Assembly: GCA_001918935.1 (NCBI GenBank) | Contig: MNGW01000101.1 | Location: forward strand, 1-35,932 | Direction of reading: 5' to 3' | DNA length: 35,932 nucleotides | Origin: Acidobacteriales bacterium 13_1_40CM_3_55_5 | GTDB lineage: Bacteria; Acidobacteriota; Terriglobia; Terriglobales; Acidobacteriaceae | In this document: piece by piece, positions 1-35,932 of the stretch | Layout of the letters: each line of letters opens with the position of its first letter | Position numbering within the stretch: the stretch's first letter is position 1 | Translations under genes and position numbers: made by a program | Notes under the pieces: generated by a model | The model's database searches: none | Told to the model about the DNA's origin: nothing | Seen by the model: only the letters and a program-made list of their open reading frames with translations

Positions 1-209
1 CTGGAACCGCCCCACTACCTAAAGACACGAACCAATGCCGGGATGCTGCCGTGTGTCTTGCCTCCCACCTTTGCTAACAGCAAAGATGGGGCACCCTCAG
101 TTGAGATACTGCGGGCCGAGAGTTGGGGCAGCCGCCGGGATTGGGTGGACCAATCCGGCCGAACTAGACGTAGAAGCAATTGCGTATCCTCGCAGAAAGG
201 GATTCCCTC

Positions 210-649
210 GTGAAAAAGATCTTTGCTCCGCTGCAAGCGATTCTTTTTACAGCTCTGCTTGCTGCAACCCCTGGCTCATGTCCATGCTCAGGCTGCGCCT
301 GCACCCGGCCCGCTGTTTCAAACGATCCGGTCGTTGGATGCCAAACTTTTCGATGCCTACAACCATTGCGATCTGGAGAAATTCGGATCGCTGTTGGCCG
401 ACGATTTGGAGTTCTATCATGAAGAACAACATCTGTGGCAAGGTGACCAGAGAACTCGTTCCCGGGACGCTTGAGGTATATCCCATTGCCAACTATGGCG
501 CGGTGGAGATCGGGGTTCACCGTTTCCACCATCCCCAGGATACCGAGAATGTCGGCGAGGCGAAGTTCATTCACCTCTGGCAGAACAAAGATGGAGTGTG
601 GAAGATCACTCGTGCCATCAGCTTCGACCATCATGGCTTAGCAAAATGA
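210..649 (+). pseudogene. DUF4440/SnoaL-like (NTF2-fold) exported protein, broken by two frame changes
   Basis: The gene starts at GTG 210, preceded by a purine-rich stretch (192-202), and opens with a signal peptide (VKKIFAPLQAILFTALL). Near 265-280 the reading moves to the next frame, which gives the rest of the signal region (AHVHAQAAPAP) and the NTF2-like start (SLDAKLFDAYNHCDLEKF, then LLADDLEFYH). Right after LEFYH at about 420 it moves again to the frame reading NNICGKVTRELVPGTLEVY and GEAKFIHLWQNKDGVWKITR, which ends at 649. Family members usually carry about 20 residues between FYH and the NICGKV segment. They are missing here, so the second shift looks like a deletion whose length is not a multiple of three. 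The family is a small cone-shaped fold with varied roles. No intact product is expected. The identification rests on remembered family motifs. Confidence 0.72.
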
Positions 650-660
650 CGTCAAAGGCC

Positions 661-687
661 GCGGGCGAGGGCGCCCGCGCCACACAA
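661..687. repeat. REP-like GC-rich palindromic element, copy 1
   Basis: A 27-nt element with core GGGCGAGGGCGCCCGC followed by CCACACAA. A second copy with two mismatches lies inside the pmbA coding region at 31808-31834. Here it sits between the broken DUF4440 gene and the next ribosome-binding site. Confidence 0.6.
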
Positions 688-707
688 CCCAAAGGAGCGT
701 GGAGAAG

Positions 708-1397
708 ATGACGGTGAATGTGGTTGAGCCAGATGGGAAATGGATGTATCGAGTGGGTGGTATCTCCGCACTCGTTATAGGTATTGGGTACATCGTCATC
801 TTTCCGCTATTCGCTCGCGTGGGGGGACCTCCGTCGGGTGGTGGGGAGGTTTGGCTCAAGTACCTCGTAGGAAAGACGACGGTTTGGTGGGCTATCCTTG
901 GCCTCTGCGTCCTGACGGACTTTCTCTACGTACCTGTCGCGTTCTCGCTGTACCTTGCGTTGGAACGGGTCAACCGATACGCAATGCTGGTAGCGACGGC
1001 ATTCGTGGGGCTGTTCGTTGTCTTGGACTTGGCAGTTACATGGACGAATTACGCCTCGCTACTCACGCTCAGCGGTTTACACGCGGCAGCCACGAACGAC
1101 GTGCAGCGGGCGGGCTACGTCGCGGCTGCGAATTATGCGTCCGCAGTGCTGGCATCGCGCACGGAAGTTTTCTACTCCATAGTTGACTTTTCGCTCGGGA
1201 TTCTTGTGATCGGTTTCGTGATGCTGAAAGGAAAGGGGATCTTCAGTAAGACCACAGCTTATTTGGGACTGGCCGCGGGCATCTTTGGAATCGTTTCGAT
1301 ATCGGGCGTTTTTGTAACGATAATCATTAATGCTGTGCTAACCACGGTCTGGGTCTGGTTTGTGGGGTACAGACTGTTCAGGCTCGGTCAGAAGTGA
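708..1397 (+). CDS. multi-pass membrane protein, DUF4386-like
   Basis: A 229-residue protein with about six hydrophobic segments: GGISALVIGIGYIVIFPLF, then WWAILGLCVLTDFLYVPVAF, AMLVATAFVGLFVVLDLAV, then VDFSLGILVIGFVML, a segment around LGLAAGIFGIVSISGV, and a C-terminal one. The arrangement resembles DUF4386-type inner-membrane proteins of unknown function. No catalytic residues stand out. ATG 708 was chosen because AAAGGAG at 691-697 lies about 10 nt upstream of it; the in-frame GTG at 699 almost touches that site. The gene stands alone, between a pseudogene and a short-ORF region. The family call is tentative, but the coding call is solid. Confidence 0.75.
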   Translation: MTVNVVEPDGKWMYRVGGISALVIGIGYIVIFPLFARVGGPPSGGGEVWLKYLVGKTTVWWAILGLCVLTDFLYVPVAFSLYLALERVNRYAMLVATAFVGLFVVLDLAVTWTNYASLLTLSGLHAAATNDVQRAGYVAAANYASAVLASRTEVFYSIVDFSLGILVIGFVMLKGKGIFSKTTAYLGLAAGIFGIVSISGVFVTIIINAVLTTVWVWFVGYRLFRLGQK

Positions 1398-1455
1398 TTC
1401 CGATCGAAGAGCTATGTAGAATCACTGGCGATTCACGGTGACCCTGGAGGAAGCC

Positions 1456-1572
1456 ATGCATATTGACGTGATTGATCCAAAGAAGACATTGAGGGGCGCC
1501 TGCGGATCTATTCGGGCCACCGCCTCTGCGGAGTTGCTGGACGGCCGCGAACTGGAAATGATCGGGTGGTAA
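1456..1572 (+). CDS. possible 38-aa small protein
   Basis: ATG 1456 follows a good GGAGGA site (1446-1451) and opens a 38-codon frame (MHIDVIDPKKTLRGACGS ... ELEMIGW) ending in TAA. The composition looks protein-like but I recognise no family. It could equally be the tail of a decayed gene, because the frame stays open for a few codons upstream of the ATG. Confidence 0.25.
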   Translation: MHIDVIDPKKTLRGACGSIRATASAELLDGRELEMIGW

Positions 1573-1603
1573 GCAATATGACGCGCCCTTTGCCCGGTGT
1601 CAG

Positions 1604-1777
1604 CTAATCCTGTGGTTTCAAGTCGCAAGCCTCACGGCAGGGTTGGCAGTAATACAGACCGTCTGAGCAGAGCCGCGGATCAATCTGCCCCTGACAACAG
1701 CAGCAATACTTCTCGCATTCGCAGCGCTCTTCGGTCATGTCGCACTGGGCGCACTGAAATTTACTGGTCGTAGCCAT
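1604..1777 (-). CDS. 57-aa cysteine-rich protein, probable metal-binding
   Basis: Reading from ATG 1777 gives MATTSKFQCAQCDMTEERCE and onward, 57 residues with 12 cysteines: Cys9, 12, 19, 21, 25-28, 37, 44, 47 and 51. The CxxC-x6-CxC-x3-CCCC-x8-C-x6-CxxC-x3-C spacing suggests one or two zinc or other metal knuckles. There is no signal peptide, so it is probably cytoplasmic. It is divergent from gcvT, with about 210 nt between them. I cannot name its function. The regular cysteine spacing, the clean start and stop and the non-random composition make a real gene likely. Ordinary ORF length cut-offs would drop it. Confidence 0.7.
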   Translation of the reverse strand: MATTSKFQCAQCDMTEERCECEKYCCCCQGQIDPRLCSDGLYYCQPCREACDLKPQD

Positions 1778-1991
1778 GGCCGAACTCTAGCGCGCCTCCG
1801 GATGATGCGAAAGTTCCGTTGGTAACCCGCGGGCCGCACCTTCAGCCTAGAGAAATTTTCGCCAGCGAGATTGATCCCGAGACCTGACACTCGTGACACC
1901 CGTGACGCTACACCCGAGCTGTTGAACCCGCTCCCACACGCATGTTAGGGTAAAGAGTTTCAGACCAGCGACAGCTCCGATCGAGGGACAA

Positions 1992-3137
1992 TTGCCCGCT
2001 GTTCAGGCGACTACGCCAATCATCCGCAAGACTGCTCTCTACAACACCCATCGCCAGATGGGTGCAAAGATGGTCGAATTCAACGGCTGGGAGATGCCGG
2101 TCGAATACCCTTCGGTGGGCGGCATCATTGCAGAGCACAACGCCGTCCGCACCGGCGTTGGCATTTTCGACGTCAGCCACATGGGCGATATCCGGGTCGC
2201 CGGTTCTGGAGCCCTGGCCGCCGTCCAGCACATCTCGATGAACGATGCATCGCGGCTCGCCATTGGACAGGCGCAGTACTCGGCGCTCCTCTATCCGCAA
2301 GGAACCTTTGTGGACGACGTGATCGTCCACCGGCTCGGACAAGACGAATACCTGCTCGTCATCAATGCCGGTACCCGCGAGAAAGATTTCAGTTGGGTGC
2401 GCGATCACACCCGCGATTTTGATTGCGAAGTGGAGAATCTTTCGGACGACTTTACCCAGATCGCGATCCAGGGACCAAAGGCCGTAGACCTGTTACAGAA
2501 GCTCACGGTCGCCGATCTCTCCGCGGTAAGGTTTTACTGGGTGACGCGCGGCGGCGTTTGCGGACTTAAAAATATCCTAATCGCCCGCACCGGATATACC
2601 GGCGAAGATGGATTTGAAATCTACATCCCCTCTGACGAGGACACGAGTGCGATGGTCTGGAACCAGCTCCTCCAGGCCGGCCGGGAATTCGGAGTTATCC
2701 CCTGCGGGCTGGGTGCGCGCAACACTCTGCGTCTAGAAGCCAAGCTGGCGCTCTATGGTCATGAGATTTCGGATACCATCAATGTGTGGGAAGCCAGCCT
2801 CGACCGTTTCTGTAAGATGGAGAAGCAGGAATTCATCGGTCGCGATGCGCTGGAAAAGGCGAAATCCGGAGGAGTTCGCCGCACTTTGGTCGGTCTGGAG
2901 ATGATCGAGCGCGGCATCGCCCGCGATGGCTACAGAGTTCTCGATGAAGCTGAAGCGGAGATCGGCTATCTCACTAGCGGCTCCTATGCTCCATTCTTAA
3001 AAAAGAATATTGGGTTGGCGTATGTTCCGCCCGGGTTTTCGAACGTTGGAACCGTCATCAACGTGGAAATTCGGAACCAGCCAGTGAAGGCGAAGGTTGT
3101 GCCGACACCATTTTATAAACGTCCCAAGAAAGTCTAA
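1992..3137 (+). CDS. gcvT: glycine cleavage system T protein (aminomethyltransferase)
   Basis: GcvT moves the aminomethyl group from lipoyl-GcvH to tetrahydrofolate, releasing ammonia and making methylene-THF. At 381 residues it has family length. The N-terminal folate-binding domain starts with TALYNTHRQMGAKMVEFNGW. The VDDVIVHRL segment (residues 107-115) carries the catalytic Asp, followed by VINAGTREKDF. The C-terminal barrel has the GLGARNTLRLEAKLALYGHE signature, with Asn where most members have Asp. The start is TTG 1992 with GAGGGA at 1983-1988, a short spacing. It is the first gene of gcvT-gcvH-gcvPA-gcvPB; the gap to gcvH is 8 nt. I found no glycine riboswitch in the 214-nt leader. 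The lpd (L protein) gene is not in the window. Confidence 0.97.
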   Translation: MPAVQATTPIIRKTALYNTHRQMGAKMVEFNGWEMPVEYPSVGGIIAEHNAVRTGVGIFDVSHMGDIRVAGSGALAAVQHISMNDASRLAIGQAQYSALLYPQGTFVDDVIVHRLGQDEYLLVINAGTREKDFSWVRDHTRDFDCEVENLSDDFTQIAIQGPKAVDLLQKLTVADLSAVRFYWVTRGGVCGLKNILIARTGYTGEDGFEIYIPSDEDTSAMVWNQLLQAGREFGVIPCGLGARNTLRLEAKLALYGHEISDTINVWEASLDRFCKMEKQEFIGRDALEKAKSGGVRRTLVGLEMIERGIARDGYRVLDEAEAEIGYLTSGSYAPFLKKNIGLAYVPPGFSNVGTVINVEIRNQPVKAKVVPTPFYKRPKKV

Positions 3138-3145
3138 CCACAGAG

Positions 3146-3535
3146 ATGCCCTATCCCACAGACTTCAAATACACCAAAGAACACGAATGGATAAAAGCCG
3201 ACGGCAAGAATGCGACTGTCGGTATCACAAATTATGCTCAGGAGTCGCTCGGCGATATCGTCTTTGTCGAGCTGCCGAAGACAGGTTCAGAGATCGTTGC
3301 CGGCAAAACTTTCGGCTCAGTCGAGTCCGTGAAGGCCGTTTCTGACCTGTACGCCCCAGCGTCCGGTGTAGTCACCGAAGTAAATAGCGAACTGGCGACC
3401 GCGCCGGAGAAGATAAACAAAGACGCACACAGCGCCTGGCTTATCAAAATCACACTCAAGAACCCGGCAGAATTGAATTCACTACTCTCCGCGCAAGACT
3501 ACGAAAAATTCGTGTCAGAGGAGGCGGGAAAATAA
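3146..3535 (+). CDS. gcvH: glycine cleavage system H protein (lipoyl carrier)
   Basis: GcvH is the mobile lipoyl carrier that shuttles the aminomethyl intermediate between GcvP and GcvT and is then reoxidised by the L protein. The 129-residue sequence opens with [20 protein letters not shown] and has the lipoylation motif [18 protein letters not shown] with the modified Lys at residue 63. The C-terminal half ([12 protein letters not shown]) also matches the family. It starts 8 nt after gcvT stops, with only a weak ACAGAG-type ribosome site, so translation is probably coupled to gcvT. An inverted repeat begins one base after its stop codon and separates it from gcvPA. Confidence 0.97.
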
Positions 3536-3536
3536 G

Positions 3537-3614
3537 AATTTCCAATTTCCGATTGCCGATTTGAAATCTGCAACGGCGAAAGGGTTTAAAAATCGGAAAT
3601 TGGAAATCGGAAAT
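3537..3614. repeat. long inverted repeat inside the gcv operon
   Basis: The left arm AATTTCCAATTTCCGATT (3537-3554) pairs with the right arm 3591-3607 over 17 bp, with a 36-nt loop. The arms are built from short TTTCCGAT/TTTCCAAT units. It starts right after the gcvH stop, and its right arm extends close to the gcvPA start, so it could form a strong mRNA hairpin between gcvTH and gcvP. Confidence 0.8.
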
Positions 3615-3638
3615 TCGATTCTTGTAGCCGGGCATCTA

Positions 3639-4957
3639 ATGACCCCCATGCGCTATCTACCCAAATCCCCCTCCGACCGCGAAGCCCTACTCAAAGCCAT
3701 TGGCGCGCGGTCCATCAACGATCTGTTCGCGTCGATTCCAGCCGAATACCGTCTGGAGCGGGATCTCAAAGTTCCACGCCAGATGGCAGAATCCGAGATC
3801 GTGGACTGGTTCCGGGAGCGCTCACGCGAGAATGGCGACGGCTACGCCACCTTTCTAGGCGCGGGTGCTTACTATCATGCGGAAATTTCGCAGGGCACAT
3901 TGCAATCCATCTTCGAATTTCAGACCATGATCTGCGAGCTGACAGGCATGGAAGTGGCCAACGCGTCTATGTATGACGGTTCCACCGCCGCCGCCGAAGC
4001 CGTAATGATGGCGGTTCGCCTAACCGGACGTCGCTCCGCCGTTGTGGCAAACAGCTTGCATCCCGAATACCGCGAAGTTCTCGCTACCTACGCGCATCAT
4101 CAAAGCCTGCCAGTCACCGCAACTTCATTCACCGACACCGCACGCGTGAACCTGAAGGAACTTGAAAAGCTGATCACCCAGGAAACCGCATGTCTCCTGG
4201 TTCAATCGCCTAATTTTTTCGGCACCATCGAAGACATCGCCGCCATCGCCGAAATTGCCCACAAACAGGGAGCGATGCTGGTAGTTTCCATCGCGGAAGC
4301 AGTTTCTCTGGGCATCGTTGAGCCGCCGCGCCAGGCGGATATCATTGCCATGGAAGCGCAATCTTTCGGCGTGCCTCTTGGATTTGGAGGACCATACTGC
4401 GGGGTGATCGCCACTCGCGAGCAGTACGTCCGCCAGATGCCCGGTCGCCTGGTCGGTCAAACCTCCGACAAGAATGGCAAGCGTGGCTTCGTCCTTACTC
4501 TCGCAACCCGTGAGCAGCACATTCGTCGCGAGAAAGCGACTTCCAACATCTGCACCAACCAGGCCCTGGTGGCATTGATGGTCAACATTTTTATGACCAT
4601 CTACGGCAAGGTCGGACTACGCGAGCTGGCCAAACAGAATCTGGCCAAAGCCAATTACGCCGCACAGCAATTCGGCAAGCATGCGAGAGTGCTTTTTCCT
4701 GGCGCCCCGAGATTCAATGAATTCGTGGTCCAGACCACCGAAGATCCCTATGCCATCAACAGCCGCATCCTGGGACACAAAATTGTAGGTGGACTTCCAC
4801 TGAAGAAGTTTTATCCCGAACTCGGCAACGCGGCCCTGTGGTGCTGCACTGAGTTGACGACCCGCACCTCAATTGACACCGCCGTCGGGATGGTCGCTGA
4901 AAGCGAGCGCTCGGTTAAATCGGCTAAACAGGAAGCCGATGTCCAGGAGGTGACGCG

Positions 4958-4961
<4 letters not shown>
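3639..4961 (+). CDS. gcvPA: glycine dehydrogenase (decarboxylating) subunit 1
   Basis: This is the alpha half of the two-subunit P protein. With GcvPB it decarboxylates glycine using PLP and passes the aminomethyl group to GcvH. Typical motifs are present: [18 protein letters not shown] near the N-terminus, [40 protein letters not shown], then [20 protein letters not shown] and [20 protein letters not shown]. The frame is open from 3561, but that upstream part is translated repeat DNA. The start is therefore placed at ATG 3639 (the ATG at 3648 is also possible). No strong ribosome site is visible. It overlaps gcvPB by four bases (GTGA), which suggests coupled, equimolar synthesis of the two subunits. 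Confidence 0.95.
4945..4953 (+). promoter_or_regulatory. strong Shine-Dalgarno site for gcvPB inside the gcvPA 3' end
   Basis: AGGAGGTGA lies 4 nt before the GTG start at 4958 and is close to a full match to the 16S rRNA 3' end. It supports the GTG start and independent or re-initiated translation of gcvPB despite the overlap with gcvPA. Confidence 0.85.
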
Positions 4962-6448
<1,487 letters not shown>

Positions 6449-6500
6449 TCGCCTTGACCTGCCCCCTGTACCGATTTGCCGAGTCTTAATTCGCCCACGT

Positions 6501-6525
6501 AGGGACAGGCGACTTCGCCTGCCCC
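6501..6525. repeat. REP-like hairpin between convergent genes
   Basis: GGACAGGCGACTTCGCCTGCCC folds as a 9-bp stem (one mismatch) with an ACTT loop. It is followed by a second small palindrome (GGCGAGCGAAGCTCG). It lies between gcvPB and the oppositely oriented DUF2911 gene and may stop transcription from both sides. There is no T-run, so the terminator role is inferred. Confidence 0.5.
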
Positions 6526-6541
6526 GGCGAGCGAAGCTCGA

Positions 6542-7111
6542 CTATTTCTTCTCCGCGAACTCCACCGACGCCCGCGTCTTTTCCCAGTCCAGGTTCATCG
6601 TGCAATTCCCACCTGTCTGATCATAGGAAATGGTGAAATTCTCCACCGGCGATGGCACTTGCGCAACTATCATATCCACACGAGCCAGGTCATCCCCTTC
6701 GCCAGGATATGGAGTGCCCCACTCGCCCGTCTTCTTGCTGATCACCAGCACCCACTTGTCCTGATCAGGCACCGTAAAGAGGGTGTAGCTGCCAGCCGGC
6801 ACATCTTTGCCTCCGACAGTCAGGTTGGTATCGGTCACGAATGTGGTGGCCTCATTCGCTCCAGTACGCCATACCTGCCCATAAGGCACAACGCCGCCAA
6901 AAACCTTGCGCGGCTGGTGAGTCTTGGGATCATGGGTGCGTGGGCTGGAATAATCCGTCTTAATAGTCTTACCGTCAGGAAATTGGCATTGCGCCTGCGC
7001 CGGTGGGCTAGGCCGCTTGCTCTTGTCATCCTGGGCGAGGCCGATCGTAGTAAGCGTGAGAATGATCGTACTCACAATGATCAGTGTGAAGAGGATATTC
7101 CGTTTCTGCAT
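6542..7111 (-). CDS. exported DUF2911 domain protein
   Basis: A 189-residue protein with a signal peptide (MQKRNILFTLIIVSTIILTL, then TTIGLAQ), so probably periplasmic. The rest matches DUF2911: DYSSPRTHDPKTHQPRKVFG, then VPYGQVWRTGANEATTFVTD and PAGSYTLFTVPDQDKWVLVI. Members are common in Acidobacteria and Bacteroidetes, and no biochemical function is established. The start was set at ATG 7111 because an AGGAG site sits just upstream; the frame is open a little further but without such a site. It is convergent with gcvPB. Inverted heptad arrays (7131-7273) lie directly upstream, in its probable promoter region. Confidence 0.88.
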   Translation of the reverse strand: MQKRNILFTLIIVSTIILTLTTIGLAQDDKSKRPSPPAQAQCQFPDGKTIKTDYSSPRTHDPKTHQPRKVFGGVVPYGQVWRTGANEATTFVTDTNLTVGGKDVPAGSYTLFTVPDQDKWVLVISKKTGEWGTPYPGEGDDLARVDMIVAQVPSPVENFTISYDQTGGNCTMNLDWEKTRASVEFAEKK

Positions 7112-7130
7112 GGTTTCTCCTGTGTGAAAA

Positions 7131-7293
7131 TCTAGCAATCAGCATTCAGCACTCAGCATTCAGCCGAGTCCAAACTGAATAGACTATCCGGCAAGTGCGT
7201 CGGTTAGCAAATGTGATGGGCGGTTTTTTGATCGCTACGAACCCCAAAGGCTGAATGCTGATTGCTGAATGCTAATTTCCAAATGCTGATTGC
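7131..7293. repeat. inverted heptad arrays, 'empty' (no gene in the loop)
   Basis: The left arm 7141-7165 and the right arm 7249-7273 are 25-nt reverse complements with one mismatch, built from TCAGCAT/TCAGCAC heptads. Degenerate units extend the arms to 7131 and 7293. The 83-nt loop contains no ORF. It fills the intergenic gap between the divergent DUF2911 and 84-aa genes. Confidence 0.85.
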
Positions 7294-7322
7294 GCAATTC
7301 TCGCAAACGGTACAATTACCCT

Positions 7323-7577
7323 ATGCTCGTATTCAACGAAAAGCAGGAAGAGTTGCAACACTACGAAACCATGATGGGCGTCCCGAGAGGCCGCCTCGCC
7401 GTGACCATGGACATGATCACGGACGCCATGGCCCTGGTCGGCCAGCACGGCGTCTATTGCCAAAGCCAGCGTCAGCCCGGCAAGCCGGTGATGGACATCC
7501 AAATCATCATGAAGAGCCTCACCGATGCAAAAGAGCTGATTCAGAGCGTGATGGAAGAATTGAAAGGCAAAGCCTAG
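7323..7577 (+). CDS. conserved-looking 84-aa protein of unknown function
   Basis: The sequence runs from MLVFNEKQEELQHYETMMGV to IQSVMEELKGKA: soluble, mainly helical, with no signal peptide and no transmembrane segment. The middle (VPRGRLAVTMDMITDAMALV) and the C-terminal helix (TDAKELIQSVMEELKGK) look like a small adaptor or regulatory fold. I recognise no named family. The frame extends upstream to 7290, but that part is repeat DNA, so ATG 7323 was chosen. It is convergent with fadE, and a CCTCTGTG-type repeat fills the gap between the two stop codons. Confidence 0.65.
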   Translation: MLVFNEKQEELQHYETMMGVPRGRLAVTMDMITDAMALVGQHGVYCQSQRQPGKPVMDIQIIMKSLTDAKELIQSVMEELKGKA

Positions 7578-7587
7578 CTGAGGTTTT

Positions 7588-7621
7588 CTTCCTCTGTGCG
7601 CCCCTGTGTCCTCTGTGGTTC
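7588..7621. repeat. CCTCTGTG-family repeat between convergent stop codons
   Basis: This contains CCTCTGTGCGCCCCTGTG and then CCTCTGTGGTT. It is the same family as the repeats at 9383-9418, 9892-9927, 20741-20777 and 34919-34940. On the minus strand it begins 6 nt after the fadE stop. Confidence 0.75.
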
Positions 7622-7627
7622 AAGCTT

Positions 7628-9367
7628 CTACGCCAGCGTATATTTTCCCCGCTCAATGACTTTCTGCGCGATCTGCTGACGTAACTCAATCACATTGAAG
7701 GGTTCATGCTTGGCCAGACGACGCAAAATCGCTAATTGCGTCCGCAGCATGTCGCCTTCGGCCACCGCCGCAATAACTTTCTTTGCCGCCGCTTCGATCT
7801 TCTCCATGGCCCGTGACAGATAAACTCGCGTCATCGCGATTGGTAGGGAAGCAGCCTTCTCTCCATTGCGCTCAGCAATTTTCTGCGCCCGCAACACGGC
7901 GGATTCCATGGCGTAAGTTTCGATCACCATGCCCGCGATCGCGCCCATGACCTCCTGCTGATCCTGAATCGCCTGCATATATTTCTGTGTCGCGGCCCCA
8001 GCCGCAAACAGTCCAAGTCTCTTGGCTTGCGCAACCAGTTTGCGTTCATCAGCCAGCGGCCCTTCGAGTTCTTCACTCAGAGTCGGTCCTGCCAGAACTT
8101 CATCCATCAATTTCTTGATTGCCGGCATCAACGGCAATTGTCCCGACATCGCACGTTTCAACAAGAAGCCAGTAATAATGAGCCGGTTGATTTCGTTTGT
8201 ACCCTCAAAGATGCGATTAATCCGGGCATCCCGGTAAGCGCGCTCGGCAGGATATTCCTCGACAAAGCCATATCCACCGTAGATCTGCACGGTCTCGTCG
8301 ACGACGTAGTCAATCATCTCCGAGCCCCACACTTTAATGATGGAGCATTCGACCGCATACTCCTCAATCGCCTTGCGCATTTCCTGCATGGCATTCGCGC
8401 CCGACTTGTCCACTTCGCCCAGCGCCACATCCATCATGCCAACCGTGCGATACACCATTGCCTCTCCGGTGTAGATGCCCACGGCCATGTTCGCCAGTTT
8501 TTCCCGAACCAGGCCGAAGTCGGCAATCACTTTGTTAAACGCCTTCCGCTGCTTGGCATATCCAATGGCGTTTTCCAGAATGTTGAACGCGATCACGTGT
8601 CCCTTACCAATTTCGCCGAGCAGGTTTTCGACCGGCACTTTGCAATCATTAAGAATGATTGGACACGTTGAAGACCCGCGAATTCCCAGCTTGTGTTCTT
8701 CCGCTCCCACGGAAAAGCCGGGAAATGTTTTCTCCACCAGGAAAGCCGAGAACTTTTCACCATCCACTTTGGCGAACACCGTGAACAAGTCGGCAAATCC
8801 GGCATTGGTGATCCACATTTTTTCGCCGTTCAGGATGTAATGCTTGCCGTCCGGCGAAAGATGAGCGCGCGCCCGGCAATTCAGCGCATCGGATCCGGAA
8901 GAAGCCTCGGACAAAGCGTAGGCCCCAACAATTTCTCCCGCAGCCAACCGCGGCAGATATTTTTTCTTCTGCTCCTCAGTCCCGAAATACACGATAGGCA
9001 ACGTGCCGATTCCTGTATGTCCACCCCAAGTGGTAGCGAACCCCGCATACTTCGCGATGTGGTCGGCGATCACAGCAGCGGTGACTTTGTCCATCTCAAG
9101 CCCGCCGTAAGCTTCCGGAATCTCCGCCGAACTCAACCCCAACTCACCCGCCTTCTTCAACAGATCGCGAGTGATAGAAAAGTCTTTGTGCTCCATCTTT
9201 TCAATATTGGGGACGATCTCATTGATGGCAAACTCTTCCGCCGTCTGCCCGATGAGTTGGTGCTGCTCGGTGAAGTCTTCTGGAGTGAAGACTTCATCGC
9301 CCTTCCGCTCTTCAAGAAGGAAACCACCGCCGGAGATCCTAGTAGTAGGAATTGCAGTCGTCACCAT
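7628..9367 (-). CDS. fadE: acyl-CoA dehydrogenase (FadE type), probable internal deletion
   Basis: This FAD enzyme would perform the first step of beta-oxidation, acyl-CoA to trans-2-enoyl-CoA. It has 579 residues: an N-terminal helical domain (TEQHQLIGQTAEEFAINEIV), the beta domain (GAYALSEASSGSDALNCRAR, then GEKMWITNAGFADLFTVFAK), the helical domain, and an extra C-terminal helical region as in the long FadE/VLCAD group. The catalytic Glu is E388 in RIFEGTNEI. Around residues 255-266 the sequence jumps from GKGHVIAFNI straight to LENAIGYAKQRKAF. Homologues normally have about 20 residues there, including an (F/I)GR(F/Y)KLGA segment. This looks like an in-frame deletion and may impair folding or substrate binding. 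ATG 9367 has an AAGGGG site upstream. Confidence 0.9.
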   Translation of the reverse strand: MVTTAIPTTRISGGGFLLEERKGDEVFTPEDFTEQHQLIGQTAEEFAINEIVPNIEKMEHKDFSITRDLLKKAGELGLSSAEIPEAYGGLEMDKVTAAVIADHIAKYAGFATTWGGHTGIGTLPIVYFGTEEQKKKYLPRLAAGEIVGAYALSEASSGSDALNCRARAHLSPDGKHYILNGEKMWITNAGFADLFTVFAKVDGEKFSAFLVEKTFPGFSVGAEEHKLGIRGSSTCPIILNDCKVPVENLLGEIGKGHVIAFNILENAIGYAKQRKAFNKVIADFGLVREKLANMAVGIYTGEAMVYRTVGMMDVALGEVDKSGANAMQEMRKAIEEYAVECSIIKVWGSEMIDYVVDETVQIYGGYGFVEEYPAERAYRDARINRIFEGTNEINRLIITGFLLKRAMSGQLPLMPAIKKLMDEVLAGPTLSEELEGPLADERKLVAQAKRLGLFAAGAATQKYMQAIQDQQEVMGAIAGMVIETYAMESAVLRAQKIAERNGEKAASLPIAMTRVYLSRAMEKIEAAAKKVIAAVAEGDMLRTQLAILRRLAKHEPFNVIELRQQIAQKVIERGKYTLA

Positions 9368-9382
9368 TTCAAAACCCCTTTT

Positions 9383-9927
9383 TTAACCACGGAGGCCACG
9401 GAGGAACACAGAGGAATTATTTCATTTGCCCCAATTTTTGCCATTTACCATTCGTTGGATGCCATTACGAAGGTGTGTGACATGGAAGTTGATGAGAAGA
9501 CCTACGTTCTTGCCGCTCAACTTCAAGTACGACAAAAGCTGCGCCTGGTGAATGGGATGAAAGCCCTCAGTACACTTCAATTCGACGATGACCGACTCCC
9601 CAACCATCAAATCGAGACGGTAACCGAGGTCGATGGTAGTTCCATCGTAAACGACCGGCAACACAACTTGATTCCGAACCTCCAACCCTTGCTTTCGCAA
9701 CTCATGGACCAAACAGGCCTCATAAGCGCTCTCCAACAGCCCTGGACCTAGAAGCGAATGAACTTTCATGGCAGCGGTGATGATAACGCCGGTAAGGAGA
9801 TTGACGCGCGGGGTAGGAGCTAATAATCTCGGACTAGCCATGGCGATTCGCGGATTTGTTTCCGCTGATTGCACCCTAGCACAAAAAACAAAATTCCTCT
9901 GTGATCCTCCGTGTCCTCTGTGGTTAA
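9383..9927. mobile_element. 545-bp cassette: GxxExxY gene between 36-bp inverted repeats
   Basis: The left repeat 9383-9418 and the right repeat 9892-9927 are 36-nt reverse complements differing at three positions. Each is made of CACAGAGGA/CACGGAGGA units bounded by TTAACCAC and GAGGAATT. The only gene between them is the GxxExxY protein, whose stop lies 3 nt inside the left repeat. The cassette sits between fadA and fadE. No target-site duplication is obvious. Mobility is an inference from the terminal inverted repeats and the dispersed repeat family. Confidence 0.6.
9422..9841 (-). CDS. GxxExxY protein (PD-(D/E)XK nuclease-like)
   Basis: A 139-residue protein with the family signature GLLESAYEACLVHEL (G-x-x-E-x-x-Y) and a nuclease-like core: LGYRLDLMVGESVIVELKC supplies the Asp and the ExK, followed by QAQLLSYLKLSGKNVGLLIN. 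GxxExxY proteins (TIGR04256) are widespread and uncharacterised, and the fold is predicted to belong to the PD-(D/E)XK superfamily. ATG 9841 (MASPRLLAPTPRVN) was chosen. The frame is open up to 9979, but that extension is merely translated repeat (HRGHGG). It lies inside the inverted-repeat cassette between fadA and fadE, in the same orientation as both. DNA cleavage or repeat recognition is possible but unproven. Confidence 0.88.
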   Translation of the reverse strand: MASPRLLAPTPRVNLLTGVIITAAMKVHSLLGPGLLESAYEACLVHELRKQGLEVRNQVVLPVVYDGTTIDLGYRLDLMVGESVIVELKCTEGFHPIHQAQLLSYLKLSGKNVGLLINFHVTHLRNGIQRMVNGKNWGK

Positions 9928-9932
9928 AGATT

Positions 9933-11108
9933 TTAGAGATTTTCGAAGATACCCGCCGCCCCCATCCCCCCGCCCACACACATAGTCACCATCCCATAGC
10001 GCGCCTTACGCCGCTTCAATTCACGAATGACGGTCGCCGTCAGCTTCGCCCCAGTACATCCCAGTGGATGACCCAAAGCAATTGCCCCGCCATTGGGATT
10101 CACGCGCTCCGGATCAAGTCCCGCCTCTTTGATCACCGCCAGTGACTGCGCTGCGAAAGCTTCGTTGAGTTCAATGACATCAATATCCGACAGCTTGAGT
10201 CCCGCCATCTTCAACGCCTTGGGAATGGCAAACACCGGTCCCAGCCCCATTTCTTCCGGCTTATATCCCGCAGTACTAAATGAAACGTAGCGAACCAGCG
10301 GCGTAATTCCGAGCTGCTTTGCGCGATCGGCGGACATCACTACCGCCGCCGCCGCGCCATCTGACATTTGCGAAGAGTTCCCCGCCGTCACTGTGCCCTT
10401 GACGTGGAAAGCGGGCTTGAGCGCAAGCAACGCTTCCAGCGAAGTATCGCTGCGCGGCCCTTCGTCCACTTTGAAAGTAATTTCTTGTCGCTTAGGTTTC
10501 GATCCATTCGGCGTCGTGAAGCTCACGGGCACCGGAACAGTCTCGTCGCTGAACTTCCCGGCCTGAATCGCGGCTAGCGCCTTCTGATGACTACGCAATG
10601 AAAACTCATCAGCAGCCTCACGCGTAATACCAAAACGCTGTGCCAGTCTTTCCGCCGTCAAACCCATTGATAGATACGCGTCAGGGTAGTGCTCCACCAG
10701 CCAGGGGTTAGGTGAAATTTTGTGCCCACCCATGGGAATCATGGACATCGATTCCGTACCCCCAGCAACGATCACTTCCGCCCCGCCGCTCATGATGCGC
10801 TCTGCTGCCATCGCAATCGCCTGCAGACCAGACGAACAGAAGCGATTGATAGTGAGCGCCGAAATCTCAACCGGCAGGCCCGCGCGTAAAGACGCAATGC
10901 GCGCCACGTTCATCCCCTGTTCCGCCTCCGGCATGGCGCAGCCCAGGATCACATCTTCAATCTCCTTGACATCAACCTGCGGCACACGCTCCAGGGCGCC
11001 TTTGATCGCGACCGCAGCCAATTCGTCAGGACGAGTAGCGCGAAGAGTACCCTTGAAAGCCCGTCCAACAGGTGTGCGAACCGAAGAAACAACAACCGCT
11101 TCACGCAT
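9933..11108 (-). CDS. fadA: acetyl-CoA acyltransferase (3-ketoacyl-CoA thiolase)
   Basis: This catalyses the last beta-oxidation step: thiolytic release of acetyl-CoA from 3-ketoacyl-CoA. It has 391 residues, family length. The nucleophile is Cys91 in [13 protein letters not shown], and the acid-base residues are His347 ([16 protein letters not shown]) and Cys377 ([11 protein letters not shown]). [20 protein letters not shown] is a typical start, with GGAG a few bases upstream of ATG 11108. It stands between fadN and fadE in the Bacillus-like order fadN-fadA-fadE, but is separated from fadN by a tRNA and terminator, so it must have its own promoter. A CCTCTGTG-family repeat starts 5 nt after its stop codon. 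Confidence 0.95.
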
Positions 11109-11431
11109 AAGAAACTCCAGCAGCTAACGTTGGACCTTCCTGTACCCTCGCGCGTTCGTGGTTATTTGATGTTCGTTACCTCGAACCCGCTTCACACCGC
11201 TTTATTAGGCACACACTCAGGCCGTTGAAAGCCAAACTGAAACCCGAAAGGTATCCTAATAGGAGCGGCACAGGTGCAAAAAGCAAACCGGGCCGTTTCC
11301 GGCCCGGGCGCATCAACCTGTCCAGCTATCGAATTAATTATCGGCACCTGGCACACTGAAGTCAACATTACTTGAGGAGCCCGTCTGCCCGAAGGCCCCT
11401 CCTCAGCCTCCCTACCAAACCAGGGATGCTG
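11109..11431. other. gene-free interval upstream of fadA
   Basis: These 323 nt hold the minus-strand terminator of the tRNA (11277-11308) and, between it and fadA, the leader from which fadA must be transcribed. I see no convincing ORF, no recognisable operator and no clear -35/-10 pair. Confidence 0.5.
11277..11308 (-). terminator. rho-independent terminator downstream of the tRNA
   Basis: Read on the minus strand, CCGGGCCGGAAACGGCCCGG forms a strong GC stem with a short loop, followed by TTTGCTTTTTGC. It lies about 125 nt downstream of the minus-strand tRNA and upstream of fadA, so it should separate tRNA and fadN transcription from fadA. Confidence 0.8.
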
Positions 11432-11503
11432 TGGATCCGACGGGATTCGAACCCGTACCTTCCAGCTGGACAGGCTGATGTGCTCCCGTTACACCACGGA
11501 CCC
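11432..11503 (-). tRNA. tRNA, anticodon GUC (Asp) by position, with atypical features
   Basis: The minus strand folds as a full 72-nt cloverleaf: acceptor GGGTCCG/CGGATCC with G3-U70, D stem GTGT/GCAC with a 7-nt loop, anticodon stem TCAGC/GCTGG with loop CTGTCCA, variable loop AAGGT, and T arm ACGGG-TTCGAAT-CCCGT. With U33 in place, the anticodon reads GUC (Asp). Two features are unusual for tRNA-Asp: position 37 is C rather than a purine, and the discriminator base is A rather than G. The CCA end is not encoded. Being a tRNA is well supported; the isotype is less certain. It lies between fadN and fadA with its own terminator. Confidence 0.8.
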
Positions 11504-11696
11504 CTGCCGAGCTTATTGGTTCGAATTACGCTCAACAAGTCCGCTCATCACAATCAATAAGGCGTGCTTTCCCAATTTGGAATCGGAAGCACCTGAGCTC
11601 GCTGCCGCCATACTCAAGCCGTGCGAAACTGCGGACTTTTGCCACGCCAGAGTCGGCCCCCGGAACGACAATCCGAAAGAGTACCTTTATAAGTTC

Positions 11697-11727
11697 TTAA
11701 AATCGGCAATCGTCAATCGAAAATCGT
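11697..11727. repeat. CGATT-type short repeat abutting the fadN stop
   Basis: On the minus strand the fadN TGA runs straight into CGATTTTCGATTGACGATTG and further units. It resembles the TTTCCGAT repeat of the gcv operon and has no coding content. Confidence 0.6.
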
Positions 11728-14144
11728 CAATTCCTCAACGTCTTCCCCGTCTTCAACGTGAACTGAATCCGTTCCTGTGTCTTCCTCTCCCCACACAACG
11801 ATTTGAATCCTTCCCGCTCCAAATCCAGGATGTACTGCTCACTCACAGGCGTGCCCGAGGTCACATTCCCTCCGCACAGCACTTCGGCGATCTTCGTTGC
11901 CAGCTTCACTTCGTATTCCGTGATGTAGTCGCCCTGCCGCATTAAATGCACCCCCATCTTGAGCGCAGCCAGAGCGTTTTCCCCGGGCGCGGGAATGTCG
12001 GTTCGCGGCACCGGCGGCTCATAACCACCACGCAACATCTCTAATGCGCGTGCCTTAGCGTCGGACAGCACGCGCTCGCGGTTCATCGTGATGCCGTCGG
12101 CTTCTCGCAGGAAGCCAAGTCCGCGAGCTTCATGCACCGACGTTGCCACTTTCGCGGTAGCGATGGTCTCAAAAACTTTCTTCATAGCTTCCATCATCTC
12201 TACAGATTCACCTCTACCGCCAGGCCGGATCGACTCCGCGCTCTCCACTGCGCGCAGCAGCATCTCCTTGCATCCACCAGCGCCCGGCAATAGTCCCACG
12301 CCGACTTCCACCAATCCCATGTAAAGCTCCGCGTGAGGCTGTAGCCCCGCGGCATGCAGCGAGATTTCCGTGCCTCCGCCCAGAGTAAGTCCGAATGGCG
12401 CAGCCACCACCGGCTTGGGCGAGAATTTAATGGCCTGCGTCATGCCCTGAAATTGGCGAATCGCCAAGTCCACATCATCCCACTCCTCGTCCTGGATGGA
12501 CATGAGCAGCAACATCAGATTGGCGCCGACGGAAAAGTTTCCCGCATCATTAGTAATAACGAATGCGTCGAAGTCGTCGCCCGGGCCTCCCGATTTTAAA
12601 GTTTGCGAAATGAGCTGCACGATGTCGCTGCCGATGGTATTCATCTTCGAATGGAACTCGATGCAGCCGATTCCATCTCCCAAATCCACTAAAGAAGCGC
12701 CCGAATTCTTTTTGACCACTCCCTTGGATTTCTTCACCACCTCGACCGACCACACCCCTGCGGGAACTTCGACCGGCTTGTACTCCTTTGCGCTCAGATC
12801 GAAATAGTCCCGACCTGATGCCGCCTTGGGATCGTCCCCATACCAGGATTTCTTCCCCGCCGCGAGCAGTTTCTCAGGGTTAGCAGCCACAGGCCGGTTC
12901 TCTTTCTTCATACGCCCGACGGTAGCCTCAACCCCGACAGCATCCCACAATTCGAACGGACCCAGTTTCCAATTGAAGCCCAGTCGCATGGCACGATCGA
13001 TTTCCACGACGCGATCCGAGATCTCCGGAATGCGATTGGCGCAATAAGTCCACAGATCCGAAAGAGCCAGCCACAGGAACTGTCCAGCCTTATCGCCGTT
13101 TTGCGGTGCGCCTCCATCGAATCCGAGCAACATGCGTACCCGTGCCCCAATTTCTTCGACGTTCTTCGCCATATCGAGCGCAGAAAATTTAGGTTTCTGG
13201 CGCGGGTGGTATTCCAACGTTTTCCAGTCAAGGGCGAGCCGTTCCTCTTCTTTCCCTGCCGCACCTTTTTTGTAGAAACCACCTTTGGTTTTATCCCCCA
13301 ACCATTTGCGCTCCAGCATCTGCCTGAAAAAATCAGGAAGCTGGAGATCACTGCGCTCATCACGCACGTTCTCCGTCATGTTGGAGACGACGTGCCCCAA
13401 AATATCCAGCCCAACCAGATCAATGGTGCGGAAAGTCGCCGACTTCGGCCAGCCGAGCGTTTGTCCCGTAAGTGCGTCCACGTCCTCAATGCTCAGATCC
13501 ATCTCCTGCATAAGCCGCATGACGTTCAATACGGAAAACGTCCCGATGCGGTTAGCAATGAAGTTAGGAGTGTCCTTGGCGAAGACAATGCCTTTGCCGA
13601 GTTGGACATCGGCGAAGTGGACAACCGCATCCAGCGCGGCCCGGTCGGTTTCGGGGGTGGGAATAATTTCCAGCAGTCGCATATAGCGCGGAGGATTGAA
13701 AAAATGCGTGCCAAACCACGACCGCCGGAAATCGTCAGAGAATCCTTCGGCAATCTTCTGCACCGGCAACCCACTGGTGTTGGTCGTGATGATCGTGCCC
13801 GGCCGTCGTATGGCCTCCACCTTCTTGAGCAGACCGCGCTTGATCTCGAGATTCTCCACCACCGCTTCGATGATCCAGTCCACTTCCGCCAGCCGTTTCA
13901 AATCATCTTCAAAGTTTCCGACCGTAATCAATCGCGCCAGAGAAGGCTCAAAAAAAACCGCAGGCTTGGATTTTTTTGCCGCTTCAAGACCGGCCGCCGC
14001 GATCTTATTGCGCGCCGCCCCGTCCGCATCCGGAGGAACAATATCCAGCAGATAGCTAGGAACTCCGGCATTGGCGAAATGCGCGGCGATGCGAGCACCC
14101 ATGGTCCCAGCACCCAGAACCGCGACTTTATGAATACGCTTCAT
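11727..14144 (-). CDS. fadN: 3-hydroxyacyl-CoA dehydrogenase / enoyl-CoA hydratase, FadN type
   Basis: This bifunctional enzyme would hydrate enoyl-CoA and oxidise 3-hydroxyacyl-CoA with NAD. It has 805 residues with the dehydrogenase first and the hydratase last, the order of Bacillus FadN and the reverse of E. coli FadB. The Rossmann motif is VAVLGAGTMGARIA (Gly11, 13, 16) and the catalytic His lies in WFGTHFFNPPRYMRLLEII. The crotonase part has FVITNDAGNFSVGANL, the first Glu in GLTLGGGTEISLHA and the second in MGLVEVGVGLLPGAGG, so both hydratase acids are kept. ATG 14144 gives MKRIHKVAV. It works with fadA and fadE downstream to make one beta-oxidation set. The tRNA and its terminator now separate it from fadA. 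Confidence 0.94.
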   Translation of the reverse strand: MKRIHKVAVLGAGTMGARIAAHFANAGVPSYLLDIVPPDADGAARNKIAAAGLEAAKKSKPAVFFEPSLARLITVGNFEDDLKRLAEVDWIIEAVVENLEIKRGLLKKVEAIRRPGTIITTNTSGLPVQKIAEGFSDDFRRSWFGTHFFNPPRYMRLLEIIPTPETDRAALDAVVHFADVQLGKGIVFAKDTPNFIANRIGTFSVLNVMRLMQEMDLSIEDVDALTGQTLGWPKSATFRTIDLVGLDILGHVVSNMTENVRDERSDLQLPDFFRQMLERKWLGDKTKGGFYKKGAAGKEEERLALDWKTLEYHPRQKPKFSALDMAKNVEEIGARVRMLLGFDGGAPQNGDKAGQFLWLALSDLWTYCANRIPEISDRVVEIDRAMRLGFNWKLGPFELWDAVGVEATVGRMKKENRPVAANPEKLLAAGKKSWYGDDPKAASGRDYFDLSAKEYKPVEVPAGVWSVEVVKKSKGVVKKNSGASLVDLGDGIGCIEFHSKMNTIGSDIVQLISQTLKSGGPGDDFDAFVITNDAGNFSVGANLMLLLMSIQDEEWDDVDLAIRQFQGMTQAIKFSPKPVVAAPFGLTLGGGTEISLHAAGLQPHAELYMGLVEVGVGLLPGAGGCKEMLLRAVESAESIRPGGRGESVEMMEAMKKVFETIATAKVATSVHEARGLGFLREADGITMNRERVLSDAKARALEMLRGGYEPPVPRTDIPAPGENALAALKMGVHLMRQGDYITEYEVKLATKIAEVLCGGNVTSGTPVSEQYILDLEREGFKSLCGERKTQERIQFTLKTGKTLRN

Positions 14145-14289
14145 GAAGGAAAAGTTCGCTTAAGATGTTCAACTCTACCGTGACGCGGGCGTCCCGCCGG
14201 CATCGTGGAAAGCATCTCGAGGGTGCAGTCCAAGATGGCGCGCTGACCCCAGATTTCACCAATCTCATTTATGCGGGAAGCACCCCGCT

Positions 14290-14985
14290 TCACGAGATCA
14301 GCTTGGCAAGCAGAAATGCCGCCGACGCCGCCAGCCCACCGATCACCACCGTCTGCGAAGCACTGCGAAGCGGATGAGTGCCAGTGAAGCGTCCTTTGAT
14401 GTATCCAAAGATGCCGAGCGCAACTAGCGTCACGATCGCGGAGAATATCAATCCACGGGTTGCATTTCCCGAGAATACAACGTAAGGCAGCAACGGAATA
14501 AATCCTCCCGCAACATAGGATCCCGCAATGGTCGCCGCACTGGTGACGGCGCGTCGCGGATCCGGCGCTTCTAGCCCCAACTCGTATCGCATCATGAAAT
14601 CCACCCATGCCTCCGGCCGATGGCTGAGCGCCTCAATCACCGGCTTGCTTTCTTCGGATGTAAGCCCATAGGCCTCGAACACCCGATGCACTTCCGCCTT
14701 TTCCTCTTCCGGCATTTCCTTGACCTCGCGCTGCTCCCGGATACGTTCCTGCTCGTAATGTTCCGCGTCTCCACGCGCTGCCAGATATCCACCAAGTCCC
14801 ATGGCAATCGAGCCCGCGGCAATTTCCGCCAGTCCTCCAACTACGATCAACTTGGTGTCTTGTACCGCGCCGGAAAGTCCCGCTGCCAGGGCAAAAGGCA
14901 CAGTCAGTCCGTCGGCCATGCCAATCACCACATCGCGCACAAAGAGTCCGGCGGTGAAATGTTTTTCGATATGTGGAGCACGCAT
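14290..14985 (-). CDS. VIT1/CCC1-family iron/manganese transporter
   Basis: A 231-residue membrane protein. HFTAGLFVRDVVIGMADGLT, then VPFALAAGLSGA, is the usual first helix of VIT1/CCC1 proteins. An acidic cytoplasmic insert follows (HYEQERIREQREVKEMPEEE), matching the metal-binding domain of this family, and then three hydrophobic segments (AGSYVAGGFIPLLPYVVF, GLIFSAIVTLVALGIFGYI and SQTVVIGGLAASAAFLLAKL). Members export Fe2+ or Mn2+ from the cytosol, and that role is inferred here from the family. ATG 14985 was chosen with GGAGG about 10 nt upstream; a TTG at 14994 would overlap the Nudix gene by 4 nt. It follows the Nudix gene at 5 nt, so they are co-transcribed. Confidence 0.85.
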   Translation of the reverse strand: MRAPHIEKHFTAGLFVRDVVIGMADGLTVPFALAAGLSGAVQDTKLIVVGGLAEIAAGSIAMGLGGYLAARGDAEHYEQERIREQREVKEMPEEEKAEVHRVFEAYGLTSEESKPVIEALSHRPEAWVDFMMRYELGLEAPDPRRAVTSAATIAGSYVAGGFIPLLPYVVFSGNATRGLIFSAIVTLVALGIFGYIKGRFTGTHPLRSASQTVVIGGLAASAAFLLAKLIS

Positions 14986-14990
14986 TTGCC

Positions 14991-15515
14991 TCAAACCTCC
15001 GGATGATTTTGCACATATTCCTGAGCCTGGCGGATTACATCACGTTCCCCTCGATACGCCAGTTTCAGGGCAGCATCTTCGAGCGGAATCCATAAAGCAC
15101 GTTTGACTTCAACTCGCATCGCGGAATCAATGTCGTCGATATTGCCCGACTGATATTTCAGCAAATAAAAGCTGACGATCTTAAAAACCCGCTGCTTGTC
15201 TCCCCACGAGCGCACATAAACATACTTGATATCGGTCAGCTTGGTAATCGGAGTGGCGATCAGCCCAGTCTCCTCCCTCACCTCCCGAATGGCCGTCTGG
15301 TCGGGCTTTTCACCCGGATCCACCAACCCCTTGGGAAGGGCGAGTAACACTTTTTGTGATCGTTTTTTTGCAGTCTCGCCCGCCGCCGGCGGCTCCTTTT
15401 GGGGCTCAATCGCAGCCATTTCCCAGCCCTCCGGGCCACGTCGCACCACCACCCCACCCGCCGAGATCTCGCGAACCATGCGCCCCAACTTATCAGGATC
15501 AGTGCACTTAGTCAT
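14991..15515 (-). CDS. Nudix hydrolase
   Basis: A 174-residue protein with a complete Nudix box, GLVDPGEKPDQTAIREVREE followed by TGL, matching G-x5-E-x7-REUXEEXGU, so the Mg-binding acids are present. Flanking strands (REISAGGVVVRR before it, VFKIVSFYLLKY after it) fit the fold. The substrate is not predictable; nucleoside diphosphate derivatives are the family norm. A basic stretch (GETAKKRSQKVLLALPKG) precedes the box. The start at ATG 15515 is tentative; GTG or ATG near 15479 (MVREISAGG) is a plausible alternative. It is the first gene of a two-gene unit with the VIT-type transporter and is divergent from the patatin gene. Confidence 0.88.
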   Translation of the reverse strand: MTKCTDPDKLGRMVREISAGGVVVRRGPEGWEMAAIEPQKEPPAAGETAKKRSQKVLLALPKGLVDPGEKPDQTAIREVREETGLIATPITKLTDIKYVYVRSWGDKQRVFKIVSFYLLKYQSGNIDDIDSAMRVEVKRALWIPLEDAALKLAYRGERDVIRQAQEYVQNHPEV

Positions 15516-15658
15516 GTCGGGTCAAGATCGCTTCGAGTAACCTCTCGGAAGTAACCTGAAAAGACAGACGAGCTGTGGAAACATCTAGACTGGCGTTGGC
15601 ATCTTACTTGCTGAATAGGTTTTGGGGGACCGGATAAAGCCGGTAAAACGGGGGTCCC

Positions 15659-16693
15659 GTGAAGAGTCTGGGCAAGATTATTCGGTCGGTACAGGCCTTC
15701 GGGCGCGAAGTTACAGGCATTTCCACTCCGCAGCACGCCCAAAATTCCCCTTCCATCGGACTCGCCCTTGGCGGTGGCTTCGCCCGCGGCATTGCCCACG
15801 TCGGCGTTTTGAAAGTCCTGGAAGAAGAAAATATCCCAGTTCAGTTTATTGCTGGAACCAGCGTGGGTGCGCTCATCGGAGCGGCCTATTGCAGCGGAGT
15901 TTCCGCCGCGGAACTGGGGGAGATTGCCACTCGGGTCCGCTTCAAACATTTTGCGCGTTGGACCCTCTCCCGCTACGGATTCGCCAGCAACCAGCGCATG
16001 ATCGGTTTCCTCAACAGCATCTTGAAGGTCAAGACGTTCGAAGAATTGCGCATTCCCCTCGCCGTGACGGCAACCGATTTCTCCACCGGCGAAGGCGTCG
16101 TCTTCCAATCCGGACCCTTGGTCGAACCCGTGCGGGCCAGTTGCGCCTACCCCGGAATGTTTCTACCGGTAAGATTTAAAGGACGTCTGCTAGTAGACGG
16201 CATGCTCGCCCACGCAGTTCCGACCGTACCTCTGCGAATGATGGGGGCGGAGCGGGTTCTAGCAGTTCACCTGAAAGGGCACTGGACCAACGGCGAGGGA
16301 CCGCGCCATCTGTTCGATGTCATAGGTCAATGCTTTGCCATCGCCCAGCAAATGAATTGCGACGTATGGAAGAAGGCCGCCGATCTGGTTTTAGAGCCGG
16401 ACGTCAATGGCTACAAATACGACGCCTTCGAATACAGCGCTGCCTTAGTCCGCGCCGGCGAACTAGCCACGCCATACAAAAGTGCGCAAACCCCGTATCC
16501 CCCAACCCGCCACCATGCCCGCCGATTGATTGTTGTGAAAGGGCACGACTTCGTGCCGACAAGGCAACAGAAACCGCGGCTTCAGCCGCGGAGGAACGTG
16601 CCTCCTAACCAAAAAGGCATCCTGACCTGCCAGACGCGGGTTGCTGTTCATCTATTGGAGAACACTCCCGTTCTCCAGGCAGGCCTCGGGTGA
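15659..16693 (+). CDS. patatin-like phospholipase (RssA/YjjU type)
   Basis: A patatin-fold serine acyl hydrolase that would act on lipid esters. The oxyanion loop is IGLALGGGFARGIAHVGVL, the nucleophile elbow is IAGTSVGALIG (GxSxG), and the catalytic Asp is in LLVDGMLAHAVP, a DG-M in place of the usual DG-G/A. The start is GTG 15659 after a G-rich stretch. The conserved fold should end near residue 280. The last 55-60 residues (from about VKGHDFVPTRQQKPRLQPRR) are translated REP DNA, and the frame then runs 42 nt into the convergent pilin-like gene. The original stop has probably been replaced by the repeat insertion. Neighbours give no functional hint. Confidence 0.88.
   Translation: MKSLGKIIRSVQAFGREVTGISTPQHAQNSPSIGLALGGGFARGIAHVGVLKVLEEENIPVQFIAGTSVGALIGAAYCSGVSAAELGEIATRVRFKHFARWTLSRYGFASNQRMIGFLNSILKVKTFEELRIPLAVTATDFSTGEGVVFQSGPLVEPVRASCAYPGMFLPVRFKGRLLVDGMLAHAVPTVPLRMMGAERVLAVHLKGHWTNGEGPRHLFDVIGQCFAIAQQMNCDVWKKAADLVLEPDVNGYKYDAFEYSAALVRAGELATPYKSAQTPYPPTRHHARRLIVVKGHDFVPTRQQKPRLQPRRNVPPNQKGILTCQTRVAVHLLENTPVLQAGLG
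16540..16600. repeat. REP element inside the patatin 3' end
   Basis: Two adjacent palindromes, GGCACGACTTCGTGCC and CCGCGGCTTCAGCCGCGG, separated by GACAAGGCAACAGAAA. Related copies lie at 18731-18791 and 29690-29757. This copy is translated as part of the patatin C-terminus. Confidence 0.8.
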
Positions 16694-17404
16694 TCCCCTT
16701 TCATCGACTTTTATGACTGCGGTTTCGTCGGAGCAGAAAGCCCGCACACCTGACTGGCTGTAAGTTTCAGGATATGCCGCCACCTGATATTTGACGGTCA
16801 CGCCATTGGACGAAGAACAATTTTGAATGACGAACCTGTAGCCATGCCTGCTTCCCGTCGACAGATCGTCGTCGATGAGATGCGCGTGCTCGGCCGAGGT
16901 GGAGGATTGGCGATTGCCCCCCAAGCTGGGAAGGCTGCATGTGTATCCAACTCGAGGGAAGGCGGTCATGTAGTTTTGTTCCGCCTCATTGAGTGCCCGA
17001 ACCACCGAAACTGCCGAGGCCTCGTTGGCAACGATTCGGGCCCGCAAAAGATTTGGTATCGCTATGGCAGCGATGATCAGAACAGGAATAATGGACAACC
17101 CAAGATATCCCATGATCAAGCCGCCCAACGCGAGTCCCGATCCTTTCAAGCGTCCGGCGCTCTTGCGAATTTCGGACCGTGATATGTGTCCAAGGACGAT
17201 GGCCGCGATAGCAGCCGGAAATATTATCAAACCGAAAAGCCCGCTAAGTAGGCTGGCGATCGCCTTGCCGCTGGTCTCCGACGGCGATGCAGCGGTAGGT
17301 ACCAGGGGCCCGGTGGCTATCTGCGCGGTTCGTGCTGGTTAGCCACATCGGTCGCAGAACCGGCTGTTTTCCCCAATGCTGTTTCCACACCTGCTGCATA
17401 GCAT
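16652..17404 (-). pseudogene. zinc-ribbon + DUF4190 + pilin-like membrane protein, split by an in-frame TAA
   Basis: ATG 17404 has a GAGGTGG site upstream and encodes MLCSRCGNSIGENSRFCDRC-G, a complete CxxC...CxxC zinc ribbon of 21 residues. Codon 22 is TAA (17339-17341). The same frame continues without interruption through PARTAQIATGPLVPTAASPS, the two DUF4190 helices (GKAIASLLSGLFGLIIFPAA and GLALGGLIMGYLGLSI), and a pilin-like segment (IPVLIIAAIAIPNLLRARIV, then ANEASAVSVVRALNEAEQNY and a Cys-containing C-terminus). This domain order is a recurrent Acidobacteria architecture. A CAA to TAA change at codon 22 explains the break simply. The downstream part has only TTG 17230 as a possible start. 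A 21-aa zinc-ribbon product plus re-initiation cannot be excluded. Confidence 0.75.
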
Positions 17405-17644
17405 AATGGATCCACCTCGCGGCACTCGTCGCCTTTACTTACCGGGCTTTGATTCACAGTCGCGCCTGATTTCAGGCGCTGGCCATCTTTTCGCGGCGGA
17501 AGTATACACGGAAGGGAAGACTCGGTCCTGCCTAACCCGGGGTTGATTTTTTAAAACGCGTCCGGACATGCACCTCCGATAGTTTGCGAGCCACATTCGA
17601 CCGCCTACCATAAACCTCACATATTCCTTCGCAAAGGGCGTGAC

Positions 17645-18640
17645 ATGAGTCTCAAACAATCTTTTGCAATCATGCTGCTAATGGTTGCCACCGCATCGGC
17701 CCAGACCTACAACAATATCCCGGCAGGTACACAGTTGCAGGTACGCATCATCGAGAAGCTGAGCAGCGAACAGGCCAGCGTCGGCGATCAGTTTCACGGC
17801 ACCTTCGCCGCTCCTGTAGTCGTCAATGGAAGGACGCTGTTCTCCAAAGGCACGGACGTTACCGGCGAAGTGACAAGCGTGGAGCGCTCCGGCAGACTGA
17901 GCCGTCCCGGAGAACTGCACTTGAGCTTGCGAACCGTCCGTTCCGGTGGACGCACTTATGCGATCGCGGCTGACCCCTTTGTGATCAAAGGCGAGTCCCA
18001 CACCAAGAGCAACGTGACCAAGATTGGCGGCGGCGCCGGTTTGGGCGCCCTGATCGGCGCCATCGCCGGCGGAGGCAAAGGTGCTGCGATTGGTGCCGGC
18101 GTCGGCGCGGCTGCGGGCACAGGAGTAGCGGCAGGCACGGGCAAGAAACCTGCCGAAGTGGAATCAGAGGCGGTGCTGACCTGGGTGGCGGCCAATCCGC
18201 CATCCGGGTCGGTTATGCAAGGGCAGGAACGCCGCCAAGCCAGTCGCTACGACGATGATGATGACGACCGTCCCTCCCGCAGCGGTAATCGTGCACGCTC
18301 CAACAATCAGGACGAAGACAATGACGATCAGGGCCCGCGCGAGTTCTCTTCCCGCGAGCGCCAGATCATCAGCGATTGCTATGTAGCCGACCGCTCCAAC
18401 CTACCCCCGGGATTGGCCAAGAAGGACCGTCTGCCGCCCGGCTTGGAACGTCAACTGAGGCGAAATGGAACCTTACCCCCGGGCCTGCAAAAACGCGTGC
18501 AGCTGCTCCCCGGCGTGTGCACGGCTCGCTTGCCCAGGCTGCCACGCGATTGGGCTAGAGTAGTACTGAGTGGCCGAATCATTCTGCTAGATCCGGCCAA
18601 TCGGATTGTAGATTTCTTCTGGATGGACGCTGACGAGTAG
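17645..18640 (+). CDS. exported glycine-zipper protein with Asp-rich linker and LPPGL repeats
   Basis: A 331-residue protein. It has a signal peptide (MSLKQSFAIMLLMVATASAQ), a beta-rich domain (IPAGTQLQVRIIEKLSSEQA, then GDQFHGTFAAPVVVNGRTLF), and a glycine-zipper stretch (GGGAGLGALIGAIAGGGKGA, continuing AIGAGVGAAAG) that may insert in the outer membrane. An acidic, disordered linker (YDDDDDDRPSR) follows. The C-terminal part has three LPPGL motifs (NLPPGLAKKDRLPPGLERQL and TLPPGLQKRV) and ends in a strand-rich tail. ATG 17645 follows AAGGGC. The function is unknown; a cell-envelope role is inferred from the signal and zipper. It is divergent from the pilin-like gene. Confidence 0.85.
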   Translation: MSLKQSFAIMLLMVATASAQTYNNIPAGTQLQVRIIEKLSSEQASVGDQFHGTFAAPVVVNGRTLFSKGTDVTGEVTSVERSGRLSRPGELHLSLRTVRSGGRTYAIAADPFVIKGESHTKSNVTKIGGGAGLGALIGAIAGGGKGAAIGAGVGAAAGTGVAAGTGKKPAEVESEAVLTWVAANPPSGSVMQGQERRQASRYDDDDDDRPSRSGNRARSNNQDEDNDDQGPREFSSRERQIISDCYVADRSNLPPGLAKKDRLPPGLERQLRRNGTLPPGLQKRVQLLPGVCTARLPRLPRDWARVVLSGRIILLDPANRIVDFFWMDADE

Positions 18641-18672
18641 CCATGCCGCGCGTGATGTCTGCGGGCGCGCCC

Positions 18673-18712
18673 CGGAGGGACAAAACAATTTAGCCCAGCG
18701 CTTCAGCGCTGC
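18673..18712. repeat. REP element, GCTTCAGCGC family, left of the TonB-like gene
   Basis: GGACAAAACAATTTAGCCCA runs into the palindrome CAGCGCTTCAGCGCTG. An inverted, near-identical copy lies at 19405-19453, on the other side of the TonB-like gene. Confidence 0.85.
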
Positions 18713-18730
18713 GAACCCTGTGATTTCTGA

Positions 18731-18791
18731 AAGGGCACGCCGTTAGTCATGCTGATCAGACAACAAAAGAATTCGGCTTGAGCCGCTGAGG
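18731..18791. repeat. REP element of the GGCACG...CGGCTTGAGCCG family
   Basis: AAAGGGCACGCCGTTAGTCA, then a spacer ACAACAAAAG and CGGCTTGAGCCGCTGAGG. It has the same layout as the copies at 16540-16600 and 29690-29757 but is more diverged. Confidence 0.65.
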
Positions 18792-18836
18792 GATTTACCT
18801 AATCTGGGAGCTCGGACTAACCTATCAAACCTACGA

Positions 18837-19386
18837 TCAATAGAGCCGGAAGTTCGCCACGACGTTGATCTGGACGGGGACGGCGCGGCCTTGCACGGTG
18901 CCAGGCTTGAATTTCCACTTCTTCACTGCCTTGATCGCCTCCTCATCGCGGCCGTGTCCGAGAGAGCGAGTGACACGAATATCGCGGGGAAGGCCGTCGG
19001 CACCCACGATCACCATCAACACAACGGTGCCCTCAATCTTCCTTTTTTTTGCCTCCTTGGAATATTCCGGATCCGGATTCTTGATGGGACGGGGGCGCTT
19101 TAGCGCAGTCCGAAGCTTCTTCTCGCCCGCAGACTTTAAACCGTGCCGGGGGAGCCCTCCCCGAACCCAGCGAAGTTGAGGGAGGCGCCTGCGGGGCCGA
19201 TGCCGAGTTTGCAGGCGCCGGGGCGGAACTTGGCTCTGTAGAGGAACTATTGTCCTGAGGAAAGCCACCCGTGGTTAGGACGAGAAGGCTGATCAATACC
19301 GCAATGGCCAGAAGTCGCGTTGGTTTTCCAGGGTAAGGTATCGGATTGAGCCACGTGGCACAAGAAGTGTCTTGAACGGGGAACAC
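18837..19386 (-). pseudogene. TonB C-terminal domain protein, frameshifted
   Basis: The 3' part reads as a clear TonB C-terminal domain: NPDPEYSKEAKKRKIEGTVV, LMVIVGADGLPRDIRVTRSL, EEAIKAVKKWKFKPGT and VPVQINVVANFRLY, the last strand being characteristic. Upstream of about 19190 this frame turns into arginine-rich nonsense. A neighbouring frame then gives a membrane anchor (RLLAIAVLISLLVLTTGGFP) and a Pro/Ala/Ser linker (NSSSTEPSSAPAPANSASAP), the expected TonB N-terminus. One frameshift at about 19130-19190 therefore joins the two halves. The upstream boundary (GTG 19386) is uncertain. TonB-like proteins transmit inner-membrane energy to outer-membrane receptors. The locus is bracketed by inverted REP copies. 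Confidence 0.68.
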
Positions 19387-19404
19387 GACTTTGGAAGATC
19401 CATT

Positions 19405-19453
19405 TCCCAGCGCTGAAGCGCTGGGCTAAATTGTTTCGTCCCTACCGGGACGT
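19405..19453. repeat. REP element, inverted partner of 18673-18712
   Basis: The palindrome CCCAGCGCTGAAGCGCTGGG is followed by CTAAATTGTTTCGTCCC, the reverse complement of the left copy with one difference in the shared part. It lies between the TonB-like gene and the end of the diguanylate cyclase gene. Confidence 0.85.
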
Positions 19454-19475
19454 GGCCAGCAACACGGTCGACCCT

Positions 19476-20522
19476 CTACTTCATCACGCCGCGTTGCGCG
19501 ATCCCAATGTTATCCCGTGTCGTGTTCTTCACTAGATACATCATCTCGTCCGCCTGACGAATGACGTCGTGCGGAGTTTTGGCATCGTGCGGATAGGTCG
19601 CTACGCCAATAGAAGCGCGCACATTCAAATTCAATCCTTCTTCCTTGCAGAACATGCTGGTGCGAAGATTGTCACGCAGACGTTTGGCGACCACCAGGGC
19701 CGCGTCTTTTCCCGTCTGCGGCAATAGAATCACGAATTCATCGCCACCATAACGAAAAGCATAGTCAATCAGGCGGAGCTGGGCTTTGATGAGATATCCA
19801 ATTTCAGCCAGCAACTTGCTCCCAATCAGATGCCCGTGGGTATCGTTGACTTGCTTGAAGTGGTCCAAATCAATAAACAGCACGGTAAATTCGTATCCGA
19901 AACGCGCCGACCGGTAGACTTCGGTCTCTAGTGTCTTGTAGAGGTGCCGTGCGTTGTAAAGCCCAGTGCAATCATCGGTGATCGTCAGTTCCTGAATCTT
20001 CTCCACTGAGCGGGCATTCTCAATAGCGATAGCGGCGTAGTCGCACAGCGATTGCAGGAAAAATATTTCCGGATCGCTAAAATGCTCCATGTCCACGTTC
20101 ACCAGTTGAATCACTCCCAGCACCCGCAGCTTGGAACGCACCGGAAAGCAGATGATGGAGCGTGTTTCCCACTGCGTCATGTCGTCGATCCGTTTGGCGA
20201 AACGCGGGTCGGCCATCACATCTGGAACAATTAGCCTTTCCCCGTGCTTGGCCACCCACCCGGCGATGCCTTCTCCGACTTTCAAGCGCACGTTTTTTAG
20301 GGCTTCCGATGCCGCCCCTACTGCGATGGCAAAGTACAGCTCGTTGGGCCCTTCATCCACCATGAGCAGAGACCATGTGTCCGGACGGAAGTACTCCGCC
20401 ATCTTTTCCATGATGGTTTGCAGGATCGAATCCAGGTCCAATGACGAGGTCAGGGCCTTTGCCACATCATGAAAGATGTTTAGTTCCTGTAGCTTGCGGT
20501 CCGCGCTGGTGACCTTGGTCAT
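19476..20522 (-). CDS. GAF-domain diguanylate cyclase
   Basis: A 348-residue protein that would make cyclic di-GMP from two GTP. An N-terminal helix (LQELNIFHDVAKALTSSLDL) leads into a GAF sensor domain at about 25-170, with VGEGIAGWVAKHGERLIVPD. The GGDEF domain covers about 185-345: DDCTGLYNARHLYKTLETEV, LFIDLDHFKQVNDTHGH, FRYGGDEFVILLP (active site GGDEF intact), then ASIGVATYP and ADEMMYLVKN. RLID, five residues before GGDEF, fits the product-inhibition I-site RxxD. There is no transmembrane segment, so it is a cytoplasmic sensor. ATG 20522 (MTKVTSADRK) was chosen over the longer frame to 20621. The PilZ gene at 33561 is a possible effector of the same messenger. Confidence 0.93.
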   Translation of the reverse strand: MTKVTSADRKLQELNIFHDVAKALTSSLDLDSILQTIMEKMAEYFRPDTWSLLMVDEGPNELYFAIAVGAASEALKNVRLKVGEGIAGWVAKHGERLIVPDVMADPRFAKRIDDMTQWETRSIICFPVRSKLRVLGVIQLVNVDMEHFSDPEIFFLQSLCDYAAIAIENARSVEKIQELTITDDCTGLYNARHLYKTLETEVYRSARFGYEFTVLFIDLDHFKQVNDTHGHLIGSKLLAEIGYLIKAQLRLIDYAFRYGGDEFVILLPQTGKDAALVVAKRLRDNLRTSMFCKEEGLNLNVRASIGVATYPHDAKTPHDVIRQADEMMYLVKNTTRDNIGIAQRGVMK

Positions 20523-20740
20523 GGAACTGCAGCCTCGATGTACGAGAGGAAGTGCTCGAATTATATGCGGCACCCCAGAGCACCAGCAATCAACCTTAGT
20601 AACCGGAACCTGTGAAGCCAAGTCCTGCCTGATTCAAGCCAGAATTGATACCGTCCGATATCGCACTGGAGACCTAATGAGATTGACCTGAGAATCAAGA
20701 TCGGAAGTGAATGATGGAGTTGGAATTGACTGTTAGGTTC

Positions 20741-20777
20741 TTTCCTCCGTGTACCCCTGTGTCCTCTGTGGTTAACG
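20741..20777. repeat. CCTCTGTG-family repeat
   Basis: CCTCCGTGTACCCCTGTG is followed by CCTCTGTGGTTAACG. It is a single copy in the divergent interval between the cyclase and the RodZ-like gene, where promoters for both should lie. Confidence 0.75.
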
Positions 20778-20876
20778 TTTTCTTTCGGGTCAAAGAATTT
20801 CATGCTCATCACAGACAAAGTTAACTTATATTTGCTATCAGTAAAGCCTCAAGACAACCGTCAGGGGAGCGGTCGA

Positions 20877-21683
20877 GTGGAATCATTCGGCGCGCGATTA
20901 AAGCGGGAGCGGGAGCAGCGCGGAGTCACGCTCGACGACATCGCGCTCTCCACCAAGATCGGGAAGCGCTTCCTTACCGCTTTAGAAGAAGAACACTTCG
21001 AGCAGCTTCCCGGCGGCATCTTCAGTAAAGGTTTCGTGCGTGCCTACGCCTGCCACCTGGGCATCGACGAAGAACAAGCCATCGCCGACTACCTGAGCGC
21101 GACCGCACCGAGTTCGCCCAGCGAGCTGCCTCAGAGCGATTTGCCGATCGAAATGGCGGAGCAACTGGAAGACCGTGAACCGGTTCGCGCAGTTCGCGTG
21201 CCCTGGGCCTTATTCGCTGCCTTATTACTTGTAGCTGCGCTCGGCTTTGCCCTCTGGGGTTTTCATTCACGGGAGACGCGGAAGCAGGATCACGCGGTGG
21301 CCCACATTCAACCTGCCGCTGACCCTCGTGTAGCGCCCACGCACACCAACGGGCAAAGCCAAGCAGCCGATGCCACCCCTGGATCGTTCACCGTAGCGAT
21401 TAAAGCTAGAGAAGACTCCTGGATATCGATCACGGCGGATGGCAAACAACTGTCGGAACAGTTGCTGGTAGCGCCTGCGGAAAGATCCATCGAAGCACGC
21501 GACGAAATCGTAATCAAAGCAGGGAGTATCGGCGCTTTGGACTTTTCATTTAATGGCAAGCAGCTTCCGGCCCAGGGAGACTACGAAGAAGTGAAAACTT
21601 TGACCTTTGACGCCACCGGCCTTCATCCCCCCACGCCCAAGCCCTCGTCCCCAACCGCACAGTCCCTGCCCCCCGGAGCCTAG
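20877..21683 (+). CDS. RodZ-like helix-turn-helix membrane protein
   Basis: A 268-residue protein with the RodZ architecture. It has an N-terminal Xre-type HTH (FGARLKREREQRGVTLDDIA, then LSTKIGKRFLTALEEEHFEQ, LPGGIFSKGFVRAYACHLGI), one transmembrane helix (VPWALFAALLLVAALGFALW) and a periplasmic DUF4115 beta-domain (FTVAIKAREDSWISITADGK). RodZ links MreB to the cell-shape machinery, and that role is inferred from architecture. The start is GTG 20877 (VESFGARLK) with AGGGGAG about 8 nt upstream; the frame extends to ATG 20802 but without a good ribosome site. It ends in a Pro/Ser tail, and metK follows after about 290 nt. Confidence 0.88.
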   Translation: MESFGARLKREREQRGVTLDDIALSTKIGKRFLTALEEEHFEQLPGGIFSKGFVRAYACHLGIDEEQAIADYLSATAPSSPSELPQSDLPIEMAEQLEDREPVRAVRVPWALFAALLLVAALGFALWGFHSRETRKQDHAVAHIQPAADPRVAPTHTNGQSQAADATPGSFTVAIKAREDSWISITADGKQLSEQLLVAPAERSIEARDEIVIKAGSIGALDFSFNGKQLPAQGDYEEVKTLTFDATGLHPPTPKPSSPTAQSLPPGA

Positions 21684-21790
21684 CCATTGTCATCCAATGC
21701 CGCAGGGAGTCGGCAAGGAATCCATATTGCTGGTAAGAGGTTTGGGGGAAGGATTTACCGCGACACATCCCCTCTTTTAGCCGAGAAATA

Positions 21791-21824
21791 TTGCTGAGAG
21801 CTGAGTGCAAGAATGCTGAATGCT
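21791..21824. repeat. heptad repeat, minus orientation, single arm
   Basis: GCTGAGAGCTGAGTGCAAG is followed by AATGCTGAATGCT. These are TCAGCAT-family heptads read on the minus strand. No matching inverted arm is visible nearby. It lies in the interval upstream of metK. Confidence 0.6.
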
Positions 21825-21972
21825 CCCGTGTTTCCCCCCAAGCCAAAACTGATTGCGCTCTGTCATTTCTTCTGGTAGCTTTTTAGAAGCGCAAAATACT
21901 GATTTTGCGAAGTTTGGATTTTACTCCCGCCAGATCCAACTTAAATCGTTGATCACCGAAGGAGAAGCAGCT

Positions 21973-23154
21973 TTGTCAAGAAACCGTTATCTTTTTACGT
22001 CTGAATCTGTGACCGAAGGCCACCCCGATAAGATCGCTGACCAGATTTCCGACGCTATCCTCGACGCCTGCCTGACCGAAGACTCCGGCAGCCGCGTCGC
22101 CTGCGAAACACTGTTGACTACTGGCCTCGCCTTCATCGCCGGCGAAATCACCACCAAAGCCTACGTCGATTTCCCCGCCATCGTCCGCGGCACGGTAATG
22201 TCGGTAGGCTATACCGACGCAACCTACGGCTTCGACCACGAAACCTGCGCCGTAATCAGCTCCATCCACGAACAATCCCCCGACATCGCCATGGGCGTAG
22301 ACCCCGGCGGCGCCGGCGACCAGGGAATGATGTTTGGATATGCGACTAATGAGAATGCCGAGCTCATGCCTACGCCGATTTTGCTGGCGCATCGATTGAC
22401 GCAGCGGCTGGCGGAGGCGCGCAAAGGCGGACAACTCGATTTTCTGCGGCCGGATGGCAAGTCACAAGTCACGGTCGAATACGATCAGAATCATAAGCCG
22501 GTGCGGGTGGACGCAGTTGTTGTCTCCACGCAGCATTCCGAGAAAGTGGACAACAAGAAGCTGCGGGCCGAAGTGCTGCAGCATGTTATTCAGCAAGTTA
22601 TCCCCGCGCACATGCTCGACGCCGACACCAAGTACCACATCAATCCCACGGGACGATTCGTTCTCGGCGGTCCCATGGGCGATACCGGGCTGACGGGACG
22701 AAAGATCATCGTGGATACCTACGGCGGCATGGGCCGTCACGGCGGCGGATGTTTCAGCGGCAAAGATCCGACCAAAGTTGATCGTTCAGCGGCCTACATG
22801 GCGCGATATGTTGCCAAGAATGTGGTGGCTGCGGGCCTGGCGGATCGTTGCGAAGTCCAACTCGCTTACGCCATCGGCGTAGCTGAGCCGGTCAGTGTCC
22901 TAGTCGAAGCCTTCGGAACGGCCAAAGTCGATCCCGGACAGCTCTCAGAGTTGGTGCGCTCGCATTTCCAGCTGAAACCCAAGGGCATCATTGAATCGCT
23001 GAAGTTGCGGCGCCCCATCTACAAAAAAACGGCTGCGTATGGACATTTCGGCCGCACCGATCCGGACTTCACATGGGAGGCCACGGACAAGGCGGAAGGG
23101 CTGGCCAGGGATGCCGGATTGCGCGAACCGGTAGGACAGGCGGTCCGCAAATAG
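21973..23154 (+). CDS. metK: S-adenosylmethionine synthetase
   Basis: MetK makes S-adenosylmethionine from methionine and ATP. From TTG 21973 the protein has 393 residues, normal for the family. The frame is open to 21853, but TTG has a well-spaced AAGGAG (21959-21964) and gives the canonical start (M)[19 protein letters not shown]. Key motifs are [16 protein letters not shown], the methionine/metal loop [20 protein letters not shown], and the P-loop-like [20 protein letters not shown] with [13 protein letters not shown]. ahcY follows in the same direction after 200 nt, so the two methyl-cycle enzymes may be co-regulated. I found no recognisable SAM riboswitch in the leader. Confidence 0.97.
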
Positions 23155-23199
23155 GTTTGCTGGGTGTGGGGCGGGGCTGGCATGACCCTCCCCCATCGG

Positions 23200-23216
23200 C
23201 ATGACGCGCCGTCATG
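23200..23216. promoter_or_regulatory. perfect 7-bp hairpin between metK and ahcY
   Basis: CATGACGCGCCGTCATG forms a 7-bp stem with a CGC loop, 46 nt after the metK stop. There is no T-run. It could be an attenuator or processing site; the role is unknown. Confidence 0.35.
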
Positions 23217-23354
23217 AACCGTGTCTCTAACTGGCCAGGCCATAAAGTTCTGGCAACGCGCCCAACAAGCAGCATCCTTCCCCGAATTCTTTCGTGTATT
23301 CTGATTTGTAGAAAGTTCATTCGCACTTAAATCTTATCGCGCCACTGGAGAAGT

Positions 23355-24632
23355 ATGTCGACCACACCAACTCAAGTCCCTTGCGATATCAAGAGTCTCG
23401 AACTTGCTGACATGGGGAAGAAACGCATTGACTGGGCCAATCAGTCGATGAAAGTTCTCCAGATCATCCGCAAGGAATTCATCAAGAATCAGCCCTTGCA
23501 GGGAGTACGCATTTCGGCCTGCCTGCACGTCACTGCGGAAACCGCCAACCTGGCCATCGCGCTTCGGGATGGCGGAGCCGATGTGGTGCTTTGCGCCTCC
23601 AACCCGCTTTCCACGCAAGACGACGTAGCCGCCAGCCTGGTGCGCGAATACAACATTCCGGTATTCGCCATCAAGGGCGAGGACAGCGAGAGCTACTACA
23701 GTCACATCATGGCGGCCATCGATCACAAGCCGCATATCACGATGGACGACGGCGCCGACCTGGTCACGGTGTTGCACACCAAGCGGGAAGACGCGCTCGA
23801 GGGAGTGATCGGCGGAACCGAGGAGACCACCACCGGGGTGATTCGCCTGCGCGCCATGGCCAAGGAAGGCATGCTGCGTTTCCCTATTGTCGCGGTCAAC
23901 GATGCCGACACCAAACATTTGTTCGACAATCGCTACGGTACCGGACAATCTACCCTCGACGGCATCATTCGCGCCACTAATTTTTTGCTGGCAGGATCGA
24001 AATTCGTAGTCGCCGGCTACGGCTGGTGCGGCCGCGGACTCGCAAGCCGTGCCCGCGGCGCCGGCGCGGAAGTAATCATCACGGAAGTCGATCCCACGAA
24101 AGCACTAGAAGCGGTGATGGACGGCTTCCGCGTAATGTCCATGAACGAAGCGGCGAAGATTGGCGACGTCTTCTGCACCGTCACCGGGAACAAGAACGTG
24201 CTCGCTAAAGAGCACTACGACGTAATGAAGAATGGCGCCATCATCTCCAACTCCGGACACTTCAACGTCGAAATCGATATTCCCGCGCTCGAAAAGATGT
24301 CTTCTTCCAAGCGCACAACCCGCAACTTCGTCGAAGAGTACTCGTTGAAAGACGGCCGCAAAATCAACCTGCTAGGCGAAGGCCGCCTTATCAATCTGGC
24401 ATCCGCCGAAGGACATCCTCCGTCAGTGATGGACATGAGCTTCGCCGACCAGGCGCTCTCGGTCGAGTACATGGTGAAGAATTACAAGACGCTGGAGAAA
24501 AAAGTCTATCGGGTGCCTGAAGATCTGGATAAGCGTGTGGCGAAGCTGAAGCTGGAGTCGATGGGAATCAAGATTGATAAATTGACCCCGGAGCAGGAAG
24601 AGTATTTGGCGGGATGGAGTGAGGGAACGTAA
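23355..24632 (+). CDS. ahcY: adenosylhomocysteinase
   Basis: AhcY splits S-adenosylhomocysteine into adenosine and homocysteine, removing the inhibitory product of methylation. It has 425 residues, the shorter type without the extra eukaryote/proteobacteria insert. Substrate-domain motifs: [49 protein letters not shown] and [20 protein letters not shown]. The NAD-binding loop is [20 protein letters not shown]. The C-terminus includes [21 protein letters not shown] 23355 has GGAG just upstream. It forms a methyl-cycle pair with metK. Heptad repeats begin directly at its stop codon. Confidence 0.97.
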
Positions 24633-24693
24633 GCAGCATTCAGCAGTCAGCGAGGGAAGAGCGGCACTTAGCATTTAGCACTTGGCATTTAGG
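24632..24693. repeat. heptad repeat arrays abutting the ahcY stop
   Basis: AGCAGCATTCAGCAGTCAGC, then after a short gap GGCACTTAGCATTTAGCACT and TGGCATTTAGG. The units are TCAGCAT, TTAGCAC and TTGGCAT variants, all in plus orientation. Further on, a REP-like palindrome TGGGCTTTAGCCCA lies near 24769-24782. Confidence 0.75.
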
Positions 24694-24844
24694 CAAAGCG
24701 GCCTGCGGCAAACTCTGATTTTGGGTGGCGCAGCGTTTTTACGGCTGCGATAAAGCTCTTTCCTCTGTTGGGCTTTAGCCCATGCTCAGAACGCTTTTCC
24801 GCCTCCGACACGCGTCGAATGAGACGCTCGCACCATGGAGCTCT

Positions 24845-25435
24845 TCATTTCTGTATTTCCTTGCTATGTTTGAGAACCTGGCTTGGCGTTTCACGAATTC
24901 GTTTCAAAATTTCCTCGGCGCTAGGAAGATCTGGGAGAGTCTCACTGACTCGGCGCCAACGTTCCTGGCGATTCACATCCACGAGAAGAGTCGTGTCCAG
25001 TGCAATGTCATCTCCACTTGCGCCTGCTCCAGGGTGCAATACACCGTATGAACGGATTACCCTAGCGCCAGGGTCACTCAGGATCGTATATTGCCGGTCT
25101 GCCACCTTCTGCCATACTTGTTGTGCATGCGCGGAATCGTCAGCGCTGATGGCTACGATACGTGTGTGGAGTGCATCAAATTCCTTTTTGTGTTGCGCGA
25201 ACTCGCGCAATTGATGTGTGCAGTAGGGTCACCAATATCCGCGATAGAACATTAGAAGGACGCGTTGCCCACGGAGCGAGGAAAGACGAAAATCCTTCCC
25301 ATTCTGATCCTTCAGAGTGAAATTTGGCACTTGTTTACCTGCGGCTGAAGTGATTTGCGGCCGCGGCAACACTTGCGATGCGGCTGAAACTGATAGCAGG
25401 AACAGTATGAGGATGCCGTTCGACGCGGATCTCAC
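24845..25435 (-). CDS. exported AhpC/TSA peroxiredoxin-like protein, candidate selenoprotein (in-frame UGA at codon 69)
   Basis: GTG 25435 starts a signal peptide (VRSASNGILILFLLSVSAAS) followed by the thioredoxin-fold start VPNFTLKDQNGKDFRLSSLR and VLLMFYRGYW. The next codon is TGA (25231-25229), then PYCTHQLREFAQHKKEFDAL, RIVAISADDSAHAQQVW, ILSDPGARVIRSYGVLHPG and a complete C-terminus in the same frame, 196 residues in all. Homologues carry FYRGxWCPYC, so the TGA replaces exactly the first, peroxidatic-type Cys and gives UPYC. A perfect 7-bp hairpin follows at SECIS-like distance. Prx-like selenoproteins with UxxC are a known class. The alternative is a TGC-to-TGA nonsense mutation. The start is uncertain (TTG 25486 is also in frame). 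It is divergent from the kinase gene. Confidence 0.65.
25193..25231 (-). promoter_or_regulatory. candidate bacterial SECIS element after the UGA
   Basis: On the minus strand, 18 nt after the TGA, TTGCGCGAGTTCGCGCAA forms a perfect 7-bp stem with loop AGTT. The apical loop begins 25 nt after the UGA and has G at its second position. That satisfies the published bacterial SECIS consensus as I know it (16-37 nt; a G in the first two loop positions). It is not proof, because similar hairpins occur by chance. Confidence 0.45.
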
Positions 25436-25560
25436 GGGAGGGCATTCTACAGTAATTCCATCCCAAGATAATAATGGAAATCGCAATAGGACACACCGTT
25501 GACTTCGCTATTCCACACACCCTAACATGAGTTTCTGCGGACTTCCATGAGGGCCCGGCC

Positions 25561-28254
25561 GTGATTGGTTCCTCCATTTCTCATTACCGTCTGACTGAAA
25601 AGCTGGGTGCCGGCGGCATGGGAGTGGTATACGGAGCTGAAGATGTCATCCTAAAACGCCAAGTGGCCCTGAAGTTCCTGCCTGAAGAACTGACGACTGA
25701 TCCGCATGCCCTCGACCGCTTTTCGCGGGAAGCCCGCGCCGCAGCTGCACTTAACCATCCACACATTTGTACTATTCACGATATGGGGGAGCATGAGGGA
25801 CGCCACTTCATCGTTATGGAGCGGCTCGAAGGCAAGACATTGATGCACTACCTTGCGGGTCGAGCTGTAACTAAGATTCAAATCATCGAGCTTGCGGTCC
25901 AGATCGCCGATGCCTTGGATGCGGCACATGCGAAAGGCATCATCCATCGCGATATTAAACCTGCAAACATTTTTGTAACCACTCGTGGAGACGTTAAAGT
26001 ATTGGACTTCGGACTTGCGAAGCTACTCCCACAAGCCACGAAGCCAGCCGGAGTAGAGGACGGACAAACTTCTTCGGCACCCACGGTCGACAGCAATCTC
26101 ACTGATGCTGGCATCGCGGTCGGTACAGTTGCATATATGTCGCCGGAGCAGGTGCGCGGAGATGAACTCGATTCGCGTACCGATTTGTTCTCGTTCGGCG
26201 CGGTCCTCTATGAGATGGGTACTCAGCGACAGGCGTTCTCAGGCCAAACTAGCGCGGTAGTCTCCGAGGCGATTCTCAACCGCCAGCCAGTTGCAGTATC
26301 GTTTATGAATCCCGAACTTCCCACGAGATTCCAGGAAATCATTGACAAGGCACTAGAGAAGGACCCTGAATTGCGATACCAGAGCGCCGGAGAACTACGC
26401 TCAGATTTGAAACGGTTAAAGCGGGATTTGGAATCGACCGAGTCTCGGCTTCGAACTTTGCCAGCTTCTCGGGCCGGCCCAAGGAACTGGTGGTCCTCCC
26501 AGAAAGTGGTCATCGCTGCAGTTTTGATTTCTGGGCTCGCGGTTGTCCTTGCCTTGCGTTGGCGTTCGGCCCCACTTCCACATGAAAGCCGCATGCTGCT
26601 TCAACGCAGCATTACCGCGAACCCTCCAGAAAACCCGGTGTACGCAGCCGCTATTTCTCCTGACGGTAGATCCCTGGCATATGCAGATTTCACGGGCGTT
26701 TTTGTTCGCCTCCTCGAGACAGGTGAAAGCCATCCTCTGGCTCTCCCCGAAGGATTCTGCTTTAGGTGAGCGAGCCTTTCCTGGTTCCGGGACGGAACCA
26801 AACTAGCGGCGGTCGGGCCAGGAGAATCAGGCGAGACCACCGGTATCTGGGCCATTTCTATTCTTGGTGGCGCCCCGCGTAAGTTGAAGGACGATGCCGG
26901 GCGAGCTTCGGTCTCGCCGGACGGCACCCGTATAGCTTACATACATAGCGGATCAGAATCGGAAATATGGATGATGGACGCAAACGGAGGGTCCCCTCGA
27001 AAACTGCTGCAGGCGCCACCCGGCGAACATGTCTTGCAGTTGCAGTGGTCGCCAGACGGGCAACATGTGGCATACACAAAGTCCAATATGGAAACACAGA
27101 AGCCCGACGTGGCTATCGAGATTGCGTCGGCGGAAGGCGGAGTGCCCGCCACGCTTTTTGCCGCGCCTGGATTGCGCAGCTTTTGCTGGCCAGACGACAA
27201 CCGCATTGTCTACTCGGCAGAAGAGCCGCCCCCAAAAATCGATATGAATCTGTGGGAAATTTCCCTCGACCGATCCAGTTCAAAAGTATCCGGCGAGCCC
27301 CGGCGGATCACGAACTGGGCTGGCGTTTCACCGTTAGACCTCAGTGTTAGTGCCGACAGCAAACGATTAGTATTCGTTAACTCGGGATTGCAGCGTGAAC
27401 TGTATGTGGCAGAGAACCCAAAGAAAGGGAAGTTGGAAACCCCCCGTCGTTTAGCCCTGGAAGGTAGAAACAATCTGCCTTCGGCTTGGACTCGGGATGG
27501 GCAAGCCCTCTTTTTCTATTCCGATCGAAACGGGAATTGGGACATCTTCCGACAACGATTACAGCAACGGACAGCGGAGGACTTTGTTGTCGGTCCTGGG
27601 GAACAAACTCAGCCCCGCCTCACTCCCGATGGTTCGTCAGTTCTGTACTGGGATTACAAGGACGCGACAGACGGGGCTTCGGTGTCGATGCGCTTAATGC
27701 GAGTGCCGATTTCCGGTGGCGCTCCAGAGCAAGTCCTGCAATCGAGTCCAGAGGCCGAAGTTCGATGTGCGAGGGCGCGTTCGCGATGCATCCTGGGTGA
27801 GCGGGATCGAATCAAGAATGAACTTGTACTCACCGACATTGATCCGGTTCGAGGCAAAGCAGTCGAATTGCTGAGGCTTAAGGCTGATCCTGCCGCTTCG
27901 CCAGAATGGGATCTGTCGCCGGACGGTGCAACTGTCGCAATCGTCGATCTTGATGATGCTAAAGATCGTATTCGTCTTGTACAACTGGATTCCAAGGCGG
28001 CACGCTCGATTTCACTTGGACATTCAAAGACGCTCTCGGGCATAAGTTGGTCAGCCGATGGAAAGAGTTGGTTCGTCACGAGCTCATCCGTACGCGGCGC
28101 GTCAATACTCAGCGTGCAATCGAACGGCGCGAGTTTAGAATTGTGGGCTACGAGCAATATCATGGGTACTCCGCTCACTTCACCCGACGATAGGAACCTT
28201 GCTTTCACCGTCTCAACCCGTAATAGCAACGCTTGGCTAATTGAGAATTTCTGA
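25561..28254 (+). pseudogene. Ser/Thr protein kinase with C-terminal WD40/TolB-like propeller, interrupted by in-frame TGA
   Basis: The kinase domain (residues 9-285) is intact: GAGGMGVVY loop, Lys38 in VALK, HRDIKPAN with Asp131, DFG at 149-151, and SPEQ for the APE motif. A transmembrane helix follows (KVVIAAVLISGLAVVLALRW, about 315-334), then a propeller with repeated SPDG motifs. Codon 403 is TGA (26767-26769). The same frame continues through ASLSWFRDGTKLAAVGP, LQWSPDGQHVAYT and WSADGKSWFVTSS to 28254, so one 897-residue protein appears split. The TGA sits where CGA (Arg) would fit. A truncated product would keep the kinase and membrane helix. The start is GTG 25561 with GAGGG upstream. 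Kinase-propeller fusions are abundant in Acidobacteria. Confidence 0.85.
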
Positions 28255-28344
28255 GCGGTTTACGTCCGCCGTAAATTGGTTCAACAGTTCCCAATGAGTG
28301 TGCGGGGTTTCCCGTCCTGGAGAGTGGAGAGATGCCGGAGGATC

Positions 28345-28376
28345 GGCACTTAGCATTCAGCACTTAGCAATTAGCC
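28345..28376. repeat. heptad repeat array, plus orientation
   Basis: GGCACTTAGCATTCAGCACT is followed by TAGCAATTAGCC. It is a single arm, directly upstream of the terminator hairpin. Confidence 0.7.
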
Positions 28377-28381
28377 AGTGC

Positions 28382-28407
28382 GGGCGGCTCGCGCCGCCCT
28401 CTCTTTT
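28382..28407 (+). terminator. rho-independent terminator after the kinase-propeller gene
   Basis: GGGCGGC-TCGC-GCCGCCC forms a perfect 7-bp GC stem, followed by TCTCTTTT. It is located 127 nt after the 28254 stop and before the GH18-like gene. Confidence 0.8.
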
Positions 28408-28526
28408 CCACCAGCTTCTCACATGCAGGATTCGCTGTATTGACACGTTTTATGACTCGCATAAAGCTATTCATCCCAATGTTTAGTTCCGGCCCCTTGA
28501 AAACTAAATCATGAAGGAGGCGTTCT

Positions 28527-29624
28527 ATGCGTCGCATGATGTTCTGCCTGTTCATCGTGGGAGCCATTACGTTTTTGTCCAGCCCTGCTGCCAACGCCCA
28601 GATGCAGATTTACGGAGCGTGGCACTGCGGCAACGATGCCTGTACCTGGGCTTCGGTGCGGAATATGACCGACTTCGATACCAAAAATCATTGGCTGATC
28701 GATCGCGGCGACGGATCAGGGCTGCCGTCGGTCAATCTCGTCATACTCAGTTTTGTGAATCCGTTGCGACTGCTCAACAAGACCAACGACGCGCAGACTT
28801 CTCAAGGGGTACCGATCGGGATGACGCAAGATGTGGTGAATTATTTCAAAGCCAAAAACATTCGCGTCATGCTGTCGATTGGAGGAATTACTTACGTCAG
28901 CGATTGGAACACGGCTTTGGACACCAATCCCACGCAGCTTGGGATCAATGCCGCGGAGCTGGCGCATCGATTGGGAGTAGGCATCGAGATTGACTATGAA
29001 GAAAGCAGCAATCCCAGGCTGGCGGCGGTGCAGTCGTTTATCAATGCCTATCGTTCCTATGTTTATCCCGTGGATGGAAAGGGAACTCAATACGATGCGA
29101 CGGGAGCGAATCCGGCGGCGCGGCTGACCATTGATCTGGCGGCGGGAGATCGATGGTTGATTGGCTTGTGTCAAAAAGCTACCAGCACTTGGCTCACGAC
29201 CAGCAGTCCGGTACTGGATTACGCCAATGCTATGGTTCCCAACAAGCAGCCCAGCACTTCCGGAGCACAATCAAACTGGCAGGAACACATCGATGGCAAG
29301 CCGACTTACAATCCGCCGATTCCTCCGCTGGCCCCGGCGAAATTTACTGGCAGCCTGTACATCGTGACCGGGAATAGGCCGGCGCCGGAATGCACCAATT
29401 TCAGTGCGTCGCTGGAAAATAGCACCGGCAGTTATGTTCAGACCGTGGTTCCCCACGGCGCTGGGACGACCTCTGGAATGCTGGGCTATATGTTCTGGGC
29501 GGCGGAGTGTCAAGGGACGCGGACCATTTGTACGACGCCTCCGAACACCTGTGAAGGTGGCGTGGGTGTGGGCGCGAAGACATACAACATTCCAATCCCG
29601 ATGCCGCCGTTAAGACAGAACTGA
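28527..29624 (+). CDS. secreted glycoside hydrolase family 18-like protein
   Basis: A 365-residue protein with signal peptide MRRMMFCLFIVGAITFLSSP-AANA and cleavage before QMQIYG. GH18-like features: VNLVILSFVNPLRLLN (barrel strand 2), YFKAKNIRVMLSIGGITY with the SxGG motif, and LGVGIEIDYEESS with Glu158 at the catalytic acid position. In the DxxDxDxE motif the last Asp (156) and Glu158 are kept, but the earlier positions are Val151 and Glu154, so chitinase activity is uncertain. The C-terminal half has four or more cysteines and Pro/Gly-rich loops. An AAGGAGG site lies 6-7 nt before ATG 28527. The gene is monocistronic, between a terminator and a REP element. Confidence 0.72.
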   Translation: MRRMMFCLFIVGAITFLSSPAANAQMQIYGAWHCGNDACTWASVRNMTDFDTKNHWLIDRGDGSGLPSVNLVILSFVNPLRLLNKTNDAQTSQGVPIGMTQDVVNYFKAKNIRVMLSIGGITYVSDWNTALDTNPTQLGINAAELAHRLGVGIEIDYEESSNPRLAAVQSFINAYRSYVYPVDGKGTQYDATGANPAARLTIDLAAGDRWLIGLCQKATSTWLTTSSPVLDYANAMVPNKQPSTSGAQSNWQEHIDGKPTYNPPIPPLAPAKFTGSLYIVTGNRPAPECTNFSASLENSTGSYVQTVVPHGAGTTSGMLGYMFWAAECQGTRTICTTPPNTCEGGVGVGAKTYNIPIPMPPLRQN

Positions 29625-29689
29625 AGCAATTGAGGGTGCCCCGCCCTTGTCGTGTTTTGGAGAGACAGGGTGGGGATATTCACGGATTT

Positions 29690-29757
29690 GAGAGTGCACG
29701 ACTTCCAGTCGCGCCGATGAAAGCTACCGACAACGCGGCTTCCAGCCGCTGAGCCAC
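29690..29757. repeat. REP element between the GH18-like gene and tldD
   Basis: GTGCACGACTTCCAGTCGCG, then a spacer containing CGACAACGCGGCTTCCAG and CCGCTGAG. This is the same two-palindrome layout as at 16540-16600. Confidence 0.7.
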
Positions 29758-29894
29758 GGCTTTTCGAAATCGCGCCAGCGCAACGATCAGTGTAGTCCGC
29801 ACATTTCTCGTAAGCATAAAAGGTGAGAAGAAGCACGAGGTGTGAGGTGCACATGTGCTCTCATTTTCTATGTGATAAATTTGAAGTTTCGGCT

Positions 29895-31361
29895 ATGAAA
29901 CATATTGCTGACTGGGCACTGAACGTTGCGAATCTACGCGGAGCATCCTACGCTGACGCTCGCCTGGCTGACGATCGCAGCCGGGGACTGGCCACCAAGA
30001 ATGGCAAGATCGGCCATGCCGCGGATTCGGAATCGCTGGGGATCGGCGTACGCGTCATCGCCGATGGCGCCTGGGGATACGCTGCGTCCGACGATTTGAG
30101 TCGCTCGGCTGTGGAAGCGACAGCGGGGCGCGCCGTGGATATCGCTCGCGCATCTTCGCGGGTGAAGCAGAGCGAAGTCCGGCTTGCTCCCGAAAAGGCG
30201 GTCAGCGCGGAATGGACCACGCCGATACAAATTGATCCCTTCACTACTTCCGTGGAACAGAATCTTGATCTGCTGCTCAAGATTGACTCCGAGTTGCGCG
30301 CGGTGAAAGGCGTCACGCTGGCTGAGACCAACATGAATTTTCGCCGGGAAGAGCAATGGTTTGTCTCTTCCGAGGGCACCAACATCCATCAGACGAAATA
30401 TACGACCGGGGTTGGATACGCGGCGCATGCCTTCGCGGGCAGCGACATTCAAAAACGATCTTATCCCAACTCGTTCGGCGGGCAGTGGCAGAACAAAGGC
30501 TATGAACTGATTGGCGAACTGAAGTTGGTGGAGAACGCGCGGCGCGTCGGCGAGGAGGCGGTCGCGCTGTTGAAGGCGGATCAATGTCCCGAAGGCGTGT
30601 TTGACATCATTCTGGATGGTTCGCAGCTTGGCCTGCAGATTCACGAGTCAGTCGGACATCCCATTGAACTCGATCGCGTCCTGGGTATGGAAGCCAATTT
30701 TGCCGGGACGTCATTTCTTACGCTGGACAAGTTGCGCAAACTGCGTTATGGCAGCGATCTGGTGAACGTGGTTGCCGATGCGCGGCAGGAGCATGGCCCG
30801 GGTCTGGGAACATTTGCGTTCGATGAAGAAGGCGTGCCGGCACAGTGCACGCCGATCATCACCAACGGATTGTTCACCGGATATCTGACATCGCGCGAGA
30901 CCGCGCATACCATCGGCGCCAATCGCTCGGGTGGAACTCTTCGCGCTGAAGGATGGAACCGGCTGCCGATCATCCGCATGACCAACATCAGCATTCTGCC
31001 GGGAGAAAAGCCGCTGACGCGCGAGCAACTCATCGCTTCCACCAACAACGGCATTTACATGGAGACGAATCGTTCCTGGTCGATTGATGACAAACGCTAC
31101 AACTTCCAGTTCGGCTGCGAAGCTGGATGGGAAATCAAGAACGGCAAGCGCACCCGCATGCTGCGCAACCCCTCCTACAGCGGCATTACTACGGAATTCT
31201 GGAATGCGATGGATGCCATCTGCTCGCGTGACGAATGGGTGCTTTGGGGGACGCCGCATTGCGGCAAGGGGCAGCCGCAGCAGGTCATGGGCACGGGACA
31301 TGGGGCGGCACCGGCAAGATTTAGGAACGTCAAAGTGGGATCAGCTTATAAGGGGAACTGA
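29895..31361 (+). CDS. tldD: TldD-family metalloprotease subunit
   Basis: TldD pairs with TldE/PmbA to form a heterodimeric metalloprotease that degrades unfolded peptides and matures some modified peptides. It has 488 residues from ATG 29895 (MKHIADWALNVA); the frame extends upstream to 29823 without family similarity. The metal site HExxxH is His250-Glu-Ser-Val-Gly-His255 in QIHESVGHPIELDRVLG. Other signatures are GTFAFDEEGVPAQCTPIITN, the GYLTSRETAHTIGANRSGGT segment, and CGKGQPQQVMGTGHGAAPAR near the C-terminus, which supplies the family Cys ligand. pmbA follows in the same direction after 143 nt of inverted heptad repeats. Confidence 0.95.
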   Translation: MKHIADWALNVANLRGASYADARLADDRSRGLATKNGKIGHAADSESLGIGVRVIADGAWGYAASDDLSRSAVEATAGRAVDIARASSRVKQSEVRLAPEKAVSAEWTTPIQIDPFTTSVEQNLDLLLKIDSELRAVKGVTLAETNMNFRREEQWFVSSEGTNIHQTKYTTGVGYAAHAFAGSDIQKRSYPNSFGGQWQNKGYELIGELKLVENARRVGEEAVALLKADQCPEGVFDIILDGSQLGLQIHESVGHPIELDRVLGMEANFAGTSFLTLDKLRKLRYGSDLVNVVADARQEHGPGLGTFAFDEEGVPAQCTPIITNGLFTGYLTSRETAHTIGANRSGGTLRAEGWNRLPIIRMTNISILPGEKPLTREQLIASTNNGIYMETNRSWSIDDKRYNFQFGCEAGWEIKNGKRTRMLRNPSYSGITTEFWNAMDAICSRDEWVLWGTPHCGKGQPQQVMGTGHGAAPARFRNVKVGSAYKGN

Positions 31362-31363
31362 AG

Positions 31364-31490
31364 GCAGCACTTGGCACTTAGCATTTAGTTCTTGAACGGA
31401 AGTGCTCGGGTGGAGGGCTTCGGAGATATGGAAATCAGACGGGAAATACCAAACCTCGGAAACGCCAAGTGCCAAGTGCTAAGTGCTGAA
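31364..31490. repeat. inverted heptad arrays between tldD and pmbA
   Basis: The left arm GCAGCACTTGGCACTTAGCA (about 31365-31384) and the right arm 31464-31490 (GCCAAGTGCCAAGTGCTAAG, then TGCTGAA) are built from TTGGCAC/TTAGCAC heptads in opposite orientation. About 75 nt lie between them with no ORF. The left arm starts 3 nt after the tldD stop; the right arm ends 14 nt before the pmbA start. Confidence 0.75.
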
Positions 31491-31504
31491 TTTCTCCGAC
31501 CTTC

Positions 31505-32896
31505 ATGCTAGACAAAAACAAAGCCGCTGACATCTTCGGGAAGATAAAAAAGTACTCGAGTGCAGACGAGGTGGAAGCTCTCACCTACGGCGGGCATTCG
31601 GCGCTGACCCGATTTGCCAACAACACCATTCATCAGAACGTGGCGGAGGAGAATTACGTTGTTTCCGTGCGGACGGCTTTTGATGGGCGCACGGCTCGAG
31701 CTACCACTAACAAACTTGATGATGAGAGTTTGAAGCGTGTAGTGGCGGCCTCGGAGAAGCTGGCGAAGGTGCAGCATCCGGATCCCGATCTCTTGCCGAT
31801 GCCCGAAGCGGGCGGGGGCGCCCGCTCCACACAATCAGATCCAATTCCGAGTAGATATTTTGACGAGACTGCGTCAGTCACCCCAGAGCAGAGAGCCGAG
31901 GCAGTAAAAAAGATTGTCGGCGTGGCTCAGAAGCATAAGCTGACGACTGCCGGCATCTTTTCGACTTCGGAAGTTGTGGAAGGGATATTCAATTCGCGCG
32001 GGCTGGCGGATTGGTATCGGCAAACGTCGTCGGAGGTGTCGGTCACGATGCTGGCCGCGGATTCTTCGGGGTGGCAGAAAGCGAATTCTCCGAACGTCGC
32101 TCAGTTAGACGCGGTCACGCTAGCCGAAATTGCGGCGCGGAAGGCGTTTGAATCCGCAGCGCCGCGCGAAATCCCAGCGGGAAAGTACACCGTCATTCTG
32201 GAGCCGGCGGCGGTGCTGGATATTGTTGGGTTCATGTTTTACGACTTTGGCGGGCTGGCGATCCTCGACCAGCGATCGTTTCTCAACAACCGCGTGGGCA
32301 CAAAACTATTCGGCGAGAACATCAATATTTGGGATGACGTCGGCCACGCGCTGCAGTCGGGCGCACCATTCGATGGAGAAGGGATTCGCCGTCAGCGAGT
32401 GCAACTGGTCGAGGATGGAGTAGTAAAAAGGTTGGTCTACGCCCGTGTCACCGCCGAGAGGATGAAGAAGTCTGAGTACAAGGACAAAGTGGGACAGATC
32501 GAGCCAACCGGCCACGGATTCCCCATCCCCAACGAAATGGGCGAAGCTCCGATGAACATCGTGTTTGGCGGGACTCGAGAGCCGAAGACTGTGGACCAGA
32601 TGATTGGCTCCACCGAGCGCGGTATTCTCGTGACGCGGTTGTGGTATATCCGCGAAGTTGATCCCTATGAAAAGATCCTCACCGGCATGACGCGCGATGG
32701 AACCTTCTATGTGCAGGACGGCGAAATCCAATACGGAGTGCGCAACTTTCGTTTCAACCAAAGCTTGATCGCGATGCTGTCGAACGTCGAAGAGATGGGA
32801 ACCCCAGTGCGGGCCAGCGGGGAAGAATCGTTCGATATGGTGGTGCCGGCAATGAAAGTGGGGGAATTTAATTTTACGGAAGTAACAAAATTCTGA
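31505..32896 (+). CDS. pmbA: PmbA/TldE-family protein
   Basis: The partner subunit of TldD. It is a structural homologue without the HExxxH metal site and contributes to the protease chamber. It has 463 residues from ATG 31505 (MLDKNKAADIFGKIKKYSSA). Family motifs: TRFANNTIHQNVAEENYVVS, VRTAFDGRTARATTN, IFSTSEVVEGIFNSRGL, PAAVLDIVGFMFYDFGGLA and the C-terminal VRNFRFNQSLIAMLSNVEEM. Residues 102-110 (AGGGARSTQ) are encoded by a REP-like element (31808-31834) that is otherwise intergenic at 661-687. The insertion keeps the frame and lies in a linker, so the protein is probably functional. No clear ribosome site is visible, as heptad repeats occupy the leader. Confidence 0.93.
   Translation: MLDKNKAADIFGKIKKYSSADEVEALTYGGHSALTRFANNTIHQNVAEENYVVSVRTAFDGRTARATTNKLDDESLKRVVAASEKLAKVQHPDPDLLPMPEAGGGARSTQSDPIPSRYFDETASVTPEQRAEAVKKIVGVAQKHKLTTAGIFSTSEVVEGIFNSRGLADWYRQTSSEVSVTMLAADSSGWQKANSPNVAQLDAVTLAEIAARKAFESAAPREIPAGKYTVILEPAAVLDIVGFMFYDFGGLAILDQRSFLNNRVGTKLFGENINIWDDVGHALQSGAPFDGEGIRRQRVQLVEDGVVKRLVYARVTAERMKKSEYKDKVGQIEPTGHGFPIPNEMGEAPMNIVFGGTREPKTVDQMIGSTERGILVTRLWYIREVDPYEKILTGMTRDGTFYVQDGEIQYGVRNFRFNQSLIAMLSNVEEMGTPVRASGEESFDMVVPAMKVGEFNFTEVTKF
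31808..31834. repeat. REP-like element within the pmbA reading frame, copy 2
   Basis: 25 of 27 positions match the intergenic copy at 661-687. It is translated in frame as AGGGARSTQ. Confidence 0.8.
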
Positions 32897-32900
32897 AGGC

Positions 32901-33427
32901 GGCAATTAGCAGTCAGCATTCAGCACTCAGCATTCAGCACTCAGCATTCAGCACTCAGCATTCAGCACTCAGCATTCAGCACTCAGCATTCAGCACAAAA
33001 ACATCAGCGCTCATCCTGCTCGACGATCTGCTTCGACTTTACGGACTAAGGATGCAAGCATCCGCTTAATTTCGACCACTGCCAAGTTCAGCTGGGTGTA
33101 ATCCAAATCACTTAGGAAACCAAGATCGTGCGCTAGCAGAAAGTGATATTCCAGTTCGCTGGCGGATCCGCTAGCAATGTTCAGGAAGCGCTGAAACCCA
33201 GGATTTCCTCTTTTGCCACAGCCCTCAGCAATGTTCGCGGCAACTGAGGCAGCACATCTACGAATTTGGTTTGCCAATCCATACATTTCTTCCCGAGGAA
33301 ATGTAGATGTCGCTGCATATGCTGCGAGAGTCAGGCGATGCGCTTTTTGCCACACTTGTAAATCTCTAAAATCTTTCATGGGAAGCCACCTTCTTGTCTT
33401 GGCTGAATGCTGACTGCTGAATGCTGG
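32901..33427. mobile_element. 527-bp cassette: four-helix-bundle gene between inverted heptad arrays
   Basis: The left array 32901-32996 contains six perfect copies of the 14-mer TCAGCATTCAGCAC (32913-32996). The right arm 33401-33427 is the same heptad family in inverted orientation. The only gene between them is the four-helix-bundle protein (33011-33379). The layout parallels the GxxExxY cassette at 9383-9927 in size and plan. The left array begins 4 nt after the pmbA stop. Mobility is inferred. Confidence 0.55.
33011..33379 (-). CDS. four-helix bundle protein (S23 / 23S rRNA intervening-sequence family)
   Basis: A 122-residue helical protein: MKDFRDLQVWQKAHRLTLAA, then FPREEMYGLANQIRRCAASV, AANIAEGCGKRGNPGFQRFL and ASGSASELEYHFLLAHDLGF, the standard signature of the TIGR02436 / S23 family. 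Relatives are encoded inside 23S rRNA intervening sequences and, as Avd, in diversity-generating retroelements, where they bind nucleic acid. The role of free-standing copies is unknown. The start is ATG 33379 with AAGGTGG upstream; the longer open frame to 33658 runs through repeat DNA and the PilZ gene. It lies inside inverted heptad arrays, opposite in orientation to pmbA and the PilZ gene. Confidence 0.92.
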   Translation of the reverse strand: MKDFRDLQVWQKAHRLTLAAYAATSTFPREEMYGLANQIRRCAASVAANIAEGCGKRGNPGFQRFLNIASGSASELEYHFLLAHDLGFLSDLDYTQLNLAVVEIKRMLASLVRKVEADRRAG

Positions 33428-33560
33428 AGAATTTGCTGTGAGCGCCGTCACAGTACACCCTTCCCCGCTGCAATTCCCTGATTCCCAAGCATTTAACCCT
33501 GAAAGTGCAATGACTTCGGTAACTTTTCTCTCCTGATTCCGGGGTGTAAGCTGCGACGTA

Positions 33561-33995
33561 ATGTCAGACCAGTGTCGAACCACGGGAAGTGGAAATCCGG
33601 GCGTCTCTGCGGAGACTCGGAAAGAGAGTTCGTCTTCGGTGGCAGACAAATCAGGCAAACCAGAGAAGACCGAGAGGAGGACTAGCCGCCGCTATCCGGA
33701 CATGCAGAGTGCGGTGCGCTTTCCCATCAAGCTGCCGATTTCGGTGAAGTCGAAATCGGGTGACAGCGCGACGCAAACCCAAAACATCTCCGCCAACGGC
33801 GTGCTGTTCCAGGTGGACGCAGAAATGCCTGTAGGCTCGATGGTGGATTTCACGATTTCCCTGCCTGCGGAGGTGGTTGGCGCCGAGGCCGACGTCCAGC
33901 TCGATTGCCGGGGCCGGGTAGTGCGCAATTTTGAAGAAGGTGGCCGTCGCGGTGTGGGCGTGGTCATTGATGAATATCGTTTTGAGCGCCACTAG
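33561..33995 (+). CDS. PilZ domain protein (c-di-GMP binding)
   Basis: A 144-residue protein with a charged, disordered N-terminus (about 1-45) and a PilZ domain: RRTSRRY as the arginine-rich binding motif, then RFPIKLPISVKSKSGD, QNISANGVLFQVDAEMPVG with the (D/N)xSxxG motif, and RGRVVRNFEEGGRRGVGVVI. Both parts of the c-di-GMP site are present, so binding is likely. It is 18 nt upstream of the LuxR-type regulator, which suggests one operon joining c-di-GMP sensing to transcription control. ATG 33561 is preceded by only a weak ribosome site. Confidence 0.9.
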   Translation: MSDQCRTTGSGNPGVSAETRKESSSSVADKSGKPEKTERRTSRRYPDMQSAVRFPIKLPISVKSKSGDSATQTQNISANGVLFQVDAEMPVGSMVDFTISLPAEVVGAEADVQLDCRGRVVRNFEEGGRRGVGVVIDEYRFERH

Positions 33996-34013
33996 GCGCT
34001 TGCAAGGGAACTG

Positions 34014-34814
34014 ATGGCGAGCATTCCAGTCAGCACCGAAGATAACATCGAGCAGACGATCCCGGATGAGGGCGGAGGCAGGTTCATCCGCGTCATCGTT
34101 GCGGACTCGCAGGCTATCTTTCGCGCCGGACTGCGCAAGATTTTTGCCCTGGAAGACGATATACGAGTGGTCGGACAAGCGGAGACGTTGTCGCAAGCCC
34201 TGTCCGCCGCCAAGAGGTTTACCGCCGACATCCTGATATTCGAAGCCTCGCTGGCGCCGAATCCGATTGATGCCGTTTCTGAGTTGTTGCGCCAAGCTCC
34301 CAAGTTGCGGCTGGTAGTCATCACCCCAGAACCTAACGAAGAAATTACTCTGGAACTCTTCCGCCGCGGAGCGCACGGAATCGTCTCTCGCGAGGTTGAG
34401 CCGGAACTGTTCGTCGAATGTTTGCGCAAAGTATCCAAAGGCGAGCCCTGGCTGGATAGCCGTGGAGTTCAATGGGTTCTGGAAGCATACCGCTCGCAAG
34501 GAACGCGCCCCGCTTCATCGCGTGCCAAAGTGCAGTTGACGCCCAAGGAATCGCTGATCGTTTCCTGCGTCACCCAGGGCATGAAGAACAAGGAAATTGC
34601 CGTACGGGTGGGCACTACCGAACAAGTAGTGAAAAATTATCTGCGCAAAGTGTATGACAAGCTAGGTGTAGCCGACCGCCTTGAGCTGGCGCTGTTCTGT
34701 CTCCACAACCGTATTCTGGATGGCGGCCCCAAGCCCGCCGAACCTACACAACCCTCACCCCCCAATGGCAGTTCCGCGGCGCCTGCTGCAGCAGTTCCGG
34801 AAAAAGTAGGGTGA
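34014..34814 (+). CDS. LuxR/NarL-type regulator with a degenerate receiver domain
   Basis: A 266-residue protein with a receiver domain (about 24-140), a C-terminal LuxR HTH (LTPKESLIVSCVTQGMKNKE, then IAVRVGTTEQVVKNYLRKVY and DKLGVADRLELALF) and a Pro/Ala tail. In the receiver the acidic pair is D31-S32 rather than DD. The phosphoacceptor position is Glu77 (ILIFEASLAP) rather than Asp, Thr104 is kept, and the usual Lys is Arg126. Glu can mimic phospho-Asp, so the protein may be constitutively active or respond to something other than phosphorylation. AAGGGA lies 5 nt before ATG 34014. It is co-transcribed with PilZ, and no histidine kinase is nearby. Confidence 0.9.
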   Translation: MASIPVSTEDNIEQTIPDEGGGRFIRVIVADSQAIFRAGLRKIFALEDDIRVVGQAETLSQALSAAKRFTADILIFEASLAPNPIDAVSELLRQAPKLRLVVITPEPNEEITLELFRRGAHGIVSREVEPELFVECLRKVSKGEPWLDSRGVQWVLEAYRSQGTRPASSRAKVQLTPKESLIVSCVTQGMKNKEIAVRVGTTEQVVKNYLRKVYDKLGVADRLELALFCLHNRILDGGPKPAEPTQPSPPNGSSAAPAAAVPEKVG

Positions 34815-34816
34815 TG

Positions 34817-35015
34817 CTGAGCAGTCAGCATTCAGCACTCAGCACTCAGCTCAGCAAACTCAGCAAACCGCGATGCTACCTTGAGTCCTGTTTATACTCC
34901 CGCAGTTTTCGGAAATCCTTAATCACAGAGGACGCAGAGGCTCGCAGCGAACCAGCACCCAGCCATTATCTAAGGAATTGGCTGAGTGCTGAATGCTGAG
35001 TGCTGACTGCTGCTG
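34817..35015. repeat. inverted heptad arrays, 'empty', between the LuxR-type gene and tRNA-Ser
   Basis: The left arm 34817-34865 (GCAGTCAGCATTCAGCACTC and further units) and the right arm 34980-35015 pair over about 29 bp with two mismatches. The roughly 115-nt loop has no ORF but contains a CACAGAGG-family repeat at 34919-34940. The left arm starts 3 nt after the LuxR-type gene's stop. I see nothing else in the gap up to the tRNA at 35124. Confidence 0.8.
34919..34940. repeat. CACAGAGG-family repeat inside an empty heptad hairpin
   Basis: TTAATCACAGAGGACGCAGA-GG is a short form of the 36-bp repeat that bounds the GxxExxY cassette. It is nested in the loop of the heptad inverted repeat. Confidence 0.65.
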
Positions 35016-35123
35016 TTGCGCTTCCCAGCGCTGGACCATAAAATCGAAGTAGTTCGAGGGTTGTCGAAGACATCTGCAGCAGCTTCCCACGTAGTTTTTG
35101 GTCATTAACACAGTCTTGTACGG

Positions 35124-35213
35124 GGAGAGATGGCCGAGTGGCTGAAGGCGCACGCTTGGAAAGCGTGTTTACTCGAAAGGGTAACGTGGGTTCGAATCCC
35201 ACTCTCTCCGCCA
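35124..35213 (+). tRNA. tRNA-Ser (anticodon GGA)
   Basis: A 90-nt cloverleaf with a long variable arm: acceptor GGAGAGA/TCTCTCC, anticodon stem CACGC/GCGTG with loop TTGGAAA (anticodon 35158-35160), variable arm about 35168-35185, T arm GTGGG-TTCGAAT-CCCAC, G73 and an encoded CCA. It reads UCC/UCU serine codons. The integrase gene ends 28 nt past its 3' end, so the tRNA 3' half is the likely attachment site. Confidence 0.96.
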
Positions 35214-35241
35214 TTTTTAAACGACTTAGCTAGTCCTGCAA

Positions 35242-35932
35242 TCAGTTTGCAATCACTTTACGAGTTAAGGCAAGCCCTACGACCTTCGAGTGCGCTTGTG
35301 CCATCTCATCCGTGACCACGTCGCCGTAGATGTTCATCGTCGTTCTGATGTCGCCATGCCGCATCAGCTTCTGTTGAACAGCAATCGGCGTCCCGACGGC
35401 ATCCAACCAGGAGCGGTAGCTGTGGCGCAACGAATGTGTGCCCAGTTTCCCGATTCCGGCTTTGGAAGCCGCCTGCTGAAACATCAGCCAGACCCACGGG
35501 TACGAAACCGGTAACCGGCCAAGCTTAACTGGGCTAGCAAACATCCAATCTTCATCCAACGAAAATTGGCTGTCCTGCCTCCATGTTTTCAGCGCTTCCA
35601 GCATCGCTGCATCGATGGACATCAGTTTGCCTGAGTAGATGGTTTTCACGTCGTCAACTTGTTGGCGGACGATCCCGCGTTCAACTCGAAGCTTGCTGTT
35701 GAGCCAGTCCACATCCGACCACCTTAAACCGAGGCATTCGCTGATACGCAGACCAAAGCAAACGCAAACCAGCGAAATCGTGCGGATGGGTTCCTCCAAA
35801 TGTTCCAGGAACAGTTGGAACTCTTCCACCGTCAGACTGCGAGGTTTCCGCATTCGCTTGGTTGCCCCTTTGATTGTGACCAACTCCATGGGGTTCCGTT
35901 GCGTGGGCGCATCGCCGCGCCACATGGCGTAA
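35242..35932 (-). CDS. tyrosine recombinase/integrase, C-terminal catalytic part (runs off the window)
   Basis: About 229 residues of a phage-type integrase are visible. The catalytic residues are in order: Arg in CFGLRISECLGLRWSDVD, His-x-x-Arg in GTHSLRHSYRSWL, His in MRHGDIRTTMN and the nucleophile Tyr in NIYGDVV. The frame remains open to the window end, and the start of the core-binding domain is missing, so the gene continues beyond 35932. It points towards the tRNA-Ser gene 28 nt away, the usual arrangement at the edge of an integrated element. It would cut and rejoin att sites in the tRNA 3' end. Confidence 0.92.
   Translation of the reverse strand, partial: YAMWRGDAPTQRNPMELVTIKGATKRMRKPRSLTVEEFQLFLEHLEEPIRTISLVCVCFGLRISECLGLRWSDVDWLNSKLRVERGIVRQQVDDVKTIYSGKLMSIDAAMLEALKTWRQDSQFSLDEDWMFASPVKLGRLPVSYPWVWLMFQQAASKAGIGKLGTHSLRHSYRSWLDAVGTPIAVQQKLMRHGDIRTTMNIYGDVVTDEMAQAHSKVVGLALTRKVIAN

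Follow-up and report, generated by a model that had tools for sequence, protein, structure and literature searches.

We found that the GxxExxY gene, which encodes a protein of the PD-(D/E)XK nuclease family, lies between inverted arrays of short tandem units, hereafter arms, that also occur dispersed in the genome without the gene. The stretch of DNA analyzed here (the window) comprises 35,932 nucleotides of contig MNGW01000101.1 from Acidobacteriales bacterium 13_1_40CM_3_55_5. As a description, gene and arms very likely constitute one element accompanied by derivatives. The explanation that we favor and consider probable is an autonomous repeat-nuclease element with MITE- or REPIN-like derivatives, in which the nuclease recognizes the units and spreads the element. 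A small repeat-nuclease element had been proposed in an initial annotation of the window, and this proposal is supported by strong inverted repeats at 99 of 135 loci, by arms that are tied to the gene and by the existence of empty sites.

The inverted repeat of the window copy measures 37 nt with 34 identical positions and is stretched by the repeat tool to 47 nt at 85% complementarity (Table 1). Each arm is built of three CACRGAG units with TTTAAC ahead of the array. The initial annotation, which had described 36-bp repeats with 33 identical positions around the gene and lone repeats near 7588, 20741 and 34919, was essentially right about the former, and arms were located at all three of the latter places. 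The core unit pattern matches five times in the window compared to 0.35 expected matches. Both arms enclose the GxxExxY gene, the only one detected in this genome of 2.87 Mb (74% complete), and the neighbors are a fadE-like and a fadA-like gene. Ribosomal RNA families gave no match between 7000 and 11500; the copy sits between protein genes and not in rRNA, and a 23S rRNA intervening sequence element was therefore rejected.

Table 1 Features of the window; positions are counted from its first nucleotide.
Feature	Position	Strand	Description
Left arm	9382..9418	+	TTTAAC, then units CACGGAG / CACGGAG / CACAGAG (as read: TTTAACCACGGAGG-CCACGGAGG-AACACAGAGG); starts spaced 9 and 10
Right arm	9892..9928	-	Inverted copy; units CACAGAG / CACGGAG / CACAGAG (as read: TTTAACCACAGAGG-ACACGGAGG-ATCACAGAGG); spacing 9, 10 as in left arm
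GxxExxY gene	9422..9841	-	PD-(D/E)XK nuclease family, complete, 139 aa from ATG
Solo arm	7586..7622 (about)	-	Unit type and spacing of the window copy; 3' end of fadE-like gene
Solo arm	20742..20776	-	Unit type of the window copy; intergenic
Degraded solo arm	34919..34950	+	
S23 gene	33035-33355	-	Inverted CAGCAYT arrays at 32914-32994 and about 33400-33425
Gene-less CAGCAYT array	7140-7164		
Gene-less CAGCAYT inverted pair	34826-34850 / 34981-35005		

In profile searches, the window protein matched TIGR04256 (GxxExxY; 143 bits, cut-off 35, E 4.5e-42) and PF13366 (PDDEXK_3; 139 bits, cut-off 22, E 1.5e-40), which confirms its earlier description as PD-(D/E)XK-like. Among 141 proteins of the family, the Glu and Tyr of GxxExxY and the Asp, Glu and Lys of the PD-(D/E)XK site are invariant or nearly so, and the QxxxY motif is present. 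The window protein keeps the full PD-(D/E)XK/QxxxY active site, and its nuclease activity is predicted. Its AlphaFold2 model is confident (pLDDT 93). Of the solved structures, the Cas4 protein SSO0001 (Foldseek E 3.5e-4), LHK-Exo and lambda exonuclease match it best, with modest TM-scores of 0.4-0.5 that place the likeness to Cas4 and lambda exonuclease at the superfamily level. The model has a processing-nuclease fold without sign of a strand-transfer domain. A sequence search of the PDB returned designed repeat proteins only, which we judged to be spurious. We additionally recovered one Prevotella relative in a contig scan with a single protein query; in the phage records that were searched, no GxxExxY gene was found.

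In order to describe how general this layout is, we searched 350 bp on either side of 135 GxxExxY loci of the phylum. The gene occurs in 30 of 61 relatives; across the phylum, 111 of 297 nearly complete genomes have it, with up to 14 copies each. A strong inverted repeat (score of at least 15) flanks 99 of the 135 loci, compared to none of 192 mock genes placed in neighboring DNA. When an arm was defined as three consecutive C-R-C-N-R-A-K units spaced 8-10 nt, at least one arm was identified at 111 loci and both arms at 89, while 270 shuffled flanks contained none. The initial annotation had named a lack of repeats at most GxxExxY genes as a sign of chance association; the counts show the opposite, and chance repeats were rejected on the basis of the shuffles, the mock genes and the reversed pattern. 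The density of arms is 3.4 per kb up to a distance of 300 bp from the gene and drops 14-fold, to 0.25 per kb, beyond 500 bp; those near the gene are mostly oriented inward. About a fifth of the GxxExxY loci have no detectable arm, which we count against the favored explanation. Outside the phylum, arm-flanked elements were found in Bacteroides finegoldii (in the order radA, element, next gene), in Sphingomonas (between fabD and fabG), in Gemmatirosa and in a Prevotella MAG, in which each arm consists of about six ACGGATT-type units; in three further named records the arms are weak or missing. Two loci, L081 (genome G057) and L036 (Prevotella), have more than three units per arm and inverted repeats of 58-60 bp, above the usual length.

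The repeat that the initial annotation had regarded as one 36-bp sequence is real and tied to the gene, but it is not a fixed sequence. It is one representative of a class of tandem-unit arms, the type of which is matched to the protein lineage. The unit is nearly uniform over all six positions of one locus and varies between loci, with CACAGAG, CACGGAG, CGCCGAG, CGCAAAG, CACGGAT, CGCGAAT and others being observed; the five paralogs of genome G051 have five different unit types. Within a locus, left and right arm agree at unit positions 2, 5 and 7 with frequencies of 0.89, 0.96 and 0.98, respectively, compared to 0.51, 0.65 and 0.63 for swapped pairs with arms from different loci, and their spacing is identical at 83 of 89 loci. 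On the protein tree, which was built on 123 columns and has many weak forks, position 7 (G or T) requires 2 changes, and random labels require 19 on average; the corresponding values are 8 and 17.6 for position 5, 19 and 27.9 for position 2, and 32 and 53.9 for the spacing. With the labels shuffled exclusively between paralogs that share a genome, none of 300 trials reached the observed value, for each of positions 7, 5 and 2 and for the spacing. This concordance could partly reflect passive linkage and shared descent of gene and arms. The joint change of six separate units, however, is beyond what linkage of gene and arms accounts for.

Arms are also widespread away from the gene. A strict GAG-type pattern, the counts of which include the gene's own arms and miss the GAT and AAG types, identified 2,212 arms in 89 of the 297 genomes, with a maximum of 240 in one genome; the same pattern in reverse had almost no matches. 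The gene is present in 57 of the 60 genomes with at least five arms, compared to 54 of the 237 with fewer (Fisher p = 4e-26, uncorrected for kinship). The positions of the repeats are thus related to the gene; the lack of such a relation had been named in the initial annotation as a second sign of chance association. Many gene-less arms form inverted pairs 30-120 nt apart that are able to fold into strong hairpins (folding z = -8.2). For 48 of 68 cases, the unit letter and spacing of dispersed arms correspond to those of a gene that the genome itself carries, compared to 16 expected (5 of 2000 permutations). In G163, for example, the main hairpin family carries the rare CACCGAG four times, spaced 8, 9 and about 10, as do the arms of its gene at L058. 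The dispersed arms of G297, G220 and G068 are unlike the sampled genes and count against the favored explanation. Three genomes (G265, G304 and G271; L175-L204) contain 14-38 arms and only short gene-less elements, with no GxxExxY gene detected, perhaps as a result of gene loss or assembly collapse; they, too, count against the favored explanation. Many of these arms lie at contig ends, which suggests that recent, nearly identical copies were lost in assembly. In the genomes with arms and no gene, a 5.6-kb stretch between arms was searched and contained no related nuclease. The solo repeats of the window are part of this dispersed family of hairpin and one-arm derivatives.

The comparison of orthologous sites revealed occupied, empty and decayed states. 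Between fadE and fadA, four relatives are empty, with a junction of only 18-33 bp, which supports the earlier view that the cassette was inserted here. Five genomes carry a GxxExxY element at this site, with three different unit types among them, two have the arm pair alone and others have decayed arms. Empty sites, as sought in the initial annotation, were also found between sufD and sufS in one genus, where seven species have a full-size element (429-464 bp) and five are empty (0-45 bp). Here, G375 has retained the two arms together with the first codons of the gene, and in G349 the gene's end is left; G157, G213 and G374 show arm pairs, and G285, G360 and G321 one-arm remnants. The remnants of the gene start in G375 and of the gene end in G349 indicate that the direction was from full to deleted in at least two cases. 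Four loci from other species of this genus (L278, L282, L283 and L284) hold a small unrelated gene of about 60 aa, ribbon-helix-helix-like by eye, in the same gap, which thus takes different inserts.

At these two sites, the elements are placed directly after the stop codon, with which the arm end (TTAACC or TGACC) can overlap. Both flanking genes are co-oriented with the element gene at 39 of 89 armed loci, according to a rough ORF method. Among the elements scanned, a target-site duplication of at least 10 bp was absent except at L039, and one shorter than 10 bp would be missed. At this locus (G149:C12), the start of a hydantoinase-like gene is present in two diverged 95-bp copies, one on either side of the element; no other flank duplication was found. 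In the five sufD-sufS species in which a full-length frame was read, which excludes G354 and G363, synonymous sites are saturated, which shows that the copies are old, at a non-synonymous divergence of 0.17-0.23. A hand count in the six copies that retain two arms gave 2 deviations among the 216 unit positions outside position 4. This low divergence of amino acids and units shows that gene and arms are both maintained, with the arms decaying where the gene is lost. The element was seemingly inherited vertically in the seven species, so that movement must be rare, which we likewise count against the favored explanation.

According to the favored explanation, one gene for a Cas4/lambda-exonuclease-like PD-(D/E)XK nuclease would make up a minimal autonomous selfish or mobile element, the ends of which would be the inverted arms, each with three (sometimes four) tandem 7-nt units separated by linkers of 1-3 nt. 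Probably acting as an oligomer, the nuclease would recognize its own unit type in DNA, process arms that are extruded as a hairpin or cruciform or are single-stranded, and spread its own element as well as, in trans, gene-less arm pairs in the form of MITE/REPIN-like hairpins. These pairs would then decay to single arms. From the data described above we infer unit recognition by the nuclease, nuclease-driven movement, its route and present-day mobility. Because no target duplication was found, insertion of the full element coupled to repair, or its homing into arm-only sites, is just as likely as transposition of the classical kind, and constitutes the chief rival. To our knowledge, PD-(D/E)XK nucleases alone do not join strands, and host repair or a partner would therefore be needed, which is a further point against the favored explanation.

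Three other explanations were weighed. The nuclease might cut or resect gene-less arm pairs. A full copy, homologous in its arms, would serve as the template for their repair, which would place the gene between the arms; the arms would spread by other means, such as slippage or host enzymes, and the gene would parasitize them. The occurrence of hairpin-only and full states at one site in related species, the missing target-site duplication, a fold closest to the end-processing nucleases Cas4 and lambda exonuclease, and the concerted change of units, which fits gene conversion, are all consistent with such homing by recombination. We nevertheless consider it rather unlikely, since the gene-less copies with a gene start (G375) or a gene end (G349) point to loss from full copies and not to gain, and since different unit types persist among the paralogs within one genome, so that conversion between types must be rare.

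That the arms are transcriptional or RNA devices, such as hairpins within operons or terminators by which the small mRNA would be insulated or processed, with the gene as cargo of unrelated function, is highly improbable. Elements do often lie in operons directly after a stop codon (sufD, radA, fadA), and the arm pairs fold strongly (z = -8.2). However, mismatches between arms show no bias toward sense-strand G-U wobble (72 versus 64), which favors a role at the DNA level, a stem needs no triple direct units of lineage-specific sequence, the orientation relative to the neighbors is mixed, and gene-less solo arms are plentiful. Domestication by the host has been proposed for REP repeats, and nuclease and dispersed arms might likewise be a host-selected system for chromosome maintenance or recombination control. 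The patchy presence of the gene (111 of 297 genomes), the empty sites and the decayed remnants make this very unlikely, even though vertical retention and strong amino-acid constraint at sufD-sufS and the up to 240 dispersed arms would fit.

A second gene family in the same genomes shows a comparable arrangement. At 24 of 28 loci, genes of the S23/four-helix-bundle type (TIGR02436) are accompanied by inverted short-unit arrays, each locus with its own unit, mostly of 7 nt. The protein is unrelated to GxxExxY, the unit consensus is another one, and the period is mostly 7 and not 8-10. These data suggest that this orphan family works on the same plan. Cyanobacterial STRR heptanucleotide repeats resemble such short-unit arrays. 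The window itself contains one S23 gene as well as gene-less CAGCAYT arrays; where these form an inverted pair, the degraded solo arm of the GxxExxY type (34919) lies within the loop.

A more far-reaching proposal, which we put forward tentatively and rate somewhat below an even chance, is that of a new class of selfish DNA. It would be mobilized by a Cas4/lambda-exonuclease-type nuclease that reads tandem words, with an own word for each lineage (positions 2, 5 and 7 and the spacing), and the array would serve both as the element ends and as the substrate of gene-less hairpins, an architecture that would have been invented or shared by S23/four-helix-bundle genes. If true, this would account for a large part of those bacterial tandem interspersed repeats of 7-10 nt that are so far unexplained. 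GxxExxY genes, which are annotated in many phyla without a known role, gain an anatomy and a candidate substrate, and a candidate source can be named for a large family of dispersed repeats, which numbers up to 240 copies in a genome. The correspondence between protein and unit provides a testable code, namely which residues set the unit letters and the spacing. Provided that the nuclease drives movement, mobile DNA would have a route open to it that dispenses with a classical transposase.

In the literature searched, outside of which most subscription journals and preprints lie, we found no published account of these repeats together with a GxxExxY gene, which is no proof of novelty. The window protein is a clear member of TIGR04256/PF13366, a family annotated merely as part of the nuclease superfamily. 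With Cas4/lambda-exonuclease nucleases it has the fold and the QxxxY-type active site in common; however, it has only about two-thirds of their length, its invariant columns lack a conserved cysteine, and at the loci seen the gene is encoded alone between arms and not with CRISPR or recombinase genes. In one paper, GxxExxY is reported at a place where others see cas4. Terminal inverted repeats, internally deleted non-autonomous derivatives and presence or absence at orthologous sites are shared with MITEs and insertion sequences. The element is nevertheless outside the usual IS and MITE families: it lacks a transposase of the DDE, serine, tyrosine or HUH type, a target-site duplication was not found in the elements scanned, and its ends are tandem arrays with lineage-specific spacing.

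The closest parallel is the REPIN-RAYT system, in which inverted repeat copies flank a nuclease gene, hairpin doublets and singlets of the repeat are scattered over the genome as well, and the repeat type is linked to the local enzyme (PMC3116915). The GxxExxY element is likewise accompanied by dispersed singlets and inverted doublets of its repeat. The REPIN-RAYT enzyme, however, is an HUH/Y1 tyrosine transposase, whereas the sole gene between the GxxExxY arms encodes a PD-(D/E)XK protein. The REPIN-RAYT repeat is one palindrome with a GTAG/CGTC-type tag, while a GxxExxY arm consists of three direct tandem CRCNRAK units, and the GTAG tag is absent from the pooled end composition of the GxxExxY elements. 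Furthermore, the GxxExxY arms lie immediately on both sides of the gene and form the ends of the element, unlike in REPIN-RAYT. Overall, judged by analogy, the GxxExxY element appears to work like the REPIN-RAYT system without being a member of it.

Follow-up and report, generated by a model that had tools for sequence, protein, structure and literature searches.

A small S23 gene between inverted heptad arrays in an acidobacterial genome, and a putative class of single-gene elements with lineage-specific end repeats

The window (as we call the whole stretch of DNA analysed here, 35,932 nucleotides) corresponds to contig C44 in a draft genome of 2.87 Mb and 74% completeness, that of Acidobacteriales bacterium 13_1_40CM_3_55_5. 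Towards its right-hand end, a single small gene is enclosed by two arrays of one heptad in inverted order (Table 1). The encoded protein is a full-length member of the S23 / 23S_rRNA_IVP family, exceeding the curated cut-offs of both PF05635 (126.4 bits, cut-off 33.8, E 6.8e-37; positions 1-105 of the 106 in the profile) and TIGR02436 (122 bits, cut-off 24, E 1.2e-35). Its only other Pfam match is a weak one to bAvd (PF22296, E 1e-4, below cut-off), and it scores 22.9 bits against DivGenRetAVD, for which the cut-off is 80. The top strand of the left arm reads CAGCATT/CAGCACT in the direction of the gene, and 24 of 25 positions match between the two arms. The fold predicted for the RNA joins both arms around the gene, which is the paired-arm structure that the original prediction from this DNA had offered as a check (z only -1.9 for the entire cassette). 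That prediction had described a unit of 527 bp with a 96-nt array at one end; array, S23 gene and inverted arm are all real and lie within a few bases of where it placed them, the two lengths being slightly generous. No rRNA surrounds the cassette: an Rfam scan of the window returned two tRNAs and the Acido-Lenti-1 RNA only.

The window holds a second cassette of similar size and plan, as had been claimed, in which a GxxExxY gene lies between inverted arrays of 9-10 nt units of the CCACGGAGG/CCACAGAGG type (arm score 29.5). Because its ORF (9422-9979, minus strand) has its first start codon outside the 5' arm, translation probably begins further in, within the arms. Arrays without a gene are present too; the fold of the first such element in Table 1 has a z of -6.2. 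At the contig end, a tyrosine integrase gene (35242-35925) is directly beside a tRNA (35124-35210), the probable edge of an integrated element.

Table 1. Cassettes, gene-less elements and arrays in the window, with positions counted from its first nucleotide.
Feature	Positions	Strand	Remarks
Gene-less element, AGCANTC arms	7131..7273		AGCAATCAGCATTCAGCACTCAGCATTCAGCC ... GGCTGAATGCTGATTGCTGAATGCT; interior unrelated
GxxExxY (PDDEXK_3) cassette, 547 bp	9382..9928	-	Arms 9382-9418 and 9892-9928; PF13366, 138 bits
Solo arrays	24634..24692	+	CAGCATTCAGCAGTCAGC, then related unit GCACTTAGCATTTA
Complete S23 cassette, 519 bp	32908..33426	-	TldD-like gene (31505-32896) on one side, PilZ gene (33561-33995) on the other
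Left arm	32908..32997	+	AGCAYTC tandem heptad array, ~12.6 copies; TRF, 98% as 14-mer
S23 / 23S_rRNA_IVP four-helix-bundle gene, 122 aa	33011..33379	-	Profile matches PF05635, TIGR02436
Right arm, inverted heptad array, 26 nt	33401..33426	-	GGCTGAATGCTGACTGCTGAATGCTG; minus strand CAGCATTCAGCAGTCAGCATTCAGCC
Gene-less element, AGCANTC arms	34818..35012		Interior about 130 nt

The source genome has five S23 genes, one of them frameshifted and one decayed, and inverted heptad arms are visible in the printed flanks of all five, each with a heptad of its own (AGCAYTC, GGTCTSR, CAGTGGY, GTTTCTA and ACGATTG). Each locus was given the score of the best local alignment between its upstream flank and its downstream flank read as the reverse complement, and the threshold was set at a score of at least 15. 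No ORF of 90-400 aa reached this score in an unbiased 246-kb sample of the same genome (0/163), and 246 kb of unselected contigs contained no gene-sized inverted heptad pairs, just three short gene-less ones. Among Terriglobia relatives, the survey that the original prediction had called for, 48 of 60 further S23 loci reached the threshold, as did 50 of 79 S23 loci from about 20 phyla (Bacteroidota, Chloroflexota, Cyanobacteria, Planctomycetota, Verrucomicrobiota, Proteobacteria, Acidobacteria, Fibrobacter, CPR and others). Control ORFs neighbouring S23 genes did so in 9 of 227 cases, and four of those nine turned out to be S23 genes themselves, found blind; the proper comparison is thus 5/223 non-S23 neighbours (~2%) against 50/79 S23 loci (Fisher p about 1e-30). 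Spans displaced within the same S23 loci gave 1/412. A clear arm pair is missing at about 20-35% of S23 loci.

The anatomy that we observed at these loci is consistent: the best arm period across 127 loci is 7 in 104, 8 in 16 and 9 in 5; the elements have a median length of 478 bp (5-95% range, 421-616 bp); and on the inward strand AG exceeds CT in 100 of 128 loci. Random placement of arrays or a lack of length conservation would have refuted the original prediction, and both are contradicted by these figures. Its suggestion of a general class of repeat-bounded single-gene cassettes is supported by the non-random placement, the conserved length and the plan of the GxxExxY unit; the association of S23 with arrays is in fact far more general than had been claimed. 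GxxExxY genes elsewhere behave alike, with 25 of 29 loci reaching at least 15 versus 0/113 controls (units of 8-10 nt, CACAGAGGA type), and so does a weaker, Avd-like S23 subfamily (18 of 20 loci; 7-8 nt units, GATTT/ATTGG type). Members of the latter (L227-L246; TKxFALRIIRLxRALP...GTSVAANYRAACRARSR) are common in Terriglobia and have inverted 7-8 nt arrays of their own. Three other accounts of the loci were set aside. Insertion in rRNA has no support from the eight loci scanned, in which no rRNA was present; a phage origin has a single weak phage match to its name; and duplicate S23 loci on two Calothrix plasmids are not a transposition pair, their flanking genes being identical on both sides, which indicates a larger duplication.

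Another key observation, which the original prediction had missed and which we regard as the strongest point, is that the repeat unit is specific to the lineage of the protein and not to the genome, insofar as sequence comparison can establish this. We expressed repeat similarity as a 5-mer cosine for 130 loci, and the bins of protein identity count different-genome pairs only: the cosine is 0.02-0.04 below 50% protein identity, 0.25 at 60-70% and 0.58 above 70%, whereas the similarity of the outer flanks stays near 0.1 up to 70%. In a Mantel test of repeat against protein, restricted to pairs below 70% identity, none of 2000 permutations matched the observed value. The 93 same-genome pairs have a mean cosine of 0.034, which is not above that of different-genome pairs. 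On the protein tree (from which L149, a duplicate of L063, was excluded), unit class requires 31 changes, where shuffled labels need 57.7 on average and 49 at the least in 300 shuffles; almost no signal attaches to the genome label (61 versus 65). The lineage of the window protein keeps CAGC-type units in Blastocatellia, Planctomycetota, Deltaproteobacteria and Methylobacillus, and cross-phylum S23 pairs with 71-77% identity have common units (Victivallales and Ignavibacteriales, for example). Unit and protein are linked in the GxxExxY set as well (0/2000); in the Avd-like set the linkage is below significance (175/2000). By itself, this linkage cannot separate recognition of the unit by the protein from mere co-inheritance without binding.

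The same units also occur without a gene. In the source genome, AGCAYTC arrays are found at roughly 30 sites, often in inverted pairs whose inward polarity is again the same; their arms start with (C)AGC and end inward with TCAGCC, and their interiors (0-170 nt) are related neither to each other nor to S23. We had considered that such elements might be deleted S23 cassettes, and this holds for G015 only. At L289 and L290, heptad elements are nested, the TGCCGAA type inside AGCAYTC, as successive insertions would give. We searched 61 genomes for arrays of three heptads. Where a genome has an S23 cognate to the heptad, arrays were found in 15 of 16 genome-heptad combinations, and where it has none, in 24 of 167; a control pattern read backwards was almost absent. 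Own arms were discounted where possible (for G025, the CAGCAYT count is that among the matches listed), and a genome counts as a carrier solely by the S23 loci that were read, which may have left a few carriers unrecognised. G007, G030 and G019 have dozens of CAGTTCT or CAGCAYT arrays and no cognate S23 among the loci read, and in G030 a dozen or more CAGTTCT units stand in one run: are these orphan populations, or have the genes been lost? G027 has arrays and lacks any S23. An unselected 400-kb stretch of one relative contains 21 inverted tandem pairs, and among those of gene size are the pairs around its GxxExxY gene and one of its S23 genes. Others of gene size lie around a cobalamin adenosyltransferase-like and a carboxypeptidase-regulatory-like gene (G026, C27, 297973-298765 and 191971-192453; L347, L342), a possible case of capture of ordinary genes.

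The history of the window cassette can be followed at its site, where the gene order TldD-PilZ-LuxR is conserved. The congener G001 has a cassette at the same place, its S23 being 92% identical and its left arm ~4-5 heptads long versus 12.6 in the window. In G015, of the next genus (TldD 82%), both arms and both ends of the S23 gene are kept and the middle is lost; the GxxExxY site of this genome retains an arm remnant alone. In the more distant G004, G006, G007, G008, G012 and G022, the cassette is absent and only a short intergenic region is seen. Presence/absence variation, which the original prediction had named as a check, is observed, as cassettes present, deleted or absent at a conserved junction, but not with precise ends: neither the junction relatives, which are too diverged to define exact cassette ends, nor the pair G000 and G001, whose clean indels are not heptad elements, revealed a recent, clean insertion with defined ends or a duplicated target site. 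No target duplication is visible at gene-less elements either. Array expansion has been rapid and confined to one arm (window left arm versus G001, L297).

Several known systems invite comparison. The intervening sequence (IVS) in the 23S rRNA of Coxiella is 428-444 nt long and has an S23 ORF enclosed by a terminal stem of 28 bp, and the S23 protein of Xanthomonas (2gsc) forms a ring of five four-helix bundles (PMC4990558). As far as can be told from its citation in PMC4990558, Ralph and McClelland proposed the IVS as a mobile element with an ORF that serves mobility. The cassettes resemble the IVSs of Coxiella and Leptospira in the PF05635 family, in having one ORF between complementary ends, in their sporadic distribution and in size (cassette arms are about 25-35 nt). 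Unlike IVSs, they are free-standing between protein genes (that of the window is outside rRNA) and occur in many copies per genome with different units and gene-less relatives; their ends, built as tandem arrays of a short unit, may be a further difference. The likeness is thus one of size and anatomy, there being no RNA-processing data and no rRNA-inserted copy in the comparison.

The population pattern is closer to that of RAYTs and REPINs (PMC3116915): a small gene has inverted repeats of its own, hairpin elements that share those ends but lack the gene are numerous and are associated with the cognate gene, and one genome holds several types. In contrast, RAYT ends are single GC-rich palindromes where S23 cassettes have tandem heptads, and the S23 protein is no Y1/HUH transposase. 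As a positive control, our flank test recovered inverted REPs at 18 of 25 RAYT genes of the same genomes and tandem arrays at none (0/25), which indicates that the method detects a known element type and that the ends of S23 and GxxExxY cassettes are of another kind; a RAYT/REP origin of the arrays was rejected on these grounds. We noted in passing that the Rfam Acido-Lenti-1 RNA (RF01687; window 19406-19452 (+) and 18668-18711) occurs in related genomes as inverted pairs around RAYT/Y1 transposase genes at L354, L355, L357, L358 and L359, and singly at L356, L361 and L365; it looks like a RAYT-associated REP and not a stand-alone sRNA.

Heptamer repeats have been described in Xanthomonas (GGGAATC), Nostoc and Beggiatoaceae (TAACTGA) (PMC4692102, PMC4679880). 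They are likewise intergenic 7-nt arrays, with 70-75 convergent inverted pairs in Xanthomonas, the source of the 2gsc structure; these papers, however, deal with G-quadruplexes or translation control and do not mention S23 genes. The accessory protein Avd of diversity-generating retroelements has a homologous four-helix-bundle fold. The cassette, unlike those systems, is a single-gene element, and none of the six window proteins scanned (cassette and neighbouring proteins) matched a reverse transcriptase family.

The IVS-like anatomy, together with the RAYT/REPIN-like population pattern, leads us to propose that the window cassette belongs to a pan-bacterial class of small single-gene elements with ends that are recognised by the protein they encode; we assign this reading a probability of about 0.6, the recognition and mobility being inferred. 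Such an element would comprise two inverted arrays and, between them, a single gene of ~120 codons for S23/IVP, its Avd-like relative or GxxExxY. The array unit (7 nt, sometimes 8-9, for S23; 8-10 for GxxExxY) is characteristic of the protein lineage, and in most loci one and the same strand of it faces the gene from either side. The encoded multimer would recognise the end units, either in the DNA itself or in an RNA/ssDNA hairpin formed by the two ends. This recognition would allow the cassette to spread, along with gene-less elements that share its ends, by an action in trans of the kind ascribed to RAYTs on REPINs. The 23S IVSs would be those members that happen to sit in rRNA. To our knowledge, S23 has no nuclease or transposase activity and no known catalytic site, so it is host enzymes, we infer, that would cut and join. 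The data show the anatomy, its wide occurrence, the tie of unit to protein, the gene-less derivatives and the variation at the TldD/PilZ junction. Counting against the proposal are the lack of a clean recent insertion, the gene-less interiors unrelated to S23 outside G015, the array-rich genomes in which no cognate S23 was read, the S23 loci without a clear arm pair, and the possibility that unit and protein are simply co-inherited.

The arms might instead be cis-acting RNA or expression elements (an mRNA-stability or RNase III hairpin, or an autoregulatory site) of a cassette that is inherited vertically with occasional transfer. We judge this unlikely, though it has substance: RNase III cuts the 23S IVS within a terminal stem of this sort (PMC4990558), G000 and G001 hold the window cassette by vertical descent, and an autoregulatory site would follow its protein just as a recognised end would. 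Elsewhere in the genome, dozens of pairs without a gene have these same defined ends, some of them nested, which sits badly with such a role, as does the absence of the cassette at a conserved junction in relatives; furthermore, the variable base of the unit is mirrored only weakly between the arms, so perfect pairing seems not to be selected. An RNA-level role of the arms stays possible, bearing in mind that they pair in the predicted transcript.

Alternatively, the array ends might be the target of other host functions (a reverse transcriptase, a transposase or hairpin recombination), with S23 and GxxExxY as cargo, which to us is a rather improbable arrangement. Gene-less elements in genomes without a detected cognate gene, the occasional presence of other genes between arrays (such as that for the cobalamin adenosyltransferase-like protein of G026) and the lack of any known catalytic function for S23 would all be accommodated by it; the related Avd, moreover, acts with a reverse transcriptase (PMC10053308). 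From a common machine, however, one would not expect the unit to follow the S23 or GxxExxY protein and to differ among the cassettes of one genome, and the RAYT loci of these same genomes have palindromic REPs, none of them tandem. Finally, that the arrays are ordinary intergenic repeats born of slippage, with S23 genes among them by chance, is scarcely credible, even though heptamer arrays are over-represented in many bacterial intergenic regions (PMC4692102): the neighbouring-ORF and own-genome controls contradict it, and slippage would not give inverted order, inward polarity or protein-specific units.

The S23/IVP and GxxExxY families are very common and have no known function, and the heptamer arrays, noted long ago, still lack an explanation as a repeat class. 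Each component was already known; their association is apparently undescribed, in that the literature we searched, subscription papers and preprints excluded, contains no report in which inverted tandem arrays are linked with the S23 or GxxExxY genes that they flank. What emerges looks like a widespread, tiny and so far unnamed type of element that is probably mobile. That S23 and GxxExxY are the first known factors to recognise and spread their own short tandem-array ends, a small non-transposase protein co-evolving with a lineage-specific unit of 7-10 nt, is a more tentative claim, to which we give slightly less than an even chance. The link between gene and repeat offers both a testable role: the protein predicts its own DNA unit, and the repeat predicts its own protein. 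It also supplies dozens of natural protein-repeat pairs of differing specificities for tests of binding and mobility, and in its light the 23S intervening sequences appear as only the visible part of a class that is general. If it is true that the two proteins recognise and spread such ends, this would explain both the intervening sequences of 23S rRNA and many of the heptamer repeats of bacteria that are as yet unexplained.
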